From: Elusimicrobiaceae bacterium
GTDB lineage: Bacteria > Elusimicrobiota > Elusimicrobia > Elusimicrobiales > Elusimicrobiaceae
Length of the DNA: 46,000 bases
Direction: 5' to 3'
NCBI GenBank assembly: GCA_017520185.1
Contig: JAFXGO010000023.1
Location: 1 to 46,000, forward strand
Shown: one piece after another, positions 1 to 46,000 of the stretch
Position numbering within the stretch: position 1 is the stretch's first letter
Layout of the letters: the number at the start of each line of letters is the position of its first letter
Program-made: the position numbers and the translations under genes
Notes under the pieces: model-generated
Databases searched by the model: none
Seen by the model: only the letters and a program-made list of their open reading frames with translations
Told to the model about the DNA's origin: nothing

Positions 1-133
1 TAGCAACCTGCACCGAAAAAGAGCCATGCTCGGGGCATGTTTTTTCCAACCAGACTTCACTTCCCCGTTGTACTTTAATAGCGGGAATTGTTTTTAGACA
101 AACAGGACACAGCGCTTGGGTTTCTTGTTTCAT
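1..133 (-). CDS. Radical SAM protein, MJ0619/Tes-like N-terminus (partial)
   Basis: The first 44 residues are present; the gene runs off the left edge. They hold a zinc-ribbon-like CPVC pair, then KTCPEHG. This Cys pair plus TCPEHG arrangement is what I know from the N-terminus of a radical SAM family that includes MJ0619 (tetraether lipid synthase, Tes) and many uncharacterised bacterial relatives. The radical SAM CxxxCxxC motif would lie outside the window, so the substrate cannot be named. There is no Shine-Dalgarno. A TAAGAT hexamer preceded by TGT lies exactly 6 nt before the ATG, so the transcript is probably leaderless. Family call from a short N-terminus: moderate confidence. Confidence 0.6.
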   Translation of the reverse strand, partial: MKQETQALCPVCLKTIPAIKVQRGSEVWLEKTCPEHGSFSVQVA

Positions 134-139
134 AGTCTT

Positions 140-148
140 ATCTTAACA
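140..148 (-). promoter_or_regulatory. Extended -10 (TGTTAAGAT) of the radical SAM gene, leaderless type
   Basis: On the minus strand TGT-TAAGAT ends 6 nt before the ATG at 133. Transcription would begin at or next to the start codon. No Shine-Dalgarno is visible. Confidence 0.5.
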
Positions 149-241
149 AAAAAACTACTTTTCGTTCTAGCTGTTTGAAACATCAGCATAGTGCTAGAGA
201 AACTAAAAGCACCGTATTTTAGTTTTGAGTTTATAGCATAA

Positions 242-277
242 ATCCCCGTTAGGATTAACTCCCGACGGGGATTTTTT
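242..277 (+). terminator. Rho-independent terminator-like hairpin
   Basis: ATCCCCGT (242-249) pairs with ACGGGGAT (265-272) and is followed by a T run. It would stop + strand transcription, but no + strand gene precedes it in the window, so it may belong to a lost gene or a small untranslated transcript. Confidence 0.6.
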
Positions 278-290
278 ATGCGCCACTTTG

Positions 291-324
291 AGCATGAAAA
301 ATTTAGCTGATTTTCATGCTTTTT
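291..324 (+). terminator. Second terminator-like hairpin in tandem
   Basis: A perfect 10-bp stem (291-300 with 311-320), a 10-nt loop and a TTTT tail. It lies 14 nt after the previous hairpin and is A/T-rich, so weaker. The region between the radical SAM gene and position 437 holds nothing else I can support. Confidence 0.45.
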
Positions 325-436
325 GGTAAATATTCTCTTTTTATGCTGATTGGGCTAGGTAAGGAAATGGTGCACTTACGATTATTAGTAAAAATTTTTA
401 TAACAAAAATAACTTTTAACAAGCTTGCAACTAAAC

Positions 437-580
437 ATGACCCCGCAAGAAGAACAATTTTTACAAGCGCCCAAAAATGTAAACTTAATGTATGTAAAAC
501 AGCATACGCAAAAAGGGCCAAAGAAATCCTTCCATTTGCTTTCGTTTATACGTCTTCCGTCGGAATTTCTGCTTATCTAA
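437..580 (+). other. Possible short ORF (47 aa), remnant or non-coding
   Basis: ATG at 437 opens a 47-codon frame starting MTPQEEQFLQAP. Its start resembles the first helix of a small protein, and it lies directly upstream of the decayed ankyrin gene, so it could be that gene's old 5' part. No Shine-Dalgarno is seen, overlapping frames on both strands are equally open, and no family is recognised. Low confidence. Confidence 0.15.
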
Positions 581-636
581 AAAACACTTTTTAGATATTT
601 GAATGCTCATGTGTATGAAAAAAGGCGAAAAGAACG

Positions 637-1069
637 GTAATAGATCTTTATAAAGCATATGAACAGCACAATATAGAAAAAGTAAAATGGTTGCTTGAGT
701 ATACTGATGCTGATGTTAACCAACCGCTTATAAATGGAGAAAAAGGAATTGAACAACACGCCCACTCTGCTTTGATATGTGCAGCAATCTTTCAAGATTT
801 TGTTTTACTCGGCCTTTTACTAGAATCCGATGCAAATGAAAATTATAAAAATACATATGAATAAACCGTACAAGATGTTTCTCCTTTAATGTGGGCTATA
901 AACAATAACAATATGCAATTGGTAGCAGCACTTATACAAGCAGGAAGCGATGTGAAGTTTCAAAGGCAAAAAATATATATATCCCAACAAAACAATATTA
1001 GAATTAACCAAAGAAAAAGGATTTACGGAAATTACTAATCTCTTAAAATCCACCGAAGCAAAAGAATAA
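637..1069 (+). pseudogene. Decayed ankyrin-repeat protein gene
   Basis: Translation from 637 gives ankyrin-like text: a helix with NIEKVKWLLEYTDADVN, then ALICAAI and LLLESDANEN, then after a break SPLMWAINNNN and LVAALIQAGSDV. These are the paired helices and the xLL-x-GAD-VN turn of ankyrin repeats. The frame is interrupted by TAA at 862-864, and near 957-962 the reading must shift by one base to continue as TILELTKEKGF to a stop at 1067-1069, a typical ankyrin C-terminal cap. The 5' end is also unclear: an ATG at 615 is out of frame with the repeats. At least two disabling changes make this a pseudogene unless these are sequence errors. Confidence 0.8.
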
Positions 1070-1109
1070 GCATTTCGCTGCTACAACCATACGCTGTGTA
1101 TAAATTTGC

Positions 1110-1140
1110 AACCCCTCGTGAAAGCGAGGGTTATTAATTA
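1110..1140 (+). terminator. Terminator of the former ankyrin gene
   Basis: AACCCCTCG and CGAGGGTT pair around TGAAAG with one bulged C, followed by TTATTAATTA. It lies 40 nt after the ankyrin stop, which suggests the pseudogene was once a complete transcription unit. Confidence 0.6.
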
Positions 1141-1173
1141 TATTTTCTCTTTATTTTTGGAAACTAAAAATAT

Positions 1174-1179
1174 TATTCT
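1174..1179 (+). promoter_or_regulatory. -10 box TATTCT, leaderless type
   Basis: TATTCT ends 6 nt before the ATG at 1186, with no Shine-Dalgarno. No TG extension and no good -35, so this is one of the weaker examples in the window. Confidence 0.35.
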
Positions 1180-1185
1180 ATCTTT

Positions 1186-2478
1186 ATGAAAATTTTTTTA
1201 CTTCTCCTTTTTTTATGTTTCTCGCTCTTTGCTCAGGCCGAAGAATTGACGGTGGGGCAAGTTTCAGTGCAAACTACACGCATGAATCCTCACGTCGTCA
1301 AAAACAAATTCCCTTTAAAAAGCGGAGATGTTTTTTCCCCTCTATCCTACGAATATGCACAAAACAAATTGCACGATATGCGACTGTTTAAAAAGTTGGA
1401 TTTTTCTACACGACAAAATAAAAAAGAAATAGATATTCATATCCAAGCGGAGGACGGCTATTACTTTTTCCCATTGGGGTTTTTTTCTTCGGGAGACAAA
1501 AACGTGCTTTTTTTATCTTTGTTTGAGGGTAATTTCTTTAAACAAGGGGAAACGGCCTTCGCTTCTGCAGGGTTTAGCGATGACGGATATACACTCTCGG
1601 GCGGTTTGGCACTGTCAGACCATTTTTTTAATCTCTCTTTTACCAAACTAGATACAGAACTTCGCTTTTACCCGCATCATTGGTCCAGCACTTACGGAGT
1701 AATGAACGTAAGTGATGACGAGGGAGAATTTGGCTCCCCCATTGGCCAACTCAATATGCGCGATTACAGCCTGCGTTTATTATATGCTCGCCAAATAGAA
1801 AATTGGAGTATTTTTATTGCGCCGGAGTTAAGGCACACTTCTTATTCTCAACCATTAGATGCCGGCAATCATAATCAAATTACCGCAGGCCTTGCCTACC
1901 GCCACCACGTTCGAACATCTTCCGGCATGGGGGCTTTGTTTGGATTTGGCCTTTCCGACAAACAAAAAATGCTGAAGGATTTGCCTTACCCACGATATGC
2001 CTATGCTGCAGATGTTTCTTTTGCCAAAGGCGGTCGTTGGAGCGGAGCAGATGAGGATATCAGCCAGGTTTCTGCTAACTTTTTATGGCAAGCAGAATTT
2101 AAAAGCCGCCATATTTTTTCTATTCAAGTAAAAGGGAAAAACGCCTACGACTCCTCTTTTTCAGACCAAATTTTATCCACAGATTTACTTGGCAAACAAG
2201 GAAAATACCGCCGCCTTATACGCGGAAGTCGCGGAGCGGGACTTACAGCCGCATTTATGTATTATTTACTGCGCAATCAAACGGGGCTTTTGGCTTTTAC
2301 GCCTTTTTATGAGCTGGCCTATATACATACCGCTCATGCGTACCAAAACCATAGCGGTACGGGGGCCACCCTATCTTATAAATTTTGGCGTTTTCCCTTC
2401 CCTTTAGGGCTTAACTATACACATAATTTAAGCGACCACAGCAACGTACTCTCATTTGTCTTAGGCGGACAATTCTAA
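1186..2478 (+). CDS. Omp85-family outer membrane protein with a single POTRA
   Basis: 430 aa. Residues 1-18 are a signal peptide (hydrophobic run, AQA then EE). Residues about 20-95 read as one POTRA domain: a TTRMNP turn, then LKSGDVFSPLSYEYAQNKLHDMRLF, the familiar 'two-helix then F-x-x-V' pattern of BamA/ShlB POTRAs. The rest (about 100-430) is rich in alternating aromatic strands and ends in a C-terminal phenylalanine (VLGGQF), as expected of a BAM substrate. BamA itself has five POTRAs and about 800 aa, so this is a reduced Omp85 paralogue, possibly a TpsB- or TamA-like translocator or a plain barrel. It stands alone with a promoter directly before the ATG. Substrate unknown. Confidence 0.7.
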   Translation: MKIFLLLLFLCFSLFAQAEELTVGQVSVQTTRMNPHVVKNKFPLKSGDVFSPLSYEYAQNKLHDMRLFKKLDFSTRQNKKEIDIHIQAEDGYYFFPLGFFSSGDKNVLFLSLFEGNFFKQGETAFASAGFSDDGYTLSGGLALSDHFFNLSFTKLDTELRFYPHHWSSTYGVMNVSDDEGEFGSPIGQLNMRDYSLRLLYARQIENWSIFIAPELRHTSYSQPLDAGNHNQITAGLAYRHHVRTSSGMGALFGFGLSDKQKMLKDLPYPRYAYAADVSFAKGGRWSGADEDISQVSANFLWQAEFKSRHIFSIQVKGKNAYDSSFSDQILSTDLLGKQGKYRRLIRGSRGAGLTAAFMYYLLRNQTGLLAFTPFYELAYIHTAHAYQNHSGTGATLSYKFWRFPFPLGLNYTHNLSDHSNVLSFVLGGQF

Positions 2479-2511
2479 TTATCTCTTTACAATCTAACCC
2501 TTTTTCCCCCC

Positions 2512-2539
2512 TTGTTTGTGAAATAGGCCTTGATATACT
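2512..2539 (+). promoter_or_regulatory. Promoter of the DPS-like ferritin gene
   Basis: TTGTTT (2512-2517), 16-nt spacer, TATACT (2534-2539) with a TGA extended -10. The 5' leader then carries an AAGGGGG Shine-Dalgarno before the ATG at 2589. No operator palindrome was seen. Confidence 0.55.
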
Positions 2540-2588
2540 AAAAGAACAAAGACAGATTTTCTGTTTAAAATAAAAGGGGGTAGTAATT

Positions 2589-3104
2589 ATGGGATGGAAA
2601 GGCAGAGAATTAGTAGAGAAGTCAGGGCTTGATGTAGAAGAAGTTTTACATTTATTAAATAAAGCCTACTGCGATGAATGGCTGGCTTATTATCAATATT
2701 GGATTGGGGCCAAAGTAGTGGTAGGTTTACCACGTGAAAAAGTGCAGGCAGAACTTATTGAACATGCCAATGAAGAATTGGACCACGCCAACCGCTTAGC
2801 AGAGCGCATTATCCAGTTAGGAGGCACTCCTGTTATTGATCCGAAAAGATGGTTTGAGCTTAGCTCCTGCGGATATTTAGTACCCAAGGATCCGGGTGTA
2901 GATGCCCTGCTTGACCAAAATCTTAAAGGAGAGCGATGCGCCATTGCCGTCTATAAAAAATTATTGGATTTTGTAAAAGGGAAAGATATGATTACCGGTC
3001 ATTTAATCCGTCATATCTTGGAAGAAGAAATTGAACACGAACAAGATTTAGAAGATATCCAAAACGATATCGCACACTTTAGAAACGGGGGCGGCAAAAA
3101 ATAA
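2589..3104 (+). CDS. DPS-like ferritin (DPSL / thioferritin type)
   Basis: 171 aa four-helix ferritin-like protein. Candidate di-iron ligands are E30 (CDEWLAYYQYW), E63 and H66 (EELDH), E115 (GERC), and E147 and H150 (EEEIEH). Two cysteines, C94 (SSCGY) and C117 (GERCAIAVY), flank the fourth ligand region. That pair is the hallmark I associate with the DPSL/thioferritin group of archaea and anaerobic bacteria, which detoxify H2O2 while storing iron. Lack of a signal peptide fits a cytosolic cage. Strong Shine-Dalgarno AAGGGGG. Alternative: bacterioferritin-like protein without haem. Monocistronic, closed by a strong terminator. Confidence 0.8.
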   Translation: MGWKGRELVEKSGLDVEEVLHLLNKAYCDEWLAYYQYWIGAKVVVGLPREKVQAELIEHANEELDHANRLAERIIQLGGTPVIDPKRWFELSSCGYLVPKDPGVDALLDQNLKGERCAIAVYKKLLDFVKGKDMITGHLIRHILEEEIEHEQDLEDIQNDIAHFRNGGGKK

Positions 3105-3121
3105 GAGATCCGCACGTATCT

Positions 3122-3150
3122 AAAAAGCCCCGCTTTCGGCGGGGCTTTTT
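3122..3150. terminator. Strong bidirectional terminator
   Basis: AAAAAGCCCCGC pairs with GCGGGGCTTTTT. It serves the + strand ferritin gene and, read on the minus strand, the pilin fragment at 3176. Confidence 0.9.
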
Positions 3151-3175
3151 GATGAAATTATTAGGATATGTAAAC

Positions 3176-3385
3176 CTAATCCATATAATAGCAAGTTTCA
3201 CTGCCAAGTCCGCAGGTGAGACAAGTTTGACCCGTTGCCGTATTTTTAAATCCTAATTCCTTACAAACATCTCCTCCTCTACATATGCGCTGACCATAAT
3301 AATTCAAAGACCATTTAAACTCTTTTGCGCCTTTGGAATATTCGGCATACACATCCGAATAGGGGTTGTTCAAAAAACGAGTCAA
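3176..3385 (-). pseudogene. Type IV pilin C-terminal fragment
   Basis: About 70 codons matching only the C-terminal half of the pilins in this window: GQRICRGGDVCKELGF, then cysteines and CYYMD at the end (compare CYYMN in the copies at 7077 and 38024). The prepilin leader and N-terminal helix are absent. An in-frame TAG lies just upstream, and only a TTG could open the frame. The truncation point lies about 60 bp from the ispH start, so the 5' half seems to have been deleted between the two genes. It cannot make a pilin. It could be a decaying remnant or a silent donor for recombination. Confidence 0.85.
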
Positions 3386-3432
3386 TACTTTCTAATCTTT
3401 TTCTAATAGAGTCATAGAACTTCTTTATTTTC

Positions 3433-3438
3433 TATAAT
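3433..3438 (+). promoter_or_regulatory. -10 box TATAAT, leaderless type, of the ispH fusion gene
   Basis: A perfect TATAAT ends exactly 6 nt before the ATG at 3445. No Shine-Dalgarno and no convincing -35. If used, the mRNA starts at the start codon. Confidence 0.55.
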
Positions 3439-3444
3439 ATAAAT

Positions 3445-5133
3445 ATGGATAAAGAACAAGGTGTTATTGTTGCTAAATCGGCCGGCTTTTGTCCGGGTGT
3501 TAAGGGAGCTATCGATAAGGTGCTGGAGTTGGAAGCCTCCGGCAAAAAACCTATCTATACTTTAGGCCCCCTTATTCACAACAAACAAGTGACGGATATG
3601 TTGGCCGCCAAACAAATTTCTTCCGTAGATAAACCTGAAGATGCTCAAGACAAATCAGGCGTTCTGGTAATTCGCGCACACGGCATTACCCCTGCCTTTC
3701 GCGCAGAAGTGATGGCCAGCGGCATGAAAGTAGTGGATGCCACTTGCCCATTGGTTAAACATGCCCATGATGTCATTTCTAAATATGCCCAAGAGGGTTA
3801 TCATACCGTCATTGTAGGAGACGGCGGACATGCAGAAGTGATCGGCCTTTTAGGCTGTACACAAGGCAAAGGAATTGTGGTGTCCGGACCGGAAGAAGCC
3901 CAAAATTTACCACACTTTGATAAAGTAAATATCGTTTCTCAAACTACGCAAAAAGAAAGTGTCTTTTTTGCAACGGCTGAAATTATTAAAAACAAAGCCG
4001 ATATTTGCCAAATTTCCAATACCATTTGTCACCCTACCAAATTGCGCCAAAGCGAAACCATGCAAATGGCCAAAAATGCTGATTTGGTAATCGTCGTAGG
4101 AGGCAAACACAGTGCCAATACCGCACGCTTGGCCCTCTTATGCCGCGAATTAGCACCCAAAGTGCTGCACATTGAAACGGAAGCCGAACTGACACCGGAG
4201 CAGGTATTACCTGCCAAACGTATTTTTATTACCGCCGGTGCATCCACTCCCAACTGGGTTATTGACCGCGTGGCCAATTGGGTACGCCAAACCCGTAAAA
4301 AACGCGGGGTATCGTTTACCCATTTTATTCAAAAACTTTGGGCCAAATGGGTATCCGCTTCCATTTATACGGCTTTTGCCGCTTCGGCTTTGACCTATGT
4401 TTGTATGAAATTGGAAGGATTACACTTTCAATGGAAAGAAGTGTTGTTTGCCGGTTTCTTCGTTTATAGTTTAACGGCCGTTAACAGAGCCTATGATGAA
4501 AAACCGCATAGTTTTTCCAAACTAAATTGGACATTGTGGTACGGTGCAGCCGTCGTGGCATTATGTTTAGCAGCCATGATGAGCCTAAAGGCCCTTATGC
4601 TCACTTTGCCAATTTTAATAGCCGGTCTTTTATACCCCTCCCGGCATTTCTTAAAGTCCAAGATTTTATCCATTTCAGGAACGAAGGACTTCTTTACCTC
4701 TTTGGGTTGGGGATATGCTTGTGCTTTTTTACCGGCCTTTGCCAACGATTTACTATTAAGAAAATCTTCTTACTTGGCTATTTTCTATGCCGTACTGTTG
4801 GTATTTATGCGTTCTGTGACGTTGGGTTTTACCTCTGCCAACAAAGATCTGATGATTGGTAAAGAGAGTTTTTATAAAGCCTTCGGCATAGGAAAAACCA
4901 AACTGGCCGTCATGGGCCTTTTGGGCGCATTAACAACCGTACTAGCCGTACTGTTAACCATTACGTGGAAACCGGCTTTGGTAGCCATGTTATTGGTAGG
5001 TAATTTATATACCATCTTTATTGTAATTTATTATTATAGTCACACCGTATCTCGAGGCACTAAAGAGGAAACTCTTATTGATGCCCAATTTTTCGTATTG
5101 TGTATATTAGTGTGGCTTTCTCGTTTCATTTAA
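3445..5133 (+). CDS. ispH: 4-hydroxy-3-methylbut-2-enyl diphosphate reductase (IspH) fused to a UbiA-like membrane domain
   Basis: 562 aa. Residues 1-283 are IspH, the last step of the MEP isoprenoid pathway, making IPP and DMAPP. The three [4Fe-4S] cysteines are C16 (GFCPGV), C101 (DATCPLV) and C195 (TICHPT); H45, H79, E131 and T168 of the active site are present, as is GASTP. Normal IspH ends here at about 290-310 aa. Residues 300-562 add some seven hydrophobic segments. They resemble UbiA prenyltransferases: N347xxxD351 where the first Asp-rich motif would be, YPSR near 397, and TSANKD to FGIGKTK (463-486) like the second motif and its LG tail. Several aspartates are missing, so activity is uncertain. 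The fusion would couple isoprenoid supply to the membrane. Followed by pfk 15 nt downstream. Confidence 0.85.
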   Translation: MDKEQGVIVAKSAGFCPGVKGAIDKVLELEASGKKPIYTLGPLIHNKQVTDMLAAKQISSVDKPEDAQDKSGVLVIRAHGITPAFRAEVMASGMKVVDATCPLVKHAHDVISKYAQEGYHTVIVGDGGHAEVIGLLGCTQGKGIVVSGPEEAQNLPHFDKVNIVSQTTQKESVFFATAEIIKNKADICQISNTICHPTKLRQSETMQMAKNADLVIVVGGKHSANTARLALLCRELAPKVLHIETEAELTPEQVLPAKRIFITAGASTPNWVIDRVANWVRQTRKKRGVSFTHFIQKLWAKWVSASIYTAFAASALTYVCMKLEGLHFQWKEVLFAGFFVYSLTAVNRAYDEKPHSFSKLNWTLWYGAAVVALCLAAMMSLKALMLTLPILIAGLLYPSRHFLKSKILSISGTKDFFTSLGWGYACAFLPAFANDLLLRKSSYLAIFYAVLLVFMRSVTLGFTSANKDLMIGKESFYKAFGIGKTKLAVMGLLGALTTVLAVLLTITWKPALVAMLLVGNLYTIFIVIYYYSHTVSRGTKEETLIDAQFFVLCILVWLSRFI

Positions 5134-5148
5134 AGGTTGGGAGGGATT

Positions 5149-6249
5149 ATGAGCATTAAAAAAATTGGTATTTTAACAGCCGGCGGGGACTGCCCCGGAT
5201 TAAATGCGGTCGTGCGTGCCGTTTGCAAAAATGCCCTTCGTCAAGGGGTGGAAGTATTAGGTTTTAAAAACGGATTTGACGGATTGGTACTCAATGAATT
5301 TATCCGCATCACGTCTGAAACGGTATCCGGCATTTTAACTTTGGGAGGTACCATTTTAGGCACCAGCAATATTGCTAACCCCTTTAAATACACCCTCCCT
5401 CCTTTTGGCTCTGCCGAAAAACCGAATGATTTATCCTCCGTTGCAATACACAATTTCAAAGCCAACCAATTAGATGCCTTAATTACCATTGGTGGAGACG
5501 GCACTCTGACCATGTCTCAAAAATTTGTAGATTTGGGCCTGCCGATTGTTGCCGTACCCAAAACCATTGATAATGACCTTTCCGCTACTGACCAAACCTT
5601 TGGTTTCGATTCTGCCTTGACCGTAGCCACAGAAGCCATTGACCGCATTCACACCACCGCTCAAAGCCATCACCGCGTGATGATTATTGAAACGATGGGC
5701 CGTTATGCAGGCTGGATCGCTTTACGTTCTGCTATTGCCGGCGGCGGTGATATTATATTGATTCCGGAAATTCCATACAATGATGATGTCATCGTAGAGT
5801 ATCTGCTCAACCGCAAAAGTCAAGGTAAAAACTTTAGCATTATTGTAGCGGCAGAAGGCGCTAAAAATGAAAAAGGAGAGCAAGCCATCACCCGTACGGT
5901 GGCTGCCAGCACAGACCCGATTCGCTTGGGCGGTATTGCTTATAAACTCAGCGATATGATTGAAAACCGCACCCAAATAGAGTCTCGTGCGTGTGTGTTG
6001 GGCCATATGCAACGCGGAGGCACTCCCACCGCTTTTGACCGCTGGCTCTCTACTTTGTACGGAGCGAAAGCCTTTGATATGGTCATGGAAGAAAAATTTG
6101 GCTATATGACCGCTTTCCGCAACTTTGGCATTACGGAAGTAAAAATAGCCGATGCTATCAGTAAATTAAAATTAGTCGATCCCAACGGAGAAGAAGTAAA
6201 AGCCGCCCTGAAAATAGGTATGAGTTTTGGTTCTGCCCAAATTGGCTAA
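5149..6249 (+). CDS. pfkA: 6-phosphofructokinase
   Basis: 366 aa. Phosphorylates fructose 6-phosphate in glycolysis. Signatures: GGDCPGLN at the N-terminus, IGGDGTLTMS, VPKTIDNDL with TDQTFGFDSA, and ETMGRYAGW. The phosphoryl-donor positions read Gly in GGDGT and Lys in PKTIDND. Classical ATP enzymes have Gly/Gly and PPi enzymes Asp/Lys, so this Gly/Lys combination places it in the mixed group III, where I would favour ATP but cannot decide. The start is the ATG at 5149, preceded by a GGGAGGG Shine-Dalgarno; an upstream TTG at 5137 lies within that ribosome site and is unlikely. It lies 15 nt after ispH and 12 nt before the methyltransferase, so the three probably form an operon. Confidence 0.9.
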   Translation: MSIKKIGILTAGGDCPGLNAVVRAVCKNALRQGVEVLGFKNGFDGLVLNEFIRITSETVSGILTLGGTILGTSNIANPFKYTLPPFGSAEKPNDLSSVAIHNFKANQLDALITIGGDGTLTMSQKFVDLGLPIVAVPKTIDNDLSATDQTFGFDSALTVATEAIDRIHTTAQSHHRVMIIETMGRYAGWIALRSAIAGGGDIILIPEIPYNDDVIVEYLLNRKSQGKNFSIIVAAEGAKNEKGEQAITRTVAASTDPIRLGGIAYKLSDMIENRTQIESRACVLGHMQRGGTPTAFDRWLSTLYGAKAFDMVMEEKFGYMTAFRNFGITEVKIADAISKLKLVDPNGEEVKAALKIGMSFGSAQIG

Positions 6250-6261
6250 CAGGAGTGAAAA

Positions 6262-7011
6262 ATGAGTGAAAATTTAGATATTCTCTACGGTATACATGCC
6301 GTAATGGAAGCCTTGAAAAGTAAAAAAAGAAACGTGGTGCAATTATACGTTTCCGATAATAAAGCCGGCCATCGTGCCGTAGAAGAAATTATTCGTCTGG
6401 CCAAACGCAACAATGTTAAAATTGACCGCATGGATTTAAAAGTGATGGACCGCCTGACCAAAGGGGCCAACCATCAAGGTGTGTTGGCCAAAGCACAACC
6501 CGTACGCTTGATGAAATTATCCACTGCCATGTATGAAGCCGACGGAAATAAAAAAGATTTGTGGCTGGCTATTGACGAAATGACCGACCCTCAAAATTTG
6601 GGTGCCATTATCCGCAGTGCCGCTTGTTTGGGATTTTCTACCATCATCTTGCCTCAACGCAGAACGGTGGGTTTAACTCCTGCCGTATATAAAGTGGCCT
6701 GCGGCGCGGTGGAAAATGTAAATATCGTAGAAGTGGCCAATTTATCCAACGCCTTGCTGGATTTAAAAGAGGAGGGCTTTTGGATTTACGGGGCGGATAT
6801 GGACGGACAATCCATCACCCAAACCGATTATGCCTCTCCGGCGGTATTGGTCATCGGCTCTGAAGGAACGGGTATCCGCGAAAAGACTGCCGAAAACTGT
6901 GATCAAATTATTTCCATTCCGCAAAAAGGTGGCGTAGAAAGTTTAAATGCTTCTGCCGCAGCCAGCATTATCATGTATGATATGATGGCCAAAGTGCAAC
7001 TGAAAAAATAA
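6262..7011 (+). CDS. rlmB: 23S rRNA (guanosine-2'-O-)-methyltransferase, RlmB/TrmH family
   Basis: 249 aa SpoU-family enzyme. The N-terminal substrate-binding domain begins LYGIHAVMEAL and ends with NHQGVLA; the SPOUT knot carries the three motifs IDEMTDPQNLGAIIRSA, VIGSEGTGIR and IPQKGGVESLNAS (the last has V where many have M). The full set and the length match RlmB, which methylates G2251 of 23S rRNA in E. coli, though a tRNA target as for TrmH relatives is possible. Shine-Dalgarno AGGAGTG precedes the ATG. Last gene of the ispH-pfk unit, closed by a perfect terminator. Confidence 0.85.
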   Translation: MSENLDILYGIHAVMEALKSKKRNVVQLYVSDNKAGHRAVEEIIRLAKRNNVKIDRMDLKVMDRLTKGANHQGVLAKAQPVRLMKLSTAMYEADGNKKDLWLAIDEMTDPQNLGAIIRSAACLGFSTIILPQRRTVGLTPAVYKVACGAVENVNIVEVANLSNALLDLKEEGFWIYGADMDGQSITQTDYASPAVLVIGSEGTGIREKTAENCDQIISIPQKGGVESLNASAAASIIMYDMMAKVQLKK

Positions 7012-7032
7012 AGTCATTCAAACTTTACAAAT

Positions 7033-7062
7033 AAAACACCCCGCTTTTTGGCGGGGTGTTTT
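7033..7062. terminator. Bidirectional terminator between rlmB and pilin
   Basis: AAAACACCCCGC and GCGGGGTGTTTT form a perfect 12-bp stem around TTTTTG. It serves the convergent + operon and the minus-strand pilin. Confidence 0.92.
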
Positions 7063-7076
7063 ATTTAAAATGGGTT

Positions 7077-7556
7077 TTAGTTCATGTAATAGCAGGTATC
7101 ACCCGTTCCGCTGACACATTGATCACCGGAACCCCAAGCACTAAAACCAATATCTCTACACAAAGAATACCTTGTTGAAGCAGCTTTACAAATGCGATAT
7201 CCCAAAGAATTCATGTGCAAAGTGACAGAATCAGGATTATAGCGCGCCCCCGCCACAATAAACGGCCCTTCCGAAGTACAATCTCCGGTAATTCCATAAG
7301 TAAAATATTTAGAATCTTCTACATCAACGGAAAGGGCGCTCGGTGTTATATATGTGGCTGACGGATTTTCTAAACAATATACTTGTCCTGCTTTCAGTAA
7401 AGCACTCATATTGCTCCATGCTTCAGCAGTACGGCTTTTAAGCACCGTTTTTTGATATTGCGGCAAAGCCACCGCAGACAAAATACCGATAATTAACACC
7501 ACTACCAACAATTCAATCAGCGTAAAACCGCTGCTATTTTTAAATGATTTTTTCAT
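7077..7556 (-). CDS. Type IV pilin-like protein (copy A)
   Basis: 159 aa. The leader is MKKSFKNNSG-type, cut after Gly before FTLIELL (prepilin peptidase site, Glu at mature position 5). The helix [19 protein letters not shown] is followed by LPQYQKTVLKSRTAEAW. The C-terminal globular part has paired cysteines (RICKAAS...CRDIGF) and ends CYYMN. The start is the ATG at 7556, with an AAGGA Shine-Dalgarno; in-frame codons further up are upstream sequence. It stands alone with its own promoter and terminator; no pilus assembly gene is nearby. Likely a major or minor pilin, or a pseudopilin, of a type IV pilus or secretion system encoded elsewhere. Confidence 0.85.
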   Translation of the reverse strand: MKKSFKNSSGFTLIELLVVVLIIGILSAVALPQYQKTVLKSRTAEAWSNMSALLKAGQVYCLENPSATYITPSALSVDVEDSKYFTYGITGDCTSEGPFIVAGARYNPDSVTLHMNSLGYRICKAASTRYSLCRDIGFSAWGSGDQCVSGTGDTCYYMN

Positions 7557-7594
7557 AGTGTAAGTCCTTTTTGATTTAAATTCCCTGCTCTTTA

Positions 7595-7623
7595 AATTTA
7601 ACAAAAAAAAACTAAAACGCCAA
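7595..7623 (-). promoter_or_regulatory. Promoter of pilin copy A
   Basis: TTGGCG (7618-7623), 17-nt spacer, TAAATT (7595-7600) with TGT immediately before it (extended -10). The 5' leader is about 30 nt and carries AAGGA. Confidence 0.6.
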
Positions 7624-7657
7624 GTATTTTTAATTTCCGATGAAAAAATGCTCAATA

Positions 7658-7684
7658 AAAAAACGGCCTTTTGGCCGTTTTTAA
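7658..7684 (-). terminator. Terminator of the phosphoesterase-like gene
   Basis: AAAACGGCC (7660-7668) and GGCCGTTTT (7673-7681) pair around TTTT; on the minus strand a T run follows. Confidence 0.8.
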
Positions 7685-7689
7685 AATGT

Positions 7690-8859
7690 TTATAAGAATA
7701 ATTCCACTTGGTCTATTTGTTTACCCTGATCATTAAATACGTGTATCGTCAATTTGCGGTCTACAATTTTTACTTCCGCAAAATGATATCCCGCCACAAA
7801 ACGCGCCGTAGAACGATGGCTGCTCATGCGCTTGGTGGGTGTAGCACCGCCACCGCCCAAGGTAATATAGGTGACCCCGCGTTGATTAGGCTCATCTTCA
7901 AGCATAGGGAAAGTGCGCTCATAATTGGCTTCTGCCCCTTGCAACACCAAATCTACGCCATACTTCTCAAACAAAGGCACAAAGCGCGCCGCCACCTCAT
8001 TGGCAGGGCCTTTGGCTCCGGTGGAGTACATAGGAGCATTAAGCACCACTATTTTCCATTTTTCGGCAGCTCCGCCCAACGCACTCTGAAGCCATTTATA
8101 CTGGGCGGACTTTTCGTCTATATTCGGTGCCCAAACCGCCCCATACGCAGCATTGGTATCTAAAAATATAAAACGGGCGTTGGCTGTATCAAAAAAGTAA
8201 TATTTAGGGGTGGCATTGGACCAACTCATATCATGAAAATGAGAATAATTGGTACGCACAAAAGATTTACTTTCTCTTTTTTCCCGCTCGGCCCCATACT
8301 CATTGGCTCCAAGCGCAATAAACAAGGGGGTTTTGGCCAAAACTTCTTGATAAGGTGTAAAAAATTCCGCATTGGCATCTTCGTCAAGACCGCTGGCCGT
8401 CAAATCACCTGTGTGAATAACGAAATCGGCCTCTTTTTGTGCCATTTGGCTGGCTAATAAGGCTTTGGCTGAGGCATTTTCCCCTGCTGTATTTCCAAAA
8501 GCCAAAAACTTAACCTCTTTCCTCTCGGGACTGTATAACGTACGGAAAGACCCCTCTATCGGGGCTTGCAAACCGTCTTTGGCAGCATTATAAACATATA
8601 AGCGATAGCAAAAATCCTGATTAGGCACCAGACCGTAAAGAACGGCTTTGTGTTGCGTATCCTCCGGGCTGATTTTCATAATTTGGTTGCAACGCGGAGA
8701 CGGACCATATTCCAACCAAGCAGGCGTTTGTTCATCGGTTTGCCAACGCAAAATCATGGTGGTTTGGGTAGGATTCTCAAGATAAGGGCCGCGCACCACT
8801 TGAGCCGCCTGAGCAACAATACTTAAAAAAAGAAAAAAGATAATCAATAAGTTTTTCAT
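7690..8859 (-). CDS. Secreted purple-acid-phosphatase-like protein, probable pseudoenzyme
   Basis: 389 aa. Signal peptide 1-19 (AQA), Fn3-like domain about 20-108 (RGPYLENPTQTTMILRWQT is the purple acid phosphatase N-terminal start), metallophosphoesterase domain about 115-389. The fold markers are there, but the metal ligands are replaced: N123 in FGNTAG where GD is expected, A185-N186 in GANEYG for GNHEYG, N274 in LNAP for the His of VxxHxP, and A309/A311 in GAEANYER for GHxHxYER. Only D152 (TGD) remains. It is thus very likely catalytically dead, perhaps a binding protein. The start chosen is the ATG at 8859, 7 nt after a TGCTAAAAT extended -10; the upstream 13 in-frame codons would overlap this promoter. 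Confidence 0.8.
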   Translation of the reverse strand: MKNLLIIFFLFLSIVAQAAQVVRGPYLENPTQTTMILRWQTDEQTPAWLEYGPSPRCNQIMKISPEDTQHKAVLYGLVPNQDFCYRLYVYNAAKDGLQAPIEGSFRTLYSPERKEVKFLAFGNTAGENASAKALLASQMAQKEADFVIHTGDLTASGLDEDANAEFFTPYQEVLAKTPLFIALGANEYGAEREKRESKSFVRTNYSHFHDMSWSNATPKYYFFDTANARFIFLDTNAAYGAVWAPNIDEKSAQYKWLQSALGGAAEKWKIVVLNAPMYSTGAKGPANEVAARFVPLFEKYGVDLVLQGAEANYERTFPMLEDEPNQRGVTYITLGGGGATPTKRMSSHRSTARFVAGYHFAEVKIVDRKLTIHVFNDQGKQIDQVELFL

Positions 8860-8866
8860 ATGATAT

Positions 8867-8875
8867 ATTTTAGCA
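8867..8875 (-). promoter_or_regulatory. Extended -10 TGCTAAAAT, leaderless type
   Basis: On the minus strand TGC-TAAAAT ends 7 nt before the ATG at 8859; no Shine-Dalgarno. It fixes the start of the phosphoesterase-like gene. Confidence 0.6.
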
Positions 8876-8924
8876 AAATATATCCACTCTTCCCCCAAAA
8901 AAGCCTGTCAGAAAGCCCTAAATT

Positions 8925-8933
8925 TGCTAAATT
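8925..8933 (+). promoter_or_regulatory. Extended -10 TGCTAAATT, leaderless type
   Basis: TGC-TAAATT ends 7 nt before the ATG at 8941; no Shine-Dalgarno. It lies back to back with the promoter at 8867, in an 81-bp divergent intergenic region. Confidence 0.6.
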
Positions 8934-8940
8934 ATGAAGT

Positions 8941-9822
8941 ATGAGAAAAACTATTCTTCTTTTTATTTTATTTTTGGGCGCTTTAGGCGCACATGCTTAT
9001 AACGTAGATGCTACCGCCGCGTACGTCTATTCTTCCGACCATAATCAGGCCGTTTTAGGTGCTTCTGTACCGTTGGGAGTTAACACCGTCATCGGAGTAA
9101 GAGGCAAATACGTGGAAGACAAACAAGAAAGTGTATTGAAAGAAAATACTTATTCCGTTTCTTTGCCCGTACAGTTGGATTTGGATTTGGTAAAACTCAA
9201 TTTAACGCCCTTTTATTATTTTAAAAATGAGTTTTCTTTTGCCGCCGAAAAAGACCCCTATGCTTACGGCATCAACGCACAATTGGTCATGAATTTACAA
9301 CAAAATGAAATTGACGAACTTTATACGCAAGGCTATATCGGGGTTTCCTATGCCAGACAAAATGGTATTTTGGTGGAGAATGCCGTTCCCGATGAAACTG
9401 ACTATACCCAAATGGCTTATACACTGGGGATTCGTCAAAACTTTTTTAGCGCATTTACATTTCACGTAGCAGCTACAGCTTTTCACTATCCTAACGGTAT
9501 TAGCGATGTGACGGCTTTCTATGGGGTATTAGATCAAAATGATTTGGCTTATGCGCAGTCTTATGACGTGAATCGCGAATTGGGCAAATACACCCTTTCA
9601 GCACGCATGACTCGTATTTGGGCGGAGGAACAATCCACCCTTTATTTAGGTTATCATTTTGCAGAATTTCATACCGCCACCTCTCAACATTCCTTTTTAT
9701 TAGGAAACAGTTTCCGCGTAGGACAGCGCGCCAAAGTAGATGCCGCGTATAACCACTTGCGCAATAGCGATAACAAAGACAAGAGAGATATATTCTTTAT
9801 CAACTTAAATGTTGCTTTTTAA
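8941..9822 (+). CDS. Predicted outer membrane beta-barrel protein
   Basis: 293 aa, no family recognised. Residues 1-19 are a signal peptide (hydrophobic core, AHA then YN). The mature part consists of alternating polar/hydrophobic stretches typical of transmembrane beta strands, about 10-12 of them (for example TYSVSLPVQLDLDL, LNLTPFYYFKNEF, STLYLGYHFAEF), and ends in phenylalanine (NLNVAF), the BAM recognition residue. It contains no cysteine. It is the first gene of a four-gene operon (next gene 11 nt downstream) with a histidine kinase, so it may be a porin whose expression or state is linked to that signalling. Confidence 0.65.
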   Translation: MRKTILLFILFLGALGAHAYNVDATAAYVYSSDHNQAVLGASVPLGVNTVIGVRGKYVEDKQESVLKENTYSVSLPVQLDLDLVKLNLTPFYYFKNEFSFAAEKDPYAYGINAQLVMNLQQNEIDELYTQGYIGVSYARQNGILVENAVPDETDYTQMAYTLGIRQNFFSAFTFHVAATAFHYPNGISDVTAFYGVLDQNDLAYAQSYDVNRELGKYTLSARMTRIWAEEQSTLYLGYHFAEFHTATSQHSFLLGNSFRVGQRAKVDAAYNHLRNSDNKDKRDIFFINLNVAF

Positions 9823-9833
9823 CGGGGAAAAAT

Positions 9834-10607
9834 ATGCCTGAAAACGAAAAGATGGATACTAGCAATCAGATCACTCACACTCAAGATGCAGCCAAAATGC
9901 TCTCTCTGGTGTCGCATAAACTCAGAACGCCGCTTTCCATTATTAATGGATATTCGGAGGCTATTTTATCTCAATCCTCCAAAGAAAAATTTTCCCCTTT
10001 TACCACCAAAGCCTTAGAGGAAATCAACAAACAAGGCATCAAACTGTGTGCTTTGGTGGATAAACTTATGTTTTTTAACAAAGTGGAAAACTTACAACCC
10101 AAAGATTTGGCAAAAAAACAAATTAATTTAAAAAATTTGTTAAAAGTTTGTGCTAATGATGCCATTTCCCATGAGGAAGATTCTTCCACCGTTCCCTCCA
10201 CTTCCGCCATTGCCAAACGGGGAACTTTTATTGAAATAGACTGTCCGTCTAATTTAGAGATCAAAAGCGATGAAGAATTGATGGCATTTCTATTGGAAGA
10301 ATTGATAACTAATGCCATTAAATTCAATACAAAGGCAGAAAAGATCATCAAGGTTCAATGTGCTCATCATGGAGATAGTGTATCCATTTCCGTACGCGAT
10401 TATGGAACAGGCGTAAGACCTCAGGACGTCAATAAAATTTTTGAGCGTTTTTACCAAGTAGATGATTATTTTACCGGCCAAATTGATGGTTGGGGTTTGG
10501 GTCTTCCGATGGTGAAAAAAATACTGGATTTACATGGCGGAAGCATCAGTGTCATCTCAGACAGAGGCTTAGGCACCATCTTTACGGTTAGTTTACCCAT
10601 TGTATGA
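9834..10607 (+). CDS. Cytosolic sensor histidine kinase
   Basis: 257 aa with no membrane segment and no PAS or HAMP domain. HisKA at about 25-90 has the H-box SHKLRTPLSIINGYSEA; the HATPase domain has the N-box ELITNAIKFN, G1 DYGTGV, F-box FERFYQVDD and G2 GWGLGLPMVKKI, and ends TIFTVSLP. All catalytic boxes are intact, so it should autophosphorylate. The N-terminal 20 residues are too short for a sensor, so input must come from a partner. No response regulator is adjacent. Its stop overlaps the next start (ATGA), indicating translational coupling with the helical protein, which is a candidate partner. Shine-Dalgarno GGGGAA. Confidence 0.85.
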   Translation: MPENEKMDTSNQITHTQDAAKMLSLVSHKLRTPLSIINGYSEAILSQSSKEKFSPFTTKALEEINKQGIKLCALVDKLMFFNKVENLQPKDLAKKQINLKNLLKVCANDAISHEEDSSTVPSTSAIAKRGTFIEIDCPSNLEIKSDEELMAFLLEELITNAIKFNTKAEKIIKVQCAHHGDSVSISVRDYGTGVRPQDVNKIFERFYQVDDYFTGQIDGWGLGLPMVKKILDLHGGSISVISDRGLGTIFTVSLPIV

Positions 10608-11107
10608 CATCAACAGATTTATTGGACAATATTTCTCAACAGACGGATTCTTTTCGTAATTTGGTCTTGAAAGAGACTTCTTCTCTGCGTGATTTTACGC
10701 GTCGTTTAGAGCAAATCTTAAGCCAAGACCATAAGAATATCCAAGTAAGAGATACCGCTTTTTCTGCGGAATTTTCTTCTTTTTGTACTTCTCTGAGAAA
10801 AGAGTTTGACCAACAGTTAAATTTTTGGCAAGAAAACAGGCCTTTGTTGCGTACTTGCACGTTAAAAGCAGACTATTCTCTTGTATTGGCGGCGAAAAGT
10901 TTTTCTTTGCGTGCCAAAACCCTCTCAAGATCTGCTGATGATTTTTCCACCGCTTACAATAACTTCAACCGATTTTATAAAAAATATACATTAGAAAAAT
11001 TACCGGTTTGGTTATTAACATCTTGTTGTGATGATTTAAACAACTTAACCGGAAAAATTTTATTCTTATCCAGAGAAGTATCCAAAAAAACGGGGGAGGC
11101 CAAATGA
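10604..11107 (+). CDS. Helical protein of unknown function, coupled to the histidine kinase
   Basis: 167 aa, no family recognised. It is almost entirely predicted helix, rich in Ser, Leu, Lys and Phe, with no membrane segment or signal peptide. It has four cysteines (SFCTSL, RTCTLK, and a TSCCDD pair near the C-terminus) and no conserved histidine in a helix that would suggest an HPt domain. It overlaps the kinase by 4 nt (ATGA) and the PerM-type transporter by 4 nt (ATGATG), so the three are made together in fixed ratio. Its position suggests an adaptor or sensor between kinase and exporter; this is inference only. Confidence 0.6.
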   Translation: MTSTDLLDNISQQTDSFRNLVLKETSSLRDFTRRLEQILSQDHKNIQVRDTAFSAEFSSFCTSLRKEFDQQLNFWQENRPLLRTCTLKADYSLVLAAKSFSLRAKTLSRSADDFSTAYNNFNRFYKKYTLEKLPVWLLTSCCDDLNNLTGKILFLSREVSKKTGEAK

Positions 11108-12132
11108 TGGACAAAACCGAAAAGACAAGCCTTTATTATCAGCGAATGAACCTTATTTGTTTAACAATTATTGCTGCCGGTATCATTACAGCCGGACTTA
11201 TCTATACCCGCGCCTTAATGATTCCATTGGTCATTGCCATTTTTGCTTACACGATTTTAGGACAAGCGGCTTCTTTGTTGCATCGGCGGTTTAATTTTCC
11301 GGCTTGGGCTGCGCTAACGGTGGCTATTCTCTTTTTTGTTTTGTGTTTTTCGGGCATTATTTATTTTACGGTCAACTCTGTGGGAAACTTTCTTAAAGAG
11401 GCGGAGATGTATCGTGATAATTTGCTCGGCTCCGTATCTGATGTGCTTACCAAACTCTCCGAACGCGGCATAGATTTGGACCGCACCTCTATTATGGCCT
11501 ATTTAAAAGATTTGCCGTTATTTGCCTGGTTTAAAAATTTCGGTGGGCAGTTGTTCTCCCTCTTTTCCAACTCTACTTTGATTATTCTGTTTATTATTTT
11601 CTTGTTATTGGGAGAGAAAAAGTTGCTGGCGGCCTCCCCCAACAAAACCGTACAAGAAATGCTATCCAACATTTCCAAATATCTTTCCGTCAAACTTACC
11701 ACCTCTTTGGTGACAGCATTAATTGTTTGGTTTATTTTAGTGCTTTTTAAAGTTAAAATGGCCTTCTTATTTGGCTTGTTAACTTTCTTGCTCAATTTTA
11801 TTCCTAGTGTCGGCTCTATTATTGCAGTGCTTTTGCCGGCTCCGGTGTTGTTTTTGCAATACGGTGCGGGAACGAACTTTTTTGTAGTGTTGGGTTTAAT
11901 GACTGCCACTCAATTTACGATCGGCAATTTAATTGAGCCGCACATGATGGGAGACGGTATGGACTTGCACCCCGTAGTGGTGATTGCTTCTTTAATCTTT
12001 TGGAGTTTGGTATGGGGTGTACCGGGAGCCTTCTTATCTGTTCCCATTACTGCTTCCATTAAAATTGTGTTAAGCAAAATGAAGCACACTCGGCCGGTGG
12101 CAGAACTACTAGCAGGCAGACTTCCACAATAA
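11104..12132 (+). CDS. AI-2E family (PerM/TqsA) transporter
   Basis: 342 aa with about 7-8 membrane segments: two near residues 15-50, one at 65-90, then a soluble stretch (residues about 95-150) and a C-terminal bundle ending in the family signatures FLLNFIPSVGSIIAVLLP, NLIEPHMMG and WGVPGAFLSVPI. These are characteristic of the AI-2E exporter superfamily, whose members export autoinducer-2 or other small solutes or act as Na+/H+ antiporters. Substrate cannot be predicted. It is the last gene of the barrel-kinase-helical operon and may be the regulated output. Initiates at ATG ATG; either Met could be used. Confidence 0.85.
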   Translation: MMDKTEKTSLYYQRMNLICLTIIAAGIITAGLIYTRALMIPLVIAIFAYTILGQAASLLHRRFNFPAWAALTVAILFFVLCFSGIIYFTVNSVGNFLKEAEMYRDNLLGSVSDVLTKLSERGIDLDRTSIMAYLKDLPLFAWFKNFGGQLFSLFSNSTLIILFIIFLLLGEKKLLAASPNKTVQEMLSNISKYLSVKLTTSLVTALIVWFILVLFKVKMAFLFGLLTFLLNFIPSVGSIIAVLLPAPVLFLQYGAGTNFFVVLGLMTATQFTIGNLIEPHMMGDGMDLHPVVVIASLIFWSLVWGVPGAFLSVPITASIKIVLSKMKHTRPVAELLAGRLPQ

Positions 12133-12137
12133 AATTT

Positions 12138-12164
12138 AACCCCGCTTCAAAAGCGGGGTTTTTG
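12138..12164. terminator. Terminator after the transporter operon
   Basis: AACCCCGCTT and AAGCGGGGTT form a perfect 10-bp stem with loop CAA and a TTTTT tail. Confidence 0.9.
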
Positions 12165-12187
12165 TTGTCCGGATATTTTTATTCCAT

Positions 12188-12396
12188 CTAATAACAGGAA
12201 CTAGACATACCCCCACCCACAAGACATGTTGTCCCGCTTTCGCTGTTAACAAACCCCCAATCAGCACAATCCCCATTGCACATACGTCTTTCGGGCGGCA
12301 AAGCCACCGCTGACAAAATACCGATAATTAACACTACCACCAACAGTTCTATCAGTGTAAAACCGCTTGTATTTCTTTTTTAGATAAATTTTTCAT
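12188..12396 (-). pseudogene. Type IV pilin copy with internal deletion and frameshift
   Basis: An ATG with an AAGGAG Shine-Dalgarno starts MKNLSKK, but the frame then stops (TGA about 14 codons in). In another frame the pilin helix [19 protein letters not shown] is perfect up to ALP, and is then joined directly to the C-terminal part [13 protein letters not shown], ending SSCY and TAG. About 80-90 codons of the middle are missing. The gene has thus both a small indel near the leader and a large in-frame-like deletion. Promoter and ribosome site are intact, so the transcript may still be made. Confidence 0.9.
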
Positions 12397-12434
12397 CTAA
12401 AATCTCCTTTTTTGTTAATGTTTCTTATAAGAAA

Positions 12435-12443
12435 AATTTAACA
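12435..12443 (-). promoter_or_regulatory. Extended -10 TGTTAAATT of the broken pilin
   Basis: Identical 9-mer to the -10 region of pilin copy A. A TTGACC lies 12 nt upstream, too close for a normal -35. Confidence 0.45.
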
Positions 12444-12483
12444 AAAAAATTAGGTCAAGACTTTTTAAAATTTCTCTAAAACA

Positions 12484-12513
12484 AAAACCCCTCACCTGTC
12501 GGCGAGGGGTTTT
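12484..12513 (-). terminator. Terminator of the 176-aa secreted protein gene
   Basis: AAAACCCCTC (12484-12493) and GAGGGGTTTT (12504-12513); on the minus strand a T-rich tail follows. Confidence 0.85.
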
Positions 12514-12526
12514 AAAAAATATATTT

Positions 12527-13057
12527 CTATTGCACAGATACCGTTTCCGGGCCTTGTTCGTCTACAGAAAGTTCCGAGAAATCCGGCATTTCGCGGCGGA
12601 CTCTATTAAACAGGTCAGAGGCCGTTGCGCGGCTGATAAAACTTTCCCATTCGGCAGGAGACATTTCAAAATCATCCATCACCACGAAGGAAATTTCCCG
12701 AGAGGAGTCTTTCCCCAACGGTTTCGTACGGGCATATTCACGCTCCAACTCCACATAACGGCTGGCGATGGCATAGTCTATATCTTCTTGCGTATAGCCC
12801 ATTTGGTTGGCTTCTTCCGTTAAAGTATTGGTATCCACTATACCTTCCACTTTCGGCGTTTCTTGCTGTACTGAATCTGCATTAGCAGGGACAATAACTT
12901 GGCTGTTTTCGGAGAAAGAGGAAGAATCCTTTTCCACACTGGGGCCACCCGTTTCACGACCGGAAATCAAATTAGAACAGGCCGACGGATGGACAATAAA
13001 ATAAACACTCAACACAATGAGTAAAAGTACGGCTGATTTTAATAAAATTCTTATCAC
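12527..13057 (-). CDS. Membrane-anchored hypothetical protein
   Basis: 176 aa, not recognised. Residues about 5-25 are one hydrophobic segment (signal anchor or uncleaved signal) followed by SACSN, which lacks a good lipobox. Residues 30-75 are Ser/Glu-rich and probably disordered; 75-176 are acidic and helical with GYTQEDIDYAIASRY and FEMSPAEWESFISRA. The start is GTG at 13057, preceded at 6-nt spacing by a GGAGGA Shine-Dalgarno. It follows the envelope operon by 57 nt but has its own TGCTATTCT -10 in that gap. Likely periplasmic; no function proposed. Confidence 0.6.
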   Translation of the reverse strand: MIRILLKSAVLLLIVLSVYFIVHPSACSNLISGRETGGPSVEKDSSSFSENSQVIVPANADSVQQETPKVEGIVDTNTLTEEANQMGYTQEDIDYAIASRYVELEREYARTKPLGKDSSREISFVVMDDFEMSPAEWESFISRATASDLFNRVRREMPDFSELSVDEQGPETVSVQ

Positions 13058-13079
13058 AAAATTCCTCCATTTCTTTTAT

Positions 13080-13088
13080 AGAATAGCA
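13080..13088 (-). promoter_or_regulatory. Extended -10 TGCTATTCT
   Basis: On the minus strand TGC-TATTCT lies about 22 nt before the GTG at 13057, with TTGTTA 16 nt upstream of the hexamer as a possible -35. Here a normal leader with Shine-Dalgarno follows. Confidence 0.5.
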
Positions 13089-13114
13089 AATTTTAACTTT
13101 TTAACAAAAATTTT

Positions 13115-13657
13115 TTATTTATTGGGCGCATTTTGCAGCACAGCCACACTCTGTATAAACTGCGGATTGGCAAAAATTTCCTGTAAAATTTTGGCAAATT
13201 CCGGATCTTGAGCATGTTTAGCCAAAACCTGCTGCAACTGTGGATACTGCTGCAATAAACGCGGCAATTCCGCCCCACTCAGTTGCGCCAAAGTAATTTC
13301 CTCTCCGGTTGCTTTGCGCAAATCTGCATAAAAAGCCTGTATTTTTGGATTTTGTTTATAATCATTTAATACGGAAATCAATGTTTCTTGGGCTTGTTGT
13401 TTGATAGCTTCCGGACCTAAAGGAGCATCTTCTAAAAAAATTTCTTCCTCTTTTATATCCGGCAGTTTGGCAAAAACAGGCATTTGCGGCGCAGCGGGAG
13501 TATAATCTATCGGCACATTGTGAAAAGTATAAGTAGCCGGTTCTTCTTCGATTTGTTGCGCCACATAACTTTCGTACATGCGATACACTCTCACGCCTGC
13601 TATAAAAGCCAGACCCACTATGATAATCGTTAAAAAGAACCGGCTTGTTTTGCTCAT
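13115..13657 (-). CDS. Membrane-anchored hypothetical protein, last gene of the envelope operon
   Basis: 180 aa, not recognised. One membrane segment at residues about 5-25 (FFLTIIIVGLAFIAGV) with the remainder predicted outside: a Pro-rich linker (35-60), then helices with NPKIQAFYADLRKATGEEI and a repeated pattern in LLQQYPQLQQVLAKHAQDPEFAKILQEI. The start is the ATG at 13657, 4 nt after the FKBP stop; a TTG at 13681 inside the FKBP gene would also be in frame but has no support. Likely co-expressed with the FKBP isomerase and the lipoproteins upstream. Confidence 0.6.
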   Translation of the reverse strand: MSKTSRFFLTIIIVGLAFIAGVRVYRMYESYVAQQIEEEPATYTFHNVPIDYTPAAPQMPVFAKLPDIKEEEIFLEDAPLGPEAIKQQAQETLISVLNDYKQNPKIQAFYADLRKATGEEITLAQLSGAELPRLLQQYPQLQQVLAKHAQDPEFAKILQEIFANPQFIQSVAVLQNAPNK

Positions 13658-13661
13658 AAAA

Positions 13662-14393
13662 TTAGTCTTCAATGCCCACAAGTTCTACTGTAAATATTAA
13701 AGTAGAACCGGCCGGGATTACCCCTACCGGACGGTTGCCGTATGCTGTTTCGGCAGGGCAAACCACTGTGGCTTTAGAGGAAGGACGCATTTGCTGCAAG
13801 GCTTTGGTCCAGCAGGGCACCACGTCTGTTAATTTGGTCGTAAAAGTTTCATTACGGTCGTAAGAACTGTCAAATTTAGTACCATCGACCAATTTCCCCT
13901 CATAATGTACGGTCACTTTGCTATCTGTTTTAGGAGTACGGCCCTTTCCTTTTTTAGCCAGTTTAATCATGGCACCGTTATCTAATACTTTTACGCCCTT
14001 TTCTTTGGAAAAGTTCTCCAAATATTCTTTTTGTTCCTGTAGATGTCTTTGGCTAATAATTTCAGCATCTTTTTGGTACTTTTCAATAATCTGGGCCTTA
14101 TAATCGTCCAATTTGGTTTGGGATTCTTTATTAAGCAAACTGTCTCTCATACCTTGAGAAAGAGCTTTATAATCGTCTTCATTATCCAAAATCAACTGAC
14201 GTTTCAAATTATCTCCCAACAAAAAACCTAAAGAGTACAACATTTTATTGCGCTCGGCAGGATCTTGCACCGGTTCGGCAGTTTCTTGTACGGCCGTTTC
14301 TGCCGGCACTTGCTCTGAAGCGGCAACGGTTTCTTGCGCAGAAGCAGAAACGAATAAAGAAAAGACAAATAAGAGTGTTAATAGTTTTTTCAT
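13662..14393 (-). CDS. FKBP-type peptidyl-prolyl cis-trans isomerase, Mip/FkpA-like
   Basis: 243 aa. Signal peptide 1-19 (SASAQ), an N-terminal helical dimerisation domain at about 45-130 (YSLGFLLGDNLKRQ is typical of FKBP_N), a linker and a C-terminal FKBP domain from about 150: VTVHYEGKLVDGTKFDSSYDRNE, VVPCWTKALQQM, ETAYGNRPVG, IPAGSTLIFTVELV. Active-site aromatic and aspartate residues are present; the usual V-x-G-W is CW here. It catalyses proline isomerisation and acts as a periplasmic chaperone. Shine-Dalgarno CAGGAGA. It follows the LPP20-like gene by 11 nt. Confidence 0.9.
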   Translation of the reverse strand: MKKLLTLLFVFSLFVSASAQETVAASEQVPAETAVQETAEPVQDPAERNKMLYSLGFLLGDNLKRQLILDNEDDYKALSQGMRDSLLNKESQTKLDDYKAQIIEKYQKDAEIISQRHLQEQKEYLENFSKEKGVKVLDNGAMIKLAKKGKGRTPKTDSKVTVHYEGKLVDGTKFDSSYDRNETFTTKLTDVVPCWTKALQQMRPSSKATVVCPAETAYGNRPVGVIPAGSTLIFTVELVGIED

Positions 14394-14404
14394 ATTTTCT
14401 CCTG

Positions 14405-15343
14405 TTATTTTGTTTTTAAATAATTGGTTAAACGTTTTATGATTTCTGAAGAGGCTCTACTGCCTAAACTTTCCATACTTTTTCTGACAGAGTCTTCTCT
14501 GCGGCCCGTACCGGCACGATCATGCAAGGTAAAACTGGCAAACGTGGTGCCGGCTTGCAAATCACGCAAATGTACGGCGGCACTGGTAGTAGCCCATTCC
14601 AATCCTTTCAAGCGTTCTGAGCCATAGCCGTCCACTTTGGCATCGGCTTCCACAGACAATAAGGCTGATGTATCATTAGGGCTTACGGCACTCAATCCCA
14701 TTTGGTTGACAGAGTCTATTAATTTGGAAATTAAAAGGTCATTTTCTTCACCACGTACAATGACAGCCACTTTTACGGCTGCCAAGCGATCACTATAGAG
14801 TTTTTTATAAGTGTTAAAACGTTCGCTTTCATAGCCGGTGTGGTCCTGACTGACAAAAACATATAAATCTTGCACTGTATTACGTTTTAAAATCAATGGC
14901 TCCATAGCAAAAGCGGCCTTCAAACCCACAAATTTATCTTCCGTTGCTTGCAATTTGGCAGCCAAAGCTCCCAGCTGTGCATCTAAAGCATTTGCCGGCA
15001 CTTGCAAAATAAGTTCTGCCGTTTGGCGTTTTAAAACTGCTAAGGCAAAATAATTTTTGGGTTCTTTTTGGCTTTTATCCCGCCAAACTTTCTCCACTTG
15101 CGCATTAGCCATAATATCATCTAATTGTGCTACCACAGATACTTCCGGCACATTCTGAACAAAACTTTGACGCATATTATTTAGTGCGGCAACGGAGGCA
15201 CTTTCTTTCGTGGGGCCTTCACCGGCTACCACATAGTACGCATGCTGATCGTATTTGCTCATCTGATAACTGACGGTATTTTTATTAACACCGGCACATG
15301 CCCCTAAGGACAAAGCCCAACACAAAACTAACCATTTTTTCAT
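14405..15343 (-). CDS. LPP20-like lipoprotein
   Basis: 312 aa. Signal peptide with lipobox LGAC (Cys16), so a lipoprotein. Residues 35-140 carry the GEGPTKESASVAALNNM pattern seen in LPP20/SIMPL-type domains of lipoproteins, and the rest (about 150-312) has a second alpha/beta part with the segment LISKLIDSVNQMGL and a C-terminal SRASSEIIKRLTNYL. Function of the family is unknown. Genes of this type often lie with LpoB-like and COG3014 lipoproteins, as here. Shine-Dalgarno GAGGGG, 9 nt after the previous stop. Confidence 0.65.
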   Translation of the reverse strand: MKKWLVLCWALSLGACAGVNKNTVSYQMSKYDQHAYYVVAGEGPTKESASVAALNNMRQSFVQNVPEVSVVAQLDDIMANAQVEKVWRDKSQKEPKNYFALAVLKRQTAELILQVPANALDAQLGALAAKLQATEDKFVGLKAAFAMEPLILKRNTVQDLYVFVSQDHTGYESERFNTYKKLYSDRLAAVKVAVIVRGEENDLLISKLIDSVNQMGLSAVSPNDTSALLSVEADAKVDGYGSERLKGLEWATTSAAVHLRDLQAGTTFASFTLHDRAGTGRREDSVRKSMESLGSRASSEIIKRLTNYLKTK

Positions 15344-15352
15344 TTTTTCCCC

Positions 15353-16660
15353 TCACTTAGCCGTGCGATAATGCAAATATACACGGGCATTTGGTTTTAC
15401 TTCTACATCTTCAAATCGATGCTCTCCTACTATATTACCAAATCCATCTTTAAAGCGCAGGCGAAAATCCTGCCTGCCGGGAGGCACATAAAAACGAGTC
15501 ATACGTATTTGCGCAGGCAATGTAAACCATTGTCTGGTATCAGCCCTTTCTGTAATGGCGCCTAAAAAATTAACAAACATTTCCGCCAGTTGCCCGACGC
15601 TTTCATCTGAGGAGGCCTGATACATGGCATGGCGCGCTTGTACGGCGGCAGTACGTTTAGCGGCAGCTCTAATAGCCATGCGCAATAAAGTAGAGTTTTC
15701 TTTGTTCTTAAGTTCTTTCCGTACCATTTCAGCCACATCTGCCATAACCAAAGTAGGATATATTTCTCCACTCTGGGTGATAACATCTGAATTTTTAATA
15801 TAATAAGGCTGGTCCTCCAACACCGGATAAGATACAGTGATACTATTGCCCAAAAGACCCGTCATGATAGCATTTCTTACTTCGGGGCTGAGTTCTGTTG
15901 AACTTTCGGTTGAATGTCTGGACCAAAGCAACACTTCCCCCCAACCGACCTGAAAAGTTTGGCTTTTCTTTAAAGGAATTAGACCATTGGAATGGATAAG
16001 AATAATTTCCCCCCAATTTTTCACATAAGAGCCAAAAATCGGATCCTGCCTCAGGCCTCTTTTTCCGTCCGTCAAACCGTAGGCCTGAAGCGCGCGCATG
16101 CGCGAAATGCGGGCATCATCTCTTTTGCCGGCCGATTCAAAAATCAAGCTGGCAAAATATTGCAAAAAAGCATTTTCCTGAAAATCTTTTCTACCGCGCT
16201 GACCATCTAAATAATAAACGGCCTTGTTCGCTTCTACCAAAGCACCGTTTAACTCTCCTCGTTTCAAAAAATTCATGGCGCGATAATAGTAGGTAAATTC
16301 TCTTTCAAAAGAGGAAGGATAGTAAGGAATTGTTAAATCGTTGATTAAATATTGCCCCGCATAACCTGTGGCACTTTTTGTAAAAAGTTCATCTATCTTA
16401 TCTTGCGCTTGGGCCATTTGTATATCACTTGCAGCATATTCTTGCGCTTCATGCAATACAGTTCCGCTATCTAAATAATACAACAACGCATCTTTTTGTT
16501 TATATTCCTTATTTTTGGCAGATTCAATTTTTTGAATAGCCGCAGGGAATTGCCCCGCCGCTAACAATTTATTAATTTCCTTTTTATGGCGTAAAGAAGG
16601 CGCGCTGCACGCTGAGCAGCACAAGAGAACTGTCAGAAGTGTAAGGTGGCGCGCCTTCAT
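15353..16660 (-). CDS. COG3014-type uncharacterised lipoprotein
   Basis: 435 aa. Lipobox CSAC at residues 15-18 after a short signal peptide. TPR-like helices at about 25-190 include KINKLLAAGQFPAAIQ-type repeats and the family core FEREFTYYYRAMNFLKRGEL, where NGALVEANKAVYYLD follows. A C-terminal beta-rich domain ends with KPNARVYLHYRTAK. The pattern matches conserved lipoproteins grouped as COG3014, which I know as neighbours of LpoB-like genes; no biochemical role is established. It starts 5 nt after the LpoB-like stop and has only a weak ribosome site, so translation is probably coupled. Confidence 0.75.
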   Translation of the reverse strand: MKARHLTLLTVLLCCSACSAPSLRHKKEINKLLAAGQFPAAIQKIESAKNKEYKQKDALLYYLDSGTVLHEAQEYAASDIQMAQAQDKIDELFTKSATGYAGQYLINDLTIPYYPSSFEREFTYYYRAMNFLKRGELNGALVEANKAVYYLDGQRGRKDFQENAFLQYFASLIFESAGKRDDARISRMRALQAYGLTDGKRGLRQDPIFGSYVKNWGEIILIHSNGLIPLKKSQTFQVGWGEVLLWSRHSTESSTELSPEVRNAIMTGLLGNSITVSYPVLEDQPYYIKNSDVITQSGEIYPTLVMADVAEMVRKELKNKENSTLLRMAIRAAAKRTAAVQARHAMYQASSDESVGQLAEMFVNFLGAITERADTRQWFTLPAQIRMTRFYVPPGRQDFRLRFKDGFGNIVGEHRFEDVEVKPNARVYLHYRTAK

Positions 16661-16665
16661 AAAAT

Positions 16666-17256
16666 TTACCAGCTGGTTTTGCTACGAGTCACGTATTTTT
16701 TAATTTGCTTTTGACCGTTCCAAACAATCTTATTGCTTTCAATATCAATCAGTTTCAAATTCACTTGATAAAAAACAACAGCTTTATTGCTCTGTGAGTC
16801 CACAATGGAATTAATTACACCGGAAAGCATATAGTCGGCTCCAATTTCACGACCAAATGCTTTGCGAGTTTCTTCGCTGGCAAATTCATCTTGCTCCAAA
16901 CGTTCCTCCCGCAATTCTCCGCGTTCTTCACGGCTGGCAACAAATTCCACCTTGCCGGAGTTAATCAAAGCGCGCTGCATTTCTTCTATAAAAGTAGCAG
17001 TGTTGATATGTTCCATACTGTCATTGGCTACGCTGCCCACAATGACCACAGGTTCTTTGCCCAAGCGAGTTGTGGCTTTGCTATACCAACCGGAGTTCAA
17101 GCAATCTTGAATCATCTCTGAAGCCACCATTTGAGAATCCGCATCATTCCAACGGCCACTGACATCTTTAATCAACCGGCTGTCCACCCGCTCTACTTTG
17201 GTGGCACAAGCAAATATAAATGGCAAAACCAAAAGACTTATTAACAGTTTTTTCAT
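16666..17256 (-). CDS. lpoB: Penicillin-binding protein activator LpoB-like lipoprotein
   Basis: 196 aa. Lipobox FACA (Cys16). The mature part matches the LpoB fold: DVSGRWNDADSQMVASEMI near the start, VVIVGSVANDSMEHINTATF, then ALINSGKVEFVAS, a DYMLSGVI strand, and the C-terminal QVNLKLIDIESNKIVWNG. In E. coli LpoB is an outer-membrane lipoprotein that stimulates the PBP1b transglycosylase-transpeptidase. First gene of a five-gene minus-strand unit. The Shine-Dalgarno is GGAGAGGAAG and the -10 is TGCTACAAT. Confidence 0.8.
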   Translation of the reverse strand: MKKLLISLLVLPFIFACATKVERVDSRLIKDVSGRWNDADSQMVASEMIQDCLNSGWYSKATTRLGKEPVVIVGSVANDSMEHINTATFIEEMQRALINSGKVEFVASREERGELREERLEQDEFASEETRKAFGREIGADYMLSGVINSIVDSQSNKAVVFYQVNLKLIDIESNKIVWNGQKQIKKYVTRSKTSW

Positions 17257-17304
17257 TTCTTCCTCTCCTATTTTGATTCCTAGTTTTTACCAGGTTCTAC
17301 TTAC

Positions 17305-17313
17305 ATTGTAGCA
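17305..17313 (-). promoter_or_regulatory. Extended -10 TGCTACAAT of the LpoB-like operon
   Basis: On the minus strand TTTTGC-TACAAT lies about 48 nt before the ATG at 17256. It equals the 9-mer before the leaderless gene at 44681, but here a normal leader with Shine-Dalgarno follows. Confidence 0.65.
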
Positions 17314-17328
17314 AAAGAAATGTTAAGA

Positions 17329-17358
17329 AAAACCCCCACTTTTTAAGCGGGGGTTTTT
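17329..17358 (-). terminator. Terminator of the hydrogenase operon
   Basis: AAAAACCCCC and GGGGGTTTTT pair around a partly mismatched A/T-rich loop. It sits between hydA and the promoter of the LpoB-like operon, both on the minus strand. Confidence 0.85.
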
Positions 17359-17375
17359 GACAAGATATAAATAAT

Positions 17376-19115
17376 CTAATCTTGATATTTTTTAGACTTG
17401 TAGTGCGTATGCAAGAGCTCATGCGCCACAGGGCCGCCTATCTTATCCAAAATGCGTCCGTACAAGGCTTGCACGCCGCTATTGTCTTGAGATTTATAGG
17501 CCAACTCCGTATCTTCTTGATACAAGCCTTGAGCACGCGTTTTGCGCAAAGACCAACCTTCAAACTGAGGTTGACCGGCACCGGCCACACAACCGCCCTG
17601 ACAAGACATAACTTCAATGAAATCATAATGTTTTTTACCTTCTTTGATTTCATCTAAAAGTTTGCGGGCATTTTTAAGACCGCTGACTACCGCTACTTTG
17701 ATTTCCAAATCACCGATTTTGATGGTTTTTTCTTTAAACACGTCAAAACCACGCAAGCTGTTAAATTTTACACTGCGGGCATTTTCAGGGTCCAATTCAG
17801 CCAAAGCATAGCGCAAAGCCGCTTCCATTACACCGCCGGAAGCACCAAAGATAACACCGGCACCGGTCTTGGTACCAAACGGCATATCAAACCATTCGTT
17901 TTCCAAGTTGGCAAAATCAATACCGGCCTCTTTAATCATACGGGCCAAACCGACTGTAGTGACCACATAGTCCGTATCCGGATTACCGTTGACATAGAAT
18001 TCACCGCGTTTGGCTTCGCTCTTTTTGGCAGAGCAGGGCATCACTGCCACTACCACCAAGTCTTCGCGTTTGCCACCGCGTTGTTCAAAATCGGCTTTCA
18101 AGACAGGGCCCATCATCTGCATCGGAGAGCGAGCCGTAGACAAGTTGGGAATAAATTCCGGAGCAAACTTTTCCACGTAATTGACCCACGCCGGGCAGCA
18201 GCTGGTGAGTTGTGGTAAATTGGTGCCTTTTTTAACGCGACCCAAAAATTCCGTAGCTTCTTCCAGAATCGTCAAATCTGCAGCAAAAGCCGTATCATAG
18301 ACATAATCAAAGCCTAACATGCGCAAAGCGGCAGCAATTTTGCCATCCACCGGTTCACCCGGTTTCAAACCAAAAATTTCGCCCAAACCTACGCGCACGG
18401 CCGGAGCAATATGCACCGCTACTTTTTTATTGGGGTTATTAATGGCTTTAAAAACTTCTGAAATTTCAGAAGAATTCGGCATCAAAGCACCCGTCGGACA
18501 TACGCGAGCACATTGACCGCAGGCCACACATTCGTGGCTTTCGCCCAATTCTTTGTTAAAAGCGGTCGCAATTTTAGATTTAAATCCGCGGAAAGCAAAG
18601 TCAATAGCGCCAATGCCTTGTACTTCATTACAAATACGCACACAGTTTCCGCACAAAATACATTTACTGTGGTCGCGCACCAAAGCGGCAGAAGTGGCAT
18701 CTTTGTGGCTATCTAACTTTTTAGATTTAAAACGAATTTCCGTCACGTCCATATCTTTGGCCAATTTCTGCAATTTGCAGTTATTGGATTTGGAACAAAG
18801 CGTACAGTCGTGATTGCCCGAAGAAAGCAAAAGCTCCAAGTTAATGCGGCGCAATTTGCGGATTTCGTCACTGTTGACGCGCACTTTCATACCGTCTTTA
18901 GGGGCAACGGTACAAGAGGCCAAAATACCCATTCCTTCAATTTCTACCAAGCACAAACGGCACGCACCGTAGACGGCCAATTCGGGGTGATAACAGAAGG
19001 TGACGATGTTAAAGCCAGCCTTACGCACCAACTCCAACAAATTCTTTTCGCCTTGAATAGCAACTCTTTTTCCTTCAATAGTCACAAAACCTTGTTCTTT
19101 CTTTTCTTCTTGCAT
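17376..19115 (-). CDS. hydA: [FeFe] hydrogenase catalytic subunit, NADH/ferredoxin-linked (HydA/HndD type)
   Basis: 579 aa. N-terminal [2Fe-2S] domain (FCYHPELAVYGACRLC), a His-Cys3 [4Fe-4S] site (HDCTLCSKSNNC), two ferredoxin clusters (CILCGNCVRIC, CVACGQCARVCPTGA), then the H-cluster domain with L1 TSCCPAWVNYVEK, L2 MPCSAKKSE and L3 EVMSCQGGCVAGAGQP. The small-subunit-like tail follows at about 515-579. With the HydB and HydC partners it fits the electron-bifurcating group A hydrogenases, which produce H2 from NADH and reduced ferredoxin together. Shine-Dalgarno AGGAG lies inside the end of hydB; the genes are 2 nt apart. The maturases HydEFG are not in the window. Confidence 0.93.
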   Translation of the reverse strand: MQEEKKEQGFVTIEGKRVAIQGEKNLLELVRKAGFNIVTFCYHPELAVYGACRLCLVEIEGMGILASCTVAPKDGMKVRVNSDEIRKLRRINLELLLSSGNHDCTLCSKSNNCKLQKLAKDMDVTEIRFKSKKLDSHKDATSAALVRDHSKCILCGNCVRICNEVQGIGAIDFAFRGFKSKIATAFNKELGESHECVACGQCARVCPTGALMPNSSEISEVFKAINNPNKKVAVHIAPAVRVGLGEIFGLKPGEPVDGKIAAALRMLGFDYVYDTAFAADLTILEEATEFLGRVKKGTNLPQLTSCCPAWVNYVEKFAPEFIPNLSTARSPMQMMGPVLKADFEQRGGKREDLVVVAVMPCSAKKSEAKRGEFYVNGNPDTDYVVTTVGLARMIKEAGIDFANLENEWFDMPFGTKTGAGVIFGASGGVMEAALRYALAELDPENARSVKFNSLRGFDVFKEKTIKIGDLEIKVAVVSGLKNARKLLDEIKEGKKHYDFIEVMSCQGGCVAGAGQPQFEGWSLRKTRAQGLYQEDTELAYKSQDNSGVQALYGRILDKIGGPVAHELLHTHYKSKKYQD

Positions 19116-19117
19116 AA

Positions 19118-21001
19118 TTACGCTCCTGTCACCACGGCGCCAAATTTACAAGTGCTCTTACATCCGCCACACTTGATACATTTATTGACATCAATTACAT
19201 GCGGTTTTCCTACCGCACCGGAAATAGCTTGCACCGGGCAAGCGCGTTTGCACATACCGCAGCCTTTACACTTATCGGCCACAATTTCAAAACGTGCCAA
19301 CGCTTTACATACACCCGCCGGGCAACGTTTTTCTACAACGTGGGCTAGATATTCTTCTCTAAAGTGTTTCAAAGTAGAAAGCACCGGATTGGGAGCGGTT
19401 TTTCCTAAAGCGCAGAGAGAGGCTTTTTGTACCGCTTTAGCCAAATCTTCCAAGTTTTCCAATGTTTTCATGGTTGCGCGCCCTTCTACAATATCATTAA
19501 GCATGCTCAACATCTGCTCCGTACCTTCACGACAGGGAACACATTTACCGCAAGATTCGCGTTGAGTAAACTCTAAGAAGAAACGAGCCACGTTAACCAT
19601 ACAGGTCTTGTCGTTCATGACCACTAAACCGCCGGAACCTACCATAGCGCCGGCAGAACGCAAAGAATCAAAGTCCAAAGGCAAGTCCAAATGTTCTTTG
19701 GTCAAACAACCACCGGAAGGACCGCCGATTTGAGCAGCTTTGAAGGCTTTGTGATTGACGGTGCCGTCATCTTCAGTCGTACCTCCGGCCACTTCATCAA
19801 TGACTTGGCGCAAGGTCGTACCCATCGGCACTTCCACTAAACCGGTGTTAGCAATGTGGCCCGTCACAGCAAAAGTTTTGGTGCCAGGACTGGTCAAAGT
19901 ACCGATTTTCTTAAATTCTTTAGCACCCATTTCCATAATTTTGGCTACAGTGGCTAAAGTTTCTACGTTGTTAATAACCGTCGGTTTATCAAACAAACCT
20001 TTTTGGCTGGGGAAGGGCGGTTTGACATTGGGCATACCGCGTTTTCCTTCAACAGAAGCAATTAAAGCCGTTTCTTCACCACAGACGAAAGCACCGGCAC
20101 CTTCCATAACGTTAATTTTGAAATTAAAACCGGAACCAAAAATATTTTCACCCAACAAGCCTAATTCTTCGGCCTGAGCAATAGCAGTGCGCATGCGCTG
20201 TACGGCTAAAGGATATTCCATACGTACATAGATATAACCTTCATCGGCACCAATGGCACGCGCGGCGATCATCATACCTTCAATAACGGCATTGGGGTTG
20301 CCTTCCATGACACTGCGGTCCATAAAAGCACCCGGGTCGCCTTCGTCAGCATTACAAATGACATATTTTTTCGGGCCGGGCTCAATGCGGGTTAAATCCC
20401 ATTTTTTACCAGTCGGAAAACCGCCACCGCCACGTCCGCGCAAGCCGGATTCCATAATTTCTTTACAAACTTCTTCATCCGTCATTTGGGTATAGGCTCT
20501 TTTGGCTTGAGCATAACCGCCATGAGCGATATATTCGTTAATATCTTCCGGATTGATACGGCCACAATCATGCAACAAGATACGTTCTTGTTTGGAATAG
20601 AAAGGGATTTCTGCCGTTGTTTTACAATGTTGCTTGGAGTTGGGATCGGTATAAAGCAAGCGGTCCACCACTTCGCCTTTTACAATCGTTTTTTCCACAA
20701 TTTCAGGCACATCTTCCGGTTTTACATGCGTATAAAAAATATCATTTACGCTCACCAAAGGACCCGCCGCACAAAAACCGCGACAACCGCTCATGCTGAT
20801 ATAATTTTCATGGCAGCCTTTGGTAATGTTTAAACAATAACCGATTTTGCGCGCTTCCAATTCTTTCTGAAAAGCATCATATACCTTCATAGAACCGCCG
20901 GCAATACAACCCGTACCGCCACAAATAGTAATACGGCCCGTCACGTTCTGATAAGCATCATTATATTCTTTAGCAATTTGTTCAATCGTTTTTTTAGGCA
21001 T
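19118..21001 (-). CDS. hydB: Hydrogenase NADH/FMN subunit (HydB/HndC, NuoF-like)
   Basis: 627 aa. N-terminal thioredoxin-like [2Fe-2S] part (ICGGTGCIAGGS, then KGCHENYISMSGCRGFCAAGP), NuoF core with GLRGRGGGGFPTGKKW (FMN) and the NAD site, SLBB region, [4Fe-4S] motif SCGKCVPCREGT, and a C-terminal 2x[4Fe-4S] ferredoxin (CKGCGMCKRACP, CIKCGGCKSTC). It takes or gives electrons at NAD(H) and splits them to HydA and ferredoxin. The start is ATG at 21001, with GGAGG eight bases upstream; the upstream in-frame codons belong to hydC. It overlaps hydC by 8 nt. Confidence 0.92.
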   Translation of the reverse strand: MPKKTIEQIAKEYNDAYQNVTGRITICGGTGCIAGGSMKVYDAFQKELEARKIGYCLNITKGCHENYISMSGCRGFCAAGPLVSVNDIFYTHVKPEDVPEIVEKTIVKGEVVDRLLYTDPNSKQHCKTTAEIPFYSKQERILLHDCGRINPEDINEYIAHGGYAQAKRAYTQMTDEEVCKEIMESGLRGRGGGGFPTGKKWDLTRIEPGPKKYVICNADEGDPGAFMDRSVMEGNPNAVIEGMMIAARAIGADEGYIYVRMEYPLAVQRMRTAIAQAEELGLLGENIFGSGFNFKINVMEGAGAFVCGEETALIASVEGKRGMPNVKPPFPSQKGLFDKPTVINNVETLATVAKIMEMGAKEFKKIGTLTSPGTKTFAVTGHIANTGLVEVPMGTTLRQVIDEVAGGTTEDDGTVNHKAFKAAQIGGPSGGCLTKEHLDLPLDFDSLRSAGAMVGSGGLVVMNDKTCMVNVARFFLEFTQRESCGKCVPCREGTEQMLSMLNDIVEGRATMKTLENLEDLAKAVQKASLCALGKTAPNPVLSTLKHFREEYLAHVVEKRCPAGVCKALARFEIVADKCKGCGMCKRACPVQAISGAVGKPHVIDVNKCIKCGGCKSTCKFGAVVTGA

Positions 21002-21476
21002 TTTTGGCCTCCGCAGCGGCAATTTCGTCAATTAATTGGCAGGCTTGGGCCGGCGTAATCTGCCCATGTACGGTTTCGTCAATTACCATAACCGGTGCCA
21101 AACCGCACGCGCCCAAACAGGAAACGCATTCTAAGGTGAATAATCCGTCTTCGGTGGTATCTTGACCGTCTTTCAATTTTAATTTGTCTTTTACTGTATT
21201 AATAACGAAAGAAGATCCTTTTACGTGGCAAGCGGTACCGTTGCACACTTTAATAATATGTTTTCCTTTCGGCGTAATGGCAAAATGCGCAAAGAATGTA
21301 GCCACACCAAACACTTTGGCGGGGGAAATTTCCAATTTATTGGCAATATGACGCATTACGTCTTCAGGTAAGTAGCGATACAATTCTTGTACCTTTTGCA
21401 GTATGGGAATGAGCTTGGCAGGGTCATTGCCATGCTCTTTAAGTATTTTATCCACGGGGGCGAATCTTTCTGTCAT
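20994..21476 (-). CDS. hydC: Hydrogenase NuoE-like [2Fe-2S] subunit (HydC/HndA)
   Basis: 160 aa. A helical N-terminus (VDKILKEHGNDPAKLIPILQKVQELYRYLP, shown in part by LQKVQELYRYLP) leads to the thioredoxin-like domain with the four cluster cysteines CNGTACHVKG and CVSCLGACGLAPV. First gene of hydCBA. The ATG at 21476 has an AGGAGA Shine-Dalgarno. The frame is open for 29 more codons upstream to an ATG at 21563, but that stretch contains a hairpin and has no NuoE similarity, so I treat it as leader. Confidence 0.9.
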   Translation of the reverse strand: MTERFAPVDKILKEHGNDPAKLIPILQKVQELYRYLPEDVMRHIANKLEISPAKVFGVATFFAHFAITPKGKHIIKVCNGTACHVKGSSFVINTVKDKLKLKDGQDTTEDGLFTLECVSCLGACGLAPVMVIDETVHGQITPAQACQLIDEIAAAEAKNA

Positions 21477-21492
21477 GGGTTCTCCTGTTTTT

Positions 21493-21521
21493 AAAAATCC
21501 GGAAGAAAGGGATTTTCTTCC
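21493..21521 (-). promoter_or_regulatory. Terminator-like hairpin in the hydCBA leader (candidate attenuator)
   Basis: On the minus strand an 8-bp stem GGAAGAAA/TTTCTTCC (21514-21521 with 21501-21508) encloses ATCCC and is followed by GGA and five T. It sits directly before the Shine-Dalgarno at 21481-21487. It could reduce read-through or cover the ribosome site; no known riboswitch class is recognised. Confidence 0.4.
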
Positions 21522-21603
21522 CGACAAAACGACCACCGCACCTATTCGGCACGGATAAGACATTACTATTTAAAATAAAACAAATAGGACTGCTTATCTT
21601 TTC

Positions 21604-21632
21604 ATTATAGTAAGCACAAACCCAACTGTCAA
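21604..21632 (-). promoter_or_regulatory. Consensus sigma-70 promoter of hydCBA
   Basis: TTGACA (21627-21632), 17-nt spacer, TATAAT (21604-21609): a perfect match to the housekeeping consensus and the strongest promoter in the window. It leaves a leader of about 120 nt. No clear Rex-type palindrome overlaps it. Confidence 0.85.
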
Positions 21633-21659
21633 CGTAAGTTTTTGGATTTTTAAGCAGAA

Positions 21660-22709
21660 TTACAAACTAATGCATAAAGCGACAAAATAGCCTGTCATCA
21701 ACACCAAACCGACAGGCACTGCCACGCGCGCCCATTCGCGGCTTTTGATGTTTAATTTTTCCGCAGCCACGATATTGGGCAAATTGCCCTGCACAAGCAT
21801 ACTGCCAAAGGCTGCTAAGCCGATAACCATATACATCAAGTTTTCTGTAGAAACATTGGGAGTCACTTCAATAGCGGCCAATGTGGCATTGTCAATAATA
21901 ACAGAAACAGCATTGGCCCAAAACAAAATTTTTCCGTTTAAAAGAGCAATCGTGCTTTGTGCAAACGGCCGCAACCCCGTACTGATTAAATGCAATGCCG
22001 CCACAAACAGATAAATATTCCACGTGCGGCGCAAGATGGATTTGGGGTCTTCTTTATCCTCGCGGATATGAAGCTGCACTTGAGTGTTGGTATTACGCAC
22101 CGTATAACCGGCGGCCAAAGCACACAAAACAATACCCGGCACTATCCACCAGAAAAAGTGACGAAGCACAAAGAAAAAATCAGCCTGATGCGGGCCGGCC
22201 GCCAACTCATTATAAATCACCAATCCCAAAGGTTCGGCCAACGGCAGCAAAATAGCCCCCAACCCAATGGCATAACAAGCATAAACAGTCACTTTGACTG
22301 TTTGATCTCTCTCCAAATTTACCACTTGCAAAACTTCAGCCAACACCAATGCCGCCACCGTCACACTACAAATGCTTGACATCATTCCCAACAAAAAAAC
22401 CAATACGGCAAAACTATAGCGCGGCTCCAAATACCGAAACAAAATAAACAATACTCTAAAAATATAACGAGAATAATGATTAAAAATAACACTTACTACC
22501 AATACAATAAACGCCACGTTTACAGGGGCATTGAACGTTTGATAAACAAAATCCTTACTCCAGCCACCGGCAATGCTTACTGCGGCTATCCCCACCAACA
22601 AAAGAAACATCTCCAAGTGGTTTTCCACCCACTTGGATACCAGCGGCCATATTAATAGATTTAATACGACTATTGATAATAAAATTTTGGTAATCAATGA
22701 TACTTCCAT
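21660..22709 (-). CDS. DUF1646 family membrane transporter
   Basis: 349 aa, about 10 membrane segments. The C-terminal part has the family signature: NATLAAIEVTPNVS, then ENLMYMVIGLAAFGSML and VQGNLPNIVAAEKL. The family belongs to the ion-transporter superfamily and is predicted to move cations or organic anions; the substrate is unknown. The start is set at ATG 22709 (MEVSLITKIL), 7 nt after a TAAAAT hexamer; in-frame codons further upstream (to 22790) overlap the promoter and lack a ribosome site. Upstream of hydCBA in the same direction but separated by the hyd promoter. Confidence 0.75.
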   Translation of the reverse strand: MEVSLITKILLSIVVLNLLIWPLVSKWVENHLEMFLLLVGIAAVSIAGGWSKDFVYQTFNAPVNVAFIVLVVSVIFNHYSRYIFRVLFILFRYLEPRYSFAVLVFLLGMMSSICSVTVAALVLAEVLQVVNLERDQTVKVTVYACYAIGLGAILLPLAEPLGLVIYNELAAGPHQADFFFVLRHFFWWIVPGIVLCALAAGYTVRNTNTQVQLHIREDKEDPKSILRRTWNIYLFVAALHLISTGLRPFAQSTIALLNGKILFWANAVSVIIDNATLAAIEVTPNVSTENLMYMVIGLAAFGSMLVQGNLPNIVAAEKLNIKSREWARVAVPVGLVLMTGYFVALCISL

Positions 22710-22716
22710 GACCATC

Positions 22717-22722
22717 ATTTTA
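22717..22722 (-). promoter_or_regulatory. -10 box TAAAAT, leaderless type
   Basis: On the minus strand TAAAAT ends 7 nt before the ATG at 22709; no TG extension and no Shine-Dalgarno. Two other ATGs overlap it, so the exact start is less secure. Confidence 0.4.
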
Positions 22723-22743
22723 CTAAATATTTTTTTTAATACG

Positions 22744-22774
22744 TTGTAAAAAATTCTATCTATTTTTGTAGAAT
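22744..22774 (+). promoter_or_regulatory. Possible promoter of the 220-aa Lys/Ala-rich protein
   Basis: TTGTAA (22744-22749) and TAGAAT (22769-22774) with a long 19-nt spacer. A leader with AAGGAG before the ATG at 22814 follows. Confidence 0.4.
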
Positions 22775-22813
22775 ATAAATGATGTACCAAGCATAATGAT
22801 TAAGGAGCTATAC

Positions 22814-23476
22814 ATGAAGAAAGTATTTATTACCTTGTGTGTGTTGGCAGTAGCCTCTGTGGCTTTTGCCGCCGAAACCTGCACCTGCCAAGCCGGCGAT
22901 TCCGCCTGCTACGTCAGCTGTGTGCAAACCAAAGTGACGGCCGCCCGTAAAGCTACCGCTCAAAAAGTACAAGCTGCTAAAGAAGCATTAAAAGCCAAAC
23001 AAGCCGAAGCTAAAAAGAACACCGTTACTGAAGAAGATGTCAAAGCCTCTTTGGAAAACAAAAAAGCCGAATTGAAAGCTCAAGCCAAAGCCAAAAAAGA
23101 ACAAGCTAAAAAAGATGCCGAAGCTAAAAAAGCCCAAGCCAAAGCCGAACTCGAAGCCAAAAAAGCTAAAGCCAAAGAAGATGCCGAAAACTATAAAGCC
23201 TCTTTGAAAGCCAAAAAAGCCGAAACGGAAAGCAAAATTGCTGTCGCCAAAGCCAATGCCGAAGAAAAAGTAAATGCCGCTAAAGCTAAGGTAGAAGCCG
23301 CCAAAGCCGAACTCAAAGCCGCTAACAACGACGAAGAAAAAGCCGCTGCTCAAGCCAAAGTAGAAGCTGCCAAAGAAGCCTTGAAAGCCAAAAAAGAACA
23401 AGCGAAAGAAAACGCTAAAAATGCCGAAAAAGCCGCTAAAAACGAATTAGCCGCTTGGAAAGCCTTAGCCAAATAA
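22814..23476 (+). CDS. Secreted Cys-motif protein with long Lys/Ala/Glu helix
   Basis: 220 aa, not recognised. Signal peptide 1-19 (VAFA then AE). The mature N-terminus holds four cysteines spaced CxCx6Cx3C (CTCQAGDSACYVSC), followed by TKVTAARKA. From about residue 45 to the end it is built of Ala, Lys, Glu and few others (EAKKAQAKAELEAKKAKAK), which should form one long solitary or coiled-coil helix. Start at ATG 22814 with AAGGAG; an in-frame ATG at 22796 precedes this ribosome site and would spoil the signal peptide. The next gene is a paralogue. It could be an envelope spacer or lipoprotein-like linker, but it has no lipobox. Confidence 0.75.
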   Translation: MKKVFITLCVLAVASVAFAAETCTCQAGDSACYVSCVQTKVTAARKATAQKVQAAKEALKAKQAEAKKNTVTEEDVKASLENKKAELKAQAKAKKEQAKKDAEAKKAQAKAELEAKKAKAKEDAENYKASLKAKKAETESKIAVAKANAEEKVNAAKAKVEAAKAELKAANNDEEKAAAQAKVEAAKEALKAKKEQAKENAKNAEKAAKNELAAWKALAK

Positions 23477-23494
23477 ACAACTTCTTTCTAATAC

Positions 23495-23524
23495 AAAAAC
23501 CGCACTTTTAAGTGCGGTTTTTTT
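23495..23524 (+). terminator. Terminator between the two Lys/Ala-rich genes
   Basis: AAAAACCGCACTT and AAGTGCGGTTTTT form a near-perfect stem with a T tail, so the paralogues are separate transcription units. Confidence 0.88.
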
Positions 23525-23566
23525 GTTTTAGAATAAAGAAGCAGTAAATATGAAAAGGGGGTATGT

Positions 23567-24049
23567 ATGAAAAAAATCATTCTTACGGCTACAGCCTTAT
23601 TGCTTGTAAGTGGTGCTTCTTATGCCACTCAGATGTGCCAATGCGCTAACGGCGATATAAAATGCATTAATGCCTGCACCAAGACCAAAGTAAAAAATGC
23701 CAAAGCGCAAGTAGCGGCACAGAAACAAGCCGATAAGGCTTTTTTAAAAGCCGACAAAGCCGTCACCAAAGAGGCTTCCAAAGACTTAAAAGGCTATTAC
23801 AAGGCCGATAAGCAAGCCGTCAAAACAGAAATGAAAGAAATTAAAGAAAAGGCCAAAGAACAAATCAAACAGGATAAGGCTCAAGGCAAAGCAAATAAAG
23901 AGGCAATCAAAGCCGAACATAAAAAAGCAAAACGCGCCGCCAAAGAACATAAAAAAGAAATGAAACAAGAGGCCAAAGCGGCCAAAAAGGCATCTAAAAA
24001 CCAAGCAGTGGCAGAAGTAGTAGATTGGGAAGCGGTGGTGGAAAATTAA
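23567..24049 (+). CDS. Secreted Cys-motif protein with Lys-rich helix (paralogue)
   Basis: 160 aa, not recognised. Signal peptide 1-20 (ASYA then TQ). The mature N-terminus has the same CxCx6Cx3C pattern (CQCANGDIKCINAC) followed by TKTKVKNAKAQ, then a Lys/Ala/Glu/Gln-rich helix with more lysine and less alanine than its neighbour, ending in an acidic, hydrophobic tail (VAEVVDWEAVVEN) not found in the other. Shine-Dalgarno AAAGGGGG. Very basic helix and secretion suggest binding to polyanions (LPS, DNA, peptidoglycan), as inference. Confidence 0.75.
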   Translation: MKKIILTATALLLVSGASYATQMCQCANGDIKCINACTKTKVKNAKAQVAAQKQADKAFLKADKAVTKEASKDLKGYYKADKQAVKTEMKEIKEKAKEQIKQDKAQGKANKEAIKAEHKKAKRAAKEHKKEMKQEAKAAKKASKNQAVAEVVDWEAVVEN

Positions 24050-24052
24050 AAT

Positions 24053-24083
24053 AAAAACCCCCGCTCTCTAAGCGGGGGTTTTT
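24053..24083. terminator. Bidirectional terminator
   Basis: AAAAACCCCCGCT and AGCGGGGGTTTTT form a perfect 13-bp stem with loop CTCTA, shared by the + Lys-rich gene and the minus-strand pilin. Confidence 0.93.
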
Positions 24084-24091
24084 ATTTTAAA

Positions 24092-24574
24092 CTAATCTAG
24101 ATAGTACCAATTTCCACCTATTCCACAAACACCACTCATACCATCTGTCGGAGACGCAGTTTTAGCCCCTATATCTTGACAGCCACTTCCTCCACAAACA
24201 CGCCGACCATTTTTTATGCCCAATTCGAAGATTTTATTACCGTCATAATAATAACCCGTCAGATCTATCTTATACGGATCTTGCGTACAATTAACTTCTC
24301 CTCCATAACGAAAATACTTGGAACTCTCTACTTCTATGGAAAAACCTGCCGGAACATTTCCGCCACTAGCCGTTGACCACCAACTAATATTTGATGTGGG
24401 ATTTTCCATACAATACACAACAGCGGCTTTGTTTAATGCACTTAAATTGGCCCATGCTTCGGCAGTGCGGCTCTTAAGTACCGTCTTTTGATATTGCGGC
24501 AATGCCACCGCAGACAAGATACCAATGATTAGGACCACAACTAACAACTCAATCAAAGTAAAACCTTTCTTCAT
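24092..24574 (-). CDS. Type IV pilin-like protein (copy B)
   Basis: 160 aa. Short leader MKKG with cleavage before FTLIELL, the shared helix and LPQYQKTVLKSRTAEAWANL, then a variable region (TSNISWWSTASGG) and the Cys pair RRVCGGSGCQDIG near the C-terminus, which ends NWYYLD rather than CYYMN. Shine-Dalgarno AAGGAGA before the ATG at 24574. Its GFTLIELL block is nearly the same DNA as in the other copies, while the 3' two thirds differ. Confidence 0.85.
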   Translation of the reverse strand: MKKGFTLIELLVVVLIIGILSAVALPQYQKTVLKSRTAEAWANLSALNKAAVVYCMENPTSNISWWSTASGGNVPAGFSIEVESSKYFRYGGEVNCTQDPYKIDLTGYYYDGNKIFELGIKNGRRVCGGSGCQDIGAKTASPTDGMSGVCGIGGNWYYLD

Positions 24575-24610
24575 TTTTATCTCCTTTTTTATTAATTTCC
24601 TATCTAAAAA

Positions 24611-24619
24611 ATTTTAGCA
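24611..24619 (-). promoter_or_regulatory. Extended -10 TGCTAAAAT of pilin copy B
   Basis: On the minus strand TGC-TAAAAT lies about 37 nt before the ATG. A TTGACA stands only 13 nt upstream of it, the same short arrangement as before pilin copies C and the broken copy. Confidence 0.5.
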
Positions 24620-24738
24620 AAAAACAAACTGTCAAATCTTTTCTTTTTCCCCCGAAGAAAAAACAACCAAAAAATTTCCTTTTTTTTGCCGTTTTCCCAC
24701 CCAAAGACAGGTATTCAAAAAAGCCGCACCGAAAAGAA

Positions 24739-24771
24739 ACACCGCGTAAAACTTTACGTTCTACGCGGTGT
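24739..24771 (-). terminator. Terminator-like hairpin after the MntP-like pair
   Basis: ACACCGCGTA pairs with TACGCGGTGT (10 bp); the loop has a small internal stem; on the minus strand TTTCTTTTC follows. The rest of 24620-24738 shows nothing recognisable. Confidence 0.6.
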
Positions 24772-24805
24772 AGGAAATCCGAACAACTGCAAAATTTTAC
24801 CAAAC

Positions 24806-25363
24806 TTACAAAATAATCATACGGATAGCCATAATCACCAACACTAATCCGGCCACAAATTCTACTTTTTTGCCTACAATCGTTTTAGAGGATTTGGTGC
24901 CCATATGAAAACCTAAAACCGTCATCAAGAAAGAAATGACCAGCAAAAATAAAACTTGAGGGAACCAACTTTTCCCAAATAATTCCAACGCATAACCAAT
25001 CAAGAAAAATTGAGAGGCACTTAAAGCAGCCACCTTCACCAATTTTTTGGTATCATCGGCTTCTTCTTCTTTGAAACTGGGGGACTTTTCTAACATTTCC
25101 AACATATGCTTGATGCCCAACAATAACAAGAAGGCAAAAGCAATCCAGTTGGCTACATTTACAAAATAACCGCGGAAAAACAAAATGCTAAAGATATAGC
25201 CTATCGTAAAAAAGATGGCATTAAATCCGGAAAAGAAAACCGCTGATTTGATGGAAAAAACACTTTTGGTTTTCAACTCCATTTTCGTAGCCGTCATATT
25301 AGCTGTCACCATATTATCCGTACACAGACAAATAAAAATAATGATTAACGCTATCAATCCCAT
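24806..25363 (-). CDS. Divergent MntP-like membrane protein
   Basis: 185 aa with six predicted membrane segments in two halves of three. The first half keeps the acidic motif (CTDNMVTAN, equal to SMDNFAVAI in the neighbour). The second half reads LSASQFFLIGYAL where MntP has ATSLDALLVGMAL, so the second membrane aspartate is missing. MntP exports Mn2+; loss of one acidic residue makes such activity doubtful alone. It follows the canonical MntP by 33 nt with an AAGGAGA ribosome site, so a joint complex is possible. Upstream TTTGCTAATAT overlaps the neighbour's stop and may add a promoter. Confidence 0.7.
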   Translation of the reverse strand: MGLIALIIIFICLCTDNMVTANMTATKMELKTKSVFSIKSAVFFSGFNAIFFTIGYIFSILFFRGYFVNVANWIAFAFLLLLGIKHMLEMLEKSPSFKEEEADDTKKLVKVAALSASQFFLIGYALELFGKSWFPQVLFLLVISFLMTVLGFHMGTKSSKTIVGKKVEFVAGLVLVIMAIRMIIL

Positions 25364-25396
25364 ATATTCTCCTTTCCTGCTAGTCTTGTTTTTATA

Positions 25397-25963
25397 TTAG
25401 CAAATTCCCAGCCCGCTGAGTAGTACCCATACACCCACCGCGCTTAATGACACTCCGCCAGACACTTCCATCCAAGTACCAAAACGTTTGCCTAAATAAT
25501 TTCCTAAATAAAATCCTATATAACTGGTGACAAGCACAGACCCCATCATAAACACCAATGTCAAAAGATATGGAGCCTGCGTCAAAGAGAGTGCCATTCC
25601 TACCAACAACGCATCTAAACTGGTGGCTAAAGCAAGCACAAAAATCATTTTCAAAGAAATCAGTTGGCACAAAGAAGTTTCTTCTTTTTTTTCAAAAGCC
25701 TCCTTTACCATTTTTAACCCAATCAAAAGCAAAACAATAAAAGCAAACCAATGATCCACCGAGTCTATCACCCGGCCCAATTCTTTTCCGCCGAACCACC
25801 CCACACTGAGCATCAGTGCGTGTGCCAACACAAAACAAAGGCTAACTCCTAAAATGTGTTTAAAACGCAAATTTCTGCCACAAGCACACCCTGAGGCAAT
25901 GGCAACAGCAAAGTTATCCATAGACAAACTAAGCGCTACTATAAAACTAGACAGTACGTTCAT
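25397..25963 (-). CDS. mntP: Manganese efflux pump MntP
   Basis: 188 aa, six membrane segments. Both family motifs are present: SMDNFAVAIASG in helix 1 and TSLDALLVGMALS in helix 4, each with the conserved membrane aspartate, and Gly-rich segments in between (SVGWFGGKELG). In E. coli MntP exports Mn2+ and is controlled by MntR and a Mn riboswitch; no such riboswitch is seen here, as the leader is absent or very short. CATAAT ends 6 nt before the ATG. Divergent from the serine dehydratase, with 39 bp between the starts. Confidence 0.88.
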   Translation of the reverse strand: MNVLSSFIVALSLSMDNFAVAIASGCACGRNLRFKHILGVSLCFVLAHALMLSVGWFGGKELGRVIDSVDHWFAFIVLLLIGLKMVKEAFEKKEETSLCQLISLKMIFVLALATSLDALLVGMALSLTQAPYLLTLVFMMGSVLVTSYIGFYLGNYLGKRFGTWMEVSGGVSLSAVGVWVLLSGLGIC

Positions 25964-25969
25964 ATGTAA

Positions 25970-25982
25970 ATTATGATACCAT
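25970..25982. promoter_or_regulatory. Overlapping divergent -10 boxes
   Basis: On the minus strand CATAAT (25970-25975) is 6 nt before the MntP ATG, and TGG-TATCAT overlaps it. On the + strand TGA-TACCAT (25974-25982) would serve the serine dehydratase. The two promoters occlude each other, so expression could be mutually exclusive. Confidence 0.45.
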
Positions 25983-26002
25983 TTTTAATAAGGAAATTTT
26001 TT

Positions 26003-27223
26003 ATGGAAACACTAAAAGAACTTTACAAAATAGGCTGCGGACCTTCCAGCAGCCACACCATGGGCCCCCGAAAGGCGGCCGATGCTTTCAACAGCCGTTA
26101 TCCGGCGGCTTGCTCTTTCCGTGTCACATTATATGGCTCTTTGGCAGCCACCGGCAAAGGGCATTTAACTGATTTTACAATTCGGGAGGCATTCTATCCT
26201 AAACCGATTGATATTATTTTTGAGCCCAACACTTCTTTACCTAAACATCCTAACGCACTTAAATTAGAGGCTTTGGATCAAGCCGGTCATGTGATAGGCA
26301 CACACACCGTATATAGTGTAGGTGGCGGGGCTATCCGCGATGAAGAAAACTTTGGCAAACACTTAAACAATGTCTATCCGCACAAATCCATGACGGAAAT
26401 CATTCAATACACTTCCGATAAGAGAATGCTTCTTTGGGAATATGTGGAAGAATGTGAGGGGCCTGAAATCTGGGATTATTTGACCGAAGTTTGGAACACC
26501 ATGAAAGAAACCATGAAAAGAGGCCTGTCTAAACGCGGTGTTTTGCCGGGTTCTTTGAATTTAGAACGTAAAGCCCAACGTTATTTATATAAAGCGGAAA
26601 ATTCCCCCCGTTATCTGCGCCGCATGAATAATTTGTTTTCTTACGCTTTAGCATGTGCAGAAGAAAATGCCTCCGGCGGCATCGTGGTGACGGCGCCCAC
26701 CTGCGGTTCTTGCGGCGTTTTGCCGGCTGTCTGCAGACTGATACAAGAAATTTGTGAATTTGAAGACAGCACCATTATCCGCGCTTTGGCCACCGCTAGT
26801 TTATTTGGCAATATGGCCAAAACCAATGCTTCTATCTCCGGAGCCGAAGTAGGCTGTCAAGGCGAAATTGGCGTTGCGTGTGCGATGGCGGCAGCGGCTA
26901 CCTGTCAGTTGGAAGGTGGCGATAATAAACGCATTGAATATGCTGCTGAAATGGGATTGGAACATCATTTGGGCCTTACCTGTGATCCGGTGGACGGATT
27001 GGTGCAAATCCCTTGTATTGAAAGAAATGCTTTGGCGGCTTCTCGTGCGTTAGATTGCGCCACTTACGCCTTAATGTCAGACGGATACAACCGCGTGTCT
27101 TACGACGATGTGCTGGCCACTATGATGCAAACCGGCAAAGACATGCACGCGGCCTATCGCGAAACGGCTCAAGGCGGATTAGCTCATTTTTTCAGACATA
27201 AATTTTTGAAAAAAGGAGAATAA
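26003..27223 (+). CDS. sdaA: L-serine ammonia-lyase (serine dehydratase), single-chain Fe-S type
   Basis: 406 aa. Converts L-serine to pyruvate and ammonia with a [4Fe-4S] cluster. The beta part opens with GPSSSHTMGPRKAA; the alpha part has APTCGSCGVLPAV, GAEVGCQGEIG and GLTCDPVDGLVQIPCIERNA, carrying the cluster cysteines. The SHTMGP serine-binding motif is intact. Length is slightly below the usual 450, with a shorter middle. The ATG at 26003 has AAGGAAA upstream; ten in-frame codons before it include no ribosome site. The nitroreductase follows after 1 nt, so they form an operon. Confidence 0.92.
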   Translation: METLKELYKIGCGPSSSHTMGPRKAADAFNSRYPAACSFRVTLYGSLAATGKGHLTDFTIREAFYPKPIDIIFEPNTSLPKHPNALKLEALDQAGHVIGTHTVYSVGGGAIRDEENFGKHLNNVYPHKSMTEIIQYTSDKRMLLWEYVEECEGPEIWDYLTEVWNTMKETMKRGLSKRGVLPGSLNLERKAQRYLYKAENSPRYLRRMNNLFSYALACAEENASGGIVVTAPTCGSCGVLPAVCRLIQEICEFEDSTIIRALATASLFGNMAKTNASISGAEVGCQGEIGVACAMAAAATCQLEGGDNKRIEYAAEMGLEHHLGLTCDPVDGLVQIPCIERNALAASRALDCATYALMSDGYNRVSYDDVLATMMQTGKDMHAAYRETAQGGLAHFFRHKFLKKGE

Positions 27224-27224
27224 A

Positions 27225-27734
27225 ATGTATACTTTACAAGCGATTGAAAAAAGAAGATCTATCCGAAAATTTCAAGATAAAACAATTTCTGCCGAACAAA
27301 TAAAAACTTTACTCAAAGCTGCCATGCTGGCCCCTACGGCACGCAATTGTCAAGAGTGGGAGTTTGTAGTAATTAAGGACCGTATTGTTTTAAATGCGCT
27401 TAAAGAAGTTCATCCGCATGCTCAAATGCTCTCCACCGCTGATTGCGCCATCGTTGTCTGTGCAGACACTTCCCGCGAGTGGGCTGCCGGATATTGGATG
27501 GGCGATTGCGGGGCTGCCACGCAAAATATTTTACTCGCTGCTACAGATATGGGCATCGGTTCTGTTTGGCTGGGAGTATACCCGAATGAAGACCGCATGC
27601 AAGCCATTGCTGATGTTCTTCAACTCCCTACGAACGTCAAACCTTTCAATGTAATTGCGCTGGGATATCCAGATGAAGAAAAAGAGCCTGTGGACCGCTT
27701 TGACGAAAAGAAAATTCACTACGAAAAATGGTAA
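27225..27734 (+). CDS. Nitroreductase family FMN protein
   Basis: 169 aa. N-terminal KRRSIRKFQDKTISAEQI and APTARNCQEWEFVVI are typical of the short nitroreductase family, followed by DCGAATQNILLAATDMGIGSVWLG and a C-terminal IALGYPDEEK. The Arg pair and Asn-Cys at the flavin site are present. Such enzymes use FMN and NAD(P)H; substrate not predictable. AAAAGGAGAA forms the ribosome site at the end of sdaA. Confidence 0.85.
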   Translation: MYTLQAIEKRRSIRKFQDKTISAEQIKTLLKAAMLAPTARNCQEWEFVVIKDRIVLNALKEVHPHAQMLSTADCAIVVCADTSREWAAGYWMGDCGAATQNILLAATDMGIGSVWLGVYPNEDRMQAIADVLQLPTNVKPFNVIALGYPDEEKEPVDRFDEKKIHYEKW

Positions 27735-27735
27735 A

Positions 27736-27762
27736 TAAAAACCCGCTTTAAGCGGGTTTTTA
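27736..27762. terminator. Bidirectional terminator
   Basis: AAAAACCCGCTT and AAGCGGGTTTTT share a TTTA-type loop. It closes the sdaA operon and overlaps the stop of the convergent GGDEF-EAL gene. Confidence 0.88.
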
Positions 27763-29997
27763 TTTTTGAGTTTCTTCTTGCAAACGTTTTTCAAATTCAG
27801 TCACAGGCAACGGACGAGAGAACAAATATCCCTGTGCCATATCGCAACCAATACGGCTTAAAAACTCGGCCTGTTCTTTGGTTTCCACCCCTTCAGCCAC
27901 AATGCTGCTGCCCAAATCTTTAATCATTTTTACAGCACCTGAAATAATTTGGCGCATACGGGGGTTTCCTTCGCCGCGTGCTAAAAATTCTTTATCTAAT
28001 TTAATACAATCAAAATATAAATTTTTAAGCACATTTAACGAAGAATAACCCGAGCCAAAATCGTCCATCGCCACGAAAAATCCTTTTTCATGCAACCCGT
28101 CTATCACTTGCTTCATGCGTTCTACATTGCCAAACACTACACTCTCCGTCAACTCAATTTCCAACAGAGAATGAGCCACCCCATATTTGTCGGCCATATT
28201 GGACAATGTGTCAATAAAGGAAGGGTCTTCCAAATGCAATCTGGAAAAGTTAACCCCGATAGGCACCACCGGTTTTTCTTCTTCCTTCCAGCGTTTTAAC
28301 AGGCGCAAACTCTCCTCTAAAATAAACAAATCCAACTTCAACACAAAGCCGTTTCTTTCAAAAACGGGAATAAAACTATCCGGCGGAATCAAACCTTTTT
28401 CAGGGTGCTCCCAACGCACCAATGCCTCTGCACTGCGCGTAATGCCCGTTTTAAAATCACATTTGGGTTGTAAGTAAATATGAAATTCTCCATTGAGCAT
28501 GGCTTGTTCCATACTGCTTTCAATACGTTTTTCGTTTACAATTTCTCGGCGGTAGGCCTCGTCATAAAAAGCACAGGTCCTGCCGGCATGTTGCTTAGCT
28601 GAAGCCCATGCCAAATTGGCTCTATCCAACATAATGTAAAAAGGCACATCTTCGTCCAATACGTACACACCGCAAGTTAAAGACAAGGGCAAACATTCTC
28701 CGCCCGCTCTGCAAAATCTGCCGGCGCGGTCCAACAAAGCATCCAGCCGACGGCCCAATTCATCACGGTCAGGGCACGCAACCAATAATATAAACACATC
28801 TGCCCCGCTACGACAGAAAAGTTCCCCTTTTTCCAAACCGGACTGTAAGGCTTCTGCCACTTGCTTTAGGATTTGATCCCCCTGTTCAAAACCATAAATA
28901 TCATTGACGGCTTTGAAGCGGTTTACATTGACCAAAGCAAAAGCCACAGGTATATTTTGGTCATGGAAATCTTGCGCCGCTTTGGTAAATTTTAAGCGAA
29001 AAGCATTTAGATTATCACTTTGCGTCAGCGGATCTACAAAACCCAACTTATACAAAGCCTTACTGCTTTGATATTGCATGCGCAAGATAAAAATCAGCAG
29101 TACCACCAACACCGCAATAATAGACAAACACAACAACAAAGACATCAGCATCAACTCTTGCGCCTTTTCTGCCATTGACTGCGTGGGCAAAACGGAAAGA
29201 CCATACCAACCGTTATACGCCAGTGGCCTGTAAGAAGCAAAGCGATGCAAACCATTTACGGAATATCCGGTTAACCCTTCTTGACCGGCATTAAAATCAT
29301 TTTTCATCTTATCAGCAGATAACCCTTTGTCAAAAACTGCCTGCTGGCCAAAACGAAAAATATTTTGAAAAGCTGCTTCAGGATAAGAAATTACCACATC
29401 TCCTGCTTTGGTGAGAATAAAAGAAAGCCCCTCCCCATGCATAGACGTGTCCGCCAAAGCCTGCTCATAAAAATGGGTAGGCTGTGTGGCAAACACCAAG
29501 CCCAACTTTTCCCCATTGACACGCAGCGGAATAGCCAGCACTAAAATATTTTTCTTAGAAAATGGATCTTTGCGCTGGATAGACACATAGTGACTATGCT
29601 CATAAGCGCTAGCCACTTCATCTTTAGATAAAAAATTTTGCTGAATTTGCCCGTTGGAAAAGATTGCTTCTCCGTTGGGAAATTGCACCCCTGTCATTTC
29701 AAAAGAGTTTCTTCTGTTTTGACGGTTTAAATAGGTGACAAGTTCCGCTTTGTTCTGCAAAGCACCCGGCTGTTCCAAAGAAACGGAAAGAGCCGTCAAT
29801 ACTTGCAGTTCCGCCCCCAACAAACGCTCAAAATTTTCCGCAAGTTCGCGGCTGACCACCACTATTGATTGTCTGGCATCTAAAGCCAAACGATTGGTGA
29901 CTTGTTGCCAGTACACCACAGAACCCACCGCCACCGCAAGGGCAGCCGTTAGGATAATGCCGAAAGAACGTTTAAATCCTGTGATTCTGTATTTCAC
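27760..29997 (-). CDS. Sensor with degenerate GGDEF and intact EAL domain
   Basis: 745 aa. Membrane segment about 12-30, extracytoplasmic Cache-like sensor about 35-280, second membrane segment about 285-310, GGDEF domain about 335-480, EAL about 490-740. The GGDEF motif reads SGADVF, with the second Gly and the Glu lost, so cyclase activity is unlikely. The EAL part has EALVRW, NFSRLHL, ELTESVVF, DDFGSGYSSL, KLDKEF and AEGVET, so c-di-GMP hydrolysis is likely. The start is GTG at 29997. A gene of unknown function lies 28 nt upstream and may be co-transcribed. Confidence 0.9.
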   Translation of the reverse strand: MKYRITGFKRSFGIILTAALAVAVGSVVYWQQVTNRLALDARQSIVVVSRELAENFERLLGAELQVLTALSVSLEQPGALQNKAELVTYLNRQNRRNSFEMTGVQFPNGEAIFSNGQIQQNFLSKDEVASAYEHSHYVSIQRKDPFSKKNILVLAIPLRVNGEKLGLVFATQPTHFYEQALADTSMHGEGLSFILTKAGDVVISYPEAAFQNIFRFGQQAVFDKGLSADKMKNDFNAGQEGLTGYSVNGLHRFASYRPLAYNGWYGLSVLPTQSMAEKAQELMLMSLLLCLSIIAVLVVLLIFILRMQYQSSKALYKLGFVDPLTQSDNLNAFRLKFTKAAQDFHDQNIPVAFALVNVNRFKAVNDIYGFEQGDQILKQVAEALQSGLEKGELFCRSGADVFILLVACPDRDELGRRLDALLDRAGRFCRAGGECLPLSLTCGVYVLDEDVPFYIMLDRANLAWASAKQHAGRTCAFYDEAYRREIVNEKRIESSMEQAMLNGEFHIYLQPKCDFKTGITRSAEALVRWEHPEKGLIPPDSFIPVFERNGFVLKLDLFILEESLRLLKRWKEEEKPVVPIGVNFSRLHLEDPSFIDTLSNMADKYGVAHSLLEIELTESVVFGNVERMKQVIDGLHEKGFFVAMDDFGSGYSSLNVLKNLYFDCIKLDKEFLARGEGNPRMRQIISGAVKMIKDLGSSIVAEGVETKEQAEFLSRIGCDMAQGYLFSRPLPVTEFEKRLQEETQK

Positions 29998-30024
29998 GTG
30001 TGTACCTGAACTAAATGAAATATT

Positions 30025-30579
30025 TTATTGTTTCTTTTCTTCTTTAGTTTGTGTCTGTTGAGCAGCATTGCTTTGCTCTGCTTGGGCCTGCTCCTGTCTG
30101 AAAGCAGCCAATACTTGCTGAGTATACGCAAAAAAAGGATATAACGGATTTTCCGGATTTCGGGCCTCTTTTTCTAACAAATCTTTTGCATATATTTGTC
30201 CTTCTGCAGATACGGCAAACAAAGTAATATGCTCCGGATCGGATTGCGCCTGCAACACATCTACTTTTTCTAACCTCAAGGCATTTGCCGCAGCAGCCTG
30301 CATTAAATGCAATGTTTTTTCCCGTACGGGTCCACTGGCTGCCCCGCCGGTAAATCCGCCCAAACCGCTGGCGCTGTTATTTTCAAAATATACGCTGGCA
30401 TTTCCTAAAGAAGATGCCGCTATAATTAAATTTTTAATACCGCCTTTTGTATCTTTGGCCGCCATTTCTACACCGGCGATACAAATCTTTTTTTCCCCTA
30501 ATTGCGGAACTTCATTTTTGTGTTGGAGATTTTTGACATCCAGCCAAAACCCCCTCATAGTTTCATATGCTTTATTCAT
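30025..30579 (-). CDS. Hypothetical protein upstream of the GGDEF-EAL gene
   Basis: 184 aa, not recognised. No signal peptide or membrane segment. Residues 25-90 contain KKICIAGVEMAAKD, LIIAASSLG and a Gly-rich loop (SASGLGGFTGGAASG); residues 95-160 are helical; the last 25 are Gln/Glu/Lys/Ala-rich and probably disordered (NAAQQTQTKEEKKQ). The Gly-rich loop could bind nucleotide or be structural. Shine-Dalgarno AGAGGAAA. The 30580-30806 divergent gap holds its TGCTAAACT extended -10 (30616-30624) and the deoB promoter region. Confidence 0.55.
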   Translation of the reverse strand: MNKAYETMRGFWLDVKNLQHKNEVPQLGEKKICIAGVEMAAKDTKGGIKNLIIAASSLGNASVYFENNSASGLGGFTGGAASGPVREKTLHLMQAAAANALRLEKVDVLQAQSDPEHITLFAVSAEGQIYAKDLLEKEARNPENPLYPFFAYTQQVLAAFRQEQAQAEQSNAAQQTQTKEEKKQ

Positions 30580-30615
30580 ATTTTCCTCTTTAATAATCTC
30601 TATTGTATATAGTTT

Positions 30616-30624
30616 AGCATGAAA
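30616..30624 (-). promoter_or_regulatory. Extended -10 TGCTAAACT
   Basis: On the minus strand TGC-TAAACT lies about 37 nt before the ATG at 30579. TATACAAT further down is an alternative. Confidence 0.5.
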
Positions 30625-30806
30625 CGCGCGCGTACGAAAAGAATTATTCTTTTTTCACATCATTTCCGTTCTTATTTTCTTTCTATGATTATTATAGTTG
30701 CCTTGTTTTTCTTTATCTCGCGGAAATTTGTACTATATTTTGTAAGTGACGAAATTGTTTTAATTTGATAAAGTAGAGAAACAAGTTTGCTAAAAGGAGG
30801 CCTTTT

Positions 30807-32015
30807 ATGGCTAAAAAAGGACGGGCAATTATTTTGATGATGGATTCTTTTGGTATCGGGGGAGCCAAAGATGCTGCTCGGTTTAATGACGAAGGGGCAG
30901 ACACATTAGGGCATATCGCCTCTGCACGCGGCCATCTTAATATTCCTAATCTTTCATACTTGGGCTTATTACGCGCAGCGCAAGCCTCTACGGGGCGCCG
31001 TATACAAACGGGAGAACAAGATATCCCGTCCATCTTAATGCCCGCCAAATATGGATTTATGAAAGAGGTCAGCAAAGGCAAAGATACTTCTTCGGGCCAT
31101 TGGGAAATGGCCGGCGTACCCGTCACCTTTGACTGGGGATATTTTAAACCGCAGTATCCGTCTTTCCCACCAGAATTGATAGAAAAAATTTGCCAAGAAG
31201 CAGGTTTAGACGGCATCTTAGCCAACAAAGCTGCATCCGGCACCGAAGTGATTGAAGAATTTGGCCAAGAGCATATCCAAACAGGCAAACCTATTTGTTA
31301 TACCTCAGCCGACAGTGTGTTTCAAATTGCCGCGCACGAAAAACATTTCGGCTTAGAAAGGCTTTACCAAGTGTGCGAAATTGCTTTTAAACATTTAAAA
31401 CCTTACAATATTGCTCGCGTCATCGCGCGGCCTTTTGAAGGAGAGAAAAAAGGCGAATTTAAGCGCACCAAAAACCGCCATGATTATTCTGTCACTCCTC
31501 CTGCCAAAACTTTATTGGACGTAATGAAAGAAAACGGCGGGAATGTAATTTCCGTTGGGAAAATTGCCGATATTTTTGCCCAGCAGGGCATTACCAAAGC
31601 CGTCAAAGCCTCCGGCTTAGAGCAATTGTGGGACGTGACCTTAGAGGAAGTAAAAAACGCACCCGATAACAGTATTGTTTTTACCAACTTTGTGGATTTC
31701 GACATGACTTGGGGCCACCGACGTGATGTGGAAGGATATGCACAAGGATTGGAATATTTTGATAAACGCCTGGCAGATTTGGCACCGCTACTCAAAGAAA
31801 ATGATTTGGTATTTATTACCGCAGATCATGGGTGTGACCCTACCTACAAAGGCACCGACCACACACGTGAAAATGTGCCTGTGCTGATGTTCGGCCCGCG
31901 TGTCATGCCGTGCTTTATCGGCGAGCGGGAAACATATGCAGACTTAGGCCAAACCATTGCCGAGCATTTGGGTCTGCCACCGCTACAAACGGGAAGAAGT
32001 TTTTTAAATGAGTAA
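30807..32015 (+). CDS. deoB: Phosphopentomutase
   Basis: 402 aa alkaline-phosphatase-fold enzyme that interconverts ribose (or deoxyribose) 1- and 5-phosphate in nucleoside salvage. Metal and active-site motifs: [24 protein letters not shown] (Thr nucleophile), [31 protein letters not shown]. Full length for the family. A strong AAGGAGG precedes the ATG; a TGA-TAAAGT extended -10 lies about 45 nt upstream. Monocistronic. Confidence 0.95.
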
Positions 32016-32045
32016 AAAAACCCCGCTCTTTCGAGCGGGGTTTTT
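32016..32045. terminator. Bidirectional terminator
   Basis: AAAAACCCCGCTC and GAGCGGGGTTTTT, perfect 13 bp around TTTC, between deoB and the convergent pilin. Confidence 0.93.
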
Positions 32046-32055
32046 CATATAAAAT

Positions 32056-32547
32056 TTAATTTACAAAGTAGCATCCGTTGGCACCCGGATTTATTCCGCA
32101 AACACAATCTGTATTTGTACTGGTATATTCTACAAAACCAATGTCTTTACAATTATTTCCCTGACATTGGCGTTGCCCTTCTGCATTGATACCTAATGTA
32201 AAGGATTTTCCGCCTTTTGAATAAGTAGCATATGCCTGACGATTATTTGGTTGAGAACAGTAAACTGACCATATATCGTAGGTAAAATTATTAGAGTTTG
32301 GCACCTCAACCGAAAGCAACTCTTTATCAAGACCAGTATCATGAGTAGCATCCGGATTTTCCAAACAATAGACCTCTATCGCTTTATTCATGGCACTTAA
32401 GTTGGCCCATGCTTCGGCAGTGCGGCTTTTAAGCACCGTCTTTTGATATTGCGGCAATGCCACCGCAGATAAGATACCGATAATTAGCACTACAACTAAC
32501 AACTCAATCAGCGTAAAACCGCTGTTATTTTTAAATGATTTTTTCAT
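32056..32547 (-). CDS. Type IV pilin-like protein (copy C)
   Basis: 163 aa. Leader MKKSFKNNSG and cleavage before FTLIELL; shared helix and LPQYQKTVLKSRTAEAWANL; variable middle (DATHDTGLDKELLSVEVPNSN); C-terminal cysteines RQCQGNNCKDIGF and CVCG, ending GCYFVN. Its leader is nearly identical to copy A, whereas copies B and D have the short leader MKKG, so two leader types exist. The ribosome site is AAGGAAA. Confidence 0.85.
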   Translation of the reverse strand: MKKSFKNNSGFTLIELLVVVLIIGILSAVALPQYQKTVLKSRTAEAWANLSAMNKAIEVYCLENPDATHDTGLDKELLSVEVPNSNNFTYDIWSVYCSQPNNRQAYATYSKGGKSFTLGINAEGQRQCQGNNCKDIGFVEYTSTNTDCVCGINPGANGCYFVN

Positions 32548-32591
32548 ATTTTATTTTTCCTTTTTTAAAAACAAAATTTCCCTGCAAAAAA

Positions 32592-32617
32592 ATGGTAGCA
32601 AAAAAATAATGTGTCAA
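32592..32617 (-). promoter_or_regulatory. Promoter of pilin copy C
   Basis: TGC-TACCAT extended -10 (32592-32600) with TTGACA (32612-32617) 14 nt upstream; the same short TTGACA arrangement as in copy B. Confidence 0.5.
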
Positions 32618-32673
32618 GCAAATTTTCTCCGTCGCAAAAATCTTATTTGATAAAATATAAAAAAGGAGGGGTT

Positions 32674-33393
32674 ATGTTAGAAAAAACTTTTGAAGTCAGG
32701 TACGACGAATTAGACATAAACGGAAATATTAATCCCGTCAGTTTTTTGCGCTACTTTCAAGAAGCGGCTGCTTTAGACGCACAGAGTTTTGATTTCGGTT
32801 GGGAAAATATCCAACAAAATCGTTTAGGTTGGGTGTTGACACATATGCAAATCGAATTTTTACAAACCTCTGTTAAACGCCAACCCGTCAAAATACGTAC
32901 GTGGCATGCTTTTTCTGAGAAAATTTTAAGCCGCAGAGAATTTGAATTTTTAACCCAAGACGGCATCCCCCTCGCACGCGGTGCCAGCTGGTGGCTTTTG
33001 ATGGACATAGACAAACGCCGCATTACCAAAACTCCTGCCGAACTTCTGGCCTTAAATCCGGCAGAGCCAAAATTTTTGGTGCAGGAAGAAAACTTCAAAC
33101 GCACGGCTCCGGAAGGATCCCTGCTTTTGCCTGAGGTTCAAATTACCACCCGTCAAGAAGATTTGGATTTAAACGGACACGTCAACAACACCCACTATGC
33201 CGCTTGGGCCTTAGAAAATCCCCCACAAGGGAAAAAACTTCAAAAACTGATTATTAACTTTAAAAATGAGTGCCTGGCCGGAGAAACCATTCTTGTAAAA
33301 ACCATGCAAGAAAACGAAAATTGTCTCCACCATCAACTGCTCAAGCAAGCCGACCAAAAAGAAGCTGCTAAAGCCATCACTTATTGGCAATAA
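32674..33393 (+). CDS. Acyl-ACP thioesterase
   Basis: 239 aa, double hotdog fold of the FatA/FatB-like family, releasing fatty acids from acyl carrier protein. First hotdog: RYDELDINGNINPVSFLRYFQEAA and RLGWVLTHMQIEF; second: TTRQEDLDLNGHVNNTHYAAW, which carries the catalytic Asn/His pair. The ATG at 32674 has AAAGGAGGGG; an earlier ORF start is upstream of the ribosome site. A TGA-TAAAAT extended -10 lies about 20 nt before. Monocistronic. Confidence 0.85.
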   Translation: MLEKTFEVRYDELDINGNINPVSFLRYFQEAAALDAQSFDFGWENIQQNRLGWVLTHMQIEFLQTSVKRQPVKIRTWHAFSEKILSRREFEFLTQDGIPLARGASWWLLMDIDKRRITKTPAELLALNPAEPKFLVQEENFKRTAPEGSLLLPEVQITTRQEDLDLNGHVNNTHYAAWALENPPQGKKLQKLIINFKNECLAGETILVKTMQENENCLHHQLLKQADQKEAAKAITYWQ

Positions 33394-33396
33394 TTT

Positions 33397-33420
33397 AACC
33401 CCGCCATACGGCGGGGTTTT
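33397..33420 (+). terminator. Terminator of the thioesterase gene
   Basis: AACCCCGCC and GGCGGGGTT around ATAC with TTTTT; only about 25 nt before the next promoter. Confidence 0.9.
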
Positions 33421-33441
33421 TTGAAACATCTCTTATCTATT

Positions 33442-33450
33442 TGCTACACT
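33442..33450 (+). promoter_or_regulatory. Extended -10 TGCTACACT, leaderless type
   Basis: TTTGC-TACACT ends 6 nt before the ATG at 33457, no Shine-Dalgarno. TTGAAA 18 nt upstream is a possible -35. It also decides against the ORF start at 33421. Confidence 0.6.
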
Positions 33451-33456
33451 AGCCGT

Positions 33457-34752
33457 ATGAGTATTTTTGTCATTTTATTAATGTTATGTTTTAATGCCTT
33501 GCTGGCCGCCTATGAAATGGCGTTAGCCTCCGCTTCCCGCACCAAACTTTCCATTCTCTCTCAAGAGAAAAAACGCGGTGCCGAAAGTGCACTGTATATG
33601 AAAGATCACATGGAGGGCAGTTTGGCCACCATACAAATCGGCATTACGCTGGTAGGGGCCATTGCCGCAGCCGTAGGTGGTGCCGGTGCTGATGAATGGT
33701 TTGCCCCATATCTGCAGAAAACATTTCATTTGCCTGTTAAAATCTCCCATGCTTTAGCCGTTATTTTGGTAGTACTTCCTCTTAGTTTTTTCACCATTGT
33801 ATTTGGAGAACTGACCCCCAAAACTTTTGCCCTTAAAAACAAAGAGTGGGTGGTGCTTACGTTTTCTCCTTACATGCGCCATCTGTACCTTATGCTTTAC
33901 CCTATCGTGCGCGTAATGGAAGCGATTGTAGGTTTGTTAACCAAAAAAACCGTTCGCAAAAATACAGACCCCAAAGCCGCTCAAAAAGCCGCTATGGCCG
34001 ATTTGCGCGCAGCGGTATCTATTGCTTCTTCTTCCCGTTTGTTTGGCAAGGCGGAAGAAAAAATAGTGCTTTCTACTGCCATGTTTTGCACGCGCAGCAT
34101 TAAAGAAATTCAAGTGCCTTTGGAGCAAGTCTACATGCTCTATGCAGCAGACAGCATTGCTGATACTTTTGTTAAAGCGCATTTAGATATGCATACGCGC
34201 TTCCCCGTTTGTGAACAAAAAGACAATCCTCAAAGCATTATCGGATACCTTAATTTTAAAGATATTTTTAATGCCACCAAAACCGCCGCTCAAGGCACCG
34301 TACCCACCACCCGCTCTATTTTGCGCCCGATATTGCGCCTGGACGAAGATACTATTATATCTTCTGCATTAGAACAACTGATGAAAGCCAAACAACACAT
34401 CTGTTTGGTGACCGATGATGACCGTATTACCGGTATTTTAACTCTAGAAGATATTTTTGAAGAAATGGTGGGAGAAATTGAAGACGAGTATGACTTTTTC
34501 TTAGCCTATATCCGCCCGTTTGGAGATGGATTAGTAGCTAGTGCCACCGCCAAAATGAGCGACGTGTTTAAGCAACTCACTTTGCCTATTCCGCCGGACA
34601 CTCCGCCCGCTGAAACGGTAGAGCAATGGGCCCAGCGACATGCAGGCCATAGCCTTACCACCAGCGAAGTAGTCTGCGCAGACCAAATACAAATGGCCGC
34701 ACGAAAGTTTAGACGGCATAAATTGATGGAAGTTTTAGTGACAATCAAATAA
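33457..34752 (+). CDS. CNNM/CorC (HlyC-type) membrane protein with CBS domains
   Basis: 431 aa. DUF21/CNNM transmembrane domain at about 1-180 (FNALLAAYEMALASASR, then FGELTPKTFALKN), CBS pair at about 200-340 with ITGILTLEDIFEEMVGEIEDEYD, and a short C-terminal CorC-type domain (about 350-431). Members are linked to Mg2+/Co2+ export or Na+-coupled Mg2+ transport. The DUF21 signature Glu-Leu-Thr-Pro-Lys is present. The first CBS motif is less typical. Convergent with the HAD gene. Confidence 0.85.
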   Translation: MSIFVILLMLCFNALLAAYEMALASASRTKLSILSQEKKRGAESALYMKDHMEGSLATIQIGITLVGAIAAAVGGAGADEWFAPYLQKTFHLPVKISHALAVILVVLPLSFFTIVFGELTPKTFALKNKEWVVLTFSPYMRHLYLMLYPIVRVMEAIVGLLTKKTVRKNTDPKAAQKAAMADLRAAVSIASSSRLFGKAEEKIVLSTAMFCTRSIKEIQVPLEQVYMLYAADSIADTFVKAHLDMHTRFPVCEQKDNPQSIIGYLNFKDIFNATKTAAQGTVPTTRSILRPILRLDEDTIISSALEQLMKAKQHICLVTDDDRITGILTLEDIFEEMVGEIEDEYDFFLAYIRPFGDGLVASATAKMSDVFKQLTLPIPPDTPPAETVEQWAQRHAGHSLTTSEVVCADQIQMAARKFRRHKLMEVLVTIK

Positions 34753-34755
34753 CAA

Positions 34756-34779
34756 AACCCCCTGCACAAACAGGGGGTT
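34756..34779. terminator. Bidirectional terminator
   Basis: AACCCCCTG and CAGGGGGTT around CACAAA, between convergent genes. Confidence 0.88.
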
Positions 34780-34796
34780 ATTAAAAATTAGGCAGT

Positions 34797-35396
34797 TTAT
34801 AAGATAGCTCTTTTTTGCAGTTCTTCTCTTAACTGCTCGGCATGGTGAAATTGAATCCCGTCCATACCTACCGTATGCGCCGCTGCTACATTGGCAGCAT
34901 TATCATCAATAAAAATACATTTTTCGGCTCTTAAGGAAAACTTGTCTAAAAAGCGCTGATAAATGCGAGGGTCAGGTTTATTCACCCCCTCCTCTCCGGA
35001 CACTAACACTCCGTCAAACTGCGTAAAAACTTCAAACATTTCTTTGGCTTTAGGAAAAGTTTCTTTAGACCAGTTGGTCAGTGCGTACACTTTAAATCCT
35101 TTGGCCTTCAATTCCCAAAAGATCTCTTTTGTACCGGCAATATCGGGGCCGAACATTTCATTCCAACGGGCAAAGTAGGCATCAATTTGTTGCGCATAAG
35201 CAGGATAGTCTTTTTTCAACAGTTCCGTCCCTTCGGCAAAACTGCGCCCTGCATCTTGACGAGCATTCCACGCGCTGGTACAAACATGAGTCAAAAACCA
35301 TTCCATTTCTTCTGTAGAAGGAAAAACCTTTCGATACAAATGGCGTGGATTCCAATCCACAAACACTCCGCCCAAATCAAAGACGATTGTCTTCAC
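34797..35396 (-). CDS. HAD-family phosphatase, YihX-like
   Basis: 199 aa. Motif I VFDLGGVFVDWNPRHLY, motif II LTNWS, motif III Lys in NKPDPRIYQ and motif IV FIDDNAANV are all present. The DLGGVxxxW-N-P-R start and the small helical cap match subfamily IA phosphatases such as YihX (glucose 1-phosphate phosphatase). The start is GTG at 35396, 6 nt after GGGGGA; a TTG 14 codons upstream (35438) overlaps a TACAAT -10. Substrate uncertain. Confidence 0.8.
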   Translation of the reverse strand: MKTIVFDLGGVFVDWNPRHLYRKVFPSTEEMEWFLTHVCTSAWNARQDAGRSFAEGTELLKKDYPAYAQQIDAYFARWNEMFGPDIAGTKEIFWELKAKGFKVYALTNWSKETFPKAKEMFEVFTQFDGVLVSGEEGVNKPDPRIYQRFLDKFSLRAEKCIFIDDNAANVAAAHTVGMDGIQFHHAEQLREELQKRAIL

Positions 35397-35468
35397 TTGT
35401 TCCCCCTGAGTCGTTTCTTTTATTGTATCTTTAATCAAGAAAAAAGAAAAGATTTTTTTGCATTAAAA

Positions 35469-35498
35469 ACAGCGCAAAACCATTTTGTCTTGCGCTGT
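35469..35498 (-). terminator. Terminator of the purB-purA operon
   Basis: ACAGCGCAA and TTGCGCTGT, perfect 9 bp; on the minus strand TTTTT follows. Confidence 0.85.
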
Positions 35499-35520
35499 CT
35501 TTTAACACACAAAAAACACT

Positions 35521-36537
35521 TTATAAGATCAACGTATCTTCCATATCCGGTCCGGTAGAGACTAAAGCCAATTCCGGATGAGGATAAACTTCAGCCGAGA
35601 GGGCTTTCATGCTTTCCAAAAAGGCTTTTGCCTCATCGGTAAAATCTTCATAACTCTTGATATGTTCATTCCCTTCAAACATATCAATATGCGTAATAGC
35701 GATTTTGGTAGCATTGTTTATCATAATGGCGCGAGAAGCAGAACGCTTTTCAAAAGCACCCACACGGCGCAAACGTTTGCTCACAGAGCCCACTTCATGA
35801 CCTTTGGTATGATACACTTCCAAGTCTTCTTCGTTGGTCATTTCTTTTTCAAGCGGTCCCGGTCCTACGCGAGTAATATAGGGTTTAAACACTACATATA
35901 CATCACGCACACTTTTTGGCCCCAAACCGGCTTCACCCAAAAAAGTGGAGGCTGTAGTATCGCGCGAAGTGACGAACGGATATTCCCCGTGCAACAAAGA
36001 AAGTTTCATCCCTTGTGTACCTTCCAGCAAAATCTTTTGCCCTTTATCCAAAGCCCCATTTAACAGTTCGGGCACATCTTGAATAAAATCTTTCAAAAGA
36101 GGGTCATCTTTGGCAAATTTGACATCACGCCGTTCAATGCGATGCTTCACTGCTTGACCAAGCCCCGTTCCCACACTGCCGATATGCTCCATAAAGTGAC
36201 TGGCGGCTTTTTCAGCGGCGGTTTCTTCGTCCGTAATCAAGACGGCATACGGATCAATAATTAAGCGATCACGCGTACCCGTCAGTTCCACCTCTTTTAA
36301 AAGCCATTCCGTTTTGGTATAGGCACCGGCCCCCAAAACGAGTTTGGTTTGCGGATTTAAAAATCCGGACGGAATATTTTTTAACGTGTAGGACTTACCG
36401 TCCGCCACCACTGTATGACCGGCATTGGGTCCGCCTACACGCACACAATAGTCATAATCGCCTTTATAAGACAAATAGGCAGAAATCTTACCTTTTCCTT
36501 CGTCACCGGCTTGTCCGCCGCATACGATATCAATCAT
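35521..36537 (-). CDS. purA: Adenylosuccinate synthetase, short (archaeal-like) form
   Basis: 338 aa. Joins IMP and aspartate with GTP hydrolysis. GGQAGDEGKGK is the P-loop with the catalytic Asp; GGPNAGHTVV is the His-containing loop; GTQGMKLSLLHGEYPFVTSRD matches the EGTQG...YPFVTSS region. Bacterial PurA is about 430 aa; this length is that of the archaeal enzymes, which lack some loops. The retained Asp in GDEGKG argues against the phage PurZ variant. The ATG overlaps the purB stop (ATGA) with GGAGGAG as ribosome site, so both are coupled. Confidence 0.88.
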   Translation of the reverse strand: MIDIVCGGQAGDEGKGKISAYLSYKGDYDYCVRVGGPNAGHTVVADGKSYTLKNIPSGFLNPQTKLVLGAGAYTKTEWLLKEVELTGTRDRLIIDPYAVLITDEETAAEKAASHFMEHIGSVGTGLGQAVKHRIERRDVKFAKDDPLLKDFIQDVPELLNGALDKGQKILLEGTQGMKLSLLHGEYPFVTSRDTTASTFLGEAGLGPKSVRDVYVVFKPYITRVGPGPLEKEMTNEEDLEVYHTKGHEVGSVSKRLRRVGAFEKRSASRAIMINNATKIAITHIDMFEGNEHIKSYEDFTDEAKAFLESMKALSAEVYPHPELALVSTGPDMEDTLIL

Positions 36538-37925
36538 TTTTCTCCTCCCGCTTGCTTGCTGGCTAAACCGATATAGTTTAGCACGTCAAGCGCAAGCATT
36601 TTTTGTTTTACTGTATCTTCTATGTCTAAATCTTTTACAAATTGGCGCAATCCTTCCATCGTAATATGCTGATTACGTGTGATTGACTTTAACTTTTCAT
36701 AAGCACCGCTCACACAAGCAGAACGCAAAATAGTCTGATAGGCTTCCGCCAATATTTCAGGATGCGCCAACAAATGCATCTTAGCGACATTCTTATCAAA
36801 ATCCGTTTTTTTCAGCCCTTTAAGCAATGAACGATAGGCCAACAAACAATATCCGAAAGCCACCGCCATATTGCGCAAAACCGTAGAGTCAGACAAATCC
36901 CGTTGCAAACGAGAAACAGGCAATTTTTGGCTAAAGAACGTAAGCAAAGCATTAGCCAACCCCAAATTCCCTTCGGCATTTTCAAAATCAATCGGATTTA
37001 CTTTCTGCGGCATGGTGGAAGACCCCACCTCTCCGGCAATGACTTTTTGTTTTACCAAACCGTCTGAAATATAACGCCACATATCTTGACTCAAATCCAA
37101 CAAAATCGTGTTGATGCGACGTAAATTATCAAATAGTTCGGCATACGAATCGCGATTGTCTATCTGCGTAGAAACAGGACTTAAAAAAAGTTTAATTTTG
37201 CGCCCTTTGTTTAAATATGTCACCAAAGATTGAGTGGCTTTGGGCCAATTAACCTTTGGATAAGCGGCCAAATGGGCATTATAACTGCCGATGGCACCAC
37301 CGGCTTTGCAAGATATTTGCTGTTTTTTAAGTTGTGCTATTTGACGCGCTAAGCGGATTTCAAATACTTTTAATTCTTTCCCGTATGTGGTCGGTACGGC
37401 AGGTTGTCCATGTGTACGGGCCAACATAACACTGCCTGCATATTTTTTGCTGCGCTGAGCCAACTCTTTGCGCAATGTTTCAAGCGCAGGCAAAAGCACT
37501 TTTTCCACTGTGTCAGACAAAATCTGCCCATAAGCCAAACTGTTAATATCTTCACTTGTTAAGGCAAAATGAATCCAATGCGTATGTGCTTTAAAACCGT
37601 TAGCGGTCAGTTTATCTGCCATAAAATATTCTACCGCTTTAACATCATGATTGGTGGCCGGGCGACCGTTATGCCCCTGACGCTCTATTTTTTCTAAAAT
37701 TTCCAAATCATCTGAAGATAAAGAATATATCTTTTCCAAAAAGGATCTTTCTTTGGCACAAAACGGCTTAAATTCAGGCAGTTTTAAACTTTCTAGCACC
37801 AAAAGCCATGCGCTTTCAGCACGTACGCGAGCAGCCGCAAAAGCAGTTTCTGCGCAAGCGGAACGTAAATCTGCCAAATTGTTTTTATATCGTCCGTCTA
37901 AAGGGTTTAAAATATCTTCTTTCAT
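36534..37925 (-). CDS. purB: Adenylosuccinate lyase
   Basis: 463 aa, close in length to the E. coli enzyme (456). Catalyses two fumarate-releasing steps of purine synthesis. Motifs: NPLDGRYKNNL, ATNHDVKAVEYF, TSEDINSLAYG, ARTHGQPAVPTTYGKEL, and the fumarase-family signature GSSTMPQKVNPIDFENAEGN with the catalytic Ser. The N-terminal NPLDGRY is typical of the long PurB group. First gene of purB-purA. TGC-TAGAAT ends 8 nt before the ATG, with no Shine-Dalgarno. Confidence 0.95.
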   Translation of the reverse strand: MKEDILNPLDGRYKNNLADLRSACAETAFAAARVRAESAWLLVLESLKLPEFKPFCAKERSFLEKIYSLSSDDLEILEKIERQGHNGRPATNHDVKAVEYFMADKLTANGFKAHTHWIHFALTSEDINSLAYGQILSDTVEKVLLPALETLRKELAQRSKKYAGSVMLARTHGQPAVPTTYGKELKVFEIRLARQIAQLKKQQISCKAGGAIGSYNAHLAAYPKVNWPKATQSLVTYLNKGRKIKLFLSPVSTQIDNRDSYAELFDNLRRINTILLDLSQDMWRYISDGLVKQKVIAGEVGSSTMPQKVNPIDFENAEGNLGLANALLTFFSQKLPVSRLQRDLSDSTVLRNMAVAFGYCLLAYRSLLKGLKKTDFDKNVAKMHLLAHPEILAEAYQTILRSACVSGAYEKLKSITRNQHITMEGLRQFVKDLDIEDTVKQKMLALDVLNYIGLASKQAGGEK

Positions 37926-37933
37926 ACGCTCTT

Positions 37934-37942
37934 ATTCTAGCA
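37934..37942 (-). promoter_or_regulatory. Extended -10 TGCTAGAAT of purBA, leaderless type
   Basis: On the minus strand it ends 8 nt before the purB ATG. A short leader of at most a few nt would be left. Confidence 0.55.
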
Positions 37943-37979
37943 AATTACGCACTCTATTATACGAATAAAAACACATTAA

Positions 37980-38006
37980 AAAAGCCATGTTCTTCACATG
38001 GCTTTT
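37980..38006 (-). terminator. Terminator of pilin copy D
   Basis: AAAAGCCATGT and ACATGGCTTTT, perfect 11 bp around TCTTC; a T run follows on the minus strand. Confidence 0.88.
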
Positions 38007-38023
38007 ATAGTCAGAAACAAAAA

Positions 38024-38458
38024 CTAATTCATATAATAACAATCACCGGAACAGAAACAATTTCCTCTACCGGAACCGGCCGTAGAAAACCCTATATCAG
38101 CACATCCTTCTCCTTTGCAAGATCTGGCCCCAGAAGAACCAAAACCCAAAGAAAAACTAGGAGATTTTTTATAAGAAGCGACTATCACACTATCAACGTT
38201 AGAGCATTCTGACATATAATATTGAAAATATTCAGAATCTTCTACCTCGATAGACAAAGCATTTCTGTCTATATATGTTTCATTGGTTTCCAGACAATAC
38301 ACTTTAGCAGCCGTTCTCAAAGACTGCAAATTGGTCCATGCTTCAGCGGTGCGGCTTTTAAGCACCGTCTTTTGATATTGCGGCAATGCCACCGCAGACA
38401 AGATACCGATAATCAGCACCACAACTAACAACTCAATCAGCGTAAAACCTTTTTTCAT
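38024..38458 (-). CDS. Type IV pilin-like protein (copy D)
   Basis: 144 aa, the shortest intact copy. Leader MKKG, cleavage before FTLIELL, shared helix and LPQYQKTVLKSRTAEAWTNL, variable middle (TYIDRNALSIEVEDSEYF), then RSCKGEGCADIGF, CFCSGDCYYMN at the end. The start is the ATG at 38458 with a GGAG ribosome site; twelve in-frame codons upstream would put extra residues before the prepilin leader. Monocistronic with its own promoter and terminator. Confidence 0.85.
   Translation of the reverse strand: MKKGFTLIELLVVVLIIGILSAVALPQYQKTVLKSRTAEAWTNLQSLRTAAKVYCLETNETYIDRNALSIEVEDSEYFQYYMSECSNVDSVIVASYKKSPSFSLGFGSSGARSCKGEGCADIGFSTAGSGRGNCFCSGDCYYMN
38335..38449 (-). repeat. Conserved pilin 5' block, one of five copies
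   Basis: This roughly 115-bp block encodes GFTLIELL through TAEAW. It recurs nearly unchanged at 32406-32520, 24451-24565 and 7416-7529, and in part at 12301-12364, all in the same orientation. Differences are scattered single bases. Downstream of it the genes diverge strongly. It offers a homology tract for recombination between loci up to 31 kb apart. Confidence 0.85.
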
Positions 38459-38485
38459 TTTTAACTCCATTATTTTATTTATTAT

Positions 38486-38513
38486 ATTATACAAATTAAA
38501 AAAAATCTGCCAA
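38486..38513 (-). promoter_or_regulatory. Promoter of pilin copy D
   Basis: TTGGCA (38508-38513), 16-nt spacer, TATAAT (38486-38491), then a leader with GGAG. Confidence 0.65.
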
Positions 38514-38555
38514 CTATTGCTGCCATGATTTGAGATTATAAAATTTACTACAAAA

Positions 38556-38583
38556 AAACACCCCGCTGATAGGCGGGGTGTTT
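38556..38583 (-). terminator. Terminator of the RND efflux operon
   Basis: AAACACCCCGC and GCGGGGTGTTT around TGATAG; on the minus strand a T-rich tail follows. Confidence 0.88.
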
Positions 38584-38596
38584 AAAAAACAATCTA

Positions 38597-40078
38597 TTAT
38601 TTTTCTGTCGGTTCGCTTTGCGTTTCGGGTAGTGTTTGATTTTCTTCTATGGTTGTTTGTTGTTCAGCACGTACCAAAGATTCAAACGGACCAAAACCAC
38701 AACGTTCGTCCCAACCGCCGCCCAATGCCTTTGCTACACTAATCAGAGCCAACAGTTCACTTTGGCGTGCTGAAGCCAAAGCCATTTCCGCCTGCAACAA
38801 ATTACGCTCCACGTCCAACAGTTCCATCGTGCCGATAAGGCCGGCATCTTCTTGCTTTTTGGTCAACTCATACCCACGACGTAAAGCCTCTGTTTGTTTT
38901 TTGCGGATTTCAAACATTTCACGGTTAATACGATTGGAATTTAAGGCATCCAGCGTTTCTTTAAAAGCCGTTTGTACCGTTTTTTCATATGAGGCTAACA
39001 TTTCCTCATAGCGGGCTTTAGCTGCTTTACTTTGAGAAACCAAAGCACCACCGGCAAAAATAGGCTGTCCCACCTGTCCGGCAAAGGCCCACATACCGGA
39101 CGGATTGCGGAAAAGCTGATTTAATTGATTGCTGGCAAAACCGGCTGCCGCCGTTAAAGAAATATCCGGAAAATACGCCGCACGAGCCGCCCCGATACGG
39201 GCATTTGCCGCAATCAGCTGGCCTTCGGCACTACGCACATCGGGCCGTTTGGCTAAAAGATTTGACGGCAAGTTGGTAGGTACATTTGGAAGTACCACAA
39301 TATCTCTTAAATGACCATCACGAGAAATCGTTTCCTCCACAATGGCACGCGGAGAACGCCCCACCAACACCGCTAAAGCGGTTTCGGTTTGGGCAATATT
39401 CAATTCCAACTCTTTGGCTGTCGCTTGCACTGAGTACATATCCGCTTCCACACGGCGCAAATCCACCTCTGTAATATAACCGGCATTATAGCGGCTGGTA
39501 TAAATGCGCACACTTTCTTGGCGCGTTTCTAAAGTACGATTCGCAATTTCTAATTGAGCGTCTAACATACGAAGCGTAAAGTAAGCAGAAGCCACTTGTG
39601 CCGTTAAAGACAAAAGCACCGTATCTTTAGCCGCCATAGTGGACAAAAGCTCAGCACGAGCCGCTTCGCTCAAGCGGCGATATTTGCCCCACAAATCCAA
39701 CTCAAAAGAAGCCACGATTGTACCAGTGCTTAATGTTTGTCCGGAGGAATAATCATTTCCGGCTCTGCCACTACCGCCCTGTAATCCGATTGTAGGCAAC
39801 TGGTCGGCTACGGCTACACCAACGGATGCACGCGCCGCATCTACGCGAGCCATAGCTTGCTGTAAATCTTTATTATAGATCAAGGCTTCCGTCTCTAAAG
39901 CATTTAACGTATCATCTTCAAACATCGTCCACCATTGATGTTTTTCAAACACGCTAAAATCATCGGCAGTATTTTCTTGCGGCAATTCCAAATCCGGTCG
40001 CTTATAATTAGGCCCCATCATACAACCAGATAGTAATGCCGCAGCAAATACGACATACAGAAATTTATTAAATTTCAT
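38597..40078 (-). CDS. Outer membrane efflux lipoprotein, NodT/OprM type
   Basis: 493 aa. Lipobox LSGC (Cys19) then MMGPNYKRPDLELP, the classic start of NodT-type factors. Two outer membrane efflux repeats follow, with long helices (SYFTLRMLDAQLEIANRTLETR, seen in part as LDAQLEIANRTLETR) and GWxLDLWG-like FELDLWGKYRRL. It forms the trimeric channel of the tripartite pump. The C-terminal 25 residues are Glu/Gln/Pro-rich. The start lies 11 nt inside the RND gene with GGAGGTAAGCC as ribosome site, so translation is coupled. Confidence 0.92.
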   Translation of the reverse strand: MKFNKFLYVVFAAALLSGCMMGPNYKRPDLELPQENTADDFSVFEKHQWWTMFEDDTLNALETEALIYNKDLQQAMARVDAARASVGVAVADQLPTIGLQGGSGRAGNDYSSGQTLSTGTIVASFELDLWGKYRRLSEAARAELLSTMAAKDTVLLSLTAQVASAYFTLRMLDAQLEIANRTLETRQESVRIYTSRYNAGYITEVDLRRVEADMYSVQATAKELELNIAQTETALAVLVGRSPRAIVEETISRDGHLRDIVVLPNVPTNLPSNLLAKRPDVRSAEGQLIAANARIGAARAAYFPDISLTAAAGFASNQLNQLFRNPSGMWAFAGQVGQPIFAGGALVSQSKAAKARYEEMLASYEKTVQTAFKETLDALNSNRINREMFEIRKKQTEALRRGYELTKKQEDAGLIGTMELLDVERNLLQAEMALASARQSELLALISVAKALGGGWDERCGFGPFESLVRAEQQTTIEENQTLPETQSEPTEK

Positions 40079-43000
40079 GGCTTACCTCCTCTTTTTCCCC
40101 TTGAGGATTCTGATTTTTCTTTTCTTTCAGCCCGCCGGAAATCAGATAAAAGAACATCGGCACAAACATCGGAGCAATAATAGTGGCGGCCAACATACCA
40201 AACACCACTGCCGTACCGATAGAGTGACGGCTGGCGGCACCGGCACCGGAACTGATAGCCAATGGCACACAACCCAAAATAAAGGCCAAAGAGGTCATAA
40301 CAATCGGACGAAAACGCAGTTTAATAGCCTGCAAAGCCGCGTCAAATGCACTGCCCCCTTGTTCTTTAATCATTACGGCAAACTCTACAATTAAAATGGC
40401 GTTTTTGGCCGCCAAACCAACCAAAGCCACTAAGGCAATTTGGAAATAAATATCATTATCCAAACCGCGACAATACGTGCCTAACAAGGCCCCGAATATA
40501 CCAAATGGAACTGCCAACAACACCGCAAAAGGAAGGCCCCATTTTTCGTATTGGGCCGCTAAGATTAAAAATACCACTAACATACCCAAAAGCAATGCCG
40601 TTGTAGAAGAACTGCCGCTAATGGTTTCTTGATAAGTAGTACCGGTCCACGCTAAAGTATATTCTTCACCCAACACTTCTTTAGCCACTTCTTGCAAAGC
40701 GGCAATGGCTTGACCCGTACTATATCCGCCAGCCGGAGAAGCCATTACTTTAGCGGCAGGGAACGCATTAAAACGTTCCACCGTTTCGGGCCCCAAAATA
40801 GGTGTTAATGTCACAAAAGAAGCTAAGGGAATCATGTTTCCGTCATTGGAACGGACAAAAATTTCCCCTAATTGCTCCGGTCTTGCGCGGTAGTCTCCTT
40901 CCGCCTGCATCATCACTTTAAAACTTCGGCTGAATTTGGTAAAGTCGTTCACGTAAGCCGTACCAAAAGTGCCGGCTATCGTACCATAAAGTTCCGCCAA
41001 AGAAACATTCATCGATATGGCTTTGATTTCGTCCACTTTCAAGTCATATTGCGGGGTGGCCGCCGAGAATGTAGTGCTAACACTGGAAAACTCTTTACGT
41101 TTCTGAGCAGCGGCCACAAATTCGTTTACCTTAGAGGATAATGTTTGGCTATCGGCACCGGCACGATTTTGTATGTATCCTTCCAATCCACCCGTTGTAC
41201 TCATACCCATAATCGGAGGAGGATTAAATGGCATCACAATCGCACCCGGAATAGCGGCAGCGGCGGCTTTGGCAATAGCTGCTAACGTGCCAAAGGAAGA
41301 CAAAGCCTCCGTTTTGCGTTCTTTCCAAGGTTTCAAAGAAATAAAAGAAGCCACAGAACTCGTCTTTTGCGTACTGCTGAGCATATCAAAGCCGGCAAAG
41401 GTCATTTCGTCAGATACGGCCGGTTGCTCTTTGATAATTTTTTGCACTTGTTGGGCAATATTTTCCGCTTGCGGCAGAGAAGAAGCAGGGTCTAGCATGG
41501 TAGCCATCATAAGCATACCTTGATCTTCATCCGGCAACAAACTGCCCGGTACAATTTTAAACAATCCAAACGTAGCACCCCAGAAAAGAAGCACACAAAG
41601 CAGTGCCACCGGGATACGGCGCAAGAAAAAGCCTGCCCAACCGGTATATTTTTCCGTCACTTTGTCAAACCATTGATCGAAACGGAAGAAAAACCCACTG
41701 GTTTTGTGTTTCATGTCTTTTAAGAGCAAAGCACACAAAGCAGGTGTCAACGTTAAAGCCACCAAGCCGGAAATGACTACGGAAACAGCAATCGTAATAG
41801 CAAACTGCTGATACATAACACCGGTAAATCCGCCCATAAAAGCCACCGGCACAAATACAGAACATAACACCAGCACAATGGCTACAACCGGTCCGGTCAC
41901 TTCGTCCATTGCTTTAATGGTAGCTTCTTTAACGGGCAGATGTTCATCATGCATGATACGTTCTACGTTTTCAATTACCACAATAGCATCATCTACCACA
42001 ATACCGATGGCCAACACCAACCCGAACAGTGTCAAAGTGTTGATAGAAAAACCCAAAAGCAACATTCCGGCAAAAGCACCCACAATGGATACGGGTACTG
42101 CTAAACACGGAATCAACGTAGCGCGCCAATCGTGCAAGAATAAATAAACCACCAAAAACACGAGCACCATTGCTTCAATTAAGGTATGAATTACTTCTTC
42201 CACAGAGGCATTTACAAACAACGTGGTATCATAAGCAACTTTATACTCAATACCACCGGGGAAATTGGCAGCCAATTCGTCCATGCGTTTTTTAACAGCA
42301 TCAGCAGTGGCTACAGCATTTGCACCCGGAGAAAGATAAACCCCGATAGGTACTGCCGGTTGTTCGTTGAAAAAACCCGTAAATTCATACGTCTGGCTGC
42401 CGAGTTCTACCCGAGCCACATCTTTTAAGCGCAAGGAAGTACCGTCCGGATTGGCACGCAAAATAATTTCTTCAAATTCTTCGGCTGTTTTTAAACGTCC
42501 CGGAGCAACCATAGTGTACATGCGGTCCACCATCGTTTTTAACGGAGGTTGACCTATTTTGCCTGCCGCGCGTTGTGCATTTTGCGCTTGCACTGCCGCC
42601 ATTACATCAGATACAGACAAGCCCAATTGGCTCATCATATCCGGTTTGAGCCAAATACGAATAGCATAGTCATTGGCCGTCATGACTTGAGCATCACCCA
42701 CCCCTTCAATACGCTTCAAATCATCTACTACGTTAATCAAAGCATAGTTGCCGATATACGTAGTATCGTACACTCCGGAAGGTGAGTACATGGTGATTAA
42801 CTGTAAAATAGCAGAAGATTTTTTGTCCACCGTCACCCCGTAGCGGCGCACGTCTTCCGGCAAAGTGGAAGTGGCCGATTGTACGCGGTTATTGACGTTA
42901 ATCATGGCTTGATCAGGGTCTGTACCTACTTTAAAGTACACCAACAAATTCATATCCCCATTGGCAGAAGACGTAGAGTTCATGTACAACATGTCTTCCA

Positions 43001-43217
43001 CCCCGTTGATTTGTTGTTCCAACGGAGCAGCCACCGTATCGGCAATTACTTCGGGGCTGGCACCGGGATATTGAGCCGAAACCTGAATGGAGGGCGGTGT
43101 CAAATCCGGATATTGCTCTATAGGAAGCATGGTGATAGAGACAATACCCGCCAGCAAAATCAGCAAAGAAATAACTGTTGAAAAGATAGGGCGGTTAATA
43201 AAAAATTTGGAAAACAT
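40068..43217 (-). CDS. RND multidrug efflux transporter, HAE1 (AcrB-like)
   Basis: 1049 aa, full length. Opens MFSKFFINRPIFSTVIS, with the porter domains and twelve membrane helices in the AcrB order. The proton-relay pair is in GIVVDDAIVVIENVERIM, and the second-half counterpart region has GLAAKNAILIVEFA with the Lys. The ALTLTPALCALLLK motif and TGTTYQETISG loop are typical of HAE1 pumps. It exports amphiphilic drugs, bile salts or dyes in partnership with the flanking genes. It starts 15 nt after the adaptor stop, with GGGAGGAA. Confidence 0.95.
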   Translation of the reverse strand: MFSKFFINRPIFSTVISLLILLAGIVSITMLPIEQYPDLTPPSIQVSAQYPGASPEVIADTVAAPLEQQINGVEDMLYMNSTSSANGDMNLLVYFKVGTDPDQAMINVNNRVQSATSTLPEDVRRYGVTVDKKSSAILQLITMYSPSGVYDTTYIGNYALINVVDDLKRIEGVGDAQVMTANDYAIRIWLKPDMMSQLGLSVSDVMAAVQAQNAQRAAGKIGQPPLKTMVDRMYTMVAPGRLKTAEEFEEIILRANPDGTSLRLKDVARVELGSQTYEFTGFFNEQPAVPIGVYLSPGANAVATADAVKKRMDELAANFPGGIEYKVAYDTTLFVNASVEEVIHTLIEAMVLVFLVVYLFLHDWRATLIPCLAVPVSIVGAFAGMLLLGFSINTLTLFGLVLAIGIVVDDAIVVIENVERIMHDEHLPVKEATIKAMDEVTGPVVAIVLVLCSVFVPVAFMGGFTGVMYQQFAITIAVSVVISGLVALTLTPALCALLLKDMKHKTSGFFFRFDQWFDKVTEKYTGWAGFFLRRIPVALLCVLLFWGATFGLFKIVPGSLLPDEDQGMLMMATMLDPASSLPQAENIAQQVQKIIKEQPAVSDEMTFAGFDMLSSTQKTSSVASFISLKPWKERKTEALSSFGTLAAIAKAAAAAIPGAIVMPFNPPPIMGMSTTGGLEGYIQNRAGADSQTLSSKVNEFVAAAQKRKEFSSVSTTFSAATPQYDLKVDEIKAISMNVSLAELYGTIAGTFGTAYVNDFTKFSRSFKVMMQAEGDYRARPEQLGEIFVRSNDGNMIPLASFVTLTPILGPETVERFNAFPAAKVMASPAGGYSTGQAIAALQEVAKEVLGEEYTLAWTGTTYQETISGSSSTTALLLGMLVVFLILAAQYEKWGLPFAVLLAVPFGIFGALLGTYCRGLDNDIYFQIALVALVGLAAKNAILIVEFAVMIKEQGGSAFDAALQAIKLRFRPIVMTSLAFILGCVPLAISSGAGAASRHSIGTAVVFGMLAATIIAPMFVPMFFYLISGGLKEKKNQNPQGEKEEVSHEI

Positions 43218-43232
43218 AAATTCCTCCCGTTT

Positions 43233-44522
43233 TTATTTTACCGCAACGGTTTGGGAGGCAGAAGATTCTTCCACATCTTGTTCATCACCTTCCACCGCTT
43301 TACCCAATGCTTTGTCAAAAGAGTTCACATCAACAGCCGTTGCCGTACTGGGAACCACCGTTTCGACTACGGTCGGCAAAGTAAATTCTTGCACTTTGGG
43401 AGCCACTTTCATTTCAGGACGCATTTTGATAAGACCGGCAGAAACAATGGTTTCTCCCCCTTTCAGACCTTCGCTGACAATATATAAATCATCTTGCATT
43501 TGAGCCGTAATGGGTTGTGCCTTTAATATATTGTTTTCATCTATCACATACACCAAATTACCGGTAGGAGTGCTAAGCACAGCAGAGGAGGGAATCAGTA
43601 CGGCATCTTTATACGTAGCACCAATCAAGCGCACACGTACAAATTGACCGGGCATTAACATGCGTTGATTTTTGGGGTTAGGAAATTCTGCCTTGATAGC
43701 CAAAGAGGCGGTTTTGACGTTTTCGGTACTGTCAAAGAAAATAATTTTTCCTTTTTCCGGATAAACACGACCGTCAGATGTAATAGCCTCTACATATAAA
43801 GGGGTTTCTCCTTTTTCATCTAATGTAATCGTACCGGCCAAATATCCGCTGGCTAGTTTATAAAATTGAGAGCTGGGCATAGAGAAATTGGCCCATAAGG
43901 GGTGAATTTGCACCATTGTAGTCAATAAACCATTACCGGCAGGAGAGACCAAACTTCCTACAGATTGGGCCTCTTTACCCGTAATACCGGAAATAGGAGC
44001 CAACACTTTGGTATATTCCAAATTAATTTTGGCTTCATTCACACCGGCCTTAGCCACTTTTACAGCCGCTTGAGCCGCTTCATAAGCAGATAAAGAGTCG
44101 TCAAAGTCTTTGCGGCTGATGGCATTGTCAGCGCGTAAAACTTTCATGCGTTCGTAATCGCGCTTGGTGCGATTTTCTTCGCTTTGTGCTTGGGCCAATG
44201 CCCCTTCGGCTCTTTGCAAAGCCACTTCATATTCTTTCGGATCAATTTGAAAAAGTTGAGTACCTTGTTTTACATAAGCGCCTTCATCAAATAAGCGAGC
44301 CTTTAAAATACCTCCCACCTGAGCACGCACTTGGATTTCCAAAGAGCCGGCAATTTGGGCCGGATATTCAATATTCCAAGGCAGATCCGTCTTTAAAACT
44401 TGGACGGCCGTCACAGGTGTGGCGGCATCTTGTGCCGGAGCAGCTTGTTTTTTACAAGCCACTAATGCGCACAAAACGGTGCACATCACAAATATAGTAG
44501 CGATACGAATTTGTTTTTTCAT
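43233..44522 (-). CDS. RND periplasmic adaptor (AcrA-like)
   Basis: 429 aa lipoprotein with lipobox LVAC (Cys23). Lipoyl/hairpin part: QVRAQVGGILKARLFDEGAYV and LFQIDPKEYE, a long alpha hairpin (about 105-165), NLEYTKVLAPISGITGKEAQSVGSLV, beta barrel and membrane-proximal domain (LIPSSAVLSTPTGNLVYVID). The C-terminus has an extra 45-residue Ser/Glu/Val tail of unknown role. First gene of the operon. Ribosome site AGGAAGGAAG. Upstream on the minus strand TATACAAT and TTTATA are candidate -10 parts. No adjacent TetR regulator. Confidence 0.92.
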   Translation of the reverse strand: MKKQIRIATIFVMCTVLCALVACKKQAAPAQDAATPVTAVQVLKTDLPWNIEYPAQIAGSLEIQVRAQVGGILKARLFDEGAYVKQGTQLFQIDPKEYEVALQRAEGALAQAQSEENRTKRDYERMKVLRADNAISRKDFDDSLSAYEAAQAAVKVAKAGVNEAKINLEYTKVLAPISGITGKEAQSVGSLVSPAGNGLLTTMVQIHPLWANFSMPSSQFYKLASGYLAGTITLDEKGETPLYVEAITSDGRVYPEKGKIIFFDSTENVKTASLAIKAEFPNPKNQRMLMPGQFVRVRLIGATYKDAVLIPSSAVLSTPTGNLVYVIDENNILKAQPITAQMQDDLYIVSEGLKGGETIVSAGLIKMRPEMKVAPKVQEFTLPTVVETVVPSTATAVDVNSFDKALGKAVEGDEQDVEESSASQTVAVK

Positions 44523-44680
44523 GCTTCCTTCCTCTTTTTATCCCTCATAATTGGAGAGAAAATTATCTGCTTGTTTTTCAATCACACAGATATATACTTA
44601 GAATTGTATAAAATTTACCCCTTTATGAAATATTTATCTATCATTTTTTTGGATTATAAAAAAATTGCTACAATAACTCC
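44523..44680. promoter_or_regulatory. Divergent promoter region between efflux operon and acetyltransferase
   Basis: 158 bp. On the minus strand TATACAATTCTAAG (about 44605-44620) is the likely -10 region of the efflux operon; on the + strand TGC-TACAAT (44666-44674) precedes the acetyltransferase. No clear operator palindrome was found, though the distance would allow one. Confidence 0.4.
44666..44674 (+). promoter_or_regulatory. Extended -10 TGCTACAAT, leaderless type
   Basis: It ends 6 nt before the ATG at 44681, no Shine-Dalgarno. The 9-mer is the same as that of the LpoB-like operon, where a leader of about 40 nt is present. Confidence 0.65.
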
Positions 44681-45253
44681 ATGAGCGAAAAAGAAAATAT
44701 GTTAGCAGGGCTTTTTTACAATGCCGCCGATGAGGAGCTGACACAAGCCCGTTATACGGCCAGACGCTTGTTGTGGCAATACAATGCTACGGACCCTTCT
44801 GATCAAGCAAAACGCCAAGAATTATGCCAAAAACTTTTTGGTAAAGTGGGCAAAAATTTATCTGTAGAACCGCCTTTCTTTTGTGATTACGGAACGCAAA
44901 TTTATTTTGGAGATGATGTATTTATTAATTTTAACTGTACGATTTTAGATTGCGCTTGCGTAGAAATAGGTGAAAAAAGCATATTAGGACCCGGCGTACA
45001 GATTTACACTGCCACACATCCTTTAGAACCCAATGCCAGACGAGAAAGAAAAGAGTTTGCCGCACCAATTAAAATCGGCAAAAATGTTTGGATCGGAGGC
45101 GGGGCCATTATTTTGCCGGGCATTACCATCGGAGACGGGGCTGTTATCGGTGCCGGAGCCGTAGTGACCAGAGACATACCGGCCTTTTCTGTAGCGGTGG
45201 GGAATCCGGCCAAAGTTAAACGTCAGTTTTATGATTTCTCCAAAAAGAACTAA
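44681..45253 (+). CDS. Maltose/galactoside-type O-acetyltransferase
   Basis: 190 aa. N-terminal Mac domain (KENMLAGLFYNAADEELTQAR), then left-handed beta-helix hexapeptide repeats with the catalytic His in YTATHPLEP, ENPARRERKEFAAPIKIGKNVWIGGGAII-like turn (in part APIKIGKNVWIGGGA), and GDGAVIGAGAVVTRDIP. Acetyl-CoA-dependent acetylation of maltose, galactosides or other sugars; acceptor unknown. Leaderless-type promoter. The following gene has its own promoter. Confidence 0.88.
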   Translation: MSEKENMLAGLFYNAADEELTQARYTARRLLWQYNATDPSDQAKRQELCQKLFGKVGKNLSVEPPFFCDYGTQIYFGDDVFINFNCTILDCACVEIGEKSILGPGVQIYTATHPLEPNARRERKEFAAPIKIGKNVWIGGGAIILPGITIGDGAVIGAGAVVTRDIPAFSVAVGNPAKVKRQFYDFSKKN

Positions 45254-45266
45254 CCTCTTTTAACGG

Positions 45267-45295
45267 TTGCTCTTTAATTCTGCCCTTCTTATACT
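45267..45295 (+). promoter_or_regulatory. Promoter of the 2-hydroxyacid dehydrogenase gene
   Basis: TTGCTC (45267-45272), 17-nt spacer, TATACT (45290-45295), then AAGGGGGCAG before the ATG at 45321. Confidence 0.55.
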
Positions 45296-45320
45296 ATAAA
45301 AACACAAAAGGGGGCAGAAT

Positions 45321-46000
45321 ATGAAAATTGTATTTTTTGATGTTGACCGTATCACAAGACACTATTTAAGCCAAAATCAGATTTGCAACGGGAATGTGGT
45401 TCTCTTGGAAGAAAGCATGGAAAACATTTCTCCCGAGCAATATGAACAAATCAAAGATGCTGAGGTTATTTCTGTTTTTGTGCATACAGCATTACGCATG
45501 AATAACCTTTCTTTGGATCGATATCCGCATTTAAAACTTATTGCCACCCGTTCTACGGGATATGACCATATAGATTTGGATTATTGTCAAAAACGAGGAA
45601 TAGCCGTAGTTCATGTACCTAAATATGGCGAATCTACCGTAGCAGAATTTGCTTTTGGAGCATTACTGGCATTAAACCGGCATATTCTGCAAGCCCGTAC
45701 GGATATGAAAAACAACTTCGTACGCATGAATGAATATATTGGCTTTGATTTATACGGACACACCATAGGTATCATTGGCACAGGATCTATCGGACGGCAT
45801 ATGGCCAAACTAGCCAAAGGGTTTGGGATGGAAATTTTGGCCTATGACCCATATCCTAACGATGAAATACGCCGTATCTTTGGTTTAAAATATGTTTCTC
45901 TGGACAAGTTATACGAAAAAGCGGATATCATCTCTTTACATGCGCCGGCTACCAAAGAAAATTATCATATGTTAAACGACACTGCTTTTCAAAAGATGAA
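45321..46000 (+). CDS. D-2-hydroxyacid dehydrogenase, probably D-lactate dehydrogenase (partial)
   Basis: The first 226 codons are present; the gene runs off the right edge. Start MKIVFFDVD; RSTGYDHIDLDYCQKRGI is the substrate-side Arg/Gly segment; VPKYGESTVAEFAFGALLAL follows; the Rossmann motif is GIIGTGSIGRHMAKLAKGFGM with AYDP at the end of beta 2; LHAPATKENYHML matches the family. The catalytic Arg-Glu-His triad would lie mostly outside. YGESTVAEFAF favours D-lactate dehydrogenase over phosphoglycerate dehydrogenase. Strong AAGGGGG ribosome site. Confidence 0.85.
   Translation, partial: MKIVFFDVDRITRHYLSQNQICNGNVVLLEESMENISPEQYEQIKDAEVISVFVHTALRMNNLSLDRYPHLKLIATRSTGYDHIDLDYCQKRGIAVVHVPKYGESTVAEFAFGALLALNRHILQARTDMKNNFVRMNEYIGFDLYGHTIGIIGTGSIGRHMAKLAKGFGMEILAYDPYPNDEIRRIFGLKYVSLDKLYEKADIISLHAPATKENYHMLNDTAFQKM

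Follow-up and report, generated by a model that had tools for sequence, protein, structure and literature searches.

An IspH fused to a UbiA-fold membrane domain with an incomplete aspartate signature in Elusimicrobiota

Introduction

Fusions of IspH with a UbiA-like protein were described in 2015 as "Rosetta stone" sequences, 47 in number and primarily from Desulfobacterales (Rao et al., 2015, PMC4746011). The UbiA part of these proteins was classed as PT_UbiA_5, a group of unknown function, and carries two DXXXD repeats; membrane localisation together with a local supply of IPP/DMAPP was suggested for the sulfate-reducer fusions (PMC4746011). The same study reports IspH-RPS1 fusions, many of them in Firmicutes (PMC4746011). 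A different kind of coupling is represented by UBIAD1, a UbiA-fold protein that has been found bound to HMG-CoA reductase (PMC4374513, PMC8641950).

The locus considered here lies in a stretch of 46,000 nucleotides, hereafter the window (positions 1 to 46,000 of contig JAFXGO010000023.1, assembly GCA_017520185.1, Elusimicrobiaceae bacterium), whose source is described as a gut bacterium. A preliminary description of the window recognised an IspH-UbiA fusion as an architecture not familiar to its author; it had been published in 2015 (Rao et al., 2015, PMC4746011). Judged from the gene sequences and as far as the literature was searched, the phylum, the missing acids and the repeated loss of the domain appear to be new. 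Among the titles returned by a search of open-licence papers for such fusions, none concerned Elusimicrobiota.

The fusion gene and its IspH domain

The fusion gene (3445..5133, + strand) is one open frame of 562 codons plus stop, with an ATG start and no internal stops in the ORF reading, and homologous fusions occur in relatives. Residues 7-281 (3463..4287, +) constitute the IspH (LytB) catalytic domain, an assignment that draws on PF02401, TIGR00216, invariant residues and a fold match. Residues 7-280 match PF02401 LytB with an E-value of 6.8e-84 and 281.7 bits (cut-off 24.5), the TIGR00216 match of 262.5 bits exceeds its cut-off of 187.85, and the predicted fold of this part gives a Z score of 30.9 to E. 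coli IspH. Cys16, Cys101, Cys195, His45, His79, His129, Glu131 and Thr167 are invariant in 61/61 distinct fusion proteins; the three cysteines are those of the 4Fe-4S cluster, and the Glu, Thr and His residues those of the active site, as in E. coli IspH. The complete IspH with its three cluster cysteines, and its continuation without a stop into a UbiA-like membrane part, had both been noticed beforehand; the former is borne out by the profile matches and the invariant cysteines, and the latter is a real and conserved feature of a single 562-aa frame.

The fused protein is the sole IspH match of the window's genome (1,415,172 bases in 34 contigs were searched, completeness 95.48), which also has one IspG, one UppS and one polyprenyl synthase (PF00348). 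Because these matches are single, the fused protein would be the IspH of a working-looking MEP pathway. After the IspH domain comes a linker, residues 282-299 (4288..4341, +), predicted as a single helix continuing from IspH (AlphaFold2, helix 270-304), and then a UbiA-fold membrane domain with nine long helices, residues 300-562 (4342..5130, +), assigned from AlphaFold2 models and structure matches.

Fold of the membrane domain

The sequence of the membrane domain resembles UbiA weakly. Residues 288-562 match PF01040 UbiA at 16.7 bits (E 0.0045), under the Pfam cut-off of 34.2 bits; the domains of diverse relatives match at E<=1 in 18 of 29 cases, the best at 1.4e-6. None of the family's fused relatives exceeds the PF01040 cut-off, and all four family proteins that do so are separate frames. 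Compared profile to profile with UbiA of E. coli and of Elusimicrobiota, the domain gives weak matches, and a domain-profile sequence search of solved structures returned no UbiA and two chance-level matches.

Structure prediction is more informative. From a 35-row alignment, AlphaFold2 models the whole protein (mean pLDDT 83.7, pTM 0.53) as an IspH fold, the helix 270-304 and a helical domain, and the domain alone, also from a 35-row alignment, at pTM 0.84 and mean pLDDT 82.5. The models contain nine long helices in the membrane domain, as in UbiA, in place of the seven hydrophobic segments counted earlier; the motif II loop is poorly modelled (pLDDT <50). In VIA-align comparisons, the domain model superimposes on 4od5 (Aeropyrum pernix UbiA) with Z 17.4 and an rmsd of 3.6 Å over 242 residues, and on 4od4 with Z 17.3, ahead of the A. 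fulgidus UbiA entries (14.5-15.1), archaeal DGGGP synthases (about 13.5) and UBIAD1 in the HMGCR complex (8djk, 13.3). Soluble prenyl diphosphate synthases score about 12-13; 4od5 leads them by a clear margin in Z, the other UbiA entries by a modest one. Owing to this lead, combined with the weak but consistent PF01040 match, UbiA is the right fold assignment for the membrane domain as modelled. A profile comparison of the C-terminal part with UbiA families, which the preliminary description had suggested, thus stays below threshold in sequence, whereas the predicted fold is that of UbiA. Seen as a possible UbiA prenyltransferase, the domain has the fold, scores below the PF01040 cut-off and lacks the canonical form of motifs I and II.

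An altered aspartate signature

Canonical UbiA proteins carry a motif I of the form NxxxD/ExxxD and a motif II of the form DxxxD, both visible in E. coli UbiA. The motif I equivalent of the fusion is N347-x3-D351-x3-H355 (4483..4509, +), in a register taken from a weak hhalign match (E 0.25); a joint MAFFT alignment placed motif I otherwise. In this register, N347 is present in 60/61 distinct fusions and the +4 position is acidic in 51/61 (E in 49, D in 2, others in 10), while the +8 position is acidic in 0/61 at the aligned column; an insert of about 11 residues follows motif I in the more distant fusions, with acids in some rows.

The motif II equivalent, S464-x3-D468...G472-K-E474...Y477-K478...G481 (4834..4887, +), takes the place of the canonical DxxxD and aligns without gaps to E. 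coli UbiA D191-D195, through to the next conserved glycine. The second motif II Asp, D468, is kept in 61/61 fusions and the first, four residues before it, in 0/61, its place being taken by S (37), A (9), H (7), Q (5), N (2) or T (1). Separate E. coli-type UbiA proteins of the phylum retain both (2/2, rows L147 and L155); the other 27 phylum UbiA proteins in the same alignment belong to another type with a different motif II.

Conservation extends beyond the two motif regions. The pair K414-D415 (4684..4689, +), which opens a helix, is kept as K in 58/61 and D in 60/61 fusions, and the ExxxD of E542-T-L-I-D546 (5068..5082, +), which opens the last helix, as E in 59/61 and D in 58/61. The residues near invariant across the 61 fusions are N347, K414, D415, R456, D468, E474, Y477, K478, E542 and D546, and most of these polar residues would, if the topology is that of known UbiA structures, sit on the cytoplasmic side near the mouth of the pocket.

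Distribution

A membrane-domain profile built from 29 rows matches 47/90 genomes of the family Elusimicrobiaceae and 94/340 genomes of the phylum Elusimicrobiota; the 94 consist of the 47, 43 from a second family in that order and 4 from further families in the class. When the set is limited to genomes with a completeness of 90% or more and a contamination of 5% or less, the matches number 30/51 in the family and 66/191 in the phylum. Searched with the whole protein, 86/90 family genomes match, many over the IspH part alone. Nearly all domain matches lie in frames of at least 500 residues and are fused. The exceptions, G047 (376 aa, with the N-terminal 195 residues of IspH on another contig) and G193 (215 aa and 353 aa on two contigs), look like fusions split by contig ends. 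No separate copy of the domain was found in the family genomes outside the 47, those with a short IspH among them, although some of these genomes are incomplete. In the genomes of the family and phylum, the domain is found fused to IspH and never as an established separate gene. The check for the same fusion in related genomes, proposed in the preliminary description, thus has a positive outcome. A search of viral contigs and plasmids yielded no relatives. The named relatives (52 loci) come from Elusimicrobiaceae/Elusimicrobiales metagenome assemblies, many of animal gut by title.

Separate UbiA genes are rare in the family. In the window's genome none was found at E<=0.001, with the same PF01040 model that found UbiA in 14/14 control genomes. 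A separate UbiA above the Pfam cut-off is present in 4/90 family genomes (G035, G045, G057 and G080, all without the fused domain and with contamination possible) and none above it in the remaining 86. In the wider class, UbiA rises above the cut-off in 115/192 genomes, many of those in the same order also having the fusion. The idea that a separate UbiA gene might be missing where the fusion is found is therefore upheld in the window's genome and in 86/90 genomes of the family, but not in many relatives of the same order, where the two stand side by side. Many genomes of the second family hold both, and the fusion and the separate UbiA are therefore not substitutes. A role in quinone synthesis was considered and is unlikely in the family, with so few separate UbiA genes above the cut-off; as the domain nonetheless persists in 47 of its 90 genomes, the quinone pathway is not the obvious partner.

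Gene neighbourhood

Directly downstream of the fusion lies a phosphofructokinase gene (5137..6249, +), which stays beside ispH where the domain is lost. The third gene of the conserved cluster, identified by a profile match and kept in relatives, encodes a SpoU/TrmH-type RNA 2'-O-methyltransferase (6262..7011, +). The order ispH-pfk-trmH (window 5137-7011 for the latter two) is kept in most family loci, with the domain or without it. Beside the more distant fusions, the recurring neighbours, named by eye, resemble uvrB, nadC, birA and queG-like genes; in some of these loci longer antisense frames displaced the ispH frame. No recurring prenyl or quinone gene was found beside the fusion in the family loci or in the distant fusions examined.

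Elsewhere in the window, a ferritin-like protein (PF00210, with a weaker COQ7 match) is encoded at 2589-3104, upstream of the Fe-S enzyme gene; no match to it turned up close to ispH in the other loci compared, though the flanks of some of these are short. Genes for pilin-like proteins that carry an N-terminal methylation motif (PF07963), such as that at 7077-7655 (- strand), recur near ispH in relatives, in varying position and orientation.

Origin, loss and selection

A tree built by a quick method from 88 IspH parts, 61 of them fused and 27 short, requires 6 changes between fused and short forms, against 23.3 with shuffled labels, and 6 changes are also the minimum forced by the starred branches of the tree. 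Within one genus, the grouping of the short forms into a single clade is rejected with p-AU 0.0005 (57 rows including the outgroup, 16 short forms tested). The tree itself gives no direction; given the homology of the membrane domains, the history is read as one old fusion followed by about five or six losses.

Where the family has a short form, ispH ends and the phosphofructokinase gene follows within about 50 bases, with the TrmH-type gene after it, the same order that the fused forms show; in L120, also a short form, the TrmH-type gene is present and phosphofructokinase is not matched. On the sequence of these loci, domain loss is a clean in-place deletion that retains IspH and its neighbours. 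Nei-Gojobori dN/dS over 169 pairs has a median of 0.088 for IspH and 0.141 for the membrane domain, and in the eight closest pairs the domain ranges from 0.025 to 0.086; high values in some deep pairs, up to 0.82, are attributed to saturation and composition. Given these low ratios, the domain is maintained under purifying selection where it is present and is not decaying.

One genome of a more distant family (G148) contains both a fused IspH (L096, G148:C73; 46% identity) and a divergent unfused IspH (G148:C87; 33%), a pair that would fit lateral transfer of the fused type. The 52 named loci comprise 37 fused forms, 14 short forms and 1 cut by a contig end. "RUG" or "Rumen" appears in the title of 9/14 short forms (those concerned fall among L069-L077, L082-L084, L066 and L067) and of 1/37 fused forms, in a count made by eye from abbreviated titles and among kin that are not independent. 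A tie between domain loss and rumen life is possible, and is offered as a lead only.

Function of the fused domain

Since the fusion is real and conserved and its membrane part has a predicted UbiA fold, tethering of IspH to the membrane, as envisaged in the preliminary description, is very likely. We propose, with confidence evenly poised, that the protein looks bifunctional and is probably mono-catalytic. The N-terminal IspH, with its complete active-site residues and as the sole IspH found in the genome, would make IPP/DMAPP. The C-terminal UbiA-fold domain would anchor it to the inner membrane on the cytoplasmic side, and the polar pocket of the domain may still bind a ligand, plausibly a prenyl diphosphate or another phosphate-bearing lipid. 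Localisation or sensing/allostery would then be a more likely job for the domain than aromatic prenyl transfer, a preference that follows from the missing full Asp set and the incomplete metal site. The prenyl diphosphates that UbiA enzymes use as donors are normally longer than IPP/DMAPP. For this reason, and with the Asp signature incomplete in 61/61 aligned fusions, the earlier suggestion that IspH hands its product to a prenyl-transfer step is doubtful, and canonical prenyl transfer by the domain appears doubtful as well. The balance tips somewhat towards tethering with sensing or allostery and away from prenyl transfer, with a rebuilt active site as a strong rival; some canonical acids remain, and the many polar residues conserved around the motifs could equally belong to a divergent enzyme that is still active.

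Such an enzyme is the alternative that survives best, and a substantial minority share of our confidence goes to it. The domain would be a divergent prenyltransferase that is still active, its metal site rebuilt (e.g. D351/E351, D468, E474, E542-D546), and would use prenyl diphosphates built from the IPP/DMAPP set free by IspH close by, as has been proposed for the sulfate-reducer fusions. It would have to act without one motif II Asp and without the last motif I acid, both missing from 61/61 fusions at the aligned columns. In its favour, acids and basic residues are conserved in the two motif regions as well as in the last helix. The predicted UbiA fold suits a transferase, and the genome encodes both a prenyl diphosphate synthase (PF00348) and UppS, but no conserved acceptor-pathway gene adjoins and the domain has repeatedly proved dispensable. 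For the sulfate-reducer fusions, prenyl transfer is the function that the original authors favour (PMC4746011).

A narrower form of the sensing proposal is unlikely: the domain would be a pseudoenzyme of UbiA fold, sensing prenyl diphosphates or membrane isoprenoids, and would exert feedback on IspH in cis, a bacterial one-chain counterpart of the control of HMG-CoA reductase by UBIAD1. Improbable too is a plain membrane anchor, in which nothing but the tether counts and the fold is a relic. The repeated clean loss of the domain and the partial loss of the catalytic signature are what a mere anchor might show, but many of the invariant positions are polar motif-region residues, which would not be expected of one, and dN/dS is low. 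Least probable by far is that two genes were joined by an error of assembly or a frameshift, the latter suspected near 4290-4340. Nothing was found in favour of such an artefact: the identical frame runs unbroken through the junction in tens of independent assemblies of relatives, which rules it out for practical purposes.

The fusion type has so far been reported only from sulfate reducers, where an active transferase was held to be likely (PMC4746011). As a trait shared by a group of Elusimicrobiota, with part of the Asp signature lost, strong purifying selection and several natural domain deletions between sister lineages in the same gene cluster, it provides a natural with/without comparison that bears on the consequences of joining IspH to a UbiA fold.

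Comparison with known systems

With UbiA prenyltransferases (PF01040; ApUbiA 4od5, AfUbiA 4tq3), the Elusimicrobiota domain shares the nine-helix fold, the Asn and some of the signature acids, but it scores under the Pfam cut-off, lacks part of the Asp signature and is fused. The IspH-RPS1 fusions likewise place a C-terminal partner on IspH, but theirs consists of ribosomal protein S1 repeats and not of a membrane domain (PMC4746011). In the UBIAD1-HMG-CoA reductase complex (8djk), a UbiA-fold protein is physically coupled to an isoprenoid-pathway reductase, as here; that system is eukaryotic, is made of separate proteins, belongs to the mevalonate pathway and contains UBIAD1 as an active enzyme (PMC4374513, PMC8641950).

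The closest counterparts are the fusions of Desulfobacterales and other sulfate reducers, which have in common with the present protein an N-terminal IspH, a C-terminal UbiA-like membrane domain and anaerobic hosts (PMC4746011). By description, the two are set apart in their motifs: whereas two DXXXD repeats are reported for the sulfate-reducer fusions, motif II in Elusimicrobiota is [SAHQNT]xxxD and motif I is without its last acid. The sulfate-reducer fusions are reported to live beside separate UbiA/MenA proteins, whereas the window's genome shows no separate UbiA. The host phylum also differs, being Elusimicrobiota here, and Elusimicrobia are not named in the main text of the earlier study (PMC4746011).

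What the first reader, a model, noticed from the sequence alone, without database searches (positions are those of the whole stretch)
22814..24049. Paired secreted proteins: CxCx6Cx3C module plus long Lys/Ala helix
Two adjacent, separately terminated genes share a signal peptide, identical spacing of four cysteines, the following TKV segment, and a very basic, low-complexity helix, yet their helices differ in sequence and length and only the second has an acidic end. This looks like a family in which the Cys cap is conserved and the helix drifts by composition. Possible roles: periplasmic spacer, polyanion binder, antimicrobial or envelope scaffold.
Basis: partly seen in the sequence, partly recalled or inferred. 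Interest (0 to 1): 0.65.

Follow-up and report, generated by a model that had tools for sequence, protein, structure and literature searches.

The report
Lineage-specific secreted cysteine-capped helical rods
Two neighbouring genes in a gut bacterium encode exported, positively charged, rod-like helical proteins with a four-cysteine head and a tryptophan tail; they belong to an apparently undescribed protein family confined to one family of gut bacteria, where the rod is probably an abundant part of the cell envelope, though its role is unproven.

Summary
Proteins A (22814-23476, 220 aa) and B (23567-24049, 160 aa) share a signal peptide, CxCx6Cx3C, the TKV segment and a basic helix. It is not chance: one homologue, rarely two, occurs in 54 of 66 genomes of the host genus and about 12 of a sister genus, and nowhere else among 341 genomes of the phylum. 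Of 62 distinct full-length members, 61 keep the exact Cys spacing.

The helix does not merely drift by composition. Its Ala stripe has period ~3.6; Lys lies on one side of it and Glu on the other in 38/38 members; helix indels keep helical phase; orthologues are under purifying selection. A has biased codons suggesting high expression; B does not.

Best reading: a secreted, soluble, cationic helical rod, probably a parallel coiled-coil oligomer pinned by the Cys head and Trp tail, coating or bridging anionic envelope polymers. Localisation, oligomer state and ligand are inferred. DsbA, DsbB and VKOR were not found, so disulfides are not assured; L,D-transpeptidase is missing from most carriers checked, so Lpp-like covalent tethering is unlikely. 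No Pfam or NCBIfam family fits.

The parts
22814..23476 (+). Protein A, 220 aa: signal peptide + 4-Cys cap + 184-residue K/A/E helix region + Trp cap
   Evidence: ORF; homologues in 51 of 61 genus genomes; AF2 mean pLDDT 82.5, helices 30-68, 73-169, 173-219; codon bias
22802..22807 (+). Ribosome-binding site AAGGAG of A
   Evidence: sequence
22814..22870 (+). Signal peptide of A (MKKVFITLCVLAVASVAFA, signal peptidase I type; exact cleavage site inferred)
   Evidence: sequence; no lipobox before the Cys
22880..22921 (+). Cys cap of A: CTCQAGDSACYVSC (CxCx6Cx3C)
   Evidence: the four Cys invariant in A2
23426..23473 (+). C-terminal Trp cap of A: EKAAKNELAAWKALAK
   Evidence: Trp 6-8 residues from the end in 38/38 members
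23495..23522 (+). Intrinsic terminator of A
   Evidence: 12-pair stem followed by T run
23567..24049 (+). Protein B, 160 aa: signal peptide + 4-Cys cap + 123-residue helix region + acidic Trp cap (VVDWEAVVEN)
   Evidence: ORF; orthologues only in G043 and G032; AF2 single helix 31-159
23553..23561 (+). Ribosome-binding site AAAAGGGGG of B
   Evidence: sequence
23636..23677 (+). Cys cap of B: CQCANGDIKCINAC
24053..24084 (+). Terminator of B
   Evidence: sequence; core stem found
21660..22790 (-). Divergent neighbour, DUF1646 permease: syntenic landmark, not shown to be functionally linked
   Evidence: Pfam PF07854 E 5.5e-80; adjacent to the family gene in the genus loci examined

Best explanation
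A and B are members of an undescribed family of exported, non-lipidated, polycationic helical rods of gut Elusimicrobiaceae. The chain is sent out by the Sec pathway and cleaved by signal peptidase I. The mature N-terminus carries a 4-Cys/Asp head (C1xC2 in a loop, C3xxxC4 on the first helix turns). A 100-237 residue helix follows, with an Ala stripe flanked by Lys on one side and Glu on the other, ending in an amphipathic Trp motif. Most likely the helices pair in parallel through the Ala stripe (the Glu-before-core / Lys-after-core arrangement makes attractive contacts in parallel pairing). The Cys heads lock the ends together by disulfide or a shared metal ion, and the outward Lys surface binds anionic envelope polymers (LPS phosphates, peptidoglycan carboxylates) as an abundant structural coat or spacer. 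Shown by computation: export signal, conserved caps, predicted helix, stripe, charge handedness, phase-preserving indels, codon bias of A. Inferred: oligomerisation, parallel orientation, Cys chemistry, location (periplasm or surface), ligand, abundance.
For: Family restricted to two genera, with conserved N- and C-caps. AF2 gives long helices, mostly pLDDT 70-96. Hydrophobic/Ala periodicity 3.60-3.62 with repeat lags 11, 18, 22, 29, 40. Lys on the + side and Glu on the - side of the stripe in 38/38 against permutation (mean z +2.95 / -2.31). Helix indels cluster at 4, 7, 11, 18, 22, 25, 29 residues, mean phase error 0.11 against 0.25 expected (74 indels), with no aligner bias in 372 simulations. 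Net charge positive in all 38, +7 to +33. Purifying selection. GCT/GCC-biased Ala codons in 34 of 38 genes, stronger in A than in the rpl/rpo genes of the same genome; the three B genes are not biased.
Against: Helix length varies 2.4-fold within one clade (100-237 residues), odd for a fixed-distance spacer. No DsbA above cut-off, no DsbB, no VKOR in 16 genomes, so disulfide locking is not assured. The Ala core is weakly hydrophobic, so the chain could be a monomeric or disordered polycation. Four near relatives have an empty site and no copy elsewhere, so it is dispensable. No structural match with E <= 0.001 in the PDB. Phase-preserving indels can also come from slippage of 33/54-bp repeats.
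Confidence: 0.45

Rival explanations
1. Soluble stress protectant: a conditionally disordered Lys/Ala protein that works like group-3 LEA proteins or the E. coli periplasmic acid-shock protein Asr, folding on or shielding membranes and proteins under stress.
For: 11-residue repeat lag; one member has a weak Asr match (21.6 bits, E 2.8e-4); weak Apolipoprotein-like matches in 2 of 28 members.
Against: Asr score far below its cut-off of 50; no LEA match in any of 28 members; two conserved caps and a fixed Lys/Glu handedness suggest a specific structure.
Confidence: 0.2
2. Surface filament or adhesin subunit of the FadA kind: small exported helical proteins that assemble head to tail (Cys head to Trp tail) into fibres outside the cell.
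For: FadA chains are among the top (non-significant) Foldseek hits (E 1.2-3.3); conserved caps at both ends; gut-associated hosts.
Against: No FadA match in any of 28 members; no known outer-membrane exporter beside it; the FadA hits look like generic helix matches.
Confidence: 0.12
3. Monomeric single-alpha-helix (SAH/ER) spacer between two end modules.
For: Long, highly charged uninterrupted helix in B.
Against: E(i)-K(i+4) pairs, the hallmark of SAH stability, are not enriched (observed/expected 0.85); an ordered Ala stripe exists.
Confidence: 0.1
4. Metal-buffering head on a cationic stalk: the Cys tetrad binds Zn, Cu or Fe and the helix anchors it electrostatically to the envelope.
For: 4-Cys cluster near the mature N-terminus in a lineage without detected DsbA/DsbB/VKOR; MntP-like transporter genes nearby in many loci.
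Against: MntP neighbours are not at all loci and point the other way, often with a pilin gene between; the member in L092 has lost two of the four Cys.
Confidence: 0.1
5. Secreted cationic antimicrobial.
For: Cationic helix.
Against: 160-220 aa long with a conserved rod design; no immunity or export gene at the locus; purifying rather than diversifying selection.
Confidence: 0.03

Closest known systems
Lpp (Braun lipoprotein, PF04728)
   Same: Small exported helical protein with no enzyme domain; ends in Lys in 56 of 62 members; possibly abundant.
   Different: No lipobox, period ~3.6 rather than heptads, 100-237 residue helix, no L,D-transpeptidase found in most carriers checked, no Pfam match.
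Asr acid-shock protein (NF033636)
   Same: Exported Lys/Ala-rich basic repetitive protein; weak similarity in one member.
   Different: Score 21.6 against cut-off 50; the 4-Cys head and Trp tail are, from general knowledge, not Asr features.
Group 3 LEA proteins (PF02987)
   Same: 11-residue Lys/Ala/Glu repeats forming an amphipathic helix with an Ala face.
   Different: No Pfam match; here exported with two conserved caps.
FadA adhesin (PF09403)
   Same: Small exported all-helical protein.
   Different: No sequence match; Foldseek E > 1; no Cys head in FadA (general knowledge).
TolA domain II
   Same: Long Lys/Ala/Glu helix in the periplasm (general knowledge).
   Different: No transmembrane anchor, no C-terminal globular domain, no Tol gene context.

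Membership tests
Lpp | N-terminal lipobox with lipidated Cys | tested here: not met
   Signal peptidase I type site and first Cys a few residues into the mature chain, no LxxC
Lpp | Heptad (3.5) trimeric coiled coil | tested here: not met
   Periodicity peak 3.60-3.62, no signal at 3.5; trimer state not tested
Lpp | C-terminal Lys linked to peptidoglycan by L,D-transpeptidase | tested here: not met
   56/62 end in Lys, but no YkuD match in carriers G000, G043, G032, G055, G012, G083, G085; weak in G040, G047
Asr (NF033636) | Score above the curated cut-off (50 bits) | tested here: not met
   Best 21.6 bits, in 1 of the 10 members shown
Group 3 LEA (PF02987) | Pfam profile match | tested here: not met
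   No match in 28 members at E <= 0.1
Group 3 LEA (PF02987) | 11-residue repeats | tested here: met
   Autocorrelation 1.80 at lag 11; 33-bp repeats in many genes
FadA (PF09403) | Sequence or fold match | tested here: not met
   No Pfam match; Foldseek E 1.2 at best
Single alpha helix (SAH) | Enriched E(i)-K(i+4) salt bridges | tested here: not met
   observed/expected 0.85
Coiled-coil rod (class, not family) | Regular apolar stripe with complementary flanking charges | tested here: met
Coiled-coil rod (class, not family) | Oligomerisation | not testable with these tools
   Only monomer models available

The most novel reading that the evidence does not exclude
In a diderm lineage where DsbA/DsbB/VKOR and, in most carriers, L,D-transpeptidase were not found, an abundant non-lipidated polycationic coiled-coil rod with a metal-thiolate head serves as a non-covalent, length-variable envelope spacer in place of Lpp-type tethers; helix length changes by whole helical turns between species.
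Probability: 0.12. Interest if true: 0.65.

Novelty: new variant of a known kind. Interest (0 to 1): 0.42.

Why it matters
It defines an uncharacterised, lineage-restricted exported protein family with a clear, testable design (Cys head, phase-locked Lys/Ala/Glu rod, Trp tail). If abundant in the envelope as codon use hints, it would be a principal structural protein of gut Elusimicrobiaceae, a group with few cultured members. It also shows how a 'low-complexity' helix can keep register and charge handedness while changing length by whole turns.

Tried and rejected
Operon or functional partner: rejected. The gene stands alone with its own terminator; in the host genus it is next to a divergent DUF1646 permease, in the sister genus at other sites. 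Lpp-like covalent anchoring: lowered. Disulfide certainty: lowered, DsbA/DsbB/VKOR not found; a Cys-parity count of exported proteins in a sample of the genome plus the window was not informative (14 even, 11 odd; that script ended with an error after this count, so the pilin-only count was not obtained). Phage origin: no relative of the commonest subtype in viral contigs. Known structure or fold: none significant. Weak matches in order-level f2 genomes and in G016 were signal-peptide-only or chance. Origin of B (recent tandem copy or older paralogue): the cap tree does not resolve it (62 columns, long branches). Literature: searches for Elusimicrobi* with lysine-rich, coiled-coil and related terms turned up no description of such proteins.

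Full report
What is there. The window is a 46 kb contig of a 1.4 Mb genome. Related records are Elusimicrobiaceae MAGs, many from rumen and gut samples; the genus may be Candidatus Avelusimicrobium (listed), but this was not verified. Two genes follow one another on the + strand: A (22814-23476) and B (23567-24049), each with its own ribosome-binding site and terminator. Both encode a signal-peptidase-I type signal peptide, then CxCx6Cx3C, then TKV, then a Lys/Ala/Glu helix.

It is a family, not chance. A finds matches in 51 of 61 genomes of its genus. A profile of the head alone (A2), run over 341 genomes of the phylum, rings in 72. Setting aside signal-peptide-only or chance hits and one decayed copy, my count is 54 of 66 genomes of the host genus and 12 genomes of one sister genus, and no others. 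A search of about 85,000 bacterial and archaeal species for the commonest subtype gave 27 loci; those with a named taxon are Elusimicrobiota, and the few 'uncultured bacterium' records cluster with them. Of 62 distinct full-length members, 61 have the exact Cys spacing (that set was selected for a helix-like composition, a Cys cluster of CxC or CxxxC type and a Trp near the end). In the 38 members selected without regard to Trp, all have a Trp 6-8 residues from the C-terminus. B's acidic end is its version of this cap. Variants exist: a CxxxCx6Cx3C member (L087) and one with only two Cys (L092).

Distribution and fate. Most genomes hold one copy. The A+B pair is seen only in G000, G043 and G032. 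In the host genus the gene lies beside a divergent DUF1646 permease; in the sister genus it lies at other places. Four near relatives (G016, G056, G008, G050) give no head-profile match apart from a signal-peptide-only one in G016, and beside the DUF1646 gene no Lys/Ala-rich ORF is present; the blast matches run from DUF1646 straight to the MntP genes. G045 has a decayed remnant with a head, almost no helix, and the Trp tail in another frame. The gene is therefore dispensable.

The helix is ordered. AF2 gives long helices (A: 30-68, 73-169, 173-219, mean pLDDT 82.5 with 28 sequences; B: 31-159, mean 80.5 from one sequence). The Ala/apolar stripe has a period of 3.60-3.62, not the heptad 3.5. 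With non-apolar residues permuted as null, Lys lies on one side of the stripe and Glu/Asp on the other in 38 of 38 proteins (mean z +2.95 and -2.31; related proteins are not independent). Glu before and Lys after core residues is the arrangement that attracts in parallel coiled coils (general knowledge). E(i)-K(i+4) pairs are not enriched, which argues against a lone SAH. Helix indels between close members are mostly 4, 7, 11, 18, 22, 25 or 29 residues, i.e. near whole turns: mean phase error 0.11 against 0.25, and a simulation shows the aligner does not cause this. Slippage of the 33- and 54-bp repeats may contribute, so this is not proof of selection.

Selection and expression. Whole-gene dN/dS among the three genomes is 0.12-0.15 for A and 0.07-0.15 for B. 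For the helix it is 0.15-0.17 (A) and 0.06-0.10 (B). Codon choice in A is more biased than in rpl/rpo genes of the same genome (Ala GCT/GCC 95% against 80%, background 68%). The same direction holds in 34 of 38 family genes against neighbours; the exceptions are the three B genes and L085. This suggests, but does not show, that A is abundant and B is not.

Cysteines and anchoring. No VKOR, no DsbB and no DsbA above cut-off were found in 16 genomes, carriers and non-carriers alike. Other oxidants were not tested, so disulfides are possible but not assured; a metal site is open. L,D-transpeptidase (YkuD) is missing from 7 of 9 carriers checked, weak in two, which speaks against Lpp-like covalent attachment even though most members end in Lys.

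What it works like. The best-supported model is an exported, soluble, polycationic coiled-coil rod with a Cys head and Trp tail that coats or spaces the envelope by binding anionic polymers (0.45). Stress-protectant (Asr/LEA-like), FadA-like fibre, SAH spacer and metal-buffer readings remain. It belongs to no Pfam or NCBIfam family at threshold and has no significant fold match.

Noticed in passing
window 7077-7655, 24092-24574, 32056-32547, 38024-38494 (all -); also L155, L157, L158, L166-L168: Many type IV pilin-like genes with nearly identical N-termini ([25 protein letters not shown]) and 2-8 Cys, scattered through the genome; one lies just 3' of gene B.
   Followed up: partly
window 24806-25363 and 25397-25963 (-): Two adjacent MntP-like putative manganese efflux genes, conserved next to the site in many relatives.
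   Followed up: partly
L134 ~2590-2745 (genome G045): Decayed copy of the family gene: head and Trp tail remain in different frames with almost no helix between.
   Followed up: partly
L092 (genome G091) and L087 (genome G090): Variant heads: only two Cys in L092, CxxxCx6Cx3C in L087. If the two lost Cys are partners this could reveal the pairing.
   Followed up: no
L090:4351-5190: A member with an extra Cys-rich insert (CGCGKKCNCAAKKDGSSCGC) in the stalk, metallothionein-like in look.
   Followed up: no
window 17376-21563 (-): Three genes resembling an electron-bifurcating hydrogenase / NuoEF-type operon, judged by eye from the translations; conserved beside the site in many relatives.
   Followed up: no
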